Assembly: GCF_024345395.1 (NCBI RefSeq)
Contig: NZ_JAGQBA010000004.1
Location: 124,001 to 188,000 of the forward strand
Direction: 5' to 3'
Source: Cyanobium sp. Tous-M-B4
Lineage (GTDB): Bacteria > Cyanobacteriota > Cyanobacteriia > PCC-6307 > Cyanobiaceae
DNA: 64,000 nucleotides
Below, in pieces: positions 1-64,000 of this stretch (within the stretch, counting starts at the first letter, position 1; the number at the start of each line of letters is the position of its first letter). The notes under the pieces were generated by a model that saw only the letters and a program-made list of their open reading frames with translations, was not told the DNA's origin and did no database searches. Position numbers and translations under genes: made by a program.

Positions 1-716
1 AGTTGCTCTTGTCCGCTCGGCGGGCCCGCTTCTGGATCAAGCAGGACAAGTTGGAGTTGCGGGGTCTGCCCCTGTTGGAGCGTTCAGGGGCCGTCGGCTT
101 GAAGCTGGCGCTGAGTTCTGCAGATTGGTTCCCAACGACTGGCCAACTGATCGGTCGAGGACCAGTTCGGGGAGAACGGCGTCTGGCCGCTAGTGGAGTT
201 CAAACACTTTCGGCCCCTTCCCTCAGCGGTAATTCCCTGCTTCAGCTGATCGACCTACAGGCGCCGGTGCAGGTGCTTGATCCTGGCCGCAAGGGCCGTC
301 TTGATGCCAGCCATACCCGCCTAGACCTGGCACGGGAGCGCATTAGCAGTGCCCATCCATTCACCGCTGTGCTGGACCAGTCCCGGCTTAGCGGCACTGG
401 CTTTGAAGCGATTGGTCCTAGTCACACCTTGGTGGTTCCACTTAATTGCCGCCTAACCCAACCGACGGATTCCCTCGTCGCCAATAGCTGCAGCTGGAAT
501 TGGCAGACAAATCAGATTGAGGCCCTTGGTGCTGTCGAGCTGCGCCGCACCGCTCTAGCCCAGGTCACCCGCTCACAGAGGCTTCAGGGCGTGCTCACTA
601 AGCAGGGGATGGCTGTATTCAGCAGTCCGGGGGCACGGGTGGAAACTCGGGTGACTTTGCCCCCCCGGGCCCGATCAGGTCCTGATTCCCGCAAGCTGGC
701 TCCATTCGCTCTCTAA
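1..716 (+). CDS. lptC: LptC-like LPS export periplasmic protein (5' truncated)
   Basis: The reading frame is open from the window edge (first full codon at base 3), so the N-terminus is missing; about 237 C-terminal residues remain. The visible part is beta-rich with repeated short strands. It resembles the LptC/OstA-type periplasmic bridge proteins that pass lipopolysaccharide from the LptB-LptF/G ABC transporter to LptA. The other Lpt genes lie at 22.3-24.6 kb, so this gene is unlinked to them. Its last 98 bases overlap the convergent gene ending at 619. The assignment rests on overall resemblance rather than a sharp motif; another LPS-assembly beta-jellyroll protein is possible. Confidence 0.55.
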   Translation, partial: LLLSARRARFWIKQDKLELRGLPLLERSGAVGLKLALSSADWFPTTGQLIGRGPVRGERRLAASGVQTLSAPSLSGNSLLQLIDLQAPVQVLDPGRKGRLDASHTRLDLARERISSAHPFTAVLDQSRLSGTGFEAIGPSHTLVVPLNCRLTQPTDSLVANSCSWNWQTNQIEALGAVELRRTALAQVTRSQRLQGVLTKQGMAVFSSPGARVETRVTLPPRARSGPDSRKLAPFAL

Positions 717-1317
717 GCCGCTGGGACCAACCCTCGAGCCAGGTCAAATCGCTGCGGTTAAAGCAGCGTGGCGACCAGCCGGCAAGCACTACCAAGCCCC
801 TTGAGTCAATCGGCTGAACCACCACGGCTGGCACCCCAGGCAGCAGGCTCTCAAATTCAGCACGGCCTGGATAGAGGTTCAGATCTACAAGTGAGATGGC
901 GGCCCCTTTTTCCTGGGCTCGCTGGCAGATTGCCCCTGGTTCAAAGGCCACCGGCGCCAGCAGGCCGCGGCGCAGCAAACACTTGTTTTGCCACAGCACC
1001 ACCACCGCTGCCGCTGGGGTGGCGGTGAGCAACATCTGGCTACCCCAGCCCAATTCTTCTGCCAACTCTTCAGGTAGCCCATCTGCGAGCTCAACTCCCT
1101 GTACCCCTTCGAGGGCAACTCGGGCAGCCGCTTCGGGCAAGGCCCGGGTCCAGAGCACACCCACCAACATCAGAGCCACCGCCAAGAAACTGGCCAATAC
1201 GGCGGCTCGCTCAAGGGCGGGATCGATGCTGGTAGCGGTTGTTTGATTCAGTACAACCAGGGCTAGGGAGGCCACCCCAGAGAGAAAACAGACCCTTGCG
1301 GGTGTGGAGGGGGCCAT
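619..1317 (-). CDS. Cofactor assembly of complex C subunit B (CCB-type, cytochrome b6f haem attachment)
   Basis: A 232-residue protein from the ATG at 1317; an ORF extension to 1359 is possible but less like a start. Two hydrophobic segments near the N-terminus (about residues 10-27 and 36-56) are followed by a soluble domain with a TATPAAAVVVL-type strand and a run reading WLEGWSQRLRERM near the end. This layout matches the CCB2/CCB4-like proteins of cyanobacteria and plastids, which help attach haem ci covalently to cytochrome b6. It would sit in the thylakoid membrane. The 3' end overlaps lptC by 98 bases tail to tail. Family call is from recall of the pattern, not a profile search. Confidence 0.6.
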   Translation of the reverse strand: MAPSTPARVCFLSGVASLALVVLNQTTATSIDPALERAAVLASFLAVALMLVGVLWTRALPEAAARVALEGVQGVELADGLPEELAEELGWGSQMLLTATPAAAVVVLWQNKCLLRRGLLAPVAFEPGAICQRAQEKGAAISLVDLNLYPGRAEFESLLPGVPAVVVQPIDSRGLVVLAGWSPRCFNRSDLTWLEGWSQRLRERMEPACGNQDLIGPGGAKSPEFPPVPPDC

Positions 1318-1385
1318 GGGGGTTAAGCAGGAGGCGACAGCTGGGCCCGCAGGCGGCAAACTAGATCCATGTTGGGCCTGAACCG

Positions 1386-2081
1386 TTGCCCCCTTCCCTG
1401 CGTGTGACCCGTCGGTTTCCCTTATTGGCAGTTGTGGCAGCCCTGTTTATGGGCTTTGCAGCCATTTGGATGCCTGCCCCGGCTCTGGCAATTGCCGCAA
1501 GTGGTTTACCGGCCTCCGCTCCCGAGGAACGCATCCTTGACACCGCCGATGTGTTGAGCCGAGCAGCCATCGGCGAGCTCAGCAAAACCCTCGAAAGCTT
1601 TTCAGCAGAGCGGGTGGATGCCCACTTGATCACCGTTAACCGCCTTGACTACGGGCTGAGCCTTTCCCAGCTCGGCAATTCAGTCCTGGAGCGTTGGTCC
1701 GAGTCTGGGGGCGAGCCCAACCAGGTGCTTTTTTTAATTGACAGCCAGACGAACAGTGCGGCGGTGGTGACCTCCCCAGGTCTGGTTACCCAGCTTGATG
1801 CCAGCCTGCTGCGCAGCACGGCCCGAACCACGATGGCCCAGCCGATCCGAGATGGTGGTCGCTATCGCCAGGGCAGCCTCGATGCCATGACTCGCCTGCT
1901 CACAGTGCTGCAGGGAGGTGAGGATCCCGGCGAACCAATCACCGCTGAGGTTGTCAGCCAGCCCACCAATATCCCCACGAAGGAGGAAACGAAGTCAAGC
2001 AATGCCTTCACTTGGATTGTGGTGCTTCTAACCGTTGGCACGATTGTGCCCATGCTCACCTGGTGGGTCTTCTCGCGCTGA
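1386..2081 (+). CDS. psb32: TPM-domain thylakoid protein, Psb32-like
   Basis: A 231-residue protein beginning with TTG at 1386. It has an N-terminal hydrophobic signal/anchor (about residues 11-36, ending APALA), a TPM domain starting ILDTADVLS and containing the QVLFLIDSQTNSAAVVTSPGL strand region, and a C-terminal membrane helix (about 208-228) before a short WWVFSR tail. In the TPM family, Psb32 protects photosystem II from photodamage and speeds its repair; plant TLP18.3 is the relative. The gene is followed four bases later by pxcA, so the two are probably co-transcribed. An ATG at 1450 would cut into the signal peptide, so the earlier start is preferred. Confidence 0.75.
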   Translation: MPPSLRVTRRFPLLAVVAALFMGFAAIWMPAPALAIAASGLPASAPEERILDTADVLSRAAIGELSKTLESFSAERVDAHLITVNRLDYGLSLSQLGNSVLERWSESGGEPNQVLFLIDSQTNSAAVVTSPGLVTQLDASLLRSTARTTMAQPIRDGGRYRQGSLDAMTRLLTVLQGGEDPGEPITAEVVSQPTNIPTKEETKSSNAFTWIVVLLTVGTIVPMLTWWVFSR

Positions 2082-2085
2082 TCCG

Positions 2086-3231
2086 ATGGCACTAACCAAC
2101 TGGATGGGGGCATTTGGGCGCGCCCAAGCCCTAGACCTCAGCAACGATTTGGAGCGCGGTTATGAATCTGCCCTGCTCATCCAGAGCATTGAGCTAGAGC
2201 ACTACAACGACCGGCCCGTACGGCCGGAATTGGACCTGCGTATTCCCAGGTCGGCCCAAGCCCAGTTGCTGCGTCGTTTCCGAGCTGCGCTAGAGGTCTG
2301 CCGCCAGTCTGTACAAACCCTGCAGGGCCACCGAGGCGAGCTGGCCGGTCAGGAAATCCGCCAGTTTCAACTGATTGAGTCTGTAGTTGCCCGCTACGCG
2401 GCCAGTAGGGATCCTCTGCCTGCCATCTCTCGCTCTCCTGAGGTGCTGCCCCGCAGCCTGATTGGTGTTGTTGATCAGGTACGTCGCCAGCTCGACCCCG
2501 AGGCAGAAGCGAATGTGGTGGCGGGCTTTCGCCGGCGCAGAGACTCCACTTTGGTGTCATTGCGCATCCTGCTACTGCTGATTTTGGTGCCGGTGCTGGT
2601 TCAGCAGATCAGCCGCACCTATGTGGTTTCGCCCCTAGTAGATCGCTTCGCTCCAGACAACGCTTTTCTTACCTATCCCAAACCAAAACTTGAGGAAAAG
2701 GCGGTTGAGAAATTGCGTCTTTTCCAGGCGGAGATTGAATTTGATGCCCTTTTAAACGGCAATCCCCTGCCAACCCGTGATGAGCTGCAGATGCAGCTGG
2801 CGAACAAGGCTCAGACGCTAAAGGATGAAGCCGATCTGGAAAGCACCCACGCCATTAAGAACGTGTTTGCCGATCTTGGTGGTCTGGTTGGTTTTGTTTG
2901 CGTTTGCTTGTTTGGTCGCCGTGATCTTCAGGTGTTGCGCGGTTTTCTTGATGAGCTCGTTTACGGATTGAGCGACAGCGCCAAGGCCTTCGGAATTATA
3001 CTGTTTACCGATATTTTTGTCGGCTTTCACAGCCCGGAGGGCTGGACAGTACTGCTGGATGGCGTCGCTAACCACCTCGGCCTGCCCGCCCAGGAGAATT
3101 TCATAATGTTATTCATTGCCACCTTCCCGGTGGTTTTAGCAACTGTGTTCAAATACTGGATTTTCCGCTATCTCAACCGTGTATCACCCTCTTCTGTGGC
3201 CACGCTCCACAACATGAACGGTGGTGGTTGA
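2086..3231 (+). CDS. pxcA: Proton extrusion protein PxcA (CemA/PcxA family)
   Basis: A 381-residue protein from ATG 2086, four bases after psb32. An upstream extension to 2035 would overlap psb32 and is rejected. The N-terminal half is soluble and helical. From about residue 155 there are several membrane segments (LRILLLLILVPVLVQQI, then GGLVGFVCVCLFG, AFGIILFTDIFVGFHSPEGW, and FIMLFIATFPVVLATVFKYWIF). The FTDIFVGFHSPEGW segment with the RYLNR tail is typical of CemA/PxcA. These proteins act in light-dependent proton extrusion and in adapting to light shifts. The stop overlaps the start of cobU by 11 bases, indicating translational coupling. Confidence 0.88.
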   Translation: MALTNWMGAFGRAQALDLSNDLERGYESALLIQSIELEHYNDRPVRPELDLRIPRSAQAQLLRRFRAALEVCRQSVQTLQGHRGELAGQEIRQFQLIESVVARYAASRDPLPAISRSPEVLPRSLIGVVDQVRRQLDPEAEANVVAGFRRRRDSTLVSLRILLLLILVPVLVQQISRTYVVSPLVDRFAPDNAFLTYPKPKLEEKAVEKLRLFQAEIEFDALLNGNPLPTRDELQMQLANKAQTLKDEADLESTHAIKNVFADLGGLVGFVCVCLFGRRDLQVLRGFLDELVYGLSDSAKAFGIILFTDIFVGFHSPEGWTVLLDGVANHLGLPAQENFIMLFIATFPVVLATVFKYWIFRYLNRVSPSSVATLHNMNGGG

Positions 3232-3781
3232 TTTTTGCCAGCCATGCACGCTCGTGCTTGGTCCTGCCCGCAGTGGCAAGAGCCGCTGGGCCGAGCACCT
3301 CGCTATGCAGTCGGGCCTACCGGTTACCTACTTGGCAACCGGGCCTCGGCCAACACAAGACGATGCAACCTGGTTGGCAAGGGTTGAGGCCCACGCCGCT
3401 AGACGTCCACCGCACTGGAACGTCTTGGAGGTTGATAGCGCCTTGGCCGGCGCCCTCGACTCTCTAAGCCCGCCTGGGTTTGCTCTGGTCGATTCCCTCG
3501 GCACCTGGGTCGCTGCTGGCCTCGAGCTCGATGCTTCTGCTTGGCAACAGCGCTGTACAGGCCTTGGCCAAAGCTTGAGCCGCTGCAAGGTGCCCGTGCT
3601 GCTCGTGAGTGAGCAAACTGGTTGGGGCGTAGTGCCAGCCACCGCGATCGGCGGTTTATTTCGCGATCGGCTTGGCTCTTTGGAGCAGCAGCTTGCCCCC
3701 CTCTGCGCTGCTATCTGGCTTGTGGTTGCGGGCCGCGCGCTCAATCTGAGCAACCTGGGTTTTGCCGTACCACCCCCTTGA
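3221..3781 (+). CDS. cobU: Adenosylcobinamide kinase / adenosylcobinamide-phosphate guanylyltransferase
   Basis: A 186-residue enzyme from GTG 3221 (GTG 3224 is an equal alternative). The P-loop reads LGPARSGKSRWAE near residues 13-25, followed by VTYLATGPRP, both hallmarks of CobU/CobP. It phosphorylates adenosylcobinamide and transfers GMP to it in the nucleotide-loop stage of (pseudo)cobalamin synthesis. It lies in a psb32-pxcA-cobU-trmL string with overlaps at both ends, so it is unlikely to have its own riboswitch here. It links functionally to the riboswitch-hupE-cobW cobalt genes at 8.1-10.1 kb. Confidence 0.9.
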   Translation: MVVDFCQPCTLVLGPARSGKSRWAEHLAMQSGLPVTYLATGPRPTQDDATWLARVEAHAARRPPHWNVLEVDSALAGALDSLSPPGFALVDSLGTWVAAGLELDASAWQQRCTGLGQSLSRCKVPVLLVSEQTGWGVVPATAIGGLFRDRLGSLEQQLAPLCAAIWLVVAGRALNLSNLGFAVPPP

Positions 3782-3783
3782 TC

Positions 3784-4269
3784 GTGCCGCGGATCGTTTT
3801 GTTCCAGCCGCAAATTCCACCCAACACAGGCAATGTGGCTCGCACCTGCGCCGCCACTGGCACGGAGCTGCACCTTGTGGAGCCCCTGGGCTTCCAAATC
3901 GATGATCGCCAGCTCAAACGTGCTGGCCTCGACTACTGGCCCCTGGTGTCCTTGCAGCGCCATGTCGACTGGTCAGCGTTTGCTGATCATCGAGTCCGCA
4001 GCGGCGGTCGCCTGATCGCCCTTAGTAGCCATGCAAGCCAGCCCTACACCAGTTGGCAATTTGAACCCGATGACTGGCTGCTGTTTGGCCGCGAAACCGA
4101 CGGCCTGCCAACGGATGTGCTGGGCTCGGCCGATGCCGCCCTCACGATCCCAATGTCAGGCGCCAAGCGGCCCCAGCAGGCCGGAGTGCGTAGCCTCAAC
4201 CTCTCCGTATCGGTTGGGGTCGTGTTGTTTGAGGCGCTACGACAACAGAACTTGCTGACATTGGCGTGA
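3784..4269 (+). CDS. trmL: tRNA (cytidine(34)-2'-O)-methyltransferase
   Basis: A 161-residue SPOUT methyltransferase. I place the start at GTG 3784, just after the cobU stop; TTG 3778, overlapping that stop, is the alternative. The opening motif RIVLFQPQIPPNTGNVARTC is the classic TrmL (YibK) N-terminus. LLFGRETDGLP and RSLNLSVSVGVVLFEALRQ are the SAM-binding trefoil-knot motifs. The enzyme methylates the ribose of the wobble base in tRNA-Leu isoacceptors. Length matches the family (about 155-160 residues). It is the last gene of the psb32-pxcA-cobU-trmL run. Confidence 0.92.
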   Translation: MPRIVLFQPQIPPNTGNVARTCAATGTELHLVEPLGFQIDDRQLKRAGLDYWPLVSLQRHVDWSAFADHRVRSGGRLIALSSHASQPYTSWQFEPDDWLLFGRETDGLPTDVLGSADAALTIPMSGAKRPQQAGVRSLNLSVSVGVVLFEALRQQNLLTLA

Positions 4270-4404
4270 TCCCCTGAAGTGACAGGGATCTGGTCAGCCC
4301 ATCCGCGTTTGTTGTCGCAAGGAGCACTTGTGGCGCTGAGTTCCGTCCGCTACTGTCTGGCCGGCTTGGGGATATCGGCTTCTTCAAAAGCTTTGTCCGA
4401 CTGA

Positions 4405-5436
4405 ATGAAATGCATGAAGCCTTTGCAAACGACTCTGCGATTCCTGATCCCCTGCGCCATTGCCCTGCCGGCAGTGGTCGCAGCTCTTGACCCCGCCGAT
4501 ATCGAGAAGGCTTCTGTTGATTCTTTGATCGCCGCCCTACCTGCCCCCAGCATCGACAAGATCTGGGTGAAGGTGCGCCAGCCCATCAGCGTTGAAGAGC
4601 TTTCCGGCAGCCTCAAGCTTGATGAAGAGCGGCTGGCCAAGCTCAATGATGTCAACGAAGACCACCATTTCCGTCAAGGTGACTGGCTGGTTGTTCCCAG
4701 CCAGCAATCGAGGCAAATAAAGCAGCTGGCAGCGATCGATACCAGTGAGTTGCGTCGTACACCCCCTCTCCAGTCCCTGCCGCCTGTGGAGGACCGTGCT
4801 GTTGTCCGCTTTGGCGACACGGTCGTAAAGATTGCTCAGCGCTATGGACTGACCCTGCAGGAACTGCTGCGTCTGAATCCTGGCCTTGAAACAGCACGTC
4901 TTGTGGTCGGCAGCCAAGTACGGCTAGCCCAGGCATCATCCGGTCGCACCCGCATGGTGCTGGGGCTCAAGCCAACCACTAGCGGTGGTATCAGTTGGCC
5001 TGAATTGCCTGGTTTTGATGAGCTCAACAAGCCCTTCTCTGGCCCTAGCTCAGCTCAGGGCTGGATTTGGCCGACCAAGGGAGTTTTTACTTCCGGTTAC
5101 GGCTGGCGCTGGGGACGCATGCACAAGGGCATCGACGTGGCAAACAACGTGGGGACCCCGATCGTGGCGGCCAAGGCTGGTCGCGTGGTCTTCTCTGGCT
5201 GGCACGACGGCGGCTACGGCTACTTGGTGACCCTGGCCCATGCCGATGGCAGCCGTTCCCTTTACGGCCACAACAGCCGTCTGATGGTCCGGGTAGGGCA
5301 GGATGTTGAACAGGGATCTTTGATATCCCATATGGGCAGCACAGGCCGAAGCACCGGCCCCCACCTGCACTTCGAGGTACACCCCCCTAGTTCCGGGGCT
5401 GCCAACCCACTCCATTTCCTGCCACCTAGAGCCTGA
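4405..5436 (+). CDS. LysM-containing M23 peptidoglycan endopeptidase
   Basis: A 343-residue exported protein with a signal peptide (about residues 1-27, ending VVAA). Two LysM-like repeats sit at about 56-99 (ending GDWLVVPS) and 132-174 (VVRFGDTVVKIAQRYGLT...). A C-terminal M23 (lysostaphin/LytM) domain covers about 218-330. Zinc ligands are visible as H240-K-G-I-D244 and the H320-L-H322-FEV motif, so it should be catalytically active. It would cut peptide bridges in peptidoglycan in the periplasm, in growth or division. A weak promoter-like pair (TTGTGG at 4329, 16-base spacer, TACTGT at 4351) lies upstream. ATG 4414 is an alternative start. Confidence 0.87.
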   Translation: MKCMKPLQTTLRFLIPCAIALPAVVAALDPADIEKASVDSLIAALPAPSIDKIWVKVRQPISVEELSGSLKLDEERLAKLNDVNEDHHFRQGDWLVVPSQQSRQIKQLAAIDTSELRRTPPLQSLPPVEDRAVVRFGDTVVKIAQRYGLTLQELLRLNPGLETARLVVGSQVRLAQASSGRTRMVLGLKPTTSGGISWPELPGFDELNKPFSGPSSAQGWIWPTKGVFTSGYGWRWGRMHKGIDVANNVGTPIVAAKAGRVVFSGWHDGGYGYLVTLAHADGSRSLYGHNSRLMVRVGQDVEQGSLISHMGSTGRSTGPHLHFEVHPPSSGAANPLHFLPPRA

Positions 5437-5450
5437 TAAACTCAATCAAC

Positions 5451-5524
5451 GGCTCGGTAGCTCAGCTGGTTAGAGCGTGGGATTCATAACCCCAAGGTCG
5501 GGAGTTCAAGTCTCCCCCGAGCCA
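5451..5524 (+). tRNA. tRNA-Met (CAT anticodon)
   Basis: A full 74-base cloverleaf can be drawn: acceptor GGCTCGG/CCGAGCC with discriminator A, D-arm GCTC/GAGC, anticodon loop TTCATAA, five-base variable loop AGGTC, T-arm GGGAG/CTCCC with TTCAAGT. The anticodon stem has an A31-C39 mismatch next to the loop. The CCA end is not encoded. The D-arm and acceptor start (paired G1) fit an elongator rather than an initiator tRNA. A CAT anticodon could also belong to a lysidine-modified tRNA-Ile2, which cannot be excluded by eye. Confidence 0.93.
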
Positions 5525-5535
5525 TTTCTTTGACT

Positions 5536-5559
5536 GGGCCTGGATTCAGGCCCTTTTTT
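5536..5559 (+). terminator. Intrinsic terminator after tRNA-Met
   Basis: A perfect 7-bp stem (GGGCCTG / CAGGCCC, loop GATT) at 5536-5553 is followed by six T residues (5554-5559). It is a textbook intrinsic terminator placed 11 bases after the tRNA and ends transcription before the convergent gene at 5580. Confidence 0.92.
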
Positions 5560-5579
5560 ATTTTCTATCTATTTGCTTA

Positions 5580-5936
5580 CTAGCGCAATTCGACTGTGTT
5601 GAGCCTTTCTCGAAATGAGGCCACGTCGCCGTGATCGCTTGCCATGCTGCTCACCAGCTCAAACGGATCTGGATCAAGCTTTAGCTGTTGAACATCCGGC
5701 GAGGCGGAGGAGGCGCCAGCAGTTATGGCAGCACCACCCCGTCTTCCACGGACATAGCCCTGGGAGCGCCCCTCAATTGCCCGAATCAAGGACTTGCTGC
5801 GATTGACCTCGCCGATGCTCTGGCCTTCCTTGGGCCGGACCAAAGGGTTGCCTTTCAGCTCAGAGCGCAGCTGGCTAAGCAGACGGAAATGCCCAGTCGT
5901 GTTGTATTTCCGCAGCACACTCGGCTCCCAAGCCAT
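5580..5936 (-). CDS. Conserved picocyanobacterial protein of unknown function (MAWEPSVL family)
   Basis: A 118-residue soluble protein. I chose ATG 5936 because a GGAG sits eight bases upstream and the product then starts MAWEPSVLRKYNTTGHFRLL. Longer versions (up to 6068) run into the divergent peroxiredoxin promoter. The first 60 residues look basic and helical; a glycine/alanine-rich linker around residues 65-80 (RRGGAAITAGASSA) separates a short acidic C-terminal part. I recall similar proteins in marine Synechococcus and Prochlorococcus, but no function. No cysteine pair, membrane segment or known motif is seen. Confidence 0.7.
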   Translation of the reverse strand: MAWEPSVLRKYNTTGHFRLLSQLRSELKGNPLVRPKEGQSIGEVNRSKSLIRAIEGRSQGYVRGRRGGAAITAGASSASPDVQQLKLDPDPFELVSSMASDHGDVASFRERLNTVELR

Positions 5937-6081
5937 CGCCATCACTCCCATAGACATCGCAAGGATCAGCCTATGGCCCCGCCAGCCTGGATCATGTGAT
6001 AAATTGTGAACAGCAACTGGTAGTCGATCCGACTTTGGACTGAAGTCCCCAGTGTGCCCAGTCCTCACTTACTTAACCAGC

Positions 6082-6672
6082 ATGTCCCGGCTAGTTGGCC
6101 TGCAGGCTCCCGATTTCACAGCCACCGCCGTAGTGGATCAGGAATTCAAGGAGATCAGTCTCTCCCAGTTCCGCGGCAAATACGTGGTGCTGTTCTTCTA
6201 TCCCCTCGACTTCACTTTTGTCTGCCCAACGGAGATCATCGCTTTCTCCGAGCGCTACAACGACTTCTCCAGCCGCAACTGCGAAGTGCTGGGTGTTTCA
6301 GTAGATAGCCAGTTCAGTCACCTCGCCTGGGTTCAGACGGATCGTAAGAACGGTGGTATTGGTGATATTGCCTATCCCCTCGTTGCCGACCTCAAGAAGG
6401 ACATCGCCCGCTCCTACGAAGTCCTCGATGAGGAAGCAGGTGTCGCCCTACGTGGTCTGTTCATCATTGATCCTGATGGCGTGATCATGCAGAGCACAAT
6501 CAACAATCTGCCCGTGGGCCGCAGTGTGGACGAGACCCTGCGTCTGCTGCAGGCCTTCCAGCACATCCGCAACAACCCCGACGAAGTCTGCCCCGCAAAC
6601 TGGAACCCAGGTGATAAGACCATGAATCCCGACCCGGTTAAGAGCAAGGAGTTCTTTGCCGCCGTCAACTGA
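6082..6672 (+). CDS. 2-Cys peroxiredoxin
   Basis: A 196-residue typical 2-Cys peroxiredoxin (AhpC/TSA type). The peroxidatic cysteine is C48 in FVCPTE and the resolving cysteine is C170 in EVCPANW. The GGIGD motif (residues 91-95) is one half of the pair linked to sensitivity to over-oxidation. The enzyme reduces hydrogen peroxide and alkyl hydroperoxides using thioredoxin, protecting photosynthesis. The ATG at 6082 gives the family length; a GTG at 6052 in frame is an alternative. A terminator follows 44 bases after the stop, so it is probably monocistronic. Confidence 0.95.
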
Positions 6673-6715
6673 TTTCTATCAAGCTTCAATTTTTTGATCC
6701 TCAGCGATCAAACCC

Positions 6716-6738
6716 GGGGGCCTTTGGCCCCCTTTTTT
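6716..6738 (+). terminator. Intrinsic terminator of the peroxiredoxin gene
   Basis: A perfect 7-bp stem GGGGGCC/GGCCCCC with a TTT loop (6716-6732) is followed by six T residues (6733-6738). It stands between the plus-strand peroxiredoxin gene and convergent purQ. It lacks a matching T-tract for the minus strand, so it is directional. Confidence 0.92.
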
Positions 6739-6772
6739 ACGACCGCTTGCTATGTGTCGAGTTTGCCAGCCT

Positions 6773-7426
6773 TCAATTGCGCAGGCTGCTAAGCAGTCTC
6801 AATCCGTCTAGCCCCCCTGTGATCGGGTCGCAGGCGCGCTCCGGATGGGGCATCAGACCCAACACATTGCCGCCTGCGTTGGTTAGGCCCGCCACATCAC
6901 CAACCGAACCGTTGGGATTGCTTGAGTAGCGCAACACCACCTGACCATTTGCTTCGAGCTCAGCCAGTTGCTCGCTCTCGCACTGGTATCGCCCCTCCCC
7001 ATGGGCGATTGGCAGCACGATCGCTTCTGCCTCGCTGTACCCTCTCAGCCAGCGACAGTTGCCCGGATTAACGCTCAGCGGTGTTGGTTCACAGAGAAAA
7101 TGCAGCCGAGCATTGCGGGTGAGAGCCCCTGGCAATAACCCCATTTCTGTGAGTACCTGAAAGCCATTGCAGATACCCAATACCGCACCGCCTGCTTCAG
7201 CGAAAAGCTTCACCGACTCCAATACGGGGGCAAACCTGGCAATTGCACCGCAGCGCAAATAGTCTCCATAGCTGAAGCCGCCAGGGATCACCACTGCGTC
7301 TAGGCCGCTGAGATCGCGCTCCTCATGCCAAAGGAACCGGGTCGGTAGACCGACGCACCCCTCTAAGGCCCAGCGCATATCCCGGTCACAATTTGAGCCT
7401 GGGAACACCACGATGCCAATGGTCAT
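6773..7426 (-). CDS. purQ: Phosphoribosylformylglycinamidine synthase, glutaminase subunit PurQ
   Basis: A 217-residue class I glutamine amidotransferase. The nucleophile is C86 in [10 protein letters not shown], and the catalytic His/Glu pair lies in MPHPERA near residue 198. It supplies ammonia from glutamine to PurL in step four of purine synthesis. The start overlaps the purS stop by four bases (ATGA), so the two are translated in a coupled way as in other bacteria with the three-part PurSQL enzyme. purL is not in this window. Confidence 0.97.
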
Positions 7427-7695
7427 TGCTGCTCCTCCCCGGCCTTTTCATGCAGCTCTAGCTGCCAATTTTCGATCACAGGATTGGCAAACAAGCGATC
7501 ACTGAGTAGTTCCAGCTGAGCTTGGGCGGTGGTTTTGTCCGGAGCCTCCAGTTCCAGCTCTATTGCCTTGCCGATGCGCAGGCTGCGGACGCCGTCGACG
7601 CCGAGTCGGGCTGCTGCAGCCCTGGTGGCCTCGCCAGCCGGATCAAGCACCGAGGGCCGAAGTGAAACCTGAACGCGAGCGCGGAAGAGTGGCAC
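7423..7695 (-). CDS. purS: Phosphoribosylformylglycinamidine synthase subunit PurS
   Basis: A 90-residue protein from GTG 7695. The [18 protein letters not shown] opening and the [15 protein letters not shown] strand are typical of PurS, the small dimeric subunit that bridges PurQ and PurL. It is a little longer than average because of an acidic, glutamine-rich tail (GEEQQ). It is first in a purS-purQ operon. The 94-base region to the divergent gene at 7790 must hold its promoter and contains the palindrome CTGACGTCAG at 7741-7750. Confidence 0.95.
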
Positions 7696-7789
7696 CAGAG
7701 GAGCAGGAGGTTTGTTAAATCTTGGCAGCCCGATGGCCCGCTGACGTCAGTTTTGGTCAGCTTGAAAGCAGCCCCCTGGCATTTCAGCC

Positions 7790-8143
7790 GTGGCTTGGCG
7801 CTTCAACCCAGTTCCTATTGGCTTCTTGCCAGCCTGCAGGGCAGTGCTGGCAGGCTTGATAGCCATTTGTGCGCCAGCTGCGCTGGCCCAGCCGTTGCAG
7901 TGCCGTCTGGCTGATGGTCCTTGGCAGCCATGCACGATGCTCGTTGAAGCCCCGGCAGGTGAGTTGCCTATTCGGTGGACGATTGAGCTCGGCCCACGTC
8001 GAATTGACTTCCGCCACGACGGCAGCGGCACGGTGCAGATGCTTGATTCAGCTGGGTGGTTGCCGGTTGATACCAGCTGGATTGCGGGGCCTGCGCTCTG
8101 CTGGAACGGGCTATGCGCCCAAGGGGATATCCCCTTGGATTGA
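7790..8143 (+). CDS. Exported conserved protein of unknown function
   Basis: A 117-residue protein from GTG 7790 with a signal peptide (hydrophobic residues about 12-33, ending APAALAQ). The mature part contains QCRLADGPWQPCTMLVE, a strand pair RWTIELGPRRIDFRHDGSG, and a tail ALCWNGLCAQGDIPLD, giving four cysteines likely to form two disulfides in the periplasm. I recall similar small exported proteins in picocyanobacteria but no known role. It ends one base before the convergent cobW gene. Confidence 0.65.
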   Translation: MAWRFNPVPIGFLPACRAVLAGLIAICAPAALAQPLQCRLADGPWQPCTMLVEAPAGELPIRWTIELGPRRIDFRHDGSGTVQMLDSAGWLPVDTSWIAGPALCWNGLCAQGDIPLD

Positions 8144-9244
8144 TCAGCTAGTAGCAGCTGCCAGCTCACCGGTCAGGGCCTGGTTTAGGCAGGATTCGAT
8201 AGCAGGGCGATCAAGTTGGAAGCCAAGCAAAACCAGCTCCAGGCCTGGGGCCTGCTGGGAGGCAGCAGCCTGCTCAACTCCTGGTTCAAACCAGCACTCC
8301 AACCGCGGTCCAACAGCCTGGATCTGAAGCGGTCGGTTTTTACCTGAAAGCCAAAGTCGCCCCTTGAGCCGGATCAGGGCGCTATCACCAACTAGCTGCA
8401 GCAGTTGTTGCTCAAGGGCAACGCGGCAGAAATCGCCAGGTAGGTCGAGGGCAAGCGACTCGATGGCGACATGGGTGTGATCGTGATGCTCGTGATGGTC
8501 ATGGTCATGGTCATGGTCGTGATGGTCATGGCCTGTGGTGGTCGGCTGCCGGGGCTCAAGGCCCAGCACCAGCTCTGGGGAGACCACACCCCTGCCCATC
8601 GACAACAGCACAGCTCCTGGCTGCAGCTGGGGGGCAAGGCCCTCATGCACCAGATCAATCTCGCCGGCCGATAGGCAGTCGGCGCGGCTGATCAAAACCA
8701 GATCGGCAGCCTCAAGCTGCTCGGCAAACAATTCATCGATAGCCGAAGCGTGATCCAGGCTTGGATCAGCAAGCCGCTGGGCTTCGAGAGCGGCTGGATT
8801 TGCCACCACACTGCCTGCTGCAAGGGCTTCGCCATCAACAACAGCCACCACGCCGTTGAGGCGAATGCGGGTGCGGATTTGCGGCCAATTCAGGGCAGCA
8901 ATCAGTGGTTCCGGTAGCGCCAGACCACTGGTTTCCACCACGATCCCATCGAGGCTGTCTGCTCGTTCAAGCAGCTTCTCCATGGTTGGCAAGAAGTCGT
9001 CTTGGACAGTGCAGCAGAGGCAGCCATTTGCCAACTCCACCAGGCGGGTATCGAGCTCATCCTCGGGGCAGAAACCACAGCTGCGCAGCAGCTCCCCGTC
9101 GATACCAACCTCGCCGAATTCATTAACCAGCACAGCCAGACGTTGGCCGCTGTTCAGCAGCAGATGACGCAGCAAGGTTGTTTTGCCCGCACCGAGAAAG
9201 CCTGTCACCACGGTGACAGGCAGCCTTCCAGTTTGTTTTGTCAT
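8144..9244 (-). CDS. cobW: CobW-family G3E metallochaperone GTPase
   Basis: A 366-residue G3E GTPase. The P-loop is GFLGAGKT at residues 15-22, the metal-binding CxCC motif is C75-L-C77-C78, and ETSGLALP is the switch region. Residues 239-258 are a histidine/aspartate run with 12 histidines in 20 residues. A C-terminal CobW domain follows. CobW proteins use GTP to deliver metal; this one starts two bases after hupE, which lies behind a cobalamin riboswitch, so cobalt delivery for (pseudo)cobalamin is the best inference. A zinc-related role (COG0523 is diverse) is the main alternative. Confidence 0.9.
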   Translation of the reverse strand: MTKQTGRLPVTVVTGFLGAGKTTLLRHLLLNSGQRLAVLVNEFGEVGIDGELLRSCGFCPEDELDTRLVELANGCLCCTVQDDFLPTMEKLLERADSLDGIVVETSGLALPEPLIAALNWPQIRTRIRLNGVVAVVDGEALAAGSVVANPAALEAQRLADPSLDHASAIDELFAEQLEAADLVLISRADCLSAGEIDLVHEGLAPQLQPGAVLLSMGRGVVSPELVLGLEPRQPTTTGHDHHDHDHDHDHHEHHDHTHVAIESLALDLPGDFCRVALEQQLLQLVGDSALIRLKGRLWLSGKNRPLQIQAVGPRLECWFEPGVEQAAASQQAPGLELVLLGFQLDRPAIESCLNQALTGELAAATS

Positions 9245-9245
9245 C

Positions 9246-9875
9246 TCAGGCAGTCAAACCCGCCAGGGCCCAGGTGCCCCCAAGGGCCATTAGGGCGAAA
9301 CCAAGCCAGCGCAGCTGGGTGGAAGAAAGGCGTGCCCCCAAAGGTCGCAACGCAATCAGTGCCAGCGCAAGCAGGGCTGCTTGGGAAAGAAACAGGCCCG
9401 TGCCGTAGGCCAATACGGGCATGGCGCTCCAGCCAAATACGGGGCCGCTTAGTACATATCCGTGCAAGGCCATGGCGGGAAGCAGCAGCAGGGGCGGCAA
9501 CCGCCGCAGCAACACCAGTGCCTCAACAATGAGGGTGCAGGCCACTAGGGATTCAGCGCCTGGCATCCCTGGCCACAGCAGTCCAGCAGCACTGCCGAGC
9601 AAGCCAACAGCAAGTAGTCCCAGGCTCCAGCCAAGCCGTTGCTGCAACCCCACCAAGGAAAGTGCCAGTAGGAAAAGCAGATGATCCGGGCCCAGCACTG
9701 GGTGGGCGAGGCCACTCAGCACGCCATTGATCGTGCTGGGTTGCAGCTGGCTGACATCAGCAAAATGATGCGCCTGGACTGGGCTCATGGCGCCAATACC
9801 GACTGCTGCCAGGCCAGCACCTAGTAGCCAACGGCCCAGTGCTTGGCCGTGGGGTGGTGTTTTTGTCAAATTCAT
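9246..9875 (-). CDS. hupE: HupE/UreJ-family nickel/cobalt permease (probable cobalt importer)
   Basis: A 209-residue membrane protein from ATG 9875; the longer frame to 10076 is riboswitch RNA read as protein and is rejected. An N-terminal signal/helix (about 14-35) precedes the exported HH pair at 36-37. The family motif HPVLGPDHLLFLL starts at H58 with D64-H65, and about six further hydrophobic helices follow. HupE proteins import nickel or cobalt. The cobalamin riboswitch directly upstream and cobW directly downstream point to cobalt. A 10-base palindrome, GGACCGGTCC, abuts the start codon (9876-9885). Confidence 0.9.
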   Translation of the reverse strand: MNLTKTPPHGQALGRWLLGAGLAAVGIGAMSPVQAHHFADVSQLQPSTINGVLSGLAHPVLGPDHLLFLLALSLVGLQQRLGWSLGLLAVGLLGSAAGLLWPGMPGAESLVACTLIVEALVLLRRLPPLLLLPAMALHGYVLSGPVFGWSAMPVLAYGTGLFLSQAALLALALIALRPLGARLSSTQLRWLGFALMALGGTWALAGLTA

Positions 9876-9899
9876 GGACCGGTCCGCGCCGTAGGAAGA

Positions 9900-10065
9900 A
9901 CAAAACCGGCGGGCGTTCTGACTTGGCAATGGTTCGCAAGCAGGCCCCAAAGTTGGAGCAGATTCGCGGGCCAAGGCCTTTACAGCTGCGGGACAGTGTC
10001 GGATTTCCACCGACCTTTCCCCCTTACCTCCAGTGGCTGATCCCCACTGGAACCGGAAATTAGAT
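9900..10065 (-). promoter_or_regulatory. Cobalamin (AdoCbl-type) riboswitch upstream of hupE-cobW
   Basis: Read on the minus strand, the region contains GGTGGAAATCCGACACTG followed by TCCCGCAGCTGTAAA (about 9977-10010), the conserved core of cobalamin riboswitches. A B12-box-like stretch GTCAGAACGCCCGCC lies at about 9909-9923. GGTTCC and GGGGATCAGCC stretches precede the core. The edges are approximate. In this family, ligand binding represses cobalamin or cobalt-uptake genes, usually by hiding the ribosome binding site or by termination. I see no T-tract terminator before hupE, so translational control at the start region is more likely. Confidence 0.9.
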
Positions 10066-10082
10066 GCTATCGGCAAGGGGCC

Positions 10083-10607
10083 CTATCGGCATGCCAGGCT
10101 TTCCTTGGTAGCGACTCCGGTGCTCGGATTGACACCGGCAGCGCGTTTACAGAGTGCTTTCTGCTCAGGCAGGTCGAGCACCGCGTCACTGAAATCAGCT
10201 CCTTCAATGGTTGCTCCTTTGAAGTGGCTCTGCATCAACATGGCGTTTCGCAGCACAGCACCACTTAGGTCAGTGTCCTCAAAGTGACTTGCGAAGGCCA
10301 CCGCGTCTTCCAGGTTGGCGTCTTTCAGGTTGGCTCCGCGTAGGTCGCTGCTGTTGAAAACAGCTCCGCGCAGATCGGTTCCGCTCAGATCGAAGCCCGT
10401 CAGGGTCGCCTTCAAAAACTCCTGCTGTTGAAGGTTGCGCCCGTGCATGTCGGGTTGGAGGTCTTGTAGCGAACGCTGGCTGCGCAGCTCTGGGGCGGTG
10501 ATCGCTGTGGCCGGAGAGACTCCCAGGCACCAGGTCAGCACTAGGGCCAGTGCGGCCAGCAGCCAGCTACCAGACCAACTCGCTCGGCTTTCAGATCTCG
10601 AGCTCAT
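10083..10607 (-). CDS. Exported pentapeptide-repeat protein
   Basis: A 174-residue protein from ATG 10607; the frame extends to 10724 without a good start. A signal peptide occupies about residues 12-36 (ending SPATA). About 13 pentapeptide repeats of the A(D/N)LXX type follow, for example LSGTDLRGAVFNSSDLRGAN and ANLEDA. A C-terminal tail has two cysteines (ALCKRAAGV and SLACR). Such proteins fold as a right-handed beta-helix, and the leader suggests the thylakoid lumen or periplasm, as for known lumenal pentapeptide proteins. Function is unknown. Its start is only 30 bases from the divergent UPRT-like gene. Confidence 0.82.
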   Translation of the reverse strand: MSSRSESRASWSGSWLLAALALVLTWCLGVSPATAITAPELRSQRSLQDLQPDMHGRNLQQQEFLKATLTGFDLSGTDLRGAVFNSSDLRGANLKDANLEDAVAFASHFEDTDLSGAVLRNAMLMQSHFKGATIEGADFSDAVLDLPEQKALCKRAAGVNPSTGVATKESLACR

Positions 10608-10637
10608 GGGCGCGCACTTACGGTGAATCATCAAGTT

Positions 10638-11303
10638 ATGGCAACCATGGTGATGGCTTTGCGGGTGGTGGTTCCCCCCCACCCCCTGATTGGCCACTGG
10701 CTTGGCGTACTGCGCGATCGACACACGCCTAGCTCTCTTTACGCCTCCGCTACTGCCGAGCTAGGTCGCTGGCTCACTTATGAGGCTGTGCGCGATTGGC
10801 TGCCCCACAGGCGCATCCAGCTGGAATCACCACTTGCTCCGGCAGAGGCGGACGTGGTGGATCCGGCGGTTCCCCTGCTGGCAATGCCCCTGCTAACCGC
10901 TGGGCTTGGCCTTTGGCAGGGCGGCCAAACAGTGCTTCCTTCTGCCCAGGTGCTCCACCTCCAAGAAAGCCTCGGTGTGATAACCCCTCCAGCCGGGCCC
11001 ATCCCCCCCCGCTGTGGAGTTTTGCTGTTCTTAGCGGAACTAGGAGATGGCGAATCCCTGCTCCATCTGCTTGATGACCTTTCAGCCCTAGGAGTGACGG
11101 GCGATCGCTTACGAGTGATTACATCCCTGGCCTCCGGGCCAGGACTCAAGGCTGTGGGGGAGCGGCACGGGAGCCTCACCATTTACGCCGCTGGCATTGA
11201 TCCAGATTTGAACGAAGCCGGTGCGATCGTGCCGGGTATCGGCGATGTGAAGCAGCGGTTGTTCGGTGGCACGGTGCTGGATGAACTGCCCACCGATACC
11301 TAG
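10638..11303 (+). CDS. Uracil phosphoribosyltransferase-like protein with eroded PRPP site
   Basis: A 221-residue protein from ATG 10638 (ATG 10653 also possible). The N-terminus LRVVVPPHPLIGHWL and ELGRWLTYEAVRDWLP match uracil phosphoribosyltransferase. The C-terminus keeps the uracil-binding signature AGIDPDLNEAGAIVPGIGD (residues 185-203). The PRPP-binding loop, normally DPMLATGG, is replaced around residues 131-140 by FLAELGDGES, and the flexible middle region is shortened. It may have lost UMP synthesis and taken a regulatory or structural role. Comparison with other picocyanobacterial copies would show whether this is lineage-wide. Confidence 0.72.
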   Translation: MATMVMALRVVVPPHPLIGHWLGVLRDRHTPSSLYASATAELGRWLTYEAVRDWLPHRRIQLESPLAPAEADVVDPAVPLLAMPLLTAGLGLWQGGQTVLPSAQVLHLQESLGVITPPAGPIPPRCGVLLFLAELGDGESLLHLLDDLSALGVTGDRLRVITSLASGPGLKAVGERHGSLTIYAAGIDPDLNEAGAIVPGIGDVKQRLFGGTVLDELPTDT

Positions 11304-11328
11304 GCTCGCTGAAGAAAGGGCTTGATTT

Positions 11329-11601
11329 ATGGGTAATCACAACGGCGGCACCCCTGCTAGAGGCAGTTCCAGCCTCAGTGTCTTGGCAGGTGCTGTTATT
11401 GGTGCTGCCGGCCTTGCCTGGTGGTTGCTGGCTGAGGCAGAGCGACGCCGGCACCAAGCCCGGCCTGCCCGCGCCGCTGGAATCGCCGCCTCGCCGGCTC
11501 TTACCAGGACGGACCGGGACCTTCACGATCGGGTCCATGAGCTCAACCAGGCGATCGACGACGTGCGCCGTCAACTGGAGACCATGACCATCCAGGGTTA
11601 A
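11329..11601 (+). CDS. Small single-span membrane protein of unknown function
   Basis: A 90-residue protein. One membrane helix (about residues 16-34, [19 protein letters not shown]) is followed by a basic stretch ([15 protein letters not shown]) and a C-terminal amphipathic helix from about 60 to 86 ([19 protein letters not shown]), probably a short coiled coil. The basic side predicts the C-terminus in the cytoplasm. It begins 25 bases after the UPRT-like gene and ends 55 bases before ilvD. Small proteins of this form occur in many cyanobacteria; I know no function. Confidence 0.68.
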
Positions 11602-11656
11602 GTCTTCTGGGCCTATCGCCCCGGTGGGTAGGTTTCTTCAAGCCCAACCCACCACC

Positions 11657-13327
11657 ATGCTCCGCTCCGCTGCGATCACGCAAGGCATTCAGCGCTCCCC
11701 CAACCGCGCCATGTTGCGGGCCGTTGGCTTTGGTGATGGCGATTTCAACAAGCCGATTATTGGCGTTGCCAATGGCTACAGCACAATTACACCTTGCAAC
11801 CTGGGCTTAAACGAGCTAGCTCAGTGCGCCGAGACGGCTCTTCATACAGCCGGTGCAATGCCCCAGATGTTTGGCACCATCACGGTGAGCGATGGCATAT
11901 CAATGGGCACGGAGGGAATGAAGTATTCCCTGGTGAGCCGCGAGGTAATTGCCGATTCGATTGAAACTGCCTGCAACGCCCAAAGCATGGATGGCTTGCT
12001 GGCAATTGGTGGTTGTGACAAAAATATGCCAGGAGCCATGTTGGCCATGGCGCGCATGAATATTCCCTCCATTTTTGTCTACGGTGGCACGATTAAGCCT
12101 GGCAAGCTTGGAGCCTGTGATCTCACGGTAGTAAGTGCTTTTGAGGCTGTCGGTCAATACAGCGGTGGTCGTATTGATGAGCAAGAGCTCACTGCTATTG
12201 AAAAGAATGCCTGTCCAGGTGCCGGCAGTTGTGGCGGCATGTTTACTGCCAATACTATGAGTGCCGCCTTTGAAGTATTGGGGTTAAGCCTGCCTTACAG
12301 CTCCACCATGGCTGCAGAGGACCCTGAGAAAGCAGAGAGTGCTGCTCGCAGCGCAGAGGTTTTGGTTGATGCACTTAAGGCAAACATCTTGCCTAGTGAC
12401 CTACTCACCCGAGAGGCCTTCGAAAATGCCATCAGCGTGATCATGGCGGTGGGCGGCTCTACCAATTCCGTGTTGCACCTACTGGCGGTGGCCCGCACCG
12501 CTGGAGTACCCCTAACCATCGACGACTTTGAGACGATCCGCCAGCGGGTGCCAGTGATCTGCGATCTGAAGCCCAGTGGCCGCTATGTGACCGTTGACCT
12601 TCATCAGGCTGGTGGCATACCCCAGGTGATGAAGCTGCTGCTTGATGCGGGCTTACTGCATGCCGATTGCCGCACCATCGAGGGCAAAACCCTGGCTGAG
12701 TTGTTGGCATCTGTTCCTTCCGAGCCCCCCTCTGGTCAGGATGTGATCCGTCCACTTAGCAACCCCCTCTATCCCAAAGGGCACCTAGCGATTCTCAAGG
12801 GAAACTTGGCAGAAGAAGGTGCGGTGGCCAAGATCAGTGGGGTTAAAAATCCTGTAATCACCGGTCCAGCAAGGGTTTTTGAAAGCGAGGAATCCTGCTT
12901 GGCCGCAATCCTTGATAAGCAGATCAACCCCGGTGATGTGGTGGTAGTGCGCAACGAGGGCCCGGTGGGAGGCCCTGGCATGCGGGAGATGCTCAGTCCT
13001 ACTGCTGCGATCGTGGGCCAGGGCCTGCTCGATTCGGTGGCCCTGATCACCGATGGCCGCTTTTCAGGCGGTTCCTTCGGTCTGGTGGTGGGTCACGTTG
13101 CACCCGAGGCTGCCGTGGGGGGCACCATCGGCCTGGTTGAGGAAGGGGACAGCATCACGGTCGATGCCATCGAATTGCTAATTCAGCTCAATGTCCCTGA
13201 TGTGGAAATCGCTCGGCGGCGCTCGGCCTGGGTCAAGCCTGAGCCCCTTTACCGCACTGGGGTGCTTGGCAAATATGCCCGCCTGGTTGGTAGCAGCAGC
13301 CGGGGTGCGGTGACCGATGAGATCTAA
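11657..13327 (+). CDS. ilvD: Dihydroxy-acid dehydratase
   Basis: A 556-residue enzyme from ATG 11657, where the product begins [20 protein letters not shown] as in cyanobacterial IlvD; an upstream frame to 11624 is not needed. Three iron-sulfur cysteines are visible: C47 (TPCNLG), C120 (GGCDKNMPG) and C192 ([14 protein letters not shown]). [19 protein letters not shown] near the C-terminus is the second family signature. It catalyses the third common step of valine, leucine and isoleucine synthesis and is oxygen-sensitive to a degree that depends on the cluster type. Full family length. Confidence 0.97.
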
Positions 13328-13343
13328 TAGCCAAAGCCAGGCC

Positions 13344-13727
13344 TCAGTCCAGCGGCACTAACAGGGCCCTGAGTCTTCGTGCCAAAGCCTCCAGGGGGGC
13401 ACCATCAACTGGTCGCTCGCAGCGGAGCCCTGACTCCGGCTCCATCCACACCGGATGGCTCCCCTGCCAAAGCAGGGGGCGTTGATGGTCGTGGCACCAG
13501 GCCAGGGTGAGGTTGAGGTCATCACCGCTGCGATAGATCTCAATTTCGAGATCGGCGGCGGGATAGCGCTGTCCATCGGCCTGTCTTACCTCCAGTCTCA
13601 AGTTGCAATCGTCGCAGCGCTGAGTGTCATCCAGGGGCAGCACGGCGTGACGCAATGGCTTGCGACAGAGATCGGCGGCGGCTGCAACCAGCTGTTGCAG
13701 GTTGCTATTAACCAGCTCAGGGGTAGC
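13344..13727 (-). CDS. Conserved protein of unknown function next to CIA30 gene
   Basis: A 127-residue protein if it starts at GTG 13727 (product MATPELVNSNLQQL), overlapping the upstream CIA30 gene by 11 bases. ATG 13778 would overlap by 62 bases. It contains a cysteine pair RCDDCNLRLEV, a strand LEIEIYRSGDDLNLTLAWC and a tail RLRALLVPLD. No membrane segment. I believe similar proteins occur in other picocyanobacteria but know no function. Its position after pgl and the CIA30 gene suggests co-transcription with the carbon-metabolism cluster. Confidence 0.6.
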   Translation of the reverse strand, partial: ATPELVNSNLQQLVAAAADLCRKPLRHAVLPLDDTQRCDDCNLRLEVRQADGQRYPAADLEIEIYRSGDDLNLTLAWCHDHQRPLLWQGSHPVWMEPESGLRCERPVDGAPLEALARRLRALLVPLD

Positions 13728-14259
13728 CACGTACAGCGCGAAGTTGTAGGTAGATCGGACCGGCGCGGAAGCCAGCATTTAAGCCGCCATCATCGGCGAA
13801 GCGTGAATGCAAAAGTTGCAGCCTGGTGATCCGGCTTGGGTCAAATTTCATGGGCAGCCCCACCGGCTTAGCGCGCACCGAGGCTCGTAGATCTGCGAAC
13901 GGAATCCTCACGAGGCTGGGTCCCTCTGGCTCCGTAGCGAATTCGATCACCCAGCGCAGGCCCCCAGGGATCAAGTTGGTGAGTCCGGCCAGACCGTCAG
14001 CGCAGGCAACCGCCAACTTGAAGCGTCTGCCAGCACCAACCAGCTCAAGTTCAAGCCCCTCACAACTCGAGAGATCGAGAGGGGGAGAAAACAGAGGCGA
14101 GCGGCAACTGATGAAGCCCCCTCCCTCCTCAACGAGCGTGCCTTCAAACTCCAGCCCTGTTGAGGCGATCCGGCAGTTTCCCTGGCTGCGACCACCCATC
14201 ACGGTGTCGTTTAAGGCATGCCAGCCAATGAAGCCGTCGCCGCTGGCGATGGAAATCAT
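13717..14259 (-). CDS. CIA30-family protein
   Basis: A 180-residue protein with the CIA30 signature WHALNDTVMGGRSQG at residues 13-27, then strands typical of a galactose-binding-like beta-sandwich (LEFEGTLVEEGGGFISCRS), and IPFADLRASVRAKPVG. CIA30 was named for a complex I assembly factor in mitochondria; cyanobacterial and plastid relatives include HCF173-type photosystem II factors, so the exact role here is open. The start overlaps the pgl stop by four bases (ATGA), indicating translational coupling to pgl. Confidence 0.85.
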   Translation of the reverse strand: MISIASGDGFIGWHALNDTVMGGRSQGNCRIASTGLEFEGTLVEEGGGFISCRSPLFSPPLDLSSCEGLELELVGAGRRFKLAVACADGLAGLTNLIPGGLRWVIEFATEPEGPSLVRIPFADLRASVRAKPVGLPMKFDPSRITRLQLLHSRFADDGGLNAGFRAGPIYLQLRAVRGYP

Positions 14260-14996
14260 TGGCTGACTCCAGCCGCTGCTGCTTGGTCAGCAAATATCAG
14301 CACCTCACTGGCGGGCTTAACCAACTTGGCTGGGGTCCGCAGAGATGATTCCTCGGGGTCGAGTAACCGTTGCAGGGCCTGCACCTTGCCGGCGCCACTC
14401 ACTAGGAAGACCACCCGCCGCGCTGCTGAAAGGGTTGGGGCTGTAAGGCTGACCCGGGGTAGACCCTTGCCCTGCCCCAGGGTTACGGAGCGGTCTCGCA
14501 CCCCCGGTGCAGCGGTGCCTGGAAACAACGAGGCGGTGTGACCATCGTCGCCGAGGCCCAACAGCACCACGTCCAACACCGGTGGGAAGTTGCCGCACAG
14601 CTGTTGCAGCAGGTCTGCGTACGCTGCCGCTCCCTGCTCCGGGCTGGCGAGCTGGGTGGGAACCGCATGCAAGCAGGCCTTACTAGCGGGGAGCTCCGCC
14701 ATCAATGTTTCCCTAAACATGCGGGCATTGCTGGAGGGGTCGTCGCTCGGCACCCAACGCTCATCACCGAGCAACACATCGACCCGATCCCAGGGCAGGT
14801 GTTGCTGACCAAGTAGGCGATAGGTCGCCTTCGGTGTCTCTCCGCCGGCCAGTGCTATCTGGGCGCGGTCGCGCTGGGCCAATACCTGATCAAGCTCTGA
14901 GGCCAGGGCTTGGGCCGTCTGACGGGCGAGCTCAGCTGCCGACTCAGCCACCACCAGGCGATAGCGAGTATTGGAGCCTGGAGTGATTGGGGTCAT
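14256..14996 (-). CDS. pgl: 6-phosphogluconolactonase
   Basis: A 246-residue enzyme from ATG 14996, four bases after the gnd stop; the longer frame to 15134 overlaps gnd and is rejected. Family motifs are visible: IALAGGETPKATYRLL (residues about 47-62), VDVLLGDERWVPSDDPSSNARM and VLLGLGDDGHTASLFPG with the catalytic histidine. It hydrolyses 6-phosphogluconolactone in the oxidative pentose phosphate pathway, between glucose-6-phosphate dehydrogenase and Gnd. The pairing with gnd makes functional sense and is probably an operon. Confidence 0.95.
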   Translation of the reverse strand: MTPITPGSNTRYRLVVAESAAELARQTAQALASELDQVLAQRDRAQIALAGGETPKATYRLLGQQHLPWDRVDVLLGDERWVPSDDPSSNARMFRETLMAELPASKACLHAVPTQLASPEQGAAAYADLLQQLCGNFPPVLDVVLLGLGDDGHTASLFPGTAAPGVRDRSVTLGQGKGLPRVSLTAPTLSAARRVVFLVSGAGKVQALQRLLDPEESSLRTPAKLVKPASEVLIFADQAAAAGVSQ

Positions 14997-15000
14997 TGGT

Positions 15001-16419
15001 TCAGTCCAGCCACTCGGTGTGGAAGTTGCCAGGCTTGTCGACCCGCTCGTAGGTGTGGGAGCCAAAGCAGTCGCGCATGGCCTGGACCAGGTTTTGGGGT
15101 AGGCGGGCGCTGCGGTAGCTGTCGATGTAATCAAGGGTGCTGCTTAAGCAGGGCACGGGAATCCCCGCCAGGGCAGCGCCGGCAACCACCTGCCGCAGCC
15201 CGGGCAGACGCCTGTTGATCTGCTCGGCAAACCAGGGGTCGAGCATGAGGTTGGCCAGGCTGGGGTTGGCGCCATAGGCATCCTGAATTCGCTGCAGCAA
15301 GCGGGCCCGGATGATGCAGCCCCCTTTCCAGATCTGGCCGATGGCCGAAAAATTGAGGTTGTAATCGTGCAGCTTTGAGGCTTCCTGCAGCAGGGCCATG
15401 CCCTGGCCATAGCTAACTATGCAGGCGGCAATGCAGGCATCGCGCAGGGGAGCCATGTCATCTGCCGCGCTGCCAAGATTGAAGCTGTGGGCGGCAGGCT
15501 CTGGCAGCAGGGCGCCCGCCTCGAGTCGCTCGGAGCGCAGCGAGCTCAGCACTCGGGCATTGAGGGCGGCATAGATGGTTGGCACGGGTACACCCATCTC
15601 CAGGGCACTCACCACGGTCCAAAGACCAGTGCCCTTTTGGCCAGCCGCATCCACGATCGCCTCCACTAGATCGGCACCGGTTTCGGGATCCTTGGTGCGC
15701 AGGCAAACCTCGGTGATCTCCACCAGGAATGAGGCCAACTCCTCGGTTTGATTCCAGCTGGCCAGGACGTCGGCCATCTGGTCGCCGTTCAGTCCGCCAA
15801 CCCGCTTCATCAGGTCGTAGGCCTCAGCCAGGATCTGCTCAATGCCGTATTCGATGCCGTTGTGCACCGTTTTGACGAAGTGACCAGCGCCCCCGGGGCC
15901 GATGTAGGTGACACAGGGACCATCGTCTACCTGGGCTGCCATCTTGCGCACCAGCGGTTCAATGGCGTCGTAGGCCGCCTTGGTGCCACCGGGCATCATG
16001 CTCGGCCCTTCCAGGGCGCCTTTGGCGCCACCGGAGACGCCCATGCCGATGTAACCGAAGCTCTTGCTCTCCAGCTCGGCAACGCGCCGTTCCGTATCGG
16101 CGTAGAGAGAATTGCCGCCATCAATCAGCAGGTCACCCTCCTCAAGGAAGGGGGAGATTGCCGCAATTGTGTCGTCAACGGGCTGGCCCGCCTTGACCAT
16201 CATCAGGATGCGGCGTGGACGCTCCAGGGTCGCCACAAACTCCTCAAGGGTCGCGGCGCCAACAATGTCCTTGCCTGCACCACGACCTGCCAGAAAATCA
16301 TCGGTTTTTGCCTTGGTGCGATTGAAGACAACGGAGGAGTAGCCGTTGCGCTCAGCATTGAGGACGAGGTTTTCCCCCATCACTCCCAAGCCGATCAGGC
16401 CGAAATGCGCCTTACCCAT
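15001..16419 (-). CDS. gnd: 6-phosphogluconate dehydrogenase, decarboxylating
   Basis: A 472-residue NADP enzyme of full length. The nucleotide-binding fold begins FGLIGLGVMGENLVLN, and the substrate signature GGSHFVK-type region appears as GPGGAGHFVKTVHNGIEY with the catalytic lysine. IIRARLL and RDCFGSHTYERVD near the C-terminus are also typical. It oxidises 6-phosphogluconate to ribulose-5-phosphate, making NADPH in the dark. It sits between glgC upstream and pgl downstream on the same strand. Confidence 0.97.
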   Translation of the reverse strand: MGKAHFGLIGLGVMGENLVLNAERNGYSSVVFNRTKAKTDDFLAGRGAGKDIVGAATLEEFVATLERPRRILMMVKAGQPVDDTIAAISPFLEEGDLLIDGGNSLYADTERRVAELESKSFGYIGMGVSGGAKGALEGPSMMPGGTKAAYDAIEPLVRKMAAQVDDGPCVTYIGPGGAGHFVKTVHNGIEYGIEQILAEAYDLMKRVGGLNGDQMADVLASWNQTEELASFLVEITEVCLRTKDPETGADLVEAIVDAAGQKGTGLWTVVSALEMGVPVPTIYAALNARVLSSLRSERLEAGALLPEPAAHSFNLGSAADDMAPLRDACIAACIVSYGQGMALLQEASKLHDYNLNFSAIGQIWKGGCIIRARLLQRIQDAYGANPSLANLMLDPWFAEQINRRLPGLRQVVAGAALAGIPVPCLSSTLDYIDSYRSARLPQNLVQAMRDCFGSHTYERVDKPGNFHTEWLD

Positions 16420-16496
16420 GACTGAATTTGAAGCTTTTGGCGACAGTGTGGCGAAGCGTGCTGGTCAGCCCAGGCATCCGTCACAACTTGGTGGCA

Positions 16497-16534
16497 AAGG
16501 TGTCAGCAACTCCTGGTTTTTGGCCCGACACCTT
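16497..16534 (-). other. Inverted repeat downstream of glgC
   Basis: AAGGTGTC (16497-16504) and GACACCTT (16527-16534) form a perfect 8-bp inverted repeat with a 22-base loop, starting 15 bases past the glgC stop. There is no T-tract on either strand, so it may be a processing or stabilising hairpin or a weak terminator. No gene is seen in the 130 bases between gnd and glgC. Confidence 0.4.
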
Positions 16535-16549
16535 GGCAGCTTCCCCTGC

Positions 16550-17845
16550 TCAGATCACCGTGCCGTCAGCGATGGTCCCATTTTTGACAACCACCACAAT
16601 GCCGTTGCGTATATAGAAATTGAGCTCGGGTCGGTCAGCTTCCTCCACGTGGTCCTTGTTGACGATCGTGACGTTGTTGCCGATCCGCACGTTCTTGTCG
16701 AGGATGGCCCGTTTAACAGTGGTGCCCCTGCCCACGCCCAGGGGGATGCCCCCACGCTCGCGCAGAGCTAGGCGCTCCTCGGAAGACTCGAAGTAGTCGG
16801 CTCCCATCACCAGGGTGTCCTGGAGCACCACCTCGTCTTCAACGCGGGAGCGCACACCCAATACGCAGTGGTGAATGCTGCAGGCCTTGAGCAAGGAGCC
16901 CTCACCGATTATCGAGGCGGTTACCTGGGCGTCTTGCAACTTGCTGGGGGGCAAGTAGCGGGGCCTGGTGTAAATCGGGAACTTCTCGTCGTAAAAGGAG
17001 AAGGCCGGGTTGGGTTGGTCGGTAAGCGCCAGGTTGGCTTCATAGAAGGCGCCGATAGTACCGATGTCCTCCCAGTAATCGTCAAAGAGGAAGCTTTGGA
17101 GCCGGTCGCCGCGGGCGAGGGAGGCGGGGATGATCTCTTTGCCAAAGTCTGTTGAAGTTGGGTTGCTGCTCAGCAGGTCAAAGAGGGTGTCACGGCTGAA
17201 TACATATATGCCCATCGAGGCGAGGTATGGGCGTTTGGCCGCCTCCTCCGGCGAGAGGCCAAGGGCCTGGGTGTCGACTCGCATCGTCTCCAGCTCCGCA
17301 CCCTTGGGCTTCTCGCGAAACTCCTGGATGCGTCCATCACGGCTGGTGCGCATCAGGCCAAAGCCCTCGGCTTGAGCGGGGTCCACGGGCAAGGCACCCA
17401 CAGTGAGCTGGGCGCCGGTGTCGATGTGGTGCTGTACAAAACGGCTGTAGTCCATCCGGTATAGCTGGTCACCGGAAAGAATCAAGTAGTGGTCAACGTC
17501 CCATTCGTGGAAAAGCCACTGGTATTTACGGACTGCATCCGCCGTGCCCTCAAACCAGCTTGGGCTTTCTGGGGTCTGCTGGGCTGCCAAAACCTCCACA
17601 AAACCTTGGCCAAATCCAGCCGAAAGGTTGTAGCTCATCGTCAGGTGACGATTCAGCGACGCACTGTTGAACTGAGTAAGTACATAGATTTTGTTGATTT
17701 CCGAATTAATGCAATTGCTGATTGGAATGTCAATCAGCCGATATTTTCCTGCCAGTGGCACTGCTGGCTTGGCCCGCATTTTGGTCAACGGGTAAAGGCG
17801 GGTACCAGCACCACCTCCCAGAATTATCGCCAGTACACGCTTCAT
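16550..17845 (-). CDS. glgC: Glucose-1-phosphate adenylyltransferase
   Basis: A 431-residue enzyme with the N-terminal pyrophosphorylase motif [20 protein letters not shown] (residues 10-29), the substrate loop [12 protein letters not shown], and a C-terminal left-handed beta-helix. The C-terminal [19 protein letters not shown] contains the conserved lysine region used in allosteric control by 3-phosphoglycerate and phosphate. It makes ADP-glucose, the committed step for glycogen. It lies between hemA upstream and gnd downstream on the same strand. Confidence 0.97.
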
Positions 17846-17917
17846 AAATCCTGCTACCAGCGGGTCTCGGGGCTGACCGTACTTGAGCGTCCTGCTATTG
17901 GGCGAGCCTTTTGATCA

Positions 17918-17948
17918 CCTGCGGCACGAACTGTTGCAGTGCCGCAGG
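17918..17948 (-). other. Strong inverted repeat between hemA and glgC
   Basis: CCTGCGGCAC (17918-17927) and GTGCCGCAGG (17939-17948) form a perfect 10-bp inverted repeat with an 11-base loop. It starts 11 bases past the hemA stop (hemA runs on the minus strand). No T-run follows on the minus strand, so it is either a T-less terminator or an mRNA end-protecting hairpin. The surrounding 114 bases between the genes hold no other recognisable element. Confidence 0.55.
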
Positions 17949-17959
17949 CTGGGGCTGGT

Positions 17960-19270
17960 TCAGGGCTCTGGCGGACGCTCCTGCAGCTCAAAGAGATCCT
18001 CGAGGACTCTCATGGCGCTGTGTCGCTGCTGGCGCGGCTGGGGGGCCCGCAAGTTGGTAACAGGCGTGTGCAGGATCTTGTTGATGATGCCCTTGCTGAG
18101 GGCTTCAACCACCTTGCGCTCCCTGGCTGAGAGGTCTGGACCCATGCGGCTCAAGGCCTTCTGGAGTTCCTGCTCACGGATGTCTTCCAGCTGGCGCCGG
18201 AGGCGGTTTACAACCGGCACCGCTTCAAGCCCGTCCCACCATTCCAGGAAGGCACGAGACTCCTCCTGCAGCAGCCCTTCGGCCTCAGCTGCCATTTCGC
18301 GCCGAGCCTCCTGGTTGCGGTTTACCACCTCCTGCAAATCATCAACGTCGTAGGACTGCACGCCGGGCAGGCCAGCCGTATCGGCCGAAATGTTGCGGGG
18401 TACGCCGATGTCTACCAGCATCAAGCTGGAGCGGCGATTCAGTCCGCTGAGGCGCTGCGCCGTAATGATTGGTGTGTCAGCAGCGGTACTGGTGAAAACC
18501 AGCGAGCAGGTGCTGAGGCAATGGTCCAGGTCGTCAAGGGGACGGCACTGAACTGGCAGTGCTGGGAAGTCAGCGGCCAGTAGTTCCGCCTTGCTAACCG
18601 TGCGGTTAAGCAGCACGAGTCCCTTACAGCCCTTGGCCTGAAGGTGCTGTAGCAGCAGCCTGGCCATGCGCCCTGCTCCCACCACGGCCACTTGCTCCTG
18701 ATCAAGGGGCACCAGCTCATCGAGGCCTCGAGCTTGGCCCACCTTGAGCTGGGCCAGCTCCACCGCCGCTGAACTGATCGAGACAGCGCCGGTGCCAAGG
18801 TTCGTTTCTGTACGGACCCGTTTGCCGGTACTAACTGCCTGGGTAAGCAGCCGATTGAGGATTGGCCCAACGGAGTGGTGCTCCTGGCCAAGCCTCACCA
18901 TTTTTTTTACTTGAGAGAGGATTTGCCCCTCCCCAAGCACTAGAGAATCGAGGCCGGCTGAAACCCTCAGCAGGTGGCTGATCGCCTCCTCGTGGTGAAA
19001 GGTAAATAAGTGCGGTGTGAGCTCCTCGACCGCCAAGCCGGAGAGCTGGCTTAAAAAAGCTCCGACAGCAGAAATACCCCGCTCCGGATGGCGGAGCAGG
19101 GTGTAAATCTCCAGCCGATTACAGGTGCTGAGTATGGATGCCTCTAGCACCTGATCGTCAGCCCGCAGCTGCTGCAGCGAAGCCTCCATGGTTTGTTCCG
19201 GGATGCTGAGGCGCTCCCGGATCTCCACTGGAGCCGTGCGATGACTGAGGCCGACGACGGCAATGTGCAT
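17960..19270 (-). CDS. hemA: Glutamyl-tRNA reductase
   Basis: A 436-residue enzyme from ATG 19270 (product MHIAVVGLSHRTAPVEIRERL); a longer frame to 19411 overlaps glpX. The catalytic cysteine is C50 in STCNRLEIY, followed by the LGEGQILSQVK glutamate/tRNA-site motif and the NADPH-binding VVGAGRMARLLLQHL. It makes glutamate-1-semialdehyde, the first committed step to haem, chlorophyll and bilins. It lies 35 bases after glpX and is probably co-transcribed with it. Confidence 0.97.
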   Translation of the reverse strand: MHIAVVGLSHRTAPVEIRERLSIPEQTMEASLQQLRADDQVLEASILSTCNRLEIYTLLRHPERGISAVGAFLSQLSGLAVEELTPHLFTFHHEEAISHLLRVSAGLDSLVLGEGQILSQVKKMVRLGQEHHSVGPILNRLLTQAVSTGKRVRTETNLGTGAVSISSAAVELAQLKVGQARGLDELVPLDQEQVAVVGAGRMARLLLQHLQAKGCKGLVLLNRTVSKAELLAADFPALPVQCRPLDDLDHCLSTCSLVFTSTAADTPIITAQRLSGLNRRSSLMLVDIGVPRNISADTAGLPGVQSYDVDDLQEVVNRNQEARREMAAEAEGLLQEESRAFLEWWDGLEAVPVVNRLRRQLEDIREQELQKALSRMGPDLSARERKVVEALSKGIINKILHTPVTNLRAPQPRQQRHSAMRVLEDLFELQERPPEP

Positions 19271-19305
19271 GGAGGCTGGCTGGGGTGCTCGGACTACGGC
19301 GGGCT

Positions 19306-20310
19306 TCAGCTCAGCGCGATGCTCTGGGCTCCATCCTTCATGTGAATGGTATTGGTAAAGCGAGCGGTGTTGTCCAGGTTGCTGATCACCAGGGAGCTGG
19401 TGCGGGTGCAATCCTTCTCAAACTTGACACCGTGGAACAGCAGGCCATCGGTGATGCCACTGCCAGCGAATACCACGTTTTCACCTGAAGCAAGCTCCTC
19501 TGCCTCGTAGATCTTATCTACGTCGGTGATGCCCATCTCGTTAAGACGAGCGATGTTGCCTTCCTTGGTGTAGTCAGCCCACTCAGATGTCTGAGCCACC
19601 GCGGGGTCGTACACGAGCTGGCCCTGGAAGTGACCGCCAAGGGCGCGCATGGCAGCGGCGGAGATCACGCCCTCGGGGGCTGCGCCGATGCCCATCAGGC
19701 AATGGGTGCCAGTGCCTGCAAAACCGCAGGCGATAGCGGCCTGAACGTCGCCGTCCGAGATGGGTTGAATCCTGGCGCCAGTAGCACGGATCTCGGCGAT
19801 CAGGTCCTTGTGACGAGCGCGGTCCATCACGACGATGGTGAGTTCGCTGGCTGCAAGACCAAGGCACTCGCTGAGGATCTTGATGTTCTCGGTAGCCGAC
19901 TTACGGATGTCCACCTTGCCCTTGGCAGCCGGGGGGGCAGCCAGTTTCTTCATGTAAAAGTCGGGAGCGTTGAAAAGTCCCCCGCGATCAGAAGCGGCCA
20001 GGACTGCCATGGAGCCTCGCTGGCTGTTGGCGCAGAGGTTGGTTCCCTCGCAGGGATCAACGGCGAAATCCACGCCGGGGCCGGTGCCACTGCCTACTTC
20101 CTCGCCGATGTAGAGCATGGGAGCTTCATCGCGCTCGCCTTCGCCAATAACGATGCGGCCCTGCATTTGGATGAGGCCCATGCGGGTGCGCATGGCTTCA
20201 ACGGCTGCAGCGTCTGCTTCATCTTTCTTGCCTAGGCCGGTCAGTTCGGCAGAGGCGATGGCAGCTTGCTCAACGACCTCGAGAATTTCCTGGATGAGGG
20301 TGCGATCCAC
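19306..20310 (-). CDS. glpX: GlpX-type fructose-1,6-/sedoheptulose-1,7-bisphosphatase
   Basis: A 334-residue class II bisphosphatase. Visible motifs are [20 protein letters not shown] with metal ligands, [11 protein letters not shown] (the DP-x-(E/D)-GT signature), and [23 protein letters not shown]. In cyanobacteria this enzyme acts on both fructose-1,6- and sedoheptulose-1,7-bisphosphate in the Calvin cycle. The divergent rpe gene starts about 200 bases away, placing two Calvin-cycle genes around one regulatory region. The 201-base gap shows no gene. Confidence 0.96.
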
Positions 20311-20477
20311 GGTGATCCGGCAGGGGAATGGGCTTCAGTAATGGCGTCGGCCGGGCGGGACACGGTTCAGAATCCTGCTGCTGCCAAGCCTTTCGAAGAT
20401 GAAGCGGCCGCAACTGTATCAGTGCCTGCGGCCATGGGACCTAGGGACCACTCAAGGCTTGTCTGCAGACCACTTCC

Positions 20478-20483
20478 TACAAT
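20478..20483 (+). promoter_or_regulatory. Possible -10 element of rpe
   Basis: TACAAT, one base from the sigma-70 consensus, lies 29 bases before the rpe ATG. No good -35 is seen at 16-18 bases upstream; TTGTCT at about 20459 is only 13 bases away. Treat it as a candidate only. Confidence 0.35.
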
Positions 20484-20511
20484 CCAAAGCCACCCGATCG
20501 GTTGATCCAGC

Positions 20512-21186
20512 ATGAGCACCAAATCCCTGGTGATCTCCCCGTCAATTCTGTCCGCCGACTTCTCCCGTCTCGGCGACGACGTTCGTGCTGTCGATCAAGC
20601 TGGTGCCGACTGGATCCACGTAGACGTCATGGATGGCCGGTTTGTGCCGAACATCACAATTGGCCCCTTAATTGTGCAGGCGTTGCGGCCTGTAACCACC
20701 AAGACCCTCGACGTTCACCTAATGATCGTTGAGCCCGAGCGATACGTGGCCGATTTTGCCAAAGCTGGCGCAGACATCATTTCTGTGCAGGTTGAGGCTT
20801 GTCCGCATCTGCATCGCAACCTTGCCCAGATCAAGGATCTTGGCAAACTTGCTGGTGCCGTACTGAACCCCAGCACCCCTTTAGACACGCTCGACTACTG
20901 CCTGGAGCTCTGCGATCTAGTGCTGATCATGAGTGTCAACCCTGGCTTCGGCGGCCAGAGTTTCATCGACAACCAGGTGCAAAAGATTCGCGATCTACGC
21001 CGCATGTGCGATGAGCGTGGCCTGGACCCTTGGATTGAAGTGGATGGCGGCATCAAGGCAGAAAACGCCTGGAAAGTAATTGAAGCGGGCGCGAATGCCA
21101 TCGTTAGCGGTTCTGGTGTTTTCAACCAGCCTGATTACGCCGCAGCAATCACCGGGATTCGCAACAGCAAGCGTCCCGGGGCATGA
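20512..21186 (+). CDS. rpe: Ribulose-phosphate 3-epimerase
   Basis: A 224-residue TIM-barrel enzyme of normal length. Motifs: [17 protein letters not shown] at the start, [20 protein letters not shown] (metal/catalytic residues), [26 protein letters not shown], and [20 protein letters not shown]. It interconverts ribulose-5-phosphate and xylulose-5-phosphate in the Calvin and pentose phosphate cycles. It is divergent from glpX and convergent with ccsA, so probably a single-gene unit. Confidence 0.97.
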
Positions 21187-21231
21187 GCCTCTGAATTGGT
21201 TCACAATCTAATTCAGAATCCAGTTCCCTAT

Positions 21232-21255
21232 CCCCCCGCGCATGTGTGCGGGGGG
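21232..21255. other. GC-rich hairpin between convergent rpe and ccsA
   Basis: CCCCCCGC and GCGGGGGG form a perfect 8-bp stem with an 8-base loop, 45 bases after the rpe stop and 51 bases before the ccsA stop. No T-tract follows on either strand. Its position between convergent genes suggests a bidirectional transcript end. Confidence 0.5.
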
Positions 21256-21305
21256 ACTCAAATAGGTTTAGCTCCTATCTGTAGTGGAATAAACGCGCTT
21301 GGGGT

Positions 21306-22226
21306 TTAGCTGTCAAAGAACCAGCCGTAGCTGTGCAAGCCAATGCCCAGTAGATTTACACCGATATAGCAAACCACGATAACTACCAAACCTGCTGCGG
21401 CTACTAGAGCCGGCTTACGTCCCTGCCAGCCACGGATCAAGCGAGTGTGCAAATAGGCGGCGTAGACGAGCCAGCAGATCAAGGCCCAAGTTTCCTTCGG
21501 ATCCCAGCTCCACCAGCTGCCCCAGGCCTCGTTGGCCCACACCGCTCCACTTACCAGACCAACCGACAGCAGCAGGAAGCCCACTGTGATCGTGCGGTAG
21601 CTGAGGGAATCAAGCTGTTCAACCGCAGGCATGGCAACGCTGCTTAGTTGCAGCTGGGGTGTAGCCAGTTGGGCCTGGCGATAGCCGCCACTGCCGATGG
21701 AGCTGCTGCGTAGTTCCAATGAATTGCCGCGGTCAGTGAATAGCACCGCCAACGAAAGCAATGACCCCACCAGCAGGGCCGCGTAGCTGACCATGATCAC
21801 GCTGACGTGCATCACTAGCCAGCTAGAGCGGAGGGCCGGCACCAGCGGCGAGGCTTCCTGGAGCCGATCAGGTAGGGCAAAGCTGGCAAAAGCAACACAA
21901 CCGAGGGCCATGGGGGTTGCCGCTGCAGGCACCAACGGCGAAGGCCAGCTGCGCTCAACCAGCAGCTGGGTGAGGGTGCAGCCCCAGGCGAGAAAGCAGA
22001 GGGATTCGTAGAGGTTGCTGATCGGGAAATGCCCCGATTCCCACCAGCGCAACACCAATTGGGCCGTGAGGCAGAGATTGGCGCCGGCAACCAGCAGGCG
22101 TACCGCCGTGCTCGATCGGCCGCCGCTAAGCGACCAGAAGGCCAGCGGCAGAGCGACCAGCAAGAGGGCAAACGCCGTCAGACCCAGGCCAAGCACTGGG
22201 TCGTTCAACAGGGCGGGCACGGGCAA
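21306..22226 (-). CDS. ccsA: Cytochrome c biogenesis protein CcsA (system II haem handling; also named CcsB)
   Basis: A 306-residue polytopic membrane protein with about eight helices. The tryptophan-rich haem-binding WWD motif reads [18 protein letters not shown] near residues 237-254, and paired histidines occur before and after it ([20 protein letters not shown]). CcsA exports and presents haem for attachment to apocytochromes c such as cytochrome f and c6 in the thylakoid lumen. Naming differs: plastid ccsA corresponds to what some annotations call CcsB. It lies 40 bases after the lptF/G gene on the same strand. Confidence 0.93.
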
Positions 22227-22266
22227 TGAATCGGTATCTGCTCAGTTTGGCGAATGGCAGGTGCTG

Positions 22267-23445
22267 TTAGCGGCTGGCCTGCCGTAACAGATACACGCCG
22301 CCACCCAAACCGATCACCACTGGCAGCCAGGCGGAGAAGTAGGGACTGAGCGTCCCCTTGACCCCGAGCGAACTGAAAACAAATGCCACCAGGTAGTAGC
22401 CAAAGATCAGCAGGACGCTGAGTCCGAATCCCTGGCTACGGCTGCGCCGCGAATGGGGGCGCACTCCAAGGCTGCTACCAATTAATCCAAACACCAAGCA
22501 GACTGCGGGGAAGGCGAACTTCTCCTGGATGCGAACTCGCAGCTTGCGGGCACCTTGCAGATCACTTGCCTCTCTGAGCAGCCGTTCGGCGGTTCGTGCT
22601 TGGCCGATTGTCATTGAATTGGAATCCTTTGGCAGCTTGGCAACCTGAAGCGGCTGACTACCCAGCGGATATAGGTAGCGGTCGAAATCAGCTGAAGTGG
22701 TGGAGCTGTCCGATCCCTCCGTGACCCCAAAGACATGGCCATCAAGGAATTCCCACTGGGCATCGGCCTCGCTCCAGCGGGCTCGATCGGCACTGAGCAG
22801 CACCCGTTGATCTCGGCGTGAAAGGTCTAGCAGGGTGACCCGCTCCATCACTCCTTTATTGAAGCGTTGGGCGTAGAAAAAGTGGGTAAGGCCCCGCTCC
22901 GTGCTGCCGTCTTCCGCCTGTATCTCACCGTATTTAGAGAACATGACGTTGTCTTTCTGCTCGCCAGATACGGCACGTCCAATCGCACGGTTGAGGGTGT
23001 TTTTGGCCTCGAGCAAGGTGCGCGGCACTATGGCCTCGTTGAAGGTGAAGGTGAGCATGGTCATCACCAGCGCGATAGCAACGGCGGGCACCACCATTCG
23101 CCAGGTGGCAACGCCCACGCTGCGCAGGGCGGTGAGCTCACTGTTGCCTGAAAGCTTTGAATAGGTGAGCAACGTGGCCATCAGCGTGGCCATGGGGAAA
23201 GAGAGCACAAGAAAGGAGGGCATCTCCAGTACCAGCACCCGCACGGCCACATCTAGGGGCAACCCCGATTCCGCAACCCGGCGGACAAGCTCAAATACGG
23301 CACCTACTGAGAGGGAAACGGCGGTGAATGCGGCTACACCGAAAATCAGGGGGCCGATCAGTTCCGCCAGTAGCCAGCGATCAAGCAGGGGTAGGTGGCG
23401 CCAAGGGGTCAGCAGCTGCTGGCGTGCGCGATGTGACCAACTCAT
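22267..23445 (-). CDS. LptF/LptG-family LPS export permease
   Basis: A 392-residue protein. Membrane helices occur near the N-terminus (about 25-47, 68-95, 110-133) and at the C-terminus (about 305-325, 335-355, 365-385), flanking a beta-rich periplasmic domain. ALRSVGVATWRMVVPA and FNEAIVPRTLLEA are typical LptF/G stretches. It would form the transmembrane part of the LptB2FG ABC transporter that extracts LPS from the inner membrane. Cyanobacteria often have one such permease gene, which may act as a homodimer. The start overlaps the lptB stop by four bases. Confidence 0.93.
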   Translation of the reverse strand: MSWSHRARQQLLTPWRHLPLLDRWLLAELIGPLIFGVAAFTAVSLSVGAVFELVRRVAESGLPLDVAVRVLVLEMPSFLVLSFPMATLMATLLTYSKLSGNSELTALRSVGVATWRMVVPAVAIALVMTMLTFTFNEAIVPRTLLEAKNTLNRAIGRAVSGEQKDNVMFSKYGEIQAEDGSTERGLTHFFYAQRFNKGVMERVTLLDLSRRDQRVLLSADRARWSEADAQWEFLDGHVFGVTEGSDSSTTSADFDRYLYPLGSQPLQVAKLPKDSNSMTIGQARTAERLLREASDLQGARKLRVRIQEKFAFPAVCLVFGLIGSSLGVRPHSRRSRSQGFGLSVLLIFGYYLVAFVFSSLGVKGTLSPYFSAWLPVVIGLGGGVYLLRQASR

Positions 23446-24170
23446 AGCCGGAAGGATTCTCCGAGGTAGTGGCGGCGAACCAGGGGATCGGAACCCACCT
23501 GCTGAGAGCTGCCGGAAGCCAAAATCGATCCTTCAGAAAGGATGTAGGCCCGATCTGTGATCGCCAGGGTTTCGCGCACGTTGTGGTCTGTGATCAGCAG
23601 ACCCATTCCCCGCCCCTTGAGCTGGTGGATCAACTGCTGCAGGTCTGACACCGCGATTGGGTCTACTCCCGCAAAAGGCTCATCCAGCAGCAGGTAGCTG
23701 GGACCTTCCACACCCACAGCCAATGCCCGGGCAACCTCACAGCGCCGCCGCTCACCTCCGGACAACTGGTAGCCCTTGCGGTTTTGAAATTCGCTGAGGT
23801 GAAAATCCTCGATTAAGCCATTGAGGCGCTGGCGCCTCAGCTCCATCGGCGTGGCACTTTCTTGCAGGGCAAGGCTCAGGTTGTCACGCACACTTAGCTG
23901 CCGAAACACGCTGGGCTCCTGGGGCAAGTAGCCGATGCCTAGGCGGGCACGTTGGGGCATGGGCAGCTGTTCGATTGCCATGCCATCCATCAACACCTGG
24001 CCGGAGTCGGGGCGCAATAAGCCAGTCACCAAACCAAAAGTGGTGGTTTTGCCCGCCCCGTTTGGACCAAGCAAGCCCACAACTTCACCAGGCTCCAGCT
24101 GCAGCGACACGTGGTTGACCAGCATTCGGCCGCCGATGGCCAGGGCCACATTGACGAGCTCCAGGCTCAT
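23442..24170 (-). CDS. lptB: LPS export ABC transporter ATPase LptB
   Basis: A 242-residue ABC ATPase with Walker A GPNGAGKTTT (residues about 35-44), Q-loop YLPQEPSVFRQL, signature YQLSGGERRRCEVARAL, Walker B LLLDEPFAGVDP and switch histidine ITDHNVRETL. YLPQEPSVFRQLSV and the DHNVRETL switch are characteristic of LptB. It powers LPS extraction with the LptF/G permease. Four-base overlaps with lptA upstream and lptF/G downstream show a tight operon. Confidence 0.96.
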   Translation of the reverse strand: MSLELVNVALAIGGRMLVNHVSLQLEPGEVVGLLGPNGAGKTTTFGLVTGLLRPDSGQVLMDGMAIEQLPMPQRARLGIGYLPQEPSVFRQLSVRDNLSLALQESATPMELRRQRLNGLIEDFHLSEFQNRKGYQLSGGERRRCEVARALAVGVEGPSYLLLDEPFAGVDPIAVSDLQQLIHQLKGRGMGLLITDHNVRETLAITDRAYILSEGSILASGSSQQVGSDPLVRRHYLGESFRL

Positions 24171-24622
24171 GGCGACATGCCTTCTTTTGGTGTTGGCGCA
24201 TTTATTCGGTAGTGGGTGATCACTTGTTGTCCAGGGGCGGGCTCAGCCACGATTCGCTCCCGCTCCACCAGGTACACCAACCGTTCAGCCCGAATGCTAT
24301 GACCCGAATCTTGAATTACATCCACATCACCGCTGAGCACCACCCTGCCCTCACGACTGAAGTATTGGGCCTGACGGGCCGTGGCCACTACCCGTTGGTC
24401 TGGGTAAACGATGCGCACATTGCCGGTTGCTGTCACAACCCCGGTGCTGTTATCGGCCTTTTGCAAGTCGGATTCAATCGTTACCAGCCCACTGGTGGGA
24501 GTCACCAAGGCGGGAGCTGCAAGCGCAGGGGCCAACATTGCCGAGAGGAAAAGGGGCATGGCCATCAGCCGCAAGAGCACGGAGCGCCTAGGGGTAAATA
24601 GCAACAGTTGGGTATGAGCCAT
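24167..24622 (-). CDS. lptA: LptA/OstA-domain LPS transport protein
   Basis: A 151-residue exported protein from ATG 24622. A signal peptide (about residues 15-35, ending ALAAP) precedes an OstA/LptA domain: VTIESDLQKADNSTG, VVTATGNVRIVYPDQRVVATA, REGRVVLSGDVDVIQDSG, IRAERLVYLVERERIVAEP. LptA forms the periplasmic bridge that carries LPS to the outer membrane. It overlaps lptB by four bases. A longer frame to 24694 overlaps the DUF309 gene and is not needed. Confidence 0.92.
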   Translation of the reverse strand: MAHTQLLLFTPRRSVLLRLMAMPLFLSAMLAPALAAPALVTPTSGLVTIESDLQKADNSTGVVTATGNVRIVYPDQRVVATARQAQYFSREGRVVLSGDVDVIQDSGHSIRAERLVYLVERERIVAEPAPGQQVITHYRINAPTPKEGMSP

Positions 24623-24632
24623 TGAGTAATTT

Positions 24633-25052
24633 TTAATCTGTAGAACGGTTACGGGGCGGCGTCTTAACCAATCTGGGCAATTCCAAACCCTCAATTGGAG
24701 TCTGCTGCTGCAATGCCAGCAGCCGCTGCATGGATGTGTTGATCAATGCGACTAAATCTATGCCTAGGGCGGTAGGCGAACAAGCCTTAAGGCGGCCTAG
24801 ACCCTCACCCATCAGGATTGTGGCGCCACGGCAGTTTCCCCGTTCAAGGTGAAGTTCCGCCACGGCGATTTGCAGAATTCCCTGCAAAACTGGCCGCATA
24901 GGACCAGCTGTTTCATGCCAGAGGGATTCGAAGCCGTCGTGGCAGGCATACCAATCACCGCTGTTAAACAAGAATATGGCCTCGCCCAGACGGGTGTCGG
25001 CCAATAATTCCTGCTCTTCGCTTAAAACCTGCTGCTCAGGGTTCGAGCGCAC
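24633..25052 (-). CDS. DUF309-family protein
   Basis: A 139-residue helical protein from GTG 25052. It carries the DUF309 pattern: FNSGDWYACHDGFESLWHE, PVLQGILQIAVAELHLERGN, RGATILMGEGLGRL. The histidines in CHDGFE and ELHLERGN look like a possible metal or active site. Function of the family is unknown. It lies three bases after typA and ten bases before lptA, in a probable six-gene operon typA-DUF309-lptA-lptB-lptF/G-ccsA. Confidence 0.85.
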   Translation of the reverse strand: MRSNPEQQVLSEEQELLADTRLGEAIFLFNSGDWYACHDGFESLWHETAGPMRPVLQGILQIAVAELHLERGNCRGATILMGEGLGRLKACSPTALGIDLVALINTSMQRLLALQQQTPIEGLELPRLVKTPPRNRSTD

Positions 25053-25055
25053 TGA

Positions 25056-26864
25056 TCAGCGCTTAGCGGCCTTTTTGGAAGGCAGTTTGCGCAATCTGAT
25101 CGATTGGGGTGTGACCTCAAGCATTTCATCGGGTCCGATGTACTCGAGAGCCCGCTCTAGGGTCATCTGGATAGGTGCCTGCAAGGTGTCAAGCACCTCT
25201 GCGCCAGCCGAGCGAATATTGGTAACCTGCTTTGCCTTGCAAACGTTGAGTTCTAGGTCGGGTGGTCGGTTGTGTTCGCCAACAATCATTCCCTTGTAGA
25301 CCTTGGTACCAGGCGTAATGAAGAACTGGCCGCGATCTTCCGCACCCTTCAGTGCATAGAAGGTGGCTGTGCCTTCCTCAAAGGCAATCAACACGCCATT
25401 GCGGCGGTTGTCCATGTCTCCCTGCATCGGCCGGTAGTCGAGGAAGGAGTGGCTCATGATGCCCTCGCCCCTTGTGGCGCGAATGAATTCGCCTCGGAAG
25501 CCAATCAGGCCCCGAGCTGGCACCACAAACTCAAGCTGGGTGCGACCATCATTCGTATTTTCCATGTTCTGCATCTCGGCTTTGCGAATGCCTAGCTTCT
25601 CGATGCAGGCGCCCACTGACTCCTCAGGCACATCCAAAACCAAGGTTTCGTAGGGCTCCGATGGGGTGCCATCAATGGTGCGGAAAATCACCTGGGGCTG
25701 GGATACCTGGAACTCATAACCTTCACGGCGCATTGTTTCGATCAGGATGCCAAGGTGTAATTCACCACGGCCGCTGACGGCCCAGCGATCGGGTGAGTCG
25801 GTGTCCTCTACCCGTAGGGCGACGTTGGTGAGCAGTTCTTTCTGCAGGCGATCTCGCACCTGACGGCTGGTCACAAATTTGCCCTCCTTGCCAGCGAAGG
25901 GAGAGTCATTGATGACGAAAGTCATCTGAAGGGTGGGTTCGTCAACCCGAATCAGGGGCAGGGCCTCAGGGTGATCGGGGCAGGCAATCGTCTCACCAAT
26001 ATTTACCTCGTCAAAGCCGGCCACGGCCACGAGATCGCCAGCGCGGGCCTCCTCAATTTCAACGCGCTGCAGGCCCTGGAAGCCAAGCAACTTGCTGATG
26101 CGGCTGCGCTTGATGCTGCCGTCGTCACGGATAAGCGCAGCAGGTTGGCCAGCCCTGATTGTGCCGTTGTGGATGCGTCCAATCATGATCCGACCCAAAA
26201 AGTCGGAGTAGTCCAAGGTGGTGACTTGAAGCTGCAGCGGCTTCTCGGGATCGCCCACTGGAGGCGGAACGTGCCGCAGGATCGCATCGAAGAGCGGTTT
26301 CATATTGTCGCTCTCGGTTTTCATGTCTGGCTTGGCGTAGCCGCCCATGCCACTCCCAAACAAATAAGGGAAATCGCACTGGTCGTCGTCGGCACCCAGC
26401 TCGAGGAACAAGTCGAGAACCTTGTCGACAGCAACCTCGGGGTCTACCCGGGCCCGATCAATCTTGTTTACGAAAACGATTGGACGTAACCCTTTCTCGA
26501 GGGCTTTTTTAAGCACAAATCGGGTTTGGGGCATGGGCCCCTCGTTGGCATCAACAATCAGGAGGCAGCCGTCAACCATGCCGAGAACTCGCTCCACCTC
26601 ACCGCCGAAATCAGCGTGTCCAGGGGTGTCAACGATGTTGATACGAATTCCTTCGTAATCGACGGCGGTGTTTTTGGAAAGGATTGTGATCCCGCGCTCA
26701 CGCTCAAGATCGTTCGAGTCCATCACACAGGTCGGAACCGCCTCTCCCTCGCGGAAGATGCCCGATTGGGTGAGCATGGCATCCACCAATGTGGTTTTGC
26801 CATGGTCAACGTGGGCGATGATCGCAATATTGCGAATCGGCGTACCTGGGTGTGCACCGCTCAT
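25056..26864 (-). CDS. typA: Ribosome-associated GTPase TypA/BipA
   Basis: A 602-residue translational GTPase. G1 is [12 protein letters not shown]3 [11 protein letters not shown]4 NKIDR; the C-terminal half has the EF-G-like domain and the BipA-specific tail ([17 protein letters not shown]). A basic end ([10 protein letters not shown]) follows. BipA assists 50S subunit assembly and growth under stress or cold. It heads the operon running into the LPS export genes. Its promoter lies between 26865 and the U32 gene, where unusual tandem repeats are found (26904-26958). Confidence 0.97.
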
Positions 26865-26903
26865 ACAAATAAAACCCTACTTTTACGTTGAATGGAATCT
26901 GTT

Positions 26904-26958
26904 GACTTGAAGTTTATGTAGACGGAACGTTTGATGGAACGTTTACGCAGACTTGAAG
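26904..26958. repeat. Nested direct repeats upstream of typA
   Basis: GACTTGAAG occurs at 26904-26912 and 26950-26958. Between them GGAACGTTT occurs twice, at 26924-26932 and 26936-26944, three bases apart (12-base period). The array lies 40-95 bases upstream of the typA start. The paired AACGTTCC units (minus strand) look like a binding site for a dimeric regulator, but I do not recognise it. Confidence 0.55.
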
Positions 26959-26971
26959 CCATCGACCAACT

Positions 26972-29530
26972 CTATCCCACACCCCTGCCGCTTTTGAGGC
27001 TGCCGCGGGTCACGCCAAGACGGCTGTCCAGCTGTTCCTGCTGCCAGAGGCTGCGTCCGCTGATCTCACCCCGCAGGGTCGCTGAATATTGCTGCACCCG
27101 ACGCTGGCTTTCGGCCCCTGATTCCTGCAACAACTCAATTCGGAACTGACGCACCCCAGCTCGCATCAAATGGGGCAGGGCCTCAGCAGCTGTCTGAGCT
27201 CGGCCATTAAACAAGGTGTTACGGCAGCCAAGATCCGCCCTCAGCGGGTGCTCACTGCCGCTGCGATCACGCAGAAGCACCGTGTGCTTTTCGCAAGGGC
27301 GGCCGCAGTCGGTGTGGTCGTGTCCGTCAGATAAGAAGGCGCAAAAGAGGCAGTGCTCCATGTGGAACAGGGGCATGTGCTGGTGGGCGGTTACCTCCAC
27401 CTGGCCGGGGGGGCAGCCCCGCACCAGGGACAACATCTGCTTGAGGTCAAGGTCGTAGCTGGCGGTGATTCGCTGCAGCTTCCAATGATCTAGGAACCAC
27501 GCGGCGGAAATTGGATTTGCGACATTCAAGGAAAAATCGCCATAGCAGGGAGCAAGGGGGGTTAGCGCCTCGAGCTGGTCGGCATTGCGCACCAGGTAGC
27601 CATCGGGGGCCGCCCGCACTAGGGGCTCCAGGGTCCAGCGCTCATCAGGCCGTGTGATGCGAGCCCCAGCCAGCCAGATGCCTCCAGGCCAGCAGCCACG
27701 GCCGATTGCCACGGCCTCGCGCAGCTCGGCCGGCTGTTCAAGGTCAGCAATCACTGACGCCACTGGTTGATCGCGCAGGGCTCTCAGTTGCTCAAGGCTG
27801 CGCACCAGCACAACCAACTGCGGCGCCGAATCCTCAGCCCTGCCCAAACCGGGCCTAGATATTGCCGAAGTAAAGGCTGGGCTGGAAAGACTCTCCAGTA
27901 GATCGTTGATATCAGATTTATCCCCTGCCAAAGGCTCCTGCGAGCAGCTGAGGTCAGGCTCAATTGCGGCCAGTGCCTCAACAAGCTCGCGGCGCAACTT
28001 GTTGAGCTGGGCTACTGGCAGAAAAAGCTCTCCCTCGAGAGCAAGCTCTAGCTGCTCCAACCTCCAGCAGGTGCCGCCAAGGCGCCCAAGCTGGGCTTGA
28101 AGTCGGGGGTTGTCTAGGGCTTGAACGCAGGCTGCTTGCAGGGCAGAGGCGGAGCGCAGCTTTATCTGCACAGATGCTGCTGGATCTAGTCCCTCTGCCC
28201 ACTCAACCCGCAGCTCCAAGGGCTCGCCAAGCCGTCCTTGCAGGTGAAGCCGCAAGCCTCGGCTGCACTCCGGTGTTGCCTGGCCAGCCATGCGCTGCCA
28301 TTGACTTTCAAGTGCGGGATCGCTGGTGAGCCAGCAGGGGCTACCCGCTGAAAGTCCGCGGGTTTCGATCCGGCCAGGGCCAAGCCGTACGGCCAGACGG
28401 CCCATGGGGCTCTGCTGCACAGCCATCAGCCGGCCGCCAACCTCCGCAGGTGGCTCCAGGGGAGCAGATCCAGGGGCCTCAAACACCAGACCATCGCCAG
28501 GCTTCAGAAGGGCCTGGGTCTGGATGATCCACCAACCGTCGGCACTGAAGCGCTCAAATACACCAATCTGAGGGCCACGCTTCTTGCTCCAGCGGCCGTG
28601 CACGAGAGCCTGGTGGTCGAGGCCCCCCAACCAGCCTGTGGAAAGCCCCCGCGAGAAGCTCAACTCCAGGGAGCGCCTCTGCTCAGCTGGCTGGGGCGCA
28701 CTTGGTAGTCCCTCGGCTAGACGATCGAGTCCTTGCCGGTAGGCATCGGTAACAGCGGCCACGTAGGTGGCGTCCTTAAGACGCCCCTCGATCTTGAGGC
28801 TTGTGATGCCGATCTGCTTGAGCTGGGGTAAAAGCTCCCAGGCGGATAGGTCCTGGGGTGAGAGCAGGTAGCGCTGGTCTTGAAGATCGCGCTCTTCGCC
28901 GTCAACAATCAGCTGGTAGGGCAAGCGGCAAGCCTGGGCACACTCGCCCCGGTTGGCACTGCGCTGGCCCAGGGCTTCGCTGGTGAGGCACTGGCCCGAA
29001 TAGGCAACGCACAGGGCGCCATGCACAAAAACCTCCAGGGGCATGGCCAACTGGCGATGTTGCAACTGGCTTTGCAAACGGCCCAGGTCGGTGAGAGTCA
29101 GCTCCCGGGCAAGCACGACCCGGGCACAACCAAGCTCCGCGGCCATGGCTACCCCTGCGGCGCTGGTGATCGACATCTGAGTGGATCCGTGCACAGCCAG
29201 TTCGGGCGCCAACTTGCGCGCCAGCCGGGCCAGGCCAACGTCCTGAACAATCAGGGCATCGACGTGGGCCGCAGCTGCAGCCCTGATCAAACTTGCCGCC
29301 TCAACCAGCTCATCGCTGAAAACGAGCACGTTGACGGTGAGAAATCCCTTCACCCCACGCCGATGCAGCCAGTGCATCAGTTCCGGCAACTCCTCCTGCT
29401 GAAAATTGGCGGCCCGCATGCGGGCGTTGAATACCTCCACACCGAAATAAACGGCGTCGGCGCCATTTGCTACCGCGGCGCGCAGGGCCTGCCAATTTCC
29501 CGCTGGGGCCAGCAATTCCGGAATAGTCAT
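26972..29530 (-). CDS. U32-family protein (long form, RlhA/YdcP-like)
   Basis: An 852-residue protein. The U32 signature is present as EVFVHGALCVAYSGQC followed by NRGECAQACRLPY, with conserved cysteines. The N-terminal barrel starts PELLAPAGNWQALRAAVANGADAVYFG, and a long C-terminal extension carries a second cysteine group (HCLFCAFLSDGHDHTDCGRPC). Long U32 proteins include E. coli RlhA, which hydroxylates a 23S rRNA cytidine; the cysteines may hold an iron-sulfur cluster. Early labels such as collagenase are doubtful. It overlaps the VanY-like gene upstream by one base. Confidence 0.88.
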   Translation of the reverse strand: MTIPELLAPAGNWQALRAAVANGADAVYFGVEVFNARMRAANFQQEELPELMHWLHRRGVKGFLTVNVLVFSDELVEAASLIRAAAAAHVDALIVQDVGLARLARKLAPELAVHGSTQMSITSAAGVAMAAELGCARVVLARELTLTDLGRLQSQLQHRQLAMPLEVFVHGALCVAYSGQCLTSEALGQRSANRGECAQACRLPYQLIVDGEERDLQDQRYLLSPQDLSAWELLPQLKQIGITSLKIEGRLKDATYVAAVTDAYRQGLDRLAEGLPSAPQPAEQRRSLELSFSRGLSTGWLGGLDHQALVHGRWSKKRGPQIGVFERFSADGWWIIQTQALLKPGDGLVFEAPGSAPLEPPAEVGGRLMAVQQSPMGRLAVRLGPGRIETRGLSAGSPCWLTSDPALESQWQRMAGQATPECSRGLRLHLQGRLGEPLELRVEWAEGLDPAASVQIKLRSASALQAACVQALDNPRLQAQLGRLGGTCWRLEQLELALEGELFLPVAQLNKLRRELVEALAAIEPDLSCSQEPLAGDKSDINDLLESLSSPAFTSAISRPGLGRAEDSAPQLVVLVRSLEQLRALRDQPVASVIADLEQPAELREAVAIGRGCWPGGIWLAGARITRPDERWTLEPLVRAAPDGYLVRNADQLEALTPLAPCYGDFSLNVANPISAAWFLDHWKLQRITASYDLDLKQMLSLVRGCPPGQVEVTAHQHMPLFHMEHCLFCAFLSDGHDHTDCGRPCEKHTVLLRDRSGSEHPLRADLGCRNTLFNGRAQTAAEALPHLMRAGVRQFRIELLQESGAESQRRVQQYSATLRGEISGRSLWQQEQLDSRLGVTRGSLKSGRGVG

Positions 29531-30234
29531 CAGCGCGCCAACCGCTGGGCGGGCTCAAACAACTGCAGGGCTTCGGCGCTGCCCTCAAATCGCCAATGCC
29601 AAGGTTCGTAACTCACCCCCTGGGTATTGCCTCGGGGGAAGGAGAGGATGAAGTGATAGCGAGCAGCATTGGCCAGTAGCCACGCATAGGCTGGAGTTTG
29701 ATCGAAGCTTGGTGAGAGATTCGTGGCAGGTGCCAGGCCATCGCCGAGATCTATGGCGAAGCCGGTGCTGTGCTCAGAAAACCCTGGCGGGGCGCTAACC
29801 ATGGCCCTTTCTCGAGCGCTCTGGTTGCGATCCGATTTCACATCAAAAAAGAGTTCTTTTTGCAGCGCATGGGATCGGAAGGCGCTCAGCACCACTAGCT
29901 CTACCCCGCTAACGGATGCATCTCGCTGCATGGCCAGAAGAGCTGCTGCTGCGTCGCGATGCAGGCTTAGCCCAGGGGCAATCGCCACCCGTTCCGAGGC
30001 GGCCAGCTCTCCGTAGGGGAAATGGCCCAGCAGGCGCCCATCAAGGCCCGTGCGGGCGTTTAGTCCCTTTACTGGCGGTGGGGCCAATAGGCGCTGCAGA
30101 GGCCCCGGGCGCCAAACCACTACTAGGGTAAGGGCGATCAAAAGTGACCCTGTACCCACGCTGACTCCCAGTAGCCAGCGGTTGGCCTTGGCTGAAGGCG
30201 GGCTCGTGCGGCGGGCGACAGGAATGTCCCCCAT
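29530..30234 (-). CDS. D-alanyl-D-alanine carboxypeptidase, VanY-like (M15B)
   Basis: A 234-residue protein from ATG 30234; GTG 30276 is an alternative and the frame is open to 30318. One N-terminal membrane helix (about residues 19-41) is followed by a soluble M15 domain. Zinc-site motifs are visible: SEHSTGFAIDLGD (SxHxxGxAxD) and EPWHWRFEG. It probably trims D-Ala from peptidoglycan stem peptides in the periplasm, anchored to the inner membrane. It is followed directly by the U32 gene and is divergent from chlP, with 183 bases between. Confidence 0.88.
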   Translation of the reverse strand: MGDIPVARRTSPPSAKANRWLLGVSVGTGSLLIALTLVVVWRPGPLQRLLAPPPVKGLNARTGLDGRLLGHFPYGELAASERVAIAPGLSLHRDAAAALLAMQRDASVSGVELVVLSAFRSHALQKELFFDVKSDRNQSARERAMVSAPPGFSEHSTGFAIDLGDGLAPATNLSPSFDQTPAYAWLLANAARYHFILSFPRGNTQGVSYEPWHWRFEGSAEALQLFEPAQRLAR

Positions 30235-30417
30235 GGCTACGGGTTGGCCTGGCCTGCGGGAATTGCGATGCGTCACGCGGGTTCCCTGCCTGGCACCGAT
30301 CAATCTTCCTAAACACAAGCAATGAAGATCCTAGGCGGGGAGGTCGGATTGCCCACCACCCGACCGGTTATCGGTGTTAGCTTCCCAGCAGAATCCATCT
30401 TGGCGGAGCGTTTTTTG

Positions 30418-31815
30418 ATGTTGCGAGTCGCGGTTGTGGGTGGCGGCCCCAGTGGAGCCTGTGCGGCTGAGGTGCTTGCCAAAGCTGGCATTAAAACCTG
30501 GATTTTTGAGCGCAAGCTCGACAACGCCAAACCATGCGGCGGTGCCATTCCGCTTTGCATGGTTGAGGAATTTGACTTGCCAGAGTCGATCATCGACCGC
30601 AAGGTGCGCAACATGAAGATGATCTCCCCTTCAAACAGGGAAGTAGATATCAATTTAGAAAATGAAAATGAATATATTGGCATGTGCCGCAGAGAGGTTA
30701 TGGACGCCTTTCTCCGCAACAGAGCTGCCGAACTAGGTGCCCAGCTCGTGAACGGATTGGTTACCAAAATCGATACTGGTGCCAACCGACAAGGCCCCTA
30801 CACCCTTACCTATTCCGATTATGGCGCTGGAGAAGCAACAGGAGAAACAAAGACTCTTGAAGTTGATTTGATTGTGGGGGCTGACGGAGCCAATAGTCGA
30901 GTTGCCAAGGCTATGGATGCTGGCGACTACAACGTAGCCATTGCCTTCCAGGAGCGCATCAGACTGCCTGCCGAGGAGATGAAGTACTACGAAAACTTGG
31001 CTGAGATGTATGTGGGTACTGATGTATCTCCAGATTTTTATGCGTGGGTGTTCCCCAAGTACGACCACGTGGCGGTTGGTACTGGAACCATGCAACAAAA
31101 CCAAGGGCTGATCAAGGGACTCCAGGAGGGCATCCGCGAACGAGCCAAAAAACGGCTAGTCAACGGCGAAGTAATCAAGGTCGAAGCCCATCCGATTCCG
31201 GAACATCCCCGTCCCCGTCGGGTGGTTGGCCGTATGGCCCTAGTAGGTGATGCTGCTGGCTATGTCACCAAGAGCTCTGGCGAGGGCATTTATTTTGCAG
31301 CCAAAAGCGGCCGGATGTGTGCCGAGCAAATTGTGGAATCCAGTGCCGGTGGTAGCAAGGTTCCTACTGAGGCAGATCTGAAAAAATATCTTAAGAAATG
31401 GGATCGCCAATACGGCGCTACCTACAAGGTGCTTGAGATACTCCAAAATATTTTCTACCGAAACGATGCTGCTCGTGAAGCATTTGTCGAGATGTGCGAC
31501 GACAAGGACGTACAACGCCTCACCTTCGACAGTTACCTATACAAGCGGGTGGTAATGATGAATCCATGGCAGCAGTTGAAACTCACGCTGCTTACCCTAG
31601 GTTCGGTGCTTAGGGGCAATGCCCTGGCTCCTCAGGGCTACAAGCCGGTGGATAGCGCAGTGCGGGGCGAGGCCGAAGTTAATGCCATGCTGGCGGTTAG
31701 TACAATCAAAGGTGGTATTAAAGTGGGCGTTAAATCCCGCAAAAATGAAGCTACATCTGCAAAGAATGCAGAGCCTGAACAGGATCGCGAACCGGCTCTA
31801 GCTGGAAAGGATTGA
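30418..31815 (+). CDS. chlP: Geranylgeranyl diphosphate/chlorophyll reductase
   Basis: A 465-residue flavoprotein from ATG 30418, where the FAD-binding motif follows at once (LRVAVVGGGPSGACAAEVLA). The upstream in-frame ATG at 30322 would add 32 unrelated residues. Other motifs: ERKLDNAKPCGGAIP, VDLIVGADGANSRVAKAM, GRMALVGDAAGYVTKSSGEGIY. It reduces the geranylgeranyl chain to phytyl for chlorophyll a and tocopherol or phylloquinone. The C-terminal about 30 residues are charged and less conserved. Codons here look more AT-rich than in neighbouring genes. Confidence 0.96.
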   Translation: MLRVAVVGGGPSGACAAEVLAKAGIKTWIFERKLDNAKPCGGAIPLCMVEEFDLPESIIDRKVRNMKMISPSNREVDINLENENEYIGMCRREVMDAFLRNRAAELGAQLVNGLVTKIDTGANRQGPYTLTYSDYGAGEATGETKTLEVDLIVGADGANSRVAKAMDAGDYNVAIAFQERIRLPAEEMKYYENLAEMYVGTDVSPDFYAWVFPKYDHVAVGTGTMQQNQGLIKGLQEGIRERAKKRLVNGEVIKVEAHPIPEHPRPRRVVGRMALVGDAAGYVTKSSGEGIYFAAKSGRMCAEQIVESSAGGSKVPTEADLKKYLKKWDRQYGATYKVLEILQNIFYRNDAAREAFVEMCDDKDVQRLTFDSYLYKRVVMMNPWQQLKLTLLTLGSVLRGNALAPQGYKPVDSAVRGEAEVNAMLAVSTIKGGIKVGVKSRKNEATSAKNAEPEQDREPALAGKD

Positions 31816-31835
31816 TCCTCGGGGGGCTAGTTGGC

Positions 31836-32996
31836 CTAGGAATTTATGGCGCTCACATTAGCTTCTGCCAGTGTGAGCAATTTTTTTGCGTCTGAGTTCC
31901 ACAGTACATACCTAAAGCTGCTGGGAAAATCTTTAAGGCTTAATCGTGGACATTCCGCCAGTAGCGCTGAATTTGCTTCGTGGCATGCCTGCAGGCGGTA
32001 ATTAGGAATTCTTTCGCAGAGGTGATGAATACTGTGGAAAGAAATGTCTGCCCAAAACCAATTTAGAATTGCTGGCATTTCCAAATTACTACTACCCTTT
32101 AGGGCGCCACGCTGATAGTCCCACCCTTCGCTGCCACTGGCATAGGAATCTGCAAAATTGTGTTGAACGAAAAAGATGCAGAGAAATAATGCTGCCGATA
32201 AAGTCATCACAAATAGATAGCAGCTCCAAAACAGGCCGTGGCCAAGCCATGATCCCATTAGCCACCAACTAGTGAGTACAACCAGATTATTGGCAAACAG
32301 ATCTATGCACTCAGCCGATGTATACCAATGGCTGGAGCGAAAATTACTGCTCAGCTCTGGCAGCTCGGCAAGGCCAGCTAGTCCCTTTTGGCCTAAGTGG
32401 GACGCCATAGCTGCCAGCCATTCAGCTACACCGAGCACAAGCTCAAGTCTTGGCCGAATCAGTAGGTAGTAGCAACCACCTGGAAACAGCATCAGAGGGT
32501 GGCGACTAAGTCCATAAAACCAGCGTTGGCGTGGTGATAGGGCTAAGTAGTCGCTCAGGGTCAGCAGCGCAGAGGGGCCCCGGTAGCGATCCCAGTTGCC
32601 GTTGTGTTTGTGGTGAAAAGCGTGGCCGCGGGACCAGGGATGCTGGGGGATTGCATTTAAGCAACCCAGAAGAAAACCAACGGGCCTGTTTAACCAGCGA
32701 GTTTTGAAGAGCGATTCGTGGCCGCAATCGTGCATTAGCGCGAATGAGCGTGCCGAAAACAGGACTAGTAGCAGCAGCACTGGCAGCAGCAGTAGCCGGC
32801 TCGGCCCGGCGGCAGCCAGCGTTGGTATGGATGCCCAAAGCAGGGCTGTCGGAATGAAGGTATTTATTAGCTGCCAGCTGGCGATGCGGTCATCGCCTTG
32901 GCGGAAGGCTTCGAGCTGAAAATCCCTGCGGCGAGGGGATATCGGCTGCGAGGGAGCCTTTGGCGACGGGACCTGTGGCGATGGAAGTAAACTCAA
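31836..32996 (-). CDS. Membrane fatty-acid desaturase family protein
   Basis: A 386-residue polytopic protein apparently starting with TTG at 32996. Three histidine boxes are intact: H89-DCG-H93, H125-AF-HH (128-129) and H321-SI-HH (324-325), giving the di-iron site. The first box, HDCGHESLF, resembles acyl-lipid delta-12 type desaturases. Hydrophobic pairs lie at about 45-85 and 235-280. The N-terminus is proline/serine-rich (SPQVPSPKAPSQPISP). It likely desaturates membrane lipid acyl chains, but a carotenoid-modifying role cannot be excluded. It is convergent with chlP and is partly AT-rich. Confidence 0.85.
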   Translation of the reverse strand: MSLLPSPQVPSPKAPSQPISPRRRDFQLEAFRQGDDRIASWQLINTFIPTALLWASIPTLAAAGPSRLLLLPVLLLLVLFSARSFALMHDCGHESLFKTRWLNRPVGFLLGCLNAIPQHPWSRGHAFHHKHNGNWDRYRGPSALLTLSDYLALSPRQRWFYGLSRHPLMLFPGGCYYLLIRPRLELVLGVAEWLAAMASHLGQKGLAGLAELPELSSNFRSSHWYTSAECIDLFANNLVVLTSWWLMGSWLGHGLFWSCYLFVMTLSAALFLCIFFVQHNFADSYASGSEGWDYQRGALKGSSNLEMPAILNWFWADISFHSIHHLCERIPNYRLQACHEANSALLAECPRLSLKDFPSSFRYVLWNSDAKKLLTLAEANVSAINS

Positions 32997-33057
32997 TAAC
33001 TACCCTCAATGTGAACAGGCATTTTTTTCAATAACAGGACAACATTCTATGGGAATT

Positions 33058-35223
33058 TCATCCCATAATGCGATTGAAGTCCGCCAACACGGAAGCTTGA
33101 TTGCGCAGCACCCCCAGCAAATTGAGACGGTTTCTGCGTACCGCTCCATCTTCAGCCATCACCATCACGCTCTGCTCGCCATCAAAGAAGGCTGCCAAGG
33201 CTGGGGCGCCAGCCGAAAGTCCGCTAGCCAAGTTGCGGTAGCGATCGTTGGCGCTGCTGGTGGCGATGGGACCTAGCTTGTTAAGCACCGCCAACATGGC
33301 TGCCTCACTGCTTTTTTCAAACAGATCAGGATCGACTACTACCTCGGCACTGAGCACGCCGCTTGGTAGATCGCCCTGGTTTGCAAGTCGCGCCGCGCGG
33401 GTAACCACAGCCTGCACCGCTGCCAACTGACCCGAGCTGCGCAACTCCATAAGCAGAGCAACTCGTTGTCGTGCATCCTCTGGATCGGACAGTACCCGCC
33501 CTTGATCACCCGTTTGGCCAGCCACCGCTTGCACTAGGTCGACATCCATCCCACCTTCCTCAAGCAGGCTCACCAGTCGCTGGCGCAGGAAGTCGGCTAG
33601 CTCGATATTTAATCTTTCCGCATCAACGGCGAAGTGGGGCAGCAGTTCAGCCCAGTGCTGACATGAGCGCTGCAACAGGGCGAGCAGATCCAGGCGCCAG
33701 CCCTTCTCCCACAAAATCTGCAGTAGGCCTTGGCCCGCGCGTCGCAGGGCGTAGGGATCAGAGGAGCCGGTAGGACGTTCGCCCTTGGCGTAGATGCTTA
33801 AGAGCAACTCCAGGCGCTCAGCTAAGGCGACAACAGCTCCTGCATCGGAGCTGGGCGGGGCGTCGCCCGCACCACGGGGTAAGTAGTGCTCCAGCACTGC
33901 TAGGCCGACCTGATAGGGCTCTCCCTCTGCCACCAGGTACTTGCCCCCCATTGCCCCCTGCAGCTCTGGGAATTCACCCACCATCTGGCTAACAAGGTCG
34001 TGTTTGCAGAGATGGGCCGCCCGACGGGCATGGCTGCCACAGCTGGACGAGAGCGAAAGCTGCTCAAGTAGGACGTCTGTGCACCATTCGAGCCGCTCAG
34101 TGCGATCGAGCAGGGAACCCAAGCCCTCAGCGAAGGTGACACGCTCTAGCTGAGACCTGCGATCAATACTGGCCACATTGCGGTCAGCCCTTACAAAAAA
34201 TTCAGCGTCGGCAAGTCGAGCCTTCAGCACTCGCTCGTTGCCACGCGCCACGCTGGCAGCGGCTGCGGGCAGGGCGTTGCTGACGCACAAGAAGCGTGGC
34301 AGCAAGCTGCCTCGGGCATCAAGAGCCAGGGGGTCAAGGTTGTGGCCCTTTGCAAATAAAGGCACATAGCGTTGGTGTGAGCGCATCACGGTGCTGAGTA
34401 CCTCGGCTGGCAGGCCTAAGTAGTGCTCGTCGAACTGACCCTCCAGCAAGTTGGGTGACTCGACCAGGTCAATCAGTTCCTGGAAGAGCGTCTCTGGCAG
34501 ATCGGCATCGGCGTTGTGGGTTGAGGCTGCAGCTTCAACAGCGCTGCGGATCAGGGCTCCACGGCAATCGCGATCAACCTCCACCCCGGCTGCGGCCAGC
34601 AGATCGGTATGGGCCTCGGCGCTAGGGATGGTCACACTGGCCCGATGCAGGCGATGGCCCCGGCTCTCCCTACCCGCTGTCACTACCGGATCACTGCCCG
34701 CGAGGCTTACGGGCACCAGCTCGCTATCCAGCAGGGCCACAAGCCACCGCACTGGCCTGGAGAAGCGACTCTCCCCCTCCCCCCAGCGCATGAAGCGGCG
34801 TCCCTGCAGGGCCTCAATCCAAAGGGGAACCTGGGTTGCCAGCACATCGGTGGTGGGCTGCCCTGGTTCGAGGCAGCTGGCAAATAAAAATGGACCCTTA
34901 GGCGTGTCACGAATTTCCAGGGCCTCGGGAGCAACGCCACAGCGTTTCGCAAAGCCAAGGGCTGCAGTCGTCGGTTGACCGTCCTTGAGTGCCTGGGCCT
35001 GGGGAGGACCCTTGCGCTCCTCCTCCAGATCTGGCTGACGATGCGGCATCCCTGTCACCCTGACCACCAACCGACGGGGCGTACTTGTGCAGTCAATGCG
35101 CTCGTGACTGAGCCTCAAGGTGGCCAGATCGCGGCGCACCAGCTGCTCCAGCTGGGGCAGGGCTAGCCGCGCAAAATCGGCCGGAAGTTCCTCAGTGCCG
35201 ATTTCGAGCAAAAAAGTCGACAC
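33058..35223 (-). CDS. glyS: Glycyl-tRNA synthetase beta subunit
   Basis: A 721-codon frame giving about 721 residues from GTG 35223 (product MSTFLLEIGTEELPADF); an ATG frame to 35241 adds six residues. The opening motif LLEIGTEELPA and later GRESRGHR and RVLKARLADAEFFVRAD are diagnostic of bacterial GlyS. The C-terminus holds the anticodon-binding DALR-like helical part ending FNRIM. It charges tRNA-Gly together with the alpha subunit GlyQ, which is not in this window. Divergent from sir, with 82 bases between. Confidence 0.96.
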   Translation of the reverse strand: MSTFLLEIGTEELPADFARLALPQLEQLVRRDLATLRLSHERIDCTSTPRRLVVRVTGMPHRQPDLEEERKGPPQAQALKDGQPTTAALGFAKRCGVAPEALEIRDTPKGPFLFASCLEPGQPTTDVLATQVPLWIEALQGRRFMRWGEGESRFSRPVRWLVALLDSELVPVSLAGSDPVVTAGRESRGHRLHRASVTIPSAEAHTDLLAAAGVEVDRDCRGALIRSAVEAAASTHNADADLPETLFQELIDLVESPNLLEGQFDEHYLGLPAEVLSTVMRSHQRYVPLFAKGHNLDPLALDARGSLLPRFLCVSNALPAAAASVARGNERVLKARLADAEFFVRADRNVASIDRRSQLERVTFAEGLGSLLDRTERLEWCTDVLLEQLSLSSSCGSHARRAAHLCKHDLVSQMVGEFPELQGAMGGKYLVAEGEPYQVGLAVLEHYLPRGAGDAPPSSDAGAVVALAERLELLLSIYAKGERPTGSSDPYALRRAGQGLLQILWEKGWRLDLLALLQRSCQHWAELLPHFAVDAERLNIELADFLRQRLVSLLEEGGMDVDLVQAVAGQTGDQGRVLSDPEDARQRVALLMELRSSGQLAAVQAVVTRAARLANQGDLPSGVLSAEVVVDPDLFEKSSEAAMLAVLNKLGPIATSSANDRYRNLASGLSAGAPALAAFFDGEQSVMVMAEDGAVRRNRLNLLGVLRNQASVLADFNRIMG

Positions 35224-35305
35224 GGCGGCAGGGCAACACAAGACGACTGTATTGAACGCTGTTCGCTAACTTCAGTGGCGTGCCGAGCGTTGTGCCAAGG
35301 ACCTG

Positions 35306-37042
35306 ATGCCCGAAGTCAAGCCGGCCGCCTCCAAATTTGAGCAGCTCAAGGCCAGTAGTGGCCACCTGAAAGAGCCCTTGCTGACGGAGCTCGGCAACGA
35401 CTCCCTCAATTTCACCGAAGCTGCTGTCCAGATCCTGAAGTTTCACGGCAGCTACCAGCAGGACAACCGCGAAAACCGGCGCAAGGGCGCTGAAAAGGAC
35501 TGGCAGATGATGCTGCGGTTGCGCAATCCCGGTGGCCGGGTCCCTGGCTCCCTCTATCTGGCCATAGACGAGCTTGCCGACCGGCTAGGTAACGGCAGCC
35601 TGCGGGTTACTACTCGCCAGGCATTTCAAATGCATGGCGTCAGAAAGGAGAACCTCAAAGAGGTGATTGGCACGATCGTGCGCGAGCTGGGCTCGACCCT
35701 TTCGGCCTGTGGCGATATCAACCGCAATGTGATGGCCCCGGCAGCCCCATTTGAAAAGGGGGCTTACCCGGCAGCCCGCAAGCTTGCCGATGACATCGCT
35801 GATTTGCTTGCCCCCCAGGCGGCTGAGGGTTCCTACCTCGACCTCTGGGTTGACGGTGAACTCAGCTACAGGATCAAGCCCAGCCCGGCGGTTGCCAAAA
35901 TCAAAGCGCTGCAGCAGCAGGGTGCTGTCTTCAGCGGTGATGAGGCCGAACCGCTCTATGGCAGCACCTACCTGCCCCGAAAATTCAAGGTTGCCGTCAC
36001 CGTTCCCGGCGACAACTCGGTGGACCTTCTGACCCAGGACATCGGCTTGGTGCTGTTCTGTGACCCCCAAGGCAGCCCCCTCGGCTGCAACGTTTACGTA
36101 GGTGGTGGCATGGGCCGCACCCACAACAAGGAGGAGACCTTCGCTCGTACAGCAGACCGCCTCGGCTATGTGGCCTATGGGCACGTGCTGGAACTACTTC
36201 AGGCGATCGTGGCCCTACAGCGGGACCATGGCGACCGGGAGCAACGGCGCCATGCCCGAATGAAGTATCTGATCCATGACCGGGGTGTCAATTGGTTTCG
36301 TCAGGAGCTCCAGGAGCGCTACTTCGCCCACCCGATCAAGGCGATGCGGCTAGAGCCAAAAACCAAACTCGAGGATTACCTCGGCTGGCATCGCCAGAGC
36401 CGTGGCCTCTGGTTTGTGGGCCTGCCGGTGCTGTGCGGACGCCTTTCCGGTGAGCTCAAGAGTGGTTTACGTCAACTGGTCGATACCTACAAGCTTGAGG
36501 TGCGACTCACCCCCAACCAGGATCTGCTGCTCTGCAACATCGGCACCGCCCAGCGCTCCACCATCCGCGCTGCCCTCTCAGGGCTTGGTATGGACGCACC
36601 GGAAGCACCTGCACCGCTCCAGCGCCACGCTCTGGCCTGTCCTGCCCTGCCCCTATGTGGTCTTGCTGTTACGGAAGCTGAGCGCATCCTGCCAAGCGTG
36701 CTGGAGCGGCTGGAAGCCCAACTGCAGCGCCTGGAGATTTCCCGATCGGTGCTAGTGCGTATCACCGGCTGCCCCAACGGCTGCGCCCGTCCCTACATGG
36801 CTGAGATCGGCCTGGTTGGCAGTGGTGTCGACCAATATCAGTTGTGGTTGGGGGGCACCCCCAACCTCAGCCGATTAGCGGAGCCCTACCTAGAGAAGAT
36901 GCCGTTGGAGGATCTAGAAACCACTCTCGAACCGCTGCTGAAGGCTTGGCAGAGTGCCGGTGGCCGCCGCAGTTTTGGCGATTTTGTCGTCAAGAGTGGC
37001 CGTGACTCTGTGCAGCAAATGCTGGAAGCAGGGGCTGGGTGA
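35306..37042 (+). CDS. sir: Ferredoxin-dependent sulfite reductase
   Basis: A 578-residue sirohaem/iron-sulfur enzyme. The cluster ligands are visible as ACPALPLCGLAV (C-x5-C) and RITGCPNGCARPY (C-x3-C). The repeated domain includes RVTTRQAFQMHGV and LRLTPNQDLLL-type stretches. It lacks an NADPH flavoprotein arm, so ferredoxin is the electron donor, as in other cyanobacteria. It reduces sulfite to sulfide for cysteine synthesis. It stands alone on this strand, divergent from glyS. Nitrite reductase is a paralogue, but the N-terminal SKFEQLKASSGHL fits Sir. Confidence 0.95.
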   Translation: MPEVKPAASKFEQLKASSGHLKEPLLTELGNDSLNFTEAAVQILKFHGSYQQDNRENRRKGAEKDWQMMLRLRNPGGRVPGSLYLAIDELADRLGNGSLRVTTRQAFQMHGVRKENLKEVIGTIVRELGSTLSACGDINRNVMAPAAPFEKGAYPAARKLADDIADLLAPQAAEGSYLDLWVDGELSYRIKPSPAVAKIKALQQQGAVFSGDEAEPLYGSTYLPRKFKVAVTVPGDNSVDLLTQDIGLVLFCDPQGSPLGCNVYVGGGMGRTHNKEETFARTADRLGYVAYGHVLELLQAIVALQRDHGDREQRRHARMKYLIHDRGVNWFRQELQERYFAHPIKAMRLEPKTKLEDYLGWHRQSRGLWFVGLPVLCGRLSGELKSGLRQLVDTYKLEVRLTPNQDLLLCNIGTAQRSTIRAALSGLGMDAPEAPAPLQRHALACPALPLCGLAVTEAERILPSVLERLEAQLQRLEISRSVLVRITGCPNGCARPYMAEIGLVGSGVDQYQLWLGGTPNLSRLAEPYLEKMPLEDLETTLEPLLKAWQSAGGRRSFGDFVVKSGRDSVQQMLEAGAG

Positions 37043-37067
37043 GCTGGGCCGGCATGCCTACGCCAGA

Positions 37068-37790
37068 TCAGCTGAGCCGGGAACTGGCTGAATCCCCTAC
37101 TCGTCCATAACAGGCCTCCCTGGCGCTGCTACGCCAGGCCCAGAGCTGATCACCCCAGCTGAAGTGCCACCATTCATTGGGGTGCTGCTCAAAACCTGCT
37201 CCAGCCATCACCTTGGCCAGCAACTGGCGCCGCTGGTGCCAGACAGCAGCAGGGCTGCAGGAATCAGCCAAGGCGGCAGCTTGATGAAATAAGGGTTCGG
37301 AAACCCTGCCAATTGCATCGATCTCTCCCCCCATCGCCAGGGCCTCGCCGCCAGCATCAGCCAGGGTGAGATCCACGGCACCTCCGGTGCTATGGGGTGG
37401 CGGTGTGGCCGGATCATCGCTGGGAGGGGCCCAGAAGCGGCCCACGGCAGCCTCTGCCCGATCTCGTTCTGGGGAGGGATGATCGGGGTTGATGCCGATT
37501 CGGCCGCACTCGGCCACAAGGGAGTGGCGCACCATGAAGCGCTGCACGGCCACGGGCCTCCAGGCATCAAAAATCGCCAATCTCCAGCCAGGCTGCTCCT
37601 TTTGCAGCGCCTGCTGGGCTTGCAGCAGACGGGTGACCACTCCCTGCCGCAACCGAAATGGGGAAGCATTAGGCCCATAGGGGGCACCCAGGGACGCGTA
37701 CGGATGGGGTTCGAGCCGCAGCAAGGCCGTTGGAATTTCCTGCAGCGGCTCATCAACCTCAGCAATCGGAATGGAGTTCCAGGGGCGCAA
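37068..37790 (-). CDS. D-alanyl-D-alanine dipeptidase, VanX-like (M15D)
   Basis: About 240 residues if it starts at TTG 37790 (product MRPWNSIPIAEVDEPL). The frame runs to ATG 37940, but that would overlap the start of the divergent sigma factor gene by 33 bases and adds residues unlike the family. M15D motifs: IFDAWRPVAVQ, PPPHSTGGAVDLTLAD (SxGxAxD zinc site) and EWWHFSWGD. It cleaves D-Ala-D-Ala, probably recycling peptidoglycan fragments rather than giving antibiotic resistance. No clear ribosome binding site is seen at either start. Confidence 0.82.
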   Translation of the reverse strand: MRPWNSIPIAEVDEPLQEIPTALLRLEPHPYASLGAPYGPNASPFRLRQGVVTRLLQAQQALQKEQPGWRLAIFDAWRPVAVQRFMVRHSLVAECGRIGINPDHPSPERDRAEAAVGRFWAPPSDDPATPPPHSTGGAVDLTLADAGGEALAMGGEIDAIGRVSEPLFHQAAALADSCSPAAVWHQRRQLLAKVMAGAGFEQHPNEWWHFSWGDQLWAWRSSAREACYGRVGDSASSRLS

Positions 37791-37907
37791 GGGAGCTGCA
37801 GGCAGGCTTTTCCATTCAAACTTGGCAGCAAAGCCAGAGGTGGCCGGCGGATCAGGGTATCCAGCCCTTAAGGTTTCGAAACTCTGACGATTAACCAGCC
37901 CTCGCCC

Positions 37908-38900
37908 ATGCCCACTCGCTTCGTTTTGAGCGGCGATCACCCCCTAGATGGCAGCCATGGCCGAGATTTGTTGCGCTCCTATATGCGCGACATCAGCAGG
38001 GTGCCGCTGTTGAGCGCCGAGCAGGAGATCACCCTTGGGCGCCAGGTTCAACAACTGGTCGCCCTCGATGAGGTTCGCGAGGAGCTCACCTTGAGGGCTG
38101 GCGGGCTTGCCCCTAATGACCAGCAGCTGGCTGTTGCTGCCGATCTAGAAATAGATGAGCTTCAAGCCACGATCCGGGAGGGTAGGCAGGCCAAGGAAAG
38201 AATGGTGTCTGCGAACCTGCGCTTAGTGGTGTCAATCGCCAAGAACTACACCAACAGCAGCTTTGAGCTGGCAGATCTGATCCAGGAGGGCACGATTGGA
38301 CTGGTGCGAGGCGTTGAAAAATTTGATCCCAGTCGTGGATATAAGTTTTCTACCTACGCCTACTGGTGGATTCGGGAGGGCATCACCCAAGCAATCAAAA
38401 ACAAGAGCCGCACGATTCGCCTACCAGCACCAATCACAGCTGCCCTCAGCAAACTCAAACGCTGCCAGCGGGAGTTGACCCAGCTATTAGGCCGTCCGCC
38501 CAGGCTGCATGAGCTGGCTTCAGCCGCAGGTATGTCTGAATTGGACGTAGAAGAGCTGATGTTTCGAGCTGTGCAGCCACTCAGCTTCGACTACACCACT
38601 CCTGAAGGTGAAGCCATCAATCTGCTTGACAAAGTAGCCTGCGATGGTGTGCAACCAGATCAGCTAGCACTTGAGAATTGCCTTAAGAGTAATATACGAA
38701 AGCTGCTGGATCAGCTGCCTGAACAGGAAGCCCAATTGCTAAAGATGCGTTACGGCATCGACCAGGAGACGGCTTTGAGTTTGTCAGCCGTGGCCCGCGA
38801 ACTTGGCATCACCCGTGATACTGCCCGCGGGCTAGAGCGTCGGGCTGTAGCTTCCATGCGGGATTTATCAGGGCAGGTTTCCGACTACTTATCCGCCTAG
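37908..38900 (+). CDS. Group 2 RNA polymerase sigma factor (RpoD-like)
   Basis: A 330-residue sigma-70. Region 1.2 begins LLRSYMRDISRVPLLSAEQE; region 2 reads VSANLRLVVSIAKNY, ELADLIQEGTIGLVRGVEKFDPSRGYKFSTYAYWWIREGIT; region 4 ends ELGITRDTARGLERRAVASMR. The helix 4.2 reads SLSAVARELGITRDTARGLER. It lacks the long acidic region 1.1 of the primary factor, which places it in group 2 (SigB-E like). It probably serves stress, night or nutrient responses; the exact subtype needs a tree. Confidence 0.95.
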   Translation: MPTRFVLSGDHPLDGSHGRDLLRSYMRDISRVPLLSAEQEITLGRQVQQLVALDEVREELTLRAGGLAPNDQQLAVAADLEIDELQATIREGRQAKERMVSANLRLVVSIAKNYTNSSFELADLIQEGTIGLVRGVEKFDPSRGYKFSTYAYWWIREGITQAIKNKSRTIRLPAPITAALSKLKRCQRELTQLLGRPPRLHELASAAGMSELDVEELMFRAVQPLSFDYTTPEGEAINLLDKVACDGVQPDQLALENCLKSNIRKLLDQLPEQEAQLLKMRYGIDQETALSLSAVARELGITRDTARGLERRAVASMRDLSGQVSDYLSA

Positions 38901-38939
38901 GTAGGCAGCACGCCACCTGATGTTGGGGCGTTTTCGTGC

Positions 38940-38964
38940 TTAGTTAAGCCTGGTTAGTTAAGCC
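38940..38964. repeat. 14-base tandem duplication at the recG stop
   Basis: TTAGTTAAGCC occurs at 38940-38950 and 38954-38964. On the minus strand this reads as the end of recG (CGG-CTT-AAC-TAA) followed by a second copy, GGCTTAACTAA, three bases later. It looks like a local slippage duplication that copied the stop region. Confidence 0.6.
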
Positions 38965-41464
38965 GGGCCGCTTGATCCATCTGGCGGCGACGCTGCTCAG
39001 CTAAAGCATGGGCAAGGCCCTGATGCTGCTTTAATTCAGGATCAGCAGCTGTTATCATGCGGGCGACGTCGCGGGCTTCTTCGAGCACAGTGCCATCCTC
39101 GGTGAGACTCGCTAAGGCCAAATCCGGCAGGCCGCTCTGACGTGTACCCAGCACCTGGCCTGGCCCCCGCAGGCGCAGATCCATTTCGGCTATTTCAAAG
39201 CCATCGCTGGTGCGCACCAGTACCTCCAAGCGCTGGCGGGCCAGCACGTTGTTGCTGTCGTTGATCAATAGGCAGTAGGAGGCGGCAGCTCCCCGCCCCA
39301 CTCGACCCCGCAGCTGGTGCAACTGGGCAAGGCCGAAGCGTTCTGCATGCTCAATCACCATCACGCTGGCCTCAGGCACATCAACGCCCACCTCCACCAC
39401 GGTGGTGCTTACAAGCACCTGGGTTTGCCCACTGGCGAAGGCGCTGATGGCAGCTTGCTTTTCAGCGCTGCTTAACCGGCCATGCAATAGCCCCACCGCT
39501 AAATCCGGAAACTCCTCCTCACTTAGCTGGCGATGCACCTCCACAGCCGAGCGCAGCTCGAGCTTCTCCGACTCCTCCACTAGCGGCAACACCACATAGG
39601 CCCGCTGGCCAAGGGCCACCTGCTCGCGGATCAGCTCATAGCTCAGCTGGCGCTGACTGCTTTTGATCATGCTGGTGCGGATTGGCTGACGTCCTGGAGG
39701 TAATTCGTCGATCTGGCTGACATCCAGATCGCCATGAAGAGACAGAGCCAGAGTGCGAGGAATTGGCGTAGCCGTCATCGTCAGCAGGTGGGGCTGAAGC
39801 CCTTTGGCCAGTAAGCGATTGCGCTGGCGCACCCCGAAGCGGTGCTGTTCATCAACTACAACCAACCCCAGCCGATCGAACTGCACTGGGTCCTCCAGCA
39901 GAGCGTGGGTGCCCACCAGCAGTTGCAGCTGACCGTTGACTAGATCCTGCAGCAGCTGCCGCCGTCGCGGGGCTGGGGTGGAGCCAGTGAGAAGAGCTGA
40001 GGTGACGTGTAGCTGGGGCAGCCACTCCGCCAGCTTGCGGTAGTGCTGTTCGGCCAGCACCTCGGTAGGTGCCATCAGGGCCCCTTGGCAGCCAGCCTCG
40101 ATCGCAGTGAGTAGGGACGCCAGGGCAACCACGGTTTTGCCACTGCCCACATCCCCTTGCACCAAGCGGGCCATGGGCTGGGGGCGGGCCAGATCGGCGC
40201 GGATCTCAGCCAGCACCCTTTGCTGGGCACCGGTAAGACCAAAGGGCAAGATGGACAAAAATTGCTGCACTAGGCCCTCGCCCCCCGGTGGCAAGGCCAG
40301 GGGTGGGGCTGGTCTCTGGCTCAGTTGGCGGCGCCGTTGGGCCAGGCCCAACTGCAGCAGCAAAAACTCATCAAACACCAGGCGGCGGCGGCTTGCCTGC
40401 AGCTGCTCCTGGCTGCTGGGCCCATGGATCTGGGTAAGCGCTTCAGAGCGGCCCATCAGCTTCTGGCTGCGACGCAGGGCCTCAGGCAGGGGATCGGGCC
40501 AGCTACTCACCAAGGGAATCACGGCTTCGACCACCTGGCGCAGCCGGTCTGCACCCAATCCTTCAGTGAGCCCGTAAACAGGCAGGAGCCTGCCAATCGT
40601 TTCGGAGCGCACCGGTGCCTGGGGCGACTCCAACACCTCCATCAACGGATCCTGAAACGCCGGCCCATAGGGGGTTTCCTTGACCAGACCACTGACCGCA
40701 ACAGTGGCTCCAACTGGAAACAGGCGTTGCTGGGATTGCAGCCAACCGGGACTGGAAAAGCGCTGCCCGGCAAAAAAGCGACTCACCTTGATTCGCCCTG
40801 TGCAATCGACTAGGTGAAGTTCGAGAATCGAAAGGTTGGGATTGCGCGGGCTGGCAAAGGCATGGCTGCGGCGCACCGTCGCCACAATCGTGGCGGTGGT
40901 TCCCGGTTTGAGCCCGTTGATCCGCACGAGATTGGCGTAGTCGAGATAGTCACGCGGGTAGTAGTGCACCAGGTCGCGCACCAGCAGTAAGCCGAGCTGG
41001 GCTAAACGGCTGGCGGTCTTGGGGCCAACCCCGCGAACTTCCGAGAGGGGCGTATCGGCGTTGAGGCTGGCTGAATTGGGGGCCTTGCCGGCGACTGTTG
41101 AGTTTGATACCAGCCGCAGCCGGGGTGGTGCCACCGCCAGCACTGGCTGCTGGGCCTGGCGCAGGGCATGCAGCCTTTCCCTAGCCGTTCGCACCAGGCT
41201 CTGGCGCCTGGCTAACTGCAACTCGCCATAGGCCTGAAAACCAGCTGAAAGATCAAGTAAGCGCTGCAGGGGTTCGGCAGGCAGATTCGGCGGCCGCAGC
41301 TGCAATTGCTGCACCACAAAGCTGCTGAAACAGGTTTGACGGCCCTTTAGGTCGATAAATCCCCGGTCGGCTTCCACCTGCAGGGCCTGCTGCAGAGCCC
41401 GCAGCCAGGCTTCTAGTCCGGGCAGCTCGGCAGGCTCTGGGCTGGGTTGATGTCCTGCAGCCAC
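38954..41464 (-). CDS. recG: ATP-dependent DNA helicase RecG
   Basis: An 836-residue superfamily 2 helicase from GTG 41464. An N-terminal extension of about 130 residues precedes the wedge/OB domain (VRGVGPKTASRLAQLGL, YPRDYLDYA). Motif I is RLVQGDVGSGKTVVAL, motif II VVDEQHRFGV, motif III TMTATPIPRTLAL, and VEVGVDVPEASVMVIEHAERFGLAQLHQLRGRVGRG covers the C-terminal motor. RecG rescues stalled forks by reversing them. The start overlaps the upstream unknown gene by 52 bases; no later start keeps the conserved N-terminus, so coupling is likely. Confidence 0.96.
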   Translation of the reverse strand: MAAGHQPSPEPAELPGLEAWLRALQQALQVEADRGFIDLKGRQTCFSSFVVQQLQLRPPNLPAEPLQRLLDLSAGFQAYGELQLARRQSLVRTARERLHALRQAQQPVLAVAPPRLRLVSNSTVAGKAPNSASLNADTPLSEVRGVGPKTASRLAQLGLLLVRDLVHYYPRDYLDYANLVRINGLKPGTTATIVATVRRSHAFASPRNPNLSILELHLVDCTGRIKVSRFFAGQRFSSPGWLQSQQRLFPVGATVAVSGLVKETPYGPAFQDPLMEVLESPQAPVRSETIGRLLPVYGLTEGLGADRLRQVVEAVIPLVSSWPDPLPEALRRSQKLMGRSEALTQIHGPSSQEQLQASRRRLVFDEFLLLQLGLAQRRRQLSQRPAPPLALPPGGEGLVQQFLSILPFGLTGAQQRVLAEIRADLARPQPMARLVQGDVGSGKTVVALASLLTAIEAGCQGALMAPTEVLAEQHYRKLAEWLPQLHVTSALLTGSTPAPRRRQLLQDLVNGQLQLLVGTHALLEDPVQFDRLGLVVVDEQHRFGVRQRNRLLAKGLQPHLLTMTATPIPRTLALSLHGDLDVSQIDELPPGRQPIRTSMIKSSQRQLSYELIREQVALGQRAYVVLPLVEESEKLELRSAVEVHRQLSEEEFPDLAVGLLHGRLSSAEKQAAISAFASGQTQVLVSTTVVEVGVDVPEASVMVIEHAERFGLAQLHQLRGRVGRGAAASYCLLINDSNNVLARQRLEVLVRTSDGFEIAEMDLRLRGPGQVLGTRQSGLPDLALASLTEDGTVLEEARDVARMITAADPELKQHQGLAHALAEQRRRQMDQAARLN

Positions 41465-42552
41465 AGCTGTTCCGCCTCTAACGCCTGAACCCGCCGCCTG
41501 AGACGGCGATAGTGCTGAGCCATTCTGCGCACCTCCTGGCGGTGCTGCTGGATCCGAGTACGACAGGTGTGCAATTTGGGCAGGGAATGCTCCAGGTCAG
41601 CAGGCCGGAGCAGCACCGCTATGGCTACAAGGCGACCGGCTGATGGCTCCGGGCCGAAGGGCAGGGGCAAGCGCAGCAGATTCGCTGGAGCTTCCAGGCT
41701 CTCCAACTGTGCTGTAAGGGCAGCATCAAGCAGGCTGACTGGCAACAGGGTTGTCGTTATCCCCAGCCGCATTAGCTCAACGTTGAGAGCATGGGAGAGA
41801 TTGCGTAGGCGGCGGCTGAGAGCCTGCTCAAAGCCGCCGATCCAGGCGAGCAGCAGCGCAGGGTCTGAAGGTAAGCGCCCCCCTTCCCATGGTGTTGGAG
41901 TCCGGTTGGACGGCTCCACCAACCAATCGCTGAAGGCTTCAGCCATGGCCCGCATCGTCACCTCATGGTCTTGCTGGCCATCTGCCTCTTCCTGCTGCTC
42001 GTCGGCTGCCTCGATCTCCTCCCCTGGGTTATTGCGATCGGGCTCCGCCAGCTCAACCGCGGACCGGAGGGTGAAGCTGGAGTGGTTGAGGAAGTCAGCT
42101 CCAACGGGCAGGGCCATTCCAAGGTTGATTGATCCCCGTGCTGGAGTCTCCTCAGGTTGCTCGAGCTGCTCTGATTGCTCTGATTCAGAGTCGTCTCCTC
42201 CAATGGCCGCCAGCAGCCTGCTGCGCTGGCGGCTGCGTTGCTTGTTGTGTTCGCTGGCTATCTGAGCGGCTAGGTGGGCGGTCTGCTCAACTGTGAGCAT
42301 GCTGCTAGCCCGCTGCACCAGGTTGCGGATGCGCCGATGCAGCACCCGGCGCTTGTTGCTATCCAGATCGCTGTAACGATCAGGATGCACTTGGGTCGCA
42401 ACATGAAAACAAGCCTGTTGAACACTGTTCAACAGGCCGTCTCTAAGCACCTGGAGATAGAGAGCCAAGTGGCGATAGAGCTGGGGGTTGGAGGCCCCCA
42501 GCTGGGATTCCAGATCCTCAAGCTGCTGATGGGCAGCCTCCAATGGGGTCAC
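41413..42552 (-). CDS. Conserved protein of unknown function between tsf and recG
   Basis: A 379-residue protein from GTG 42552, 11 bases after the tsf stop. The first about 115 residues are helical and basic (CFHVATQVHPDRYSDLD, NKRRVLHRRIRNLVQRASSML). A low-complexity acidic linker rich in Glu, Gln and Ser spans about 118-200. A folded part containing WIGGFEQALSRRLRNLSHALNVELM follows, then a C-terminal arginine-rich coiled coil at about 335-368. The VHPDRYSDLD stretch recalls a J-domain HPD motif, but the rest of a J-domain is not evident. Function unknown; it lies in an rpsB-tsf-unknown-recG string. Confidence 0.65.
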   Translation of the reverse strand: MTPLEAAHQQLEDLESQLGASNPQLYRHLALYLQVLRDGLLNSVQQACFHVATQVHPDRYSDLDSNKRRVLHRRIRNLVQRASSMLTVEQTAHLAAQIASEHNKQRSRQRSRLLAAIGGDDSESEQSEQLEQPEETPARGSINLGMALPVGADFLNHSSFTLRSAVELAEPDRNNPGEEIEAADEQQEEADGQQDHEVTMRAMAEAFSDWLVEPSNRTPTPWEGGRLPSDPALLLAWIGGFEQALSRRLRNLSHALNVELMRLGITTTLLPVSLLDAALTAQLESLEAPANLLRLPLPFGPEPSAGRLVAIAVLLRPADLEHSLPKLHTCRTRIQQHRQEVRRMAQHYRRLRRRVQALEAEQLWLQDINPAQSLPSCPD

Positions 42553-42563
42553 TGGCTTGCTGA

Positions 42564-43223
42564 TCAGGCCGTCTGGCTCATGGCTGCCACTTCGGCAGCG
42601 AAATCAGATTTCTCCACCTCAATGCCCTCACCAAGGGTGAAGCGGGTGAAGCGACGCACCTGGATGTTTTCGCCCACCTTGCCGGCCACCTGCTTCACCA
42701 TCTCCGCCACGGTGACAGCGCTGTCTTTGATGAAAGGCTGATCAAGCAGGGCCAGTTCCTTGAGGCGCTTGCCAATTCGGCCCTCAACGATTTTGACCTT
42801 CATCTGCTCGGGTTTGCCCTCGAGATCATCACGACCCATCTCGATGGACTTTTCGCGCTCTGAAACCTCAGCAGGAATCTGATCGATACTTACGTATTCC
42901 ACACCAGGACAGGCAGCGATCTGCATGGCCACATTGCGCAGCAATTCCTGGAAAACGTCGCCACGGGCTACGAAGTCGGTTTCGCAGTTGACCTCAACCA
43001 GCACGCCCACACGAGCGCCGGTGTGGATGTAGCTGCCCACTGCACCTTCAGCGGCGGTGCGTCCAGCCTTTTTCTCAGCGGTCGCAATGCCCTTCTGGCG
43101 CAACCATTCGGTGGCTTTGGTGGCATCGCCACCACATTCGGAGAGCGCCTTCTTGCAATCCATCATTCCTGCGCCGGTTTTATCGCGCAGTTCTTTAACT
43201 AGCTTTGCCGAAATCTCAGCCAT
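42564..43223 (-). CDS. tsf: Elongation factor Ts
   Basis: A 219-residue protein. The N-terminal UBA-like domain and [10 protein letters not shown] motif are diagnostic ([19 protein letters not shown] near residues 9-27; [19 protein letters not shown]). It recycles EF-Tu by GDP release. It is 53 bases after rpsB on the same strand, the normal rpsB-tsf order. The length fits the short cyanobacterial/plastid form. Confidence 0.97.
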
Positions 43224-43276
43224 GGGTTGGTATGGGGTACGGGGTACTAATGGTGAAACGATAAGGGGGAAGGGGA

Positions 43277-43990
43277 TCAGCCCTCGTCGTCGCGGCCCTG
43301 ATCTTGAGCTCCGTGGCGGCCTTCGTTGATGGCATCGGCAAGGCGGCCAAGCACCAGCTGCACGGAACGAACGGCGTCGTCGTTGCAGGGGATCGGCACG
43401 TCGCAGAGGTCGGGATCACAGTTGGTGTCGAGCATGGACACCAAGGGAATATCAAGCTTGCGAGCTTCCAGGACAGCGTTGGTTTCACGGCGCTGATCGA
43501 CCAGCACGACTACGTCGGGCAGGCGGCGCATGTTCTTCAAACCACCGAGATACTTCTGCAGGCGCTCAAGTTCACGGCGCAGCACAGCAGCCTCCTTTTT
43601 GGGTCGCATCGCGATGGCGCCCGAACTTTCCATGCGCTCCAGATCCTTGAGCCGATCGATGCGAGCACGCATTGTGGTCCAGTTGGTGAGCATGCCGCCC
43701 AGCCAGCGCTGGTTGACGTAGGAGGCGCCGCAACGGGTGGCCTCAATCGCAATTACTTCAGACGCCTGCTTCTTGGTGCCAACAAACAGAAAGCGCTTGC
43801 CACTGCGGGCCGCGCTGCGGGTCCACTTGTAGGCGTTGTTCATGCAGACGGCGGTCTGCACCAAATCAATGATGTGAACGCCGTTACGCGCGCAGTAGAT
43901 GTAGCGCGACATCTTGGGGTTCCAACGGCGCGTTTGGTGCCCAAAGTGGGCACCCGCCTCCATCATCTCGGCAAGAGTTACAACAGCCAT
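43277..43990 (-). CDS. rpsB: Small ribosomal subunit protein uS2
   Basis: A 237-residue protein from ATG 43990 (product [27 protein letters not shown]); the frame upstream to 44023 is not conserved-looking. Further motifs: [41 protein letters not shown], and [18 protein letters not shown]. It is the S2 protein of the 30S subunit. The 142-base leader before it has no gene and should contain the rpsB-tsf promoter; in other bacteria this operon is autoregulated by S2 through the leader, which I could not confirm here. Confidence 0.97.
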
Positions 43991-44132
43991 AATTTCGGGT
44001 TGGGGTTTCGGGTTTGCCTCCACCTGCCAGGGATCCAGAACAACCCATACGACCAGAAGGGCCGACGGGCATTGCTGCTCGGATCACCCGAAACACGCAG
44101 GTGTGCGGTGTGATTTGTACTTAGGCACCTTA

Positions 44133-45086
44133 TCAAATAGGGCTAGGGGCTGGACCTGGGCCCTTGAGTGCTTGGGCTTCTGCAAACAGAGCCCGCACTC
44201 CCAGGCGGTTGAGAGGCACTCGCAGCAGCTCCATGGCCACACCGGGATGGCCGCTGCGGATCAACCAGGCCAGCAGGGGACGCAGGCTGCGTTCGTTGAG
44301 CAGGCCGCCCAGGGTGAGCGCCTCCCAGAGCAGGCGATGCAGCCAAGTGAACTGAATTATCAGCCTCACCCGCCGGGTGGGGTGCTTTTGGTAGAAGACC
44401 AGTCCCATTTTTGCTCGCTCCCTCTCCACCCGAATCAAGTCGGGGATCTGATCCAAATTCAGGGCCGGATGCCAGTGATAGCCAACGGCCTCCGGGCAGC
44501 GCACCAGGCCAACTCCAAGCCGCCGCAGTCGTTCGCCGAGCTCCAGGTCTTCCCAGCCATACAAACGGAAGCTCGTGTCAAACAGGCCGGCCTGCTCAAG
44601 CAGCTGTCGATCAATCGCCACGTTGCCGGTGGCGAAATAGGCAAAGGAATAATCCTGAAGCTTGTGTGGTTCGCTGCAGGGATCCTGGAAATTTGCCGTG
44701 TTTATGACGGCCCCATAGGTGAAACAGCGGCGGTTGCCGCGCCGCTGCCACTCGCGCTCTAGGGCTGCAGCGTGGCTGCGCAGAAAGCTGGGGGTGACCA
44801 CCAAGTCGCTGTCGATGAAAACGACCACGTCGCCACGGGCTGCCTCCACACCCCGATTGCGGCCCTCAGCAGGACCACCGTGCTCCTGCTCGATCAGTCG
44901 CAGGTGCGGCAGCTGCACGTTGTGCTGCCGCAGCCAGCTAACGGTGGCATCGGTTGAGCCATCGTCGACCAGCACAACCTCGTAGCCCGTGATCTCTGCT
45001 GAGGGATCCTGGTCCTCTAGGGCCAGCAGGCACTTCTGCAGGATCGGCAAGCGGTTGTAGGTGGGGATGACGACGCTGAGGAACAT
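44133..45086 (-). CDS. Family 2 glycosyltransferase
   Basis: A 317-residue GT-A glycosyltransferase. It opens with SVVIPTYNRLPILQKCL and has VLVDDGSTDATVSWL, the GPAEGRNRGVEAARGDVVVFIDSDLVV region with the DSD metal motif, and YGWEDLELGERLRRLG with the ED catalytic pair. No membrane helix is evident. It probably adds sugars in surface polysaccharide or LPS synthesis; the acceptor cannot be told. It lies between the 51-residue gene's terminator and rpsB. Confidence 0.9.
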   Translation of the reverse strand: MFLSVVIPTYNRLPILQKCLLALEDQDPSAEITGYEVVLVDDGSTDATVSWLRQHNVQLPHLRLIEQEHGGPAEGRNRGVEAARGDVVVFIDSDLVVTPSFLRSHAAALEREWQRRGNRRCFTYGAVINTANFQDPCSEPHKLQDYSFAYFATGNVAIDRQLLEQAGLFDTSFRLYGWEDLELGERLRRLGVGLVRCPEAVGYHWHPALNLDQIPDLIRVERERAKMGLVFYQKHPTRRVRLIIQFTWLHRLLWEALTLGGLLNERSLRPLLAWLIRSGHPGVAMELLRVPLNRLGVRALFAEAQALKGPGPAPSPI

Positions 45087-45113
45087 CGGGGTCGCCGCGA
45101 GGGTCTAAACAGC

Positions 45114-45138
45114 AAAAAGGGGATCCCTCCGGATCCCC
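45114..45138 (-). terminator. Intrinsic terminator downstream of the 51-residue gene
   Basis: On the minus strand GGGGATC/GATCCCC (45119-45138, 6-base loop) forms a perfect 7-bp stem followed by five T residues (45114-45118). It lies 24 bases after the stop of the small basic protein gene and about 30 bases before the glycosyltransferase start, separating the two transcription units. Confidence 0.85.
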
Positions 45139-45162
45139 TCAGCGATGCAAGGGCTGCACTGA

Positions 45163-45318
45163 TCAGTCGGCGGCGCCACCGTTGTTGGCTGTGCCCGTCA
45201 CACCATTGCCGGCGCCTTCACCGCGGCCGTCGTTGCGCAGCTTGCGCTTCTTGAATTTGCGCGCGTAGGAGCGATTGCGCTCTTGCTTTTCCTTCTTGAG
45301 ATTCCTGCGCTTAGCCAT
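45163..45318 (-). CDS. Small highly basic conserved protein (51 residues)
   Basis: An ATG at 45318 opens a 51-residue frame starting MAKRRNLKKEKQERNRSYAR and continuing KFKKRKLRNDGRGEG before a glycine/asparagine-rich tail ending at TGA 45163. About half of the first 30 residues are Lys or Arg, which suggests RNA or ribosome binding. A strong terminator follows directly, supporting a real transcript. I recall similar short basic proteins in other picocyanobacteria, with no known function. It is below the size usually reported by gene finders. Confidence 0.78.
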   Translation of the reverse strand: MAKRRNLKKEKQERNRSYARKFKKRKLRNDGRGEGAGNGVTGTANNGGAAD

Positions 45319-45353
45319 GCGAGCGGCGTGTTGGAGAGATGCGAATTTCCACC

Positions 45354-46046
45354 TTACTCAATTGCGAAGGCGCCGTTGCTCAACTGACCGTCCTCCATCT
45401 GCACAAGTCGGTCTGCCACATCAAGAATCCGAGGGTCGTGGGTCACCATCAACACACCGCATCCCTGGTCTTTAGCTAGCCCCTTAAGCAGCTCGACCAC
45501 CTCACGGCCGGTACGGGAATCCAGCGATGCCGTGGGCTCATCGGCCAATAGGAGCTGGGGCCTGGCGGCTAGAGCCCTAGCGATCGAAACCCTTTGCTTC
45601 TGCCCACCGGAGAGATCATGGGGCAGCTTGCCGAGATGGTCGCTCAACCCCACGGCCCGCAACCATTCCCGAGATCTATCCCTACGGGCTCGATAACTGA
45701 GCCCTTGCAGCAAGTCTGCACCCATCTGTACGTTTTGCTCTGCCGTAAGGCACCTGAGCAGGTTGTGGCCCTGAATGATCATGCCGATCCTGCGGCGCAA
45801 TTTGAGCCGGGCGGTCCGACTTGCTCCCCTGAGCTCTTCGCCAAACACCTGGACCGAGCCCTCCTGCACCTGGCGCAGAGCTCCAATCAGTGTCAAGAGG
45901 GTTGTTTTGCCGCAGCCGGAGGGACCGGTAAGTAGCACCACCTCACCGGGATCAACGCAAAGGCTGATGTCCTGGAGCACCTGGCGGCGATTGACGCCAC
46001 TGCCAAATGAGTGCCTCAAGCCATCCAGGCGCACCATCGCAGCCAT
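45354..46046 (-). CDS. devA: DevA-type ABC transporter ATP-binding protein
   Basis: A 230-residue ABC ATPase with Walker A TGPSGCGKTTLL (residues about 38-49), signature HDLSGGQKQRVSIARAL, and Walker B LLLADEPTASLDS. The MacB/LolD-like features (GMIIQGHNLL, EQNVQMGADL) fit DevA. It powers the DevBC exporter encoded just upstream and overlaps devC by one base. In Anabaena DevBCA exports heterocyst glycolipids; this organism has no reason to make heterocysts, so the substrate here is unknown. Confidence 0.92.
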   Translation of the reverse strand: MAAMVRLDGLRHSFGSGVNRRQVLQDISLCVDPGEVVLLTGPSGCGKTTLLTLIGALRQVQEGSVQVFGEELRGASRTARLKLRRRIGMIIQGHNLLRCLTAEQNVQMGADLLQGLSYRARRDRSREWLRAVGLSDHLGKLPHDLSGGQKQRVSIARALAARPQLLLADEPTASLDSRTGREVVELLKGLAKDQGCGVLMVTHDPRILDVADRLVQMEDGQLSNGAFAIE

Positions 46047-47218
46047 CAGAAAATCTCCGCGGGGTCGGCGTCACCAAGGCGCCGCATCGCCAAGGTTGCC
46101 GAGCCCATACACATCACCAAAATCATGATGAACACGGTCAGCGCCCGGGTCAGGTTCATTGATACCGGTAGCTGGGTGGCGTTGCGCACCAGTAGATAGA
46201 GACCCTGGCCGGCGGCGTAGGCAGGCAGATAGCCGAACACAGCCAGCAGCATCCCCTCCCTAGCCACCACCCCAAGCAGGGTGGGGAGCCGGTAGCCCAT
46301 CGCCATCAAGGTGGCATATTCCGGCAGATGATCGCTGACGTCGGAATACAAAATCTGGTAGACGATTACGCAGCCCACCACAAAGCCCATGGCAGCACCA
46401 AGGGTGAAGATGAAACCGATCGAGGTGCTGGATCTCCAGTAGTTCTGCTCAAAAGCGATAAAGCCTGCTTTGGTCAGCACGCTGACGTCATCGGGTAAAT
46501 CCCGCTTCAGCCTCTCGACCACCGCATCGGCATCGGCCCCAGCTCGCAAGCGGATTAGACCCACCTCAATGCTGCCTGGAGGAGTATTTGGCAGTAGCTG
46601 GAGATAGGTCTCCTGGCTCGTGAGCAGATTGCCATCAGCGCCAAAGGAGGTGCCGAGCCCCACCAGGCCGGCCACCCTTACTTTTTTGCCATTGATCTCG
46701 CTTTCGACGGTGCGTCCGCCGCGAAACCATTCGGCTACAGGCCCAAACTCTGGCCTGGAGAGCTCATCAAACAGCACTCGGCCCCGATCCTGCAAAAGCT
46801 TTGCCTTAGGCGCGAGGCTGGGGTCGGTGAACAGGGGATCGGCAGGTTCAAAGCCCAGGGTGAGGATTGAGCGGGTTGCCTTGGTGTCCGGGTTGCGCCA
46901 AAGCAGCAAATTCCAGTGAACCGGAGTAATCCCCTGCACATCTGGATCTGCCATGGCCTGCACCAGACGGCGGCGGGGAAAGCCGGCCATGCTCACCGAG
47001 CTGCTGGAACGGGGGCTGATTAACACCAGGTCGGTGTCAAAGAGGCGGTGGATAGTGACACTGGCGTCAAACAGGCCGTCCCTAAATCCCAGCTGCATAA
47101 ACATCAAAATGCCGGCGAAGGCGATGCCAGCCAGGGCGACAGCCAGGCGCACGGGCTGGCGAGTCAACAGCAGCCAGGCAAGGGGAATGCGGCGGCCCTG
47201 CCAGATACGGCCAAGCAT
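46046..47218 (-). CDS. devC: DevC-type ABC transporter permease
   Basis: A 390-residue membrane protein of the MacB/DevC FtsX-like type. One N-terminal helix (about residues 25-45, VRLAVALAGIAFAGILMFMQLGF) is followed by a large periplasmic domain (about 46-265) and three C-terminal helices (about 268-292, 315-345, 360-385). It forms the membrane part of a DevBCA tripartite exporter. It overlaps devB and devA by one base at each end, a sign of translational coupling. Confidence 0.93.
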   Translation of the reverse strand: MLGRIWQGRRIPLAWLLLTRQPVRLAVALAGIAFAGILMFMQLGFRDGLFDASVTIHRLFDTDLVLISPRSSSSVSMAGFPRRRLVQAMADPDVQGITPVHWNLLLWRNPDTKATRSILTLGFEPADPLFTDPSLAPKAKLLQDRGRVLFDELSRPEFGPVAEWFRGGRTVESEINGKKVRVAGLVGLGTSFGADGNLLTSQETYLQLLPNTPPGSIEVGLIRLRAGADADAVVERLKRDLPDDVSVLTKAGFIAFEQNYWRSSTSIGFIFTLGAAMGFVVGCVIVYQILYSDVSDHLPEYATLMAMGYRLPTLLGVVAREGMLLAVFGYLPAYAAGQGLYLLVRNATQLPVSMNLTRALTVFIMILVMCMGSATLAMRRLGDADPAEIF

Positions 47219-48153
47219 CAGGGCTGCACAGGCGCCCTGGTGGCAGCGAGGCGCGCAATCACCTTTAAGCCCGTGAGATCACGCACTCGCTGGCTATCAG
47301 CAGGATCTAGAGCCACCCGCACCTCCACAACCCTGGCATCCGCGTCTCCGGTGGGGTCAGTTGAAAGCACTGAACGCTGCCGCACCTGGGGACTGATCCG
47401 AATCACCTCGCCTGTAAGCGTGCCTTGATAACCGCCGTTTTCGCTGATCAAAGAGACGCCCTGGCCAAGGCGCACTCGGTCGATGTCACTTTCGTAAACC
47501 TCAACCAATGCCTGCATGCGGTTGCTGGCGCCGAGCTCAAGTACGCCTGTTTCAGTCGGGCGCTCGCCAACTCGGGCGTGGAGCTTGAGCACGGTGCCAG
47601 CCATGGGCGCCCGTAGTTCGGTAAGCAGCAACTCAGCTTTGAGTTTCTCGCGTTCAGCCCATGCTTCGTTGCGATCCCCCTGAAGCTTGAGCAGGTCCGT
47701 CTCGCGATTGTCCAGCTCACCGCTGGGTATGGCTCCGGAACGACTCAGTTGGCGGTAGCGACGGACGTCGCGGGTTTGTACAGCCAATCTGGTGTCAAGG
47801 TTGCGAAGTCGTGCCTCAATTAGCCGTTGTTGGGCCACCAGGGTGGGCGCTGTGTCAAAACGGGCCAGCAGCTGGCCACTGCTGACGCGGTCGCCTTCCT
47901 CCACCAAAAGCTCGGAGATCCTGGGGCTGCCACCGATGCCGCTGATGGGGGCCGCCAGCAAGCGCACATCACCTGCCGGCTCAAGCCGTCCGAGCGCTGC
48001 CACCGCTTCCTGATTACGGGGAGTTGCAGCAACCACGGGTGCTTTGACGGCAGGGGTTCGCTGCTGGCGAACCAGGGCGACTGCCAAAACCACCACCAGG
48101 ACCCCGCCGCCAAGCCACCAAAGCCTGTTAACACCGAGCAAAGCGCGCTTCAC
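47218..48153 (-). CDS. devB: DevB-type membrane fusion protein
   Basis: A 311-residue protein from GTG 48153, overlapping the pcyA stop by four bases. A longer frame into pcyA (to 48288) is rejected. One N-terminal anchor helix (about 9-27, [19 protein letters not shown]) is followed by a lipoyl/barrel domain ([33 protein letters not shown]), an alpha-hairpin coiled coil at about 80-150, and a second barrel half with [18 protein letters not shown]. It links DevAC to an outer-membrane channel of the TolC type, not encoded nearby. Confidence 0.92.
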
Positions 48154-48929
48154 GGTGCCGGCGGATCGTCGAACAACAACTCCTCGATGTAACGGTCTGC
48201 CCACTCCGGGTTGAAGGCCTTCTCCAGCACCCGGCGAGTCTTGTCGTTTTGTTTCTGTTGCTTGCAATACCGGAGCTGACCCTGCCATCTACCAACCGTA
48301 GCTGGGTGCGTTGGTGCCTGAGGCTCACTGGCGGCTATGGCCGAAGCCAGCACATCGAGAAAGCCGCTTACCTCGTCGAGAAACGCGGCCTCCTCAGCGG
48401 CGTTCGTGGGTCTCACAAAACGAACGTAGGGCGAAAAAATTGACCCCCACCCCGGCAGCTCCCGTTCCTGTTCAAAGCTGCTGCGGGGCCTGGCAGCAAG
48501 AGCCTCGGCGATGCCGGCTGGTAGCTCGCCGCAAACTGGCGAGAGGTCGACGATGGCGGCAGAGACCCCGGCTGGGCCGGCCACGATGTCTGCCCCAAAA
48601 ACAGGCAGGTCGAAGCGGGGATCTGGGAAGAGTACGCAGTGCAAAATCTGCAATCCCGCGCCAAGGCGAGCGGTTTCCAGGTGCAGTTTGCGCAGTCCTA
48701 GGCAGCGACGCAGCTCGTTGCGTATGAACAGAGATTCGCCATCGAGGCTGCCACTGATGGCTTCGAGATCAGCAGAGACCGCAAACGCTTCCAATTCGGG
48801 CAGGCCTTGCCAGAACGTACGAATCCGCGCCGCTAGGGCGTCCATCAGGGGGTGAATCGCACCGCTTTCGGCGCCGGAGCCCTCGGGGGAAGCGTCGCGA
48901 CTCTGAGACGAAGCGGGGGCGGAACTCAC
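48150..48929 (-). CDS. pcyA: Phycocyanobilin:ferredoxin oxidoreductase
   Basis: A 259-residue bilin reductase if it starts at GTG 48929; the frame is open to 48971 and ATG 48845 is an alternative. The ferredoxin-dependent bilin reductase core is clear: [21 protein letters not shown] with H97, and [25 protein letters not shown] with D114. These are 17 residues apart, like the catalytic His88/Asp105 pair of Synechocystis PcyA. The end [14 protein letters not shown] is typical. It makes phycocyanobilin from biliverdin for phycobilisomes. It heads an operon with devB-devC-devA. Confidence 0.95.
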
Positions 48930-48978
48930 GACAGGAGGTGCAGCCAGCAGAATGCAGATCCTGCCACGCATCTGAGCC

Positions 48979-50247
48979 TTGCCCCTGGCCCCTTCCCAGC
49001 CCCTGCTGCCAGGCCTGGCTAATCCCAGCGATCAACTTCTGGCCAACGGCGCCACCGTGGTCAGCCTGTCCTTGCCCGACTCGCCGCTGGTCTGCCTCGA
49101 TTTTTGGTGCCGGGCAGGCAGCGTTTTTGAATACGCTGCGGAAAGCGGCATGGCCCATTTTCTTGAACATATGGTGTTCAAGGGCAGTGAGCGGCTGGGG
49201 CCTGGTGAATTCGACCTTCGCATCGAGGCGATGGGTGGCAACAGCAATGCCGCAACCGGCTTCGACGACGTTCATTACCACGTTTTGATCCCACCGGAGG
49301 CGGCTGCAGACGCCCTCGACCTATTGCTCGATCTGGTGCTGCATCCCCGCCTCGATGTCGCAGCCTTCGACATGGAGAGGCAGGTGGTGCTCGAAGAGCT
49401 GGCCCAAAGCGAAGATCAGCCCGATGAAATCGCTCTGCAGCAGCTACTTCGCCTTGGCTGCCCAAAGCACGCCTACGGCCAACCGATCCTGGGCCAGCGC
49501 GAGCTGCTGCTCGAGCAGACACCTGATGCCATGGCCGCTTTCCATCGGCGTCTTTATGGTTCCAACCGCTGCGTGCTGGCTATGGGCGGCGCCTTCGAGC
49601 TCGAGCCCTTGGCCGAACGCATCGCCGCCAGTGGCCTGGCCCAATTGCCGCTGGTGGAGGAGCCCCGCAGCCGGCAAGCCCTTCTGGTGCAGCCAGGGGA
49701 GCACCGGATCGAAGTGCCGCGGCTGGAATCGGCACGCCTACTGATGCTTTGGGGTTTGCCTCCAGCCTCTCAATTGCACGACGTGATGGGTGCAGACCTG
49801 CTCACAACCGTGCTGGCAGAGGGGCGCCGCAGCCGCTTAGTGGAGAGGCTGCGCGAGCAACTGCGCATCGTGGAAAGTATCGATCTCGATCTGCACGTAA
49901 TGGAGTTCGGCAGCTTTGCCCTGCTGGAGGCGATCTGCGAAACGGACGAGCTGGCCTCCGTCCGCAAAGCGATTGATGCGGTCTGGTGCGAGCTGGTGCA
50001 GGAGGGGATGGCTGAGGCGGAATGGCAGCGGGCCCAGCGTCTTGTGGCAAACGGCTACCGCTTTGGTTTAGAAGCCGCAGGCGGTGTGGCGGGCTTGATC
50101 GGCAGTAACCGTCTCTGGGGGCGCCAACACAGGCTGGAACTGCCGCTCGAAGAGATCGGTTGCTGGAGTGCGTCGGAATTGCTGCAGCAGGCCGTTCCCC
50201 TGCTTGATCCCAGCCGGGCCTGCGTTCTCGAGGCGGTGCCGGCATGA
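48979..50247 (+). CDS. M16 peptidase, catalytic subunit
   Basis: A 422-residue M16B zinc protease from TTG 48979. The active site HFLEH is intact (H60, E63, H64), followed by [23 protein letters not shown] and, 70-odd residues on, [14 protein letters not shown] carrying the third zinc ligand. Cyanobacterial and plastid relatives degrade transit or signal peptides and other short peptides. It overlaps the next M16 gene by four bases, and the two are expected to form a heterodimer. Confidence 0.93.
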
Positions 50248-51542
50248 GCAGCACCCATCCAGCCACGGCCAACTGGCAGCACACCAGCCTTGAGGGCGGC
50301 CTACCTCTGATCTGGCAGCGCCGGCCTGGACCGGCGATCGTGGCCTGCCGGCTGTGGATACGGGGAGGCAGCAGTGAGGATCTGCCTGGCCAGCGCGGGG
50401 CTGGTCAATTGCTGGCCGGCTTAATGACCCGCGGTTGCGGCAGCTACGGGCCTGAAGCCTTGGCCGACCTGGTGGAGGGTCGCGGGGCTGCCCTGCGCGC
50501 TGAAGCCGCCGAAGACTGCCTGGTGATCAGCCTCAAGTGCGCCAGCAGCGACACGAGCGAGCTGCTGCCCCTGTTGCTGACAATGGCCAGGCAGCCCTGG
50601 CTCAATCCCGACCAACTCGAGCTCGAGCGGGACCTGAACCTCCAGAGCCTTCAGCGCCAGCGGGAAGATCCGTTCCAGCTAGCCCACGACCAGTTGCGCC
50701 ACATGCTCTATGGCGATGGACCCTATGGCCACGATCCCCTTGGTGTAGATGGGGAATTAGCCGCCCTGCACACGGAGCAGATAGGGGCGTTGGTGCCTGA
50801 TCTCGGCCAGAACGGCGCCCTTTTGGTGGCCTGCGGTGATCTGGATGACGAACTGCCCCAGCTGCTCAATCCCCTGCTGAATCAGTGCCCTTGGAATACG
50901 GCCTCGCCAAGCCCCGGTGCCGGCCCCGGCGCAGCCTCCGGGCTGGATCGCTTTGCCTGCTTGGAGCAGGACACTGAGCAACTGGTACTGATGCTGGGTA
51001 CGGCGACCGTGCCCCTGGGTGATCCGGACGGGCTGGCCCTGAGGCTGCTTCAGGCCCACCTGGGCATGGGCATGTCCAGCCGTCTTTTCGTGACTATGAG
51101 GGAGGAGCGCGGCTTGGCCTACGACGTTGGGGTCCACATGCCGGCGCGGCGCGGCGCCACTCCCTTCATCTGGCACCTCTCCACTTCCGCTGAGCGGGCA
51201 GAGGAGGCCACCACTGCTCTGCTGGAGGAGTGGCAAAGGGTTCTAGATCAGCCCTTGAGCGCGCCTGAGCTCGCTTTGGCCAAGGCCAAATACCGTGGCC
51301 AGGACGCCATGGGGCGCCAGACCTGCGGCCAGATCGCCGATCGTCAGGCGCTGGTGCTGGGTCATGGCCTGGGTTGGAGCTACGTGGAGGACAGCCTGGA
51401 GCGGGCCCAGCAACTGGATGCCGGCACCCTGCTGGCGGCAGCTCGCCGCAGGCTTTCGGCTCCCGCCCTCAGCATCTGTGGTCCAGCGCCAGCCCTTGCA
51501 GCCGCAGAACAAGCCTGGCAACGCCACGATCTCAGGGCCTGA
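50244..51542 (+). CDS. M16 peptidase, non-catalytic partner subunit
   Basis: A 432-residue M16B protein in which the HxxEH site is replaced (the equivalent region reads AGQLLAGLMTRG). The C-terminal half is well kept, with LGMGMSSRLFVTMREERGLAYDVGVHMP, the RxxxY substrate-binding signature of partner subunits. It should pair with the catalytic subunit just upstream (ATGA overlap). This two-gene arrangement of one active and one inactive partner is common in bacteria. Confidence 0.93.
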   Translation: MSSTHPATANWQHTSLEGGLPLIWQRRPGPAIVACRLWIRGGSSEDLPGQRGAGQLLAGLMTRGCGSYGPEALADLVEGRGAALRAEAAEDCLVISLKCASSDTSELLPLLLTMARQPWLNPDQLELERDLNLQSLQRQREDPFQLAHDQLRHMLYGDGPYGHDPLGVDGELAALHTEQIGALVPDLGQNGALLVACGDLDDELPQLLNPLLNQCPWNTASPSPGAGPGAASGLDRFACLEQDTEQLVLMLGTATVPLGDPDGLALRLLQAHLGMGMSSRLFVTMREERGLAYDVGVHMPARRGATPFIWHLSTSAERAEEATTALLEEWQRVLDQPLSAPELALAKAKYRGQDAMGRQTCGQIADRQALVLGHGLGWSYVEDSLERAQQLDAGTLLAAARRRLSAPALSICGPAPALAAAEQAWQRHDLRA

Positions 51543-51563
51543 TAGCTAGTGCCCAGTGCCTGA

Positions 51564-51815
51564 TTAAGGCGCGGCAGCTTTTAGTTGGTCGGCTTCCAGC
51601 AAAAAGGTGCCGCGACGAAAGCGAACTGCCAGTTGATTGCGCGCCTTAATGGCCAACACCTGGCCTTGCTCATCGCTGTCCACCAGGTCTGGGGGACGCA
51701 ACATCGGCATTGGATCAGCTGTTTTTAAGTAGTTGGGCCGGCCCTTCAGCTGCACCGCATCGCCCACGGCAAAAGGCAGTGGCTCCAACGACTCGGCTCC
51801 TAGGGGCTCGTCCAT
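51564..51815 (-). CDS. sipA: SipA-like regulator (DUF3148)
   Basis: An 83-residue protein from ATG 51815; the frame is open to 51866. It contains the family core VGDAVQLKGRPNYLKTADPMPMLRPPDL and ends RFRRGTFLLEADQL. SipA is a small cyanobacterial protein that binds the histidine kinase NblS (Hik33) and affects its signalling; related annotation says NAD(P)H dehydrogenase assembly. It is convergent with the M16 pair and divergent from bioY, so it has its own promoter. Confidence 0.85.
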   Translation of the reverse strand: MDEPLGAESLEPLPFAVGDAVQLKGRPNYLKTADPMPMLRPPDLVDSDEQGQVLAIKARNQLAVRFRRGTFLLEADQLKAAAP

Positions 51816-51893
51816 AGCGTCTCTTGATACCTCGAAGTTAGCGGCCCCATTGGCACGACCCCCCAAAATGGCAAGCAGAAACGACGTGATCAG

Positions 51894-52469
51894 TTGAGGG
51901 CCCTAGCCACCTGGAGCGGCGCAATCGCCGGTCTGCTGCTGATCTTGGTGGGCGGGCTGATTCAGGCCGCCGCCCCGCTTCCGGCCGCCAGTGGGGGCTG
52001 GAACCTCACGACCCTGCCCATCACCCTCCAGGTGCCGGCCCTGCTGCTCACCGCCTTGGTCTGCGGCCCCCGCAGCGGCATGCTCGCAGCAGTTGCTTAC
52101 CTGAGCCTGGGCCTGTTCCAACTGCCGGTGTTTCAGGGCGGGGGCGGTGCCGCCTACCTTTTGGATCCTGGCTTTGGTTATCTAGCTGGCTTCATCCCGG
52201 CCGCCTGGCTCACCGGCAAGCTCGTGCGCCAGCAGGGCATGGACGACCTACTGGGTTTGTTTGGCGCCGCAGTGGTCGGGCTGGGCGTCCTTCAGATCTG
52301 CGGCATAGCCAACCTATTGCTGGGAGCACTGGCTGGCCGCTGGGGACCAAATCTTGGAATCCTGCTGTTCAGCTACAGCCTGGCGCCCTTGCTACCCCAG
52401 TTGCTCCTCTGCTGCGCCGTAGCTCTGATGGCCCTGCTGCTGCGCCGTCTGCTGCTGGTGGAGTCATGA
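51894..52469 (+). CDS. bioY: BioY-family biotin transporter (substrate-binding S component)
   Basis: A 191-residue membrane protein from TTG 51894 with about six helices. BioY motifs: TLPITLQVPALLLTALVCGPRSGMLAAVAYLSLGLFQLPVF, followed by GGGAAYLLDPGFGYLAGFIPAAWLTGKL. BioY binds biotin and may work alone or with an ECF energy module, which is absent here. It overlaps lspA by four bases (ATGA). No biotin synthesis gene is in the window. Confidence 0.93.
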   Translation: MRALATWSGAIAGLLLILVGGLIQAAAPLPAASGGWNLTTLPITLQVPALLLTALVCGPRSGMLAAVAYLSLGLFQLPVFQGGGGAAYLLDPGFGYLAGFIPAAWLTGKLVRQQGMDDLLGLFGAAVVGLGVLQICGIANLLLGALAGRWGPNLGILLFSYSLAPLLPQLLLCCAVALMALLLRRLLLVES

Positions 52470-52933
52470 GACGGCTGCGCAACCTCGCCTACGCCAGCGC
52501 TGCCATGGTGTTGCTGCTTGACCAGCTCAGCAAGGCTCTAGCCGTTGCCAATCTGCCGCTAGGAAGCAATTCAACTTTTCTGCCGGGGCTCCTTTCCCTG
52601 CAGCTTGTCCGCAACACCGGAGCGGCCTTCAGCCTCTTCAGTGGCAACCCCCAGTTACTCGGCCTGGTGAGCCTTCTGGTCTCTATTGGTGTGGCTGTCT
52701 GGATTCAGAGGCAGGGTCAGTTGAACCTCATCCGGAGCCTTGGGGTAGGGCTGCTGCTGGGGGGAGCCCTCGGCAACGGGCTCGATCGCTGGCGCCTTGG
52801 CTTTGTGGTGGATTTTTTAGCCCTGGTGCCGGTTTCCTTCCCGGTGTTCAACCTGGCCGATGTGGCCATCAACCTGGCGGTGCTTTGCTTCGCCATCGAC
52901 CTGCTGGGTAACCATGGTCAAGCAGGCGTTTGA
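52466..52933 (+). CDS. lspA: Lipoprotein signal peptidase (signal peptidase II)
   Basis: A 155-residue aspartic membrane protease with four helices. The signatures LQLVRNTGAAFSLFSG and VVDFLALV...FPVFNLADVAI are present; the catalytic aspartates are D116 and D132. It cuts the signal peptide of lipoproteins after diacylglyceryl transfer. It overlaps bioY by four bases and the PBP gene by 20 bases, so the three are translationally linked. Confidence 0.96.
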   Translation: MRRLRNLAYASAAMVLLLDQLSKALAVANLPLGSNSTFLPGLLSLQLVRNTGAAFSLFSGNPQLLGLVSLLVSIGVAVWIQRQGQLNLIRSLGVGLLLGGALGNGLDRWRLGFVVDFLALVPVSFPVFNLADVAINLAVLCFAIDLLGNHGQAGV

Positions 52934-55079
52934 AGCCCTAGGCCGCCGTTGGCAGCGGTTCAGCCAGCCAGGCCAAGCCCAACTCCAGGTGCATCTACCG
53001 GGCCAAGCCTCGCGCCTGGTGCCCCTGCACCCGGGTACCTATCGCATCGGGCGCGACAACGACTGCCAAATTTGCGTTGATCATCCGGCGGTCAGCCGCC
53101 AGCACGCCCTGCTGGAGCGGCGCGGATCCCACTGGTTGCTCAGCGACGACAGCTCAACCAATGGCCTGTGGTGGCAGGGCCGGCGGGTGCAGCAGTTGCT
53201 GCTTCGCGACGGCGACAGCCTGCGCTTCGGCCCCAGCCAGGAGGCGGGACTGCCCGAGCTCGATTTTCAGATCCGTCCCCTGCCCCAGCTGCAAAGGTTG
53301 CTGCGGGCAACGAGCCTGATGCTTGCGGCGGCGGCCCTAGGCGGCCTTGGCCTGCAGGCCATCTCTGGCCTCCAGGTGCCGATTCGCGGCAGCCTCGCCA
53401 CGGTGCGGGGGCCGCTGGTGCTCTACGACCGGCAGGGCAAAGCAATCGCAACTGCCCAGGCCAAGGAGCATCGGGAGCTCAAAGCCTTGCAGGGCTATCC
53501 CCGGGTGTTGATCGATGCCCTGCTTGCTAGTGAAGACAGCCGCTTCTGGTGGCATCCAGGCGTCGACCCAGTTGGTACGGGCCGAGCCCTTGTTACCAAC
53601 GTGCTCGGAGGAAGGGTGCTGGAGGGCGGCAGCACTCTCACCCAGCAACTGGCCCGCAGCTTGTACCCCGATCAGGTGGGACAAGGTGAAACCCTTGGCC
53701 GCAAGTGGCGTGAGCTGCTGGTGGCGCTACAGCTCGAGGCCCGTTTCAGCAAGCGGGATTTGCTACTGAGCTACCTCAACCGAGTTTATCTAGGCGTTGG
53801 CTGGGGTTTTGAGGATGCCTCCCGCCACTATTTCGGTAAGCCCGCCAGCGACCTGAAGCTTGAGGAGGCCGCCCTACTGGTGGGCCTGCTTCCCTCACCC
53901 AATGGCTACGACCCGTGTTTCGATCCCCAGGCGGCCCTGAGCTCCCGCAATGCCGTGCTCAGCAAGATGGGAGATACGGGCCGCATCAGTGCCGACCAGG
54001 CCCGCAGCGGGCGCCGCAGCCCAATCCGGCTTTCGCCCCAGGCCTGCCGCAGTAGCAGCTCTCTTCGCGGAGTCCCCTTTTATTCAGACCAGGTGGGCCG
54101 CGACCTCGATCAGCTGGTGGGGGCAGAGGTGGCTGCCGAGGGTAATTTCCTGATCGATACCTATTTGGATCGCAACCTGCAGGAGCAGGTGGAGCGGTTG
54201 CTGCGCCAACGACTTAGCGCCAGCAAGACGCTGGGGGTAGGCGAAGGGGCCGTAGTGGTGCTCGATTCACGCACCGGCGGCATCCTTGCCCTTGCCGGCG
54301 GTCGTGACTACCGCCAAAGCCAGTTCAATCGGGCCACGATGGCCCTGCGCCAGCCCGGCAGCACCTTCAAGCTGATTCCCTATTTGGTCGCTCTCGAGCG
54401 GGGCGGTAAGCCCAGTGATCCAATCAGCTGCTCGCCATTGCGCTGGCGCGGTCAGAGCTTCAGCAGCGGTTGTGGTGGCAATTTGAGCCTGGTATCTGCC
54501 TTCGCTATCAGCAGCAACACGGCAGCGCTGCGTCTGGCCCAGCGGGTAGGGCTTGATGCACTGGTGCAGAAAGCTCGCGATCTTGGCTTCACCAGCCCCC
54601 TTGCGGCCGTGCCCGGATTGGCCCTCGGCCAGAGCGAGGTAACCCTGCTGGAGCTCACAGCTGCCTACGCGGCAATCGCCAACGGTGGCGTTTGGCACTC
54701 CCCCAGCACAATTCGGCGCCTTACCGATGGAGAGGCATGTAACGGCCAGTCATCAAGCCAGTGCCGCCAGGCCAACGTCCCCACAACATCCCAGGCGGGA
54801 CGCCGGGTCAGCAGCGAGGCGACGGCCCGCGCCATGCAGCAGTTGCTGCGGGCCGTGGTGCAGCGGGGTACGGGCCAGATGGCCAGTCTTGGCGGCCAGG
54901 AGGGTGGCAAAACCGGCACAACCAATGACAGCCGCGATTTGCTCTTTGTCGGCTATGAACCCCAGCGCCATTGGGTGGTGGGTATCTGGTTGGGTAATGA
55001 CGACAACAGCCCCAGCCGCGCCAGCAGCGCCTTGGCTGCAGGACTGTGGAGCGAGATCATCCGAGCAGCCCGACCCTGA
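52914..55079 (+). CDS. Class A penicillin-binding protein with N-terminal FHA domain
   Basis: A 721-residue protein from ATG 52914, overlapping lspA by 20 bases. A forkhead-associated domain occupies about residues 35-110 (YRIGRDNDCQI, VSRQHALL, SSTNGLWW), placing it on the cytoplasmic side. A membrane helix follows at about 132-152. The glycosyltransferase 51 domain has ASEDSRFWWHPGVDP with catalytic E207 and EGGSTLTQQLAR. The transpeptidase has S483-x-x-K486, S533-x-N535 and K666-T-G668. It builds and crosslinks peptidoglycan. The FHA domain suggests control by a Ser/Thr kinase. Confidence 0.93.
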   Translation: MVKQAFEALGRRWQRFSQPGQAQLQVHLPGQASRLVPLHPGTYRIGRDNDCQICVDHPAVSRQHALLERRGSHWLLSDDSSTNGLWWQGRRVQQLLLRDGDSLRFGPSQEAGLPELDFQIRPLPQLQRLLRATSLMLAAAALGGLGLQAISGLQVPIRGSLATVRGPLVLYDRQGKAIATAQAKEHRELKALQGYPRVLIDALLASEDSRFWWHPGVDPVGTGRALVTNVLGGRVLEGGSTLTQQLARSLYPDQVGQGETLGRKWRELLVALQLEARFSKRDLLLSYLNRVYLGVGWGFEDASRHYFGKPASDLKLEEAALLVGLLPSPNGYDPCFDPQAALSSRNAVLSKMGDTGRISADQARSGRRSPIRLSPQACRSSSSLRGVPFYSDQVGRDLDQLVGAEVAAEGNFLIDTYLDRNLQEQVERLLRQRLSASKTLGVGEGAVVVLDSRTGGILALAGGRDYRQSQFNRATMALRQPGSTFKLIPYLVALERGGKPSDPISCSPLRWRGQSFSSGCGGNLSLVSAFAISSNTAALRLAQRVGLDALVQKARDLGFTSPLAAVPGLALGQSEVTLLELTAAYAAIANGGVWHSPSTIRRLTDGEACNGQSSSQCRQANVPTTSQAGRRVSSEATARAMQQLLRAVVQRGTGQMASLGGQEGGKTGTTNDSRDLLFVGYEPQRHWVVGIWLGNDDNSPSRASSALAAGLWSEIIRAARP

Positions 55080-55089
55080 TGCCTGAGTT

Positions 55090-56637
55090 GTGAGCACCCG
55101 CACCCGCCTGTGGATGATCGCCGGCCTAGCTGTGCTGGCCCTGATCGCCGTTGGCGCATTGCTGCAGGGGGTCAACAACCTCTACTGGCAACTGAGCTGG
55201 TATTTGCCGAGCTGGATTGTTCAGCCGGTGTTTGCTCTTGTTTTCGCTGGCTTCGTGCTGCTGCTTGTGCAACTGGCCTGGCCGTGGCTGCGGACCATTA
55301 CCGGCAAGGCCAGGTCAGGAGCGGCCGCCAGCTTGCCGCCGCCGGGTAACCGGCGGGAAGCAGCTGCCCAAAACCTGGCCGCCATCGATCAAACCCTCGA
55401 TCGGGTGCGCGATGCGGTGGAGCGGGAAGCCCTGCGTCAAGAGCGGCAGCGCATGCAGGCCGAGCTCGAACGGGGCGATCTCGTGATTGTGCTGTTTGGT
55501 ACGGGGTCGGCAGGCAAAACCTCTCTGATCCGGGCCCTGCTGCAAGAGCTGGTGGGCAAGGTGGGAGCTGCCATGGGATCTACCAGCGAAACCCAGCGCT
55601 ATCGCCTGCGGCTGCGCAGCCTGCAGCGAGCCGTGGTTTTAGTTGACACGCCCGGAATCCTCGAAGCAGGTGCTGCTGGGCTAGAGAGGGAGCGGCTCGC
55701 CCGCGACCAGGCAAGCAAGGCGGACCTGCTTCTGCTCGTGGTGGACGGCGACCTGCGCGCCGCCGAGCTTGAGGTTTTTGAAGCCCTGGCTGGTCTGGGA
55801 AAGCGGCTGATGCTGGTGCTCAACAAGTGCGACCTGCGCGGTGAGCAGGAGGAAGCAAGGTTGCTGCAGCTGCTGCGCCAACGCAGCCGCGAGCACATTG
55901 CGGCCGAAGACGTGATCCCCGCCAGCGCGGCACCCCAGAGCGTGCCCATGCCAGGGGGGCGTCCCTTGCAGCCAGCCGCCGAGGTCGATGCCCTGTTACG
56001 CCGTATCGCCGCCGTGCTCCACGCCGACGGGGAAGAACTGATTGCCGACAATCTGCTTTTGCAGTGCCGGCGGCTCAGTGAGGCCAGCCGCTCCCTGCTG
56101 ACCCGGCAGCGCCGCAGCGACTGCGAGGTGATCGTTGATCGCTACATGTGGATCGGAGCCGGGGTGCTTGCCGTCACACCCCTGCCTGGTCTGGATCTGC
56201 TCGGTGCCGCAGCTGTAAACGCCCAAATGGTGGTGGAGATCGCCCGTATTTATGGCATCAGCATGAGTCGCCAAAGTGCCCAAGATCTGGCCCTTTCCGT
56301 TGGACGCACCATGGCTGGCCTCGGGCTGGTGAAGGGGGGCGTCAGCCTGCTTAGTGCGTCCCTAAGCCTGAACGTACCTGCTCTGGTTGTGAGCCGTGCC
56401 ATTCAGGCGGTCAGTGCTGCCTGGCTCACCCGGGTTGCGGGGCTGAGCTTCATCACCTACTTCGAGCGCGACCAAGAATGGGGCGACGGTGGTGTGCAGG
56501 AGGTCGTGCAGCAGCAATACGACCTCAGCCGACGCGACGGGGCCATGAGTCGCTTCCTTAAAGCCGCCTTCAGCCGGGTGGTGCAACCACTGCAGGCAAA
56601 GCAGCGGAGTTTGCCGCCAAGGCCTGAGCCCGACTGA
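55090..56637 (+). CDS. Membrane GTPase with DUF697 domain
   Basis: A 515-residue protein from GTG 55090. Two membrane helices (about 8-26 and 44-66) are followed by a coiled stretch, then a GTPase domain with P-loop FGTGSAGKTS (136-145), DTPG (186-189) and NKCD (245-248). A C-terminal DUF697 part contains LAVTPLPGLDLLGAAAVNAQMVVEIARIYG and further hydrophobic segments. Similar proteins are widespread in cyanobacteria and their role is unknown, possibly envelope or thylakoid membrane maintenance. The 3' end overlaps the convergent small gene by 68 bases. Confidence 0.85.
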   Translation: MSTRTRLWMIAGLAVLALIAVGALLQGVNNLYWQLSWYLPSWIVQPVFALVFAGFVLLLVQLAWPWLRTITGKARSGAAASLPPPGNRREAAAQNLAAIDQTLDRVRDAVEREALRQERQRMQAELERGDLVIVLFGTGSAGKTSLIRALLQELVGKVGAAMGSTSETQRYRLRLRSLQRAVVLVDTPGILEAGAAGLERERLARDQASKADLLLLVVDGDLRAAELEVFEALAGLGKRLMLVLNKCDLRGEQEEARLLQLLRQRSREHIAAEDVIPASAAPQSVPMPGGRPLQPAAEVDALLRRIAAVLHADGEELIADNLLLQCRRLSEASRSLLTRQRRSDCEVIVDRYMWIGAGVLAVTPLPGLDLLGAAAVNAQMVVEIARIYGISMSRQSAQDLALSVGRTMAGLGLVKGGVSLLSASLSLNVPALVVSRAIQAVSAAWLTRVAGLSFITYFERDQEWGDGGVQEVVQQQYDLSRRDGAMSRFLKAAFSRVVQPLQAKQRSLPPRPEPD

Positions 56638-56833
56638 CCGGCAGCTTGCCCAAGGCCTCCGGTGGTGGTGGCTGCAGTGGTCCCCGGCTATCAAGCACCA
56701 CGATCATGGCCAAATAAAGAACGCCGATTAATACCGAAATGGCGCCAGTCACAATCGCGACCCAACGGCCTCGGCCGGAGCTCGTCACAGCAGGGGGTTC
56801 ACTCACAGGGGGAGGTGTATCAGGGTTGTTCAT
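56570..56833 (-). CDS. Small single-span membrane protein of unknown function
   Basis: An 87-residue protein if it starts at ATG 56833 (ATG 56845 is also in frame). A proline-rich N-terminus leads to SSGRGRWVAIVTGAISVLIGVLYLAMIVVLDSR, one membrane helix at about 28-47. A proline/alanine-rich tail follows (GPLQPPPPEALGKL). I recall this helix pattern in other picocyanobacteria. It overlaps the upstream decarboxylase stop by 14 bases and the convergent GTPase gene by 68 bases. The last about 20 residues coincide with that overlap and may be less conserved. Confidence 0.7.
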   Translation of the reverse strand: MNNPDTPPPVSEPPAVTSSGRGRWVAIVTGAISVLIGVLYLAMIVVLDSRGPLQPPPPEALGKLPVSRAQALAANSAALPAVVAPPG

Positions 56834-58235
56834 CGAGGCTGGCATGCACCACCCTGGCGAGGTTCTCGAGGTGGGCTGGTTTGGTGTGGGGGTTACCGAG
56901 CACGGCCTTGAGATGGTGGCGCCCGGCGTAGTGAGGCCGCGAAAGCATCAGCTGCTCCTGGAGCAGACGCTGGCGAGTGCGATCGCTCCAGGCTTGGCTG
57001 GCGGCGGCATCAAGTTGATGGGGGGTGAAGGCCAGCAGATGGAAGGAGCCACCGATCAACTGCAGCCGCTCGTTGGGTGCCAGTAGGGCCTGAAGCTGGC
57101 GGCGACGCTGAATAGCCCCATCGAGCACCGCTTCGATCCCCACCAGGCCAAGCTGCCGCAAACCGAGCCAAAGCTTGAGAATTTCACCGGGGCGGGTGCC
57201 CTGCAGGCCACTTTCACCGCCGTGGCTACCACCCCAGCTCGGCTCCATGTAGGGCAGTCCGGTGTGAAACGCCTCCGCCAGTGCCTGAGGGCGGGCCAGC
57301 AATAGCAAGGAGGAGGCTTTGGTGATTCCCAGCAGTTTCTGGGGATTGATCGTGATCGAATCGGCTCGCTCCAGGCCAGCAACCCGATGGCGGTGGGCAG
57401 GCACCAGGCCGAACACGGCGCCGATGGCCCCATCCACATGCAGCCACTGGCCGCGCCGCTGGCAAATCCCAGCTATCTCACTGAGGGGGTCGACTGCCCC
57501 CCGAACGGTGGTGCCAGCGGTAGCGACTACCGCGATTACAGGCTTCCCAGCCCGCTCGAGTTGATCAAGCTCCAGCTCCAAAGCGGTTGGATCTAGTCGG
57601 CCCTGGCTATCGACTGCCACCGGCCGCAGGGCCTCAGGCGGTAAGCCCATCACCGCCAGTGCTTTAGCGAGGGAGACATGGGCATCAATGCTTGCCACCA
57701 CCACCGCCCGGCCGTCTATGGCCAAACCCCGCTGGCGTCTCGCTGCGACCAGGGCCATCAAGTTGGAAAGGGTGCCGCCGCTGGCGGCCACACCACCACT
57801 ACCAGCAGGCAGGCCCAGCTGCTCAGCCAGCCAGGCCGTGAGGCTGCGCTCTAGGCGGCTCAAGCTGGGGGACAATTCCTCAGCCAACATGTTGTTGTTA
57901 AGGCCGGCGCAGATCAAATCTGCAGCCACCGAGGCCGGCAGTGGTGGTGGGTCGAGATGGGCAAGGGCACCGGGGTGGTTGGGATTAAAGGCCCCATCCA
58001 TCACGAGCTGCAGATCGGCCAACAGCATCTCCGGAGCCAAACCGTGACCTTCCGGCTCCACCGGTGGCAAAACGCTCAAGCCGGGCAGTGGCGAGCGTTC
58101 TGCAGCACTACCAAGCCACACACAGAGCTGCCGTGAAGCCTGCTCTAAAAAGTCCTGCAGCCTGGGGTCTAGCTGCTCCGGACTGGCGAAGGGCAGGGGC
58201 TGGCTGGCCCGCGGGGCAGGGGGGGCGCTAGCCAA
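56820..58235 (-). CDS. PLP-dependent group II decarboxylase family protein
   Basis: A 471-residue PLP enzyme apparently starting TTG 58235. Family landmarks: NPNHPGALAHLDPPPLPASVAADL, GGVAASGGTLSNLMAL, ATAGTTVRGAVDPL, HVDGAIGAVFGL with D268, and the PLP lysine K300 in SITINPQKLLG. The residue before the lysine is Gln rather than the usual His. Likely substrates are amino acids such as aspartate, diaminobutyrate, cysteine sulfinate or an aromatic residue; sequence alone does not decide. It ends in a 14-base overlap with the small membrane protein gene. Confidence 0.85.
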   Translation of the reverse strand: MASAPPAPRASQPLPFASPEQLDPRLQDFLEQASRQLCVWLGSAAERSPLPGLSVLPPVEPEGHGLAPEMLLADLQLVMDGAFNPNHPGALAHLDPPPLPASVAADLICAGLNNNMLAEELSPSLSRLERSLTAWLAEQLGLPAGSGGVAASGGTLSNLMALVAARRQRGLAIDGRAVVVASIDAHVSLAKALAVMGLPPEALRPVAVDSQGRLDPTALELELDQLERAGKPVIAVVATAGTTVRGAVDPLSEIAGICQRRGQWLHVDGAIGAVFGLVPAHRHRVAGLERADSITINPQKLLGITKASSLLLLARPQALAEAFHTGLPYMEPSWGGSHGGESGLQGTRPGEILKLWLGLRQLGLVGIEAVLDGAIQRRRQLQALLAPNERLQLIGGSFHLLAFTPHQLDAAASQAWSDRTRQRLLQEQLMLSRPHYAGRHHLKAVLGNPHTKPAHLENLARVVHASLDEQP

Positions 58236-58329
58236 CGAAAACCGATCGGATCAAGCCATTCTCACCTGTGGAGGTGGGCTACAAGTGGGTTTGTGCTGCG
58301 GGCAGCAAGCAGTGGATCGTTCCCAACTC

Positions 58330-58818
58330 ATGGGCCCATCAGGGCCCCAGCTGCAGCGCCAGTGGATGCAACTGCTGCTGCGCCACGCAGAACGGGCCGG
58401 AAACCAGGGCGAAATTCCCGTCGCCGCTGTGGTGCTCGATGAAGGCGGACGCTGTATCGGCTGGGGCAGCAATCGACGCGAACAGCACAACGATCCCCTT
58501 GGACACGCAGAACTGGTGGCCCTTGGCCAGGCGGCCCGTTTGCGCGGCGACTGGAGATTTAATGGCTGCACTTTGCTGGTGAGCCTGGAACCTTGCCCGA
58601 TGTGTGCCGGTGCCTTGGTGCAAGCCCGCATGGGAACGGTAATTTTCGGCGCTACGGATCCGAAAAGGGGCGCCCTCGGCAGTTGCCTTGACTTAGCAAG
58701 CAACGCCAGTGCCCATCACCACATGACGGTGATCGGAGGGGTTTTGGGCGAACAGGCCAGCGGTCTGCTGGCGAGCTGGTTTAAGCGGCGACGGCAGCAG
58801 GGGCAACTGCAGGCATGA
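58330..58818 (+). CDS. tadA: tRNA adenosine(34) deaminase
   Basis: A 162-residue zinc deaminase from ATG 58330; the frame is open to 58285. The zinc ligands are H59-A-E61 (GHAELVAL) and C89/C92 (EPCPMCAGAL), all intact. GATDPKRGALGS follows, and [10 protein letters not shown] near the end is typical of TadA. It converts A34 to inosine in tRNA-Arg(ACG). Its last 38 bases overlap the convergent aminotransferase gene. Confidence 0.95.
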   Translation: MGPSGPQLQRQWMQLLLRHAERAGNQGEIPVAAVVLDEGGRCIGWGSNRREQHNDPLGHAELVALGQAARLRGDWRFNGCTLLVSLEPCPMCAGALVQARMGTVIFGATDPKRGALGSCLDLASNASAHHHMTVIGGVLGEQASGLLASWFKRRRQQGQLQA

Positions 58819-59974
58819 AGGCTGGCAGCTCGGTTTCAAACAGGTTGAGCAGGAGGTCGACGTTTTGAGGCTGGCTGTTGTAACCCATCAGGCCGATCCG
58901 CCAAACCTTGCCCGCCAGGGCGCCCAAGCCTCCACCCACCTCAATTCCATGCTTAGTGAGCAGGTGCTGAGAGAAGGCTTTGCCATCAACTCCTGCGGGG
59001 ATGCGCACTGTGGTGAGGGTGGGAAGGCGCAGGGCTGCCGGGGCATGCAGCTCGAGCCCGAGGGCTTCGAGACCAGCCCATAGGAGCTCGGAATTGCTGC
59101 GGTGGCGGGCCCAGGCTGCCTCCAGTCCCTCCTCGGCAAGCAGGCGCAGGGCTTCGCGCATGCCGAAATTCATATTTACTGGCGCTGTGTGGTGGTACAC
59201 CCGATCACTGCCCCAGTACTGATTCAGCAGGGTGACGTCCAGGTACCAGTTGGGGACCTTGCCCGCCCGGGCCATCATTTTTGCCTCGGCTCGCGGGCCC
59301 ATGGTGAAGGGTCCAAGGCCAGGAGGACAGCTGAGGCCCTTCTGGCTGCAGCTGTAGGCCAGATCCACCTTCCATTCATCGAGGTAGAGGGGCACCGCAC
59401 CGAGGGAGGTGACGGTATCAAGCAAGAGCAGGCAGTCGTGCTCACGGCAGAGATCGCCGATGCCCTCCATGGGCTGGCAGATCCCGGTGGATGTTTCGGC
59501 GTGGACGATGGCCAGAATTTTGGGCTGATGGGTGGCTACGGCGCGCTCAAGTTCAGCAAGGCTGAAAGCTTCTCCCCAGGGCTTCTCGATCGTCACAACA
59601 TTGGCCCGGTAGCGACCGGCCATGTCGGCCAGACGCAGGCCGAAGTAGCCCTTAACGGCCACCAAAACAGTGTCGCCAGGCTCAATCGTGTTGGCCAGAC
59701 TGGCTTCCATGGCCGCACTGCCGGTGCCGCTCATTGGAATGGTGAGGCGGTTTTCGGTCTGCCAGGCGTAGCGGAGCAGATCCTGCACCTCACCCATCAG
59801 CTCGACGTAGAGGGGGTCGAGGTGACCAATCGGCATTCGGGCCAGGGCCTGAAGCACGGTGGGATGGGCATTGGAGGGGCCAGGACCGAGCAGCAGACGA
59901 TCCGGCGTGGCTATGGGAGCCAGCGTGCGGCGATGGGCTGAATTAACTGGTGGCAGCACGGGCAGGGGAACCAA
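58781..59974 (-). CDS. Alanine-glyoxylate/serine-pyruvate aminotransferase family
   Basis: A 397-residue class V aminotransferase. It has [81 protein letters not shown] and the PLP lysine in [17 protein letters not shown]. Members convert glyoxylate to glycine and are expected in photorespiratory metabolism; serine or alanine may be the amino donor. It is convergent with tadA (38-base overlap). The 47 bases between this start and apcF contain nothing clear. Confidence 0.93.
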
Positions 59975-60021
59975 GACCAGGATGGAGCGTGTAAATCGAG
60001 CCTAAGTAGCAATTACGTGGC

Positions 60022-60540
60022 CTAGCGGGCCCGCAGATTGGTGGCACCAAGACCACGGCACAGATGGTCAAAGGGGGCACGAACCACTGCCGCCGATGCC
60101 ACACCCGCATCGAGCAGCATCTCGCAGACCACATCAGCCATCAAGGCAATGCTGCGCACGGTGGGGCCGGTCGGCACGCCAAGACTCTTGTAGGTGTCGT
60201 CGAGACCGTTCAGCACCCGCTCGTTGAGGATCGATGCGTCGTCGGCGATCAGGGCATAGCTGGCGTAACGCAGGAAGTAATCCATGTCCCGCAGGCAAGC
60301 CGAAAGGCGCCTTGTGGTGTAGGCGTTGCCACCGGGCAGGATCAGCTCGGGATCGGCAAGCCAGAGGCGCTGGGCCGCCTCGCGCACGATGGCCGCAGCC
60401 TCACGGTTGATCAGCTCCACCGCAGCCAGGCGCACGCTGGATTCGGAGTAATAAATGCTGATGCGGTCGATCGCATCGCGGTCTAAATAGCGGCCGAGCT
60501 GGTCATAACGGCCAATTAGACCAGTGATGGCATCGCGCAT
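60022..60540 (-). CDS. apcF: Allophycocyanin beta-18 subunit
   Basis: A 172-residue phycobiliprotein from ATG 60540 (MRDAITGLIGRYDQLGRYLD); the frame is open to 60561. The chromophore cysteine is C82 in RRLSACLRDMDYFLRY, and N72 in PGGNAYTTRR is the usual methylated asparagine. The WLADPELILPGGNAY insert and the 172-residue length fit ApcF rather than ApcB (161 residues). It is a minor core subunit helping energy transfer from the phycobilisome core. It is divergent from glnA across 208 bases. Confidence 0.92.
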   Translation of the reverse strand: MRDAITGLIGRYDQLGRYLDRDAIDRISIYYSESSVRLAAVELINREAAAIVREAAQRLWLADPELILPGGNAYTTRRLSACLRDMDYFLRYASYALIADDASILNERVLNGLDDTYKSLGVPTGPTVRSIALMADVVCEMLLDAGVASAAVVRAPFDHLCRGLGATNLRAR

Positions 60541-60662
60541 GGCGGAATCAAATCGACGCACCTGTATCGAAAACTAGCACTCACATTCCGCCAAATCCCA
60601 GGCCAGGGATGGGTTCTGGGGAAGTTGACAGAAACGGTTACGCAATCCTCTCCGTCAGTTTG

Positions 60663-60704
60663 GTTACGGGCGCTACCAATTAGCGTCTGGCCGATCCGTA
60701 CGGT
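60663..60704 (+). promoter_or_regulatory. Candidate NtcA-activated promoter of glnA
   Basis: GTT-N8-TAC at 60663-60676 differs from the NtcA consensus GTA-N8-TAC at one base. Exactly 22 bases on, TACGGT at 60699-60704 fits the -10 form TAN3T. This spacing is the one described for NtcA class II promoters. The start codon lies 44 bases after the -10. GGTTACG also occurs at 60636-60642, 26 bases upstream of its second copy. Confidence 0.55.
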
Positions 60705-60748
60705 CCGGCAACGCCGCAACCGGTCGGCACCCATCCTTCTTGTTCGTA

Positions 60749-62167
60749 ATGGCCCAAACAGCCCAAGACGTCCTCCGTCAGATCCATGAGGAGGGAATCG
60801 AGCTGATCGACCTCAAGTTTGTCGACTTGCATGGCAAGTGGCAGCACCTGACGGTCTGCCGCGACCTGATCGACGAGGCCTCCTTCAGCGATGGCGTTGC
60901 CTTTGACGGCTCCTCGATACGGGGCTGGAAGGCGATCAACGAATCGGACATGGCGATGGTGCCGGACCCCAACACCGCCTGGATCGATCCCTTTTACAGC
61001 CACAAAACCCTGAGCCTGATCTGCTCGATCCAGGAGCCCCGAAGTGGCAAGCCCTATGGCCGTTGTCCCCGGGCCTTGGCCCAGAAAGCGCTCAACTACC
61101 TCAGTTCCACCGGTATCGCCGATACCGCCTACTTCGGGCCGGAGCCTGAATTCTTTGTCTTCGACGACGTCCGTTACAGCTCAGGCAGCGGCAGCAGCTT
61201 CTACAGCGTCGATTCAGTTGAAGCACCTTGGAATAGCGCCCGCCTTGAGGAGGGCGGCAACCTCGCCTACAAGATTCAGTTGAAGGAGGGCTACTTCCCG
61301 GTAGCCCCCAACGACACCCTGCAGGACATGCGCACGGAGATGTTGCTCACCATGGGCAGCCTGGGGGTGCCGATCGAGAAGCAGCACCACGAGGTGGCAA
61401 CGGCCCAGCATGAGCTGGGTATCAAGTTTGCCGAGCTGATCAGCGCAGCCGACAACGTGATGATCTACAAATACGTAGTGCGCAACGTTGCCCGTAAGTA
61501 CGGCAAGACGGCCACCTTCATGCCCAAACCCGTGTTCGCCGATAACGGCAGCGGCATGCATGTGCACCAGAGCCTCTGGCGAGGCGGCAATCCCCTGTTT
61601 TTCGGCGAAGGCACCTACGCCAACCTTTCCCAGACTGCCCGTTGGTACATCGGAGGGCTGCTGAAGCACGCCCCCAGTTTCCTGGCCTTCACAAATCCAA
61701 CAACTAACAGCTACAAGCGATTGGTGCCAGGCTTCGAGGCTCCGGTGAACCTGGTTTATTCCCAGGGCAATCGTTCCGCCGCGGTTCGCATTCCGCTCAC
61801 GGGGCCGAGCCCCAAGGCCAAGCGCCTGGAATTCCGCTCCGGCGATGCCCTGTCCAACCCCTACCTCGGCTTCGCGGCAATGTTGATGGCAGGCATCGAT
61901 GGCATCAAGAACCAAATTGACCCGGGCGATGGCACCGATGTTGATCTGTTCGAGCTCTCGCCAGAGGAATTGGCTCGCATCTCCACTGTGCCGGCCTCAC
62001 TGAATGGTGCCCTTGAAGCCCTAGATGCAGATAAGGATTATCTGCTAGCTGGTGGCGTCTTCACCGAAGACTTCATCAACAATTGGATCACCCTTAAATA
62101 CGAGGAGGTGCAGCAGCTACGCCAGCGGCCCCACCCCCACGAGTTTGTGATGTACTACGACGCTTGA
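60749..62167 (+). CDS. glnA: Glutamine synthetase type I
   Basis: A 472-residue GSI from ATG 60749 ([26 protein letters not shown]). Motifs: [31 protein letters not shown] (metal ligands), [28 protein letters not shown], and NRSAAVRIP. It makes glutamine from glutamate and ammonium, the main nitrogen entry route. A probable NtcA promoter is upstream. In cyanobacteria it is also controlled by inactivating factors IF7/IF17, whose genes I do not see here. The stop overlaps the convergent small gene by 13 bases. Confidence 0.98.
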
Positions 62168-62409
62168 GCAGACGCCGGTGGGCAATAGCGCAGGTGGGCG
62201 ATAGCGCTTGCCTGCAGTTGCTTCTCGCGGGCCTGGCGCCTTGCCCAGGCTTGGAGCTGATGCAGGGCGTCCGCGGCGGGGTTGGGATCGTGGTGTTTGG
62301 TTATCTGGGCCAGTTCGGCGCCGTGGAGGCGGTTGTCGCGAGCGTGCAACAGGCTCCAGGTTTGAAATTCAGGATCGGCATGCTGGCTCTGCAGGCGGGC
62401 AATGTTCAT
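62155..62409 (-). CDS. Small conserved-looking protein of unknown function
   Basis: An 84-residue protein from ATG 62409, with a GGAG six bases upstream deciding this start over the longer frame to 62484. The product is hydrophilic and helical: [20 protein letters not shown], then [37 protein letters not shown] and a tail [17 protein letters not shown]. No signal or membrane helix is visible. It is convergent with glnA (13-base overlap) and divergent from the methyltransferase gene. Function unknown. Confidence 0.62.
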
Positions 62410-62548
62410 GGAGTGCTCCCCTCTCTCTGGATCCAGTCTGCTGCTGTCTTGGTAGCGGTTGCTACTAAATGGCCAGAGCTTCACAGCTCTTCAGCAATCG
62501 CAGTGTGAGTTCAAATTCGCTGAAATGGACACAAGCCATTGCCTAGCC

Positions 62549-63607
62549 ATGCCCGATCAGCTCACAAAGTTGGCCTACCAAACCATGCAGCAGGGCAGGG
62601 CGTTGCTTGGGGTGACCCACAAAGAGGTGAGCACCAGGCTTATGGGGTTGCTTGCTCCAGATGGCACCCCAAAAACCGTGCCAATTCCGCCTGAGCTGCT
62701 GGCCAGCCTCAGGCAGGCCATGGATTCATTGCACGAGCGCGACTGGCAGGAAGCAGAACAGGGCCTTTACCCGCCTTCCCTCCTGTTCGATGCCCCCTGG
62801 CTTGATTGGGCCAGTCGGTATCCACTGGTGTGGCTAGATATGCCCAGCACCTGGACTCGCCGCCGGGAGCGCAAAGTGCGCGACTTGCCCAGCAGTGTTG
62901 ATCTAGATAATTATCCCGACTATTACCTTCAAAATTTTCATCACCAGACAGACGGCTACCTAAGCGACCACTCCGCGGCGCTCTACGATCTGCAGGTAGA
63001 AATTCTGTTTAATGGCTCAGCCGACCCAATGCGGCGGCGGGTGCTGGCTCCCCTGCTGCGGGGTATCAAAGCCTTCGCCGATCGGCCAGCCGGCCAGGTG
63101 CGCGTGCTCGACCTAGCCACCGGCACCGGTCGCACCCTGCGCCAGATCAGGGCGGCTTTACCAAAAGCCCAGCTGGTGGGATTGGATCTTTCCAGTGCCT
63201 ACCTGCGCCAGGCCAACAAGTGGCTTAGTCAGCTGCCCGGTGAACTTCCCCAGCTAACCCAAGGCAATGCCGAGGCACTGCCCTTTGCCGACGCAAGTTT
63301 TCAAGCGGTCACCTGCGTTTTCCTGTTCCACGAGCTGCCGGGCGAGGCCCGTCAGAACGTGATCAATCAGGCCTACCGGGTGTTGGAGCCTGGCGGGGTT
63401 GTGGTCATTGCCGATTCCGTACAGCTGGCTGATTCGCCCCAATTCAGTGCCGTAATGGAAAACTTCCGGCGGGTTTTCCATGAGCCCTATTACCGCGATT
63501 ACATCTCAGATGACATCGGCGCTCGTCTTACCCAACCTGGCTTTGAGGGCATCACAGCCCAAAGCCATTTCATGACCCGGGTCTGGACGGCCCGCAAGCC
63601 TCGCTAG
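62549..63607 (+). CDS. Class I SAM-dependent methyltransferase
   Basis: About 352 residues from ATG 62549; ATG 62525 and a start at 62459 are in frame. An N-terminal part of about 165 residues (GRALLGVTHKEVSTRLM, YPLVWLDMPSTWTRRRERKVRDLP, DNYPDYYLQNFHHQTDGYLSDHSAALYDLQVE) precedes a Rossmann methyltransferase domain: VRVLDLATGTGRTLRQI (motif I), LVGLDLSSAYLRQA, GNAEALPFADASFQAVTCVFLFHELP, YRVLEPGGVVVIADS. The substrate is unknown; the C-terminal half resembles quinone or small-molecule methyltransferases. The stop overlaps the next convergent gene by four bases. Confidence 0.83.
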   Translation: MPDQLTKLAYQTMQQGRALLGVTHKEVSTRLMGLLAPDGTPKTVPIPPELLASLRQAMDSLHERDWQEAEQGLYPPSLLFDAPWLDWASRYPLVWLDMPSTWTRRRERKVRDLPSSVDLDNYPDYYLQNFHHQTDGYLSDHSAALYDLQVEILFNGSADPMRRRVLAPLLRGIKAFADRPAGQVRVLDLATGTGRTLRQIRAALPKAQLVGLDLSSAYLRQANKWLSQLPGELPQLTQGNAEALPFADASFQAVTCVFLFHELPGEARQNVINQAYRVLEPGGVVVIADSVQLADSPQFSAVMENFRRVFHEPYYRDYISDDIGARLTQPGFEGITAQSHFMTRVWTARKPR

Positions 63608-63873
63608 CGCTTCAGAATCCAGGCCATGAGCAGACCGGCGGTGGCCCAGCGCAGCCCACGCCAAAACAGCACCTCCTGGCGATAGGGAGGTGCCAGCTGC
63701 TCGGGCAGGGGATCAAGCAATCTCTGGGTTAACTCAAGACGCTGGCGTTGCCGCCGCTGATTCACCCCGGAACTTTTAGCTGTCAAAGATGCCTGGGTGA
63801 GCAACCCATCCAGCAGGTGCAGGAGGCGAATTGGTTGGCGCACCGAGTGGTGGCCCAATGGTCGCGTCGGCAT
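63604..63873 (-). CDS. Small C-tail-anchored protein of unknown function
   Basis: An 89-residue protein from ATG 63873, which has GGGAG six bases upstream; the frame extends to a TTG at 63954. A basic helical N-terminal part (RLLHLLDGLLTQASL, NQRRQRQRLELTQRLLDPLPEQ) leads to APPYRQEVLFWRGLRWATAGLLMAWILKR, a C-terminal hydrophobic helix suggesting membrane attachment. No known family recognised. It is convergent with the methyltransferase gene. The last 127 bases of the window beyond its start show no further supported feature. Confidence 0.55.
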   Translation of the reverse strand: MPTRPLGHHSVRQPIRLLHLLDGLLTQASLTAKSSGVNQRRQRQRLELTQRLLDPLPEQLAPPYRQEVLFWRGLRWATAGLLMAWILKR

Positions 63874-64000
63874 GGCCAGCTCCCAACGAGGCGTTACAGG
63901 CTTCAGGATGGAACCTCGAGCCTGTATGCGTCCAGTGCAAATCCCATTGTCCAAGCAAAAACGAAGCTGGCCAGAAGGCTCCCTAGAGGCGGCTGTCGCT

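Follow-up and report, generated by a model that had tools for sequence, protein, structure and literature searches.

A uracil phosphoribosyltransferase homologue with a degenerate active site, retained across a picocyanobacterial family and mostly beside an ssl2009-type gene

The window, i.e. the whole stretch of 64,000 nucleotides that was analysed, contains at positions 10,638–11,303 (+ strand) a gene for a protein of 221 amino acids (plus stop) that has the uracil phosphoribosyltransferase (UPRT) fold and a degenerate active site. The gene is near-universal in the family of the window's genome and is under purifying selection. The family-wide, strongly retained protein is a probable pseudoenzyme with a candidate partner encoded by the next gene, a larger finding than the one that the initial annotation had described. 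Our best reading is that of a moonlighting protein that has lost its enzyme role.

Identity and active site of the protein

The protein had been proposed as a UPRT homologue, and the homology was found over its full length, with a confidently predicted UPRT fold. Residues 12–210 matched PF14681 (UPRTase) at 7.5e-34, above the Pfam cut-off, and a phmmer search of the PDB returned 12 distinct UPRT sequences (best 7.5e-22). The AlphaFold2 model, built on an alignment of 89 rows, reached a pLDDT of 92.9 and a pTM of 0.88, and UPRTs ranked first among its Foldseek matches (best 6wn8, TM 0.81 by query length). The model of a Prochlorococcus relative (L062) showed a pLDDT of 93.1, and its first matches were also UPRTs (1v9s, TM 0.81). 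For the structure alignments, 88 of 121 filter-passing rows (180 aa or longer, free of X and stops) were used, and 42 other rows served for the second model. The Pfam and PDB matches, the models and the Foldseek ranking thus mark the protein as a UPRT in its descent and in its predicted fold. It missed the NCBIfam equivalog cut-offs, with 110.4 against 114 for NF001097 and 100.1 against 208.35 for TIGR01091. The same open frame has an alternative GTG start at 10,623.

Compared with Upp (PF14681; PDB 6wn8, 1i5e, and 1v9s), the window protein was alike in full-length homology and predicted fold, but it lacked the PRPP loop, the Arg residues of the pyrophosphate and flexible loops, and most of GDAGDR. 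At the PRPP-loop position (F131–S140; 11,028–11,057, + strand) it reads FLAELGDGES instead of DPMLATGGS. Both the PDB and the family alignments placed FLAELGDGES in the columns of VFDPMLATGGS, so the loop was replaced in place, as had been claimed, and a PRPP loop displaced elsewhere in the protein is ruled out. The losses extended beyond this loop. In the pyrophosphate loop (L85–L90; 10,890–10,907, + strand) the invariant Arg of PILRAG has become T87. The flexible-loop remnant (10,950–10,997, + strand) has lost its invariant Arg, and the shortening of this middle part held up, at about 8 residues fewer than in intact cyanobacterial copies. In the C-terminal segment I187–R207 (ID..LN...IVPGIGDVKQR; 11,196–11,258, + strand), the uracil/product loop reads PGIGDVKQR compared with PGLGDAGDR. 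The C-terminal signature, initially described as kept, therefore stands for PGxG, D203, and R207, whereas A-G-D is lost and GDAGDR has changed to GDVKQR. With several separate catalytic elements gone and the gene kept, the sequence gives good support to the proposed loss of PRPP use, and the protein would be expected to lack UPRT activity.

The motif AEL.DG at the PRPP-loop place was common to nine rows of the window's own sub-clade (the window copy L001, L035–L039, L168, L174, and L205). In the seven filter-passing pairs that included the window copy, dN/dS was 0.08–0.19, with 0.08 against each of L035, L036, and L037. The shared motif and the low dN/dS rule out a sequencing error or a pseudogene.

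Spread and retention of the degenerate form

A total of 221 loci with a copy gave 198 distinct sequences after removal of exact duplicates. The sampling was non-random: the queries were the window protein, a single Prochlorococcus protein and the Pfam family, and some regions were picked out of the resulting hit lists. The rows are non-independent with some near-copies, and the named contigs and genomes partly overlap. Copies were classified by a lenient PRPP-loop pattern, which DPMLATAG and DPILARGA also pass as intact. It gave 65 intact and 133 eroded sequences; two divergent extra copies (L170 and L214) were set aside, leaving 63 intact ones. A degenerate PRPP loop was thus present in 133/198 distinct cyanobacterial sequences of this sample. 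All 133 came from the window's family (113) or from named or unassigned records of picocyanobacterial type (Synechococcus 6, Cyanobium 5, Prochlorococcus 3, Synechococcaceae 1, and 5 with no family or genus).

Three residues outside the classification pattern followed the same division, each being kept in 63/63 intact copies. The flexible-loop Arg was missing in 129/133 eroded copies (kept in 4), the pyrophosphate-loop Arg in 98/133 (kept in 35), and the last Asp of GDAGDR in 132/133. P199, G200, G202, and D188 remained in 133/133 eroded rows and R207 in 132/133. In the phylum-wide search, 135 of the 140 genomes outside the family had a best match of 1e-57 or better, a comparison of score only, and the six family genomes in the same search showed best matches of 1e-24 to 1e-33. 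The remaining five outside genomes gave a partial match (G312 and G352), a marginal match (G337), or no match (G328 and G391). Outside the family, the PRPP loop was read in named records and in 30 loci of this search. Judged on titles and the first parts of abstracts, searches of the open-licence literature turned up no description of a cyanobacterial UPRT that is catalytically dead.

PF14681 was detected in 298 of 300 genomes of the family at 0.001, with 273 above the cut-off. A Prochlorococcus query matched 182/201 genomes, including 130 of the 131 that were at least 90% complete, and 18 of the 19 genomes without a match were less than 90% complete. The gene was retained even in genomes of 1.6–1.9 Mb. 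Median pairwise dN/dS was 0.16 for eroded copies (163 pairs) and 0.21 for intact copies (272 pairs), the pairs being non-independent.

A loop-deleted group of 65 rows was picked by the flexible-loop deletion alone and included 3 Prochlorococcus-named rows. At the old PRPP place these rows had D in 60, Q in 64, and I in 63, with a complete DQI in 57, and P followed PGIG(N/D) in 62/65. DQI was found in 0/68 of the other eroded rows. On a tree of 85 rows computed without the catalytic columns, the eroded state needed at least five changes, two of them forced by well-supported branches. An AU test of a single eroded clade gave a borderline p of 0.036 for a hypothesis that was named after seeing the data, and two genera (g10 and g45) each contained intact and eroded copies. 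A single origin of the erosion is therefore not favoured. The number of losses is uncertain, as the deep branches are weak, but the PRPP, pyrophosphate, and flexible loops probably eroded more than once.

N-terminal block and gene neighbourhood

Residues 13–56 (10,674–10,805, + strand) form a Trp-rich block, PPHPLI.HWL...R...TP...ELGRWLTYEA.RDWLP, that is kept in intact and eroded copies. W45, W54, G43, Y48, E49, R52, P31, and P56 were identical in 63/63 intact and 133/133 eroded sequences; W21 was present in 63/63 and 131/133, the other two having gaps. We call UPRTs with HWL and the ELGRWLTYEA.R.WLP block W-type, after their additional invariant Trp residues, and the window protein contains both elements. 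These Trp residues were missing from the solved UPRTs 6wn8, 1i5e, 2ehj, 3dmp, and 1v9s when the alignments were inspected, and also from ten ordinary UPRTs (L234–L243), the best-scoring copies of ten other cyanobacterial genomes. UPRT chemistry in general thus does not require the segment that is under the strongest constraint in this protein. W-type UPRTs of other cyanobacteria (e.g. L064 of Roseofilum and L073 of Nostoc) share with the window protein the Trp block and, mostly, an ssl2009-type neighbour, but they retain the catalytic motifs, which the window protein does not.

The gene for this neighbour, a small ssl2009-type protein, lies at 11,329–11,601 (+ strand), 25 nt after the UPRT stop, in a conserved position. 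It matched NF053524 at 2.1e-6 with 28.3 bits (cut-off 58). The two genes share a strand and may be co-transcribed. By eye, the protein begins with a hydrophobic stretch rich in Gly or Ala and is charged towards its C-terminus. Its assignment to the thylakoid comes from the NCBIfam name.

A profile derived from 53 of these very neighbours located an ssl2009-type gene downstream of 129 of the 132 eroded copies with enough sequence; the misses were L098, L100, and L163 (run of N). The corresponding counts were 29/30 for intact copies outside the family, 17/33 for intact copies within it, and 0/2 for the extra copies. The 16 intact family copies without a downstream match were L013, L017, L018, L020–L028, L030, L040, L046, and L047, and some of these may be misses of the profile. 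In five genomes (G035, G037, G048, G076, and G077) the intact copy was apart from ssl2009, which matched elsewhere in the genome. In 48 of the 58 genomes that belong to the window's class but not to the family, ssl2009 was within 283 nt of a UPRT gene; in the other 10 the two were apart. Adjacency is thus not obligatory, given these 10 genomes and the 16/33 intact family copies.

NF053524 scored above its cut-off in 58/58 class genomes outside the family and in 0/88 of the other genomes drawn. Of these 88, six were family genomes, each of which gave a weak match, and 82 came from other classes. Among family matches, 0/81 exceeded the curated cut-off. Weak matches below the cut-off were also seen in 71 of the 82 other-class genomes, many with two. 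The window's class is presumably oxygenic and the other classes of the phylum are presumably not. As the family matches all lie below the cut-off, with equally weak ones in other classes, the ssl2009 assignment in the family leans on position and on the neighbour-built profile.

ssl2009 stood beside the UPRT gene in 12/15 W-type loci compared with 0/17 non-W-type loci (n = 32; Fisher p 2e-6). Two full-length UPRT genes were listed in 10 of the 58 class genomes outside the family (G398, G304, G310, G307, G426, G329, G413, G359, G318, and G373). The best-scoring UPRT in these ten was the ordinary copy (L234–L243), which had neither the Trp block nor an ssl2009 neighbour; in nine of them it was the second copy that adjoined ssl2009. 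The ssl2009 neighbour goes with the W-type form and not with UPRT as such.

On the other side of the UPRT gene, a pentapeptide-repeat protein gene runs divergently at 10,083–10,724 (− strand). As the longest open reading frame of this gene runs into the start of the UPRT gene, translation probably begins further inside it. In 58/119 loci, a relative of the pentapeptide-repeat gene was directly upstream of the UPRT gene. At 8,144–10,076, a CobW-type GTPase with a His-rich stretch lies beside a HupE/UreJ-like membrane protein, which suggests metal handling.

Other pyrimidine genes

A profile search of the window's genome for a second intact upp, a possibility raised by the initial annotation, found no other PF14681 gene above the cut-off; PyrR, a different UPRT, is present. 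Three weak PF14681 matches were seen, which were PyrR (contig C6), orotate phosphoribosyltransferase (C1), and one on C5. The genome also encodes a fused OMP decarboxylase/orotate phosphoribosyltransferase in addition to the orotate phosphoribosyltransferase. PyrR (NF003549) is a UPRT by family name, of a family that differs from that of the window protein. It scored 241 bits against 138, with an unbroken VDDVIFTGRT motif. The VVLVDDVIFTGRT motif of PyrR is presumably its PRPP motif. PyrR was found in 51/51 near-complete family genomes, including those with an intact Upp, and its presence is therefore not enough to account for which lineages lost catalysis. A PyrR match in genome G031 (C1:1564001-1564525) has one in-frame TGA. 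Xan_ur_permease, the sole permease family searched, gave no match in the window's genome; other routes of uracil uptake are possible.

The genome of one relative (G030) carries an intact non-W UPRT (L170; 206 bits, NF001097 cut-off 114) together with the eroded native copy (L169) beside ssl2009. The divergence of the extra UPRT suggests that it may have been acquired by transfer. That the eroded copy is kept despite an intact UPRT speaks for a task of the eroded protein which UPRT activity cannot take over.

Discussion

We read the window protein as a non-catalytic descendant of W-type UPRTs in which a second role, probably at the thylakoid and with the ssl2009 protein, outlived the enzyme role, and in this specific form we give the reading an even chance. 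The most likely course would begin with an ancestral W-type UPRT with two jobs, UMP synthesis and a catalysis-independent role tied to the ssl2009 neighbour. The enzymatic job may have become dispensable in the picocyanobacterial family, which has de novo synthesis and PyrR. The PRPP, pyrophosphate, and flexible loops would then have eroded, probably repeatedly, while selection continued to act on the fold, on the Trp-rich N-terminal block and, in most cases, on the gene pair. The protein's function could be that of a scaffold or adaptor, with the ssl2009 protein as its docking point on the membrane. The initial annotation had offered a sensor or a structural subunit, and of these the structural subunit fits best with the invariant non-catalytic N-terminal block and the conserved neighbour. 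The thylakoid role with the ssl2009 protein is suggested by the gene pair, and conserved adjacency can also reflect co-regulation without contact. A wider version holds that W-type UPRT and ssl2009 form an ancient thylakoid module of oxygenic cyanobacteria, the essential function of which never depended on uracil salvage. In that case picocyanobacteria, including Prochlorococcus, would be natural mutants left with this function alone, and plastids would have inherited it, as seen in the catalysis-independent need of chloroplasts for UPP. We regard this version as tentative and rather doubtful.

The sensor would bind uracil, UMP, or another nucleotide in the leftover pocket and signal the pyrimidine state; PyrR or membrane processes might receive the signal. 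The retention of PGxG, the ID pair, and R207, together with the intact predicted fold, makes it possible. However, GDAGDR is changed, with its last Asp lost in all but one of the eroded rows, the sub-clades differ in their loop residues, and the pocket does not include the longest invariant block; we consider this explanation unlikely. The new loops (AEL.DG and DQI) could instead belong to a different active site, i.e. the protein could still be an enzyme with altered chemistry or substrate. DQI is indeed frequent in the loop-deleted rows at the old catalytic-loop place, but a single new reaction should mean shared key residues, and the other eroded rows lack DQI entirely. This explanation appears less probable than the sensor.

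A regulatory or structural partnership with another phosphoribosyltransferase, e.g. in a hetero-oligomer with PyrR, is consistent with the presence of PyrR in every near-complete family genome. In the window's genome, however, PyrR is on C6 and the UPRT gene on C4, and the conserved neighbour is ssl2009, which makes such a partnership improbable. Stepwise degradation of the catalytic site across the family is also what a decaying gene heading for loss would show. Against decay stand the near-universal retention, even in genomes of 1.6–1.9 Mb, dN/dS well below 1, the invariant non-catalytic residues, and the newly fixed motif. Decay was already disfavoured and we hold it to be very improbable.

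A possible parallel comes from plants, where chloroplast development is reported to require the plastid UPP of Arabidopsis independently of its catalytic activity. Work of Ohler et al. in 2019 reportedly found the chloroplast defect to be rescued by inactive Arabidopsis UPP and not by E. coli UPP. The plant UPP is itself an active enzyme, unlike the window protein in its presumed state. Plant UPRT has been described as light-induced and as important for establishing photosynthesis (PMC9312225), and its knock-out as a light-dependent albino and dwarf (PMC10380321). A study on purine and pyrimidine exudation by Prochlorococcus named UPRT for SAR116 and some SAR11 (PMC11698098). Passages of PMC12294303, PMC8082242, and PMC9009326 gave no direct evidence.

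As Pfam calls the protein UPRTase above its cut-off, annotation that goes no further than the domain would lead one to expect that these cells salvage uracil with it. For free-living phototrophs, the genomes of Prochlorococcus and related organisms are very small, and these picocyanobacteria nevertheless keep the UPRT-like gene. If the second role is true, the family would offer a candidate partner and natural loss-of-catalysis variants for finding the non-enzymatic function that is claimed for the plastid enzyme.
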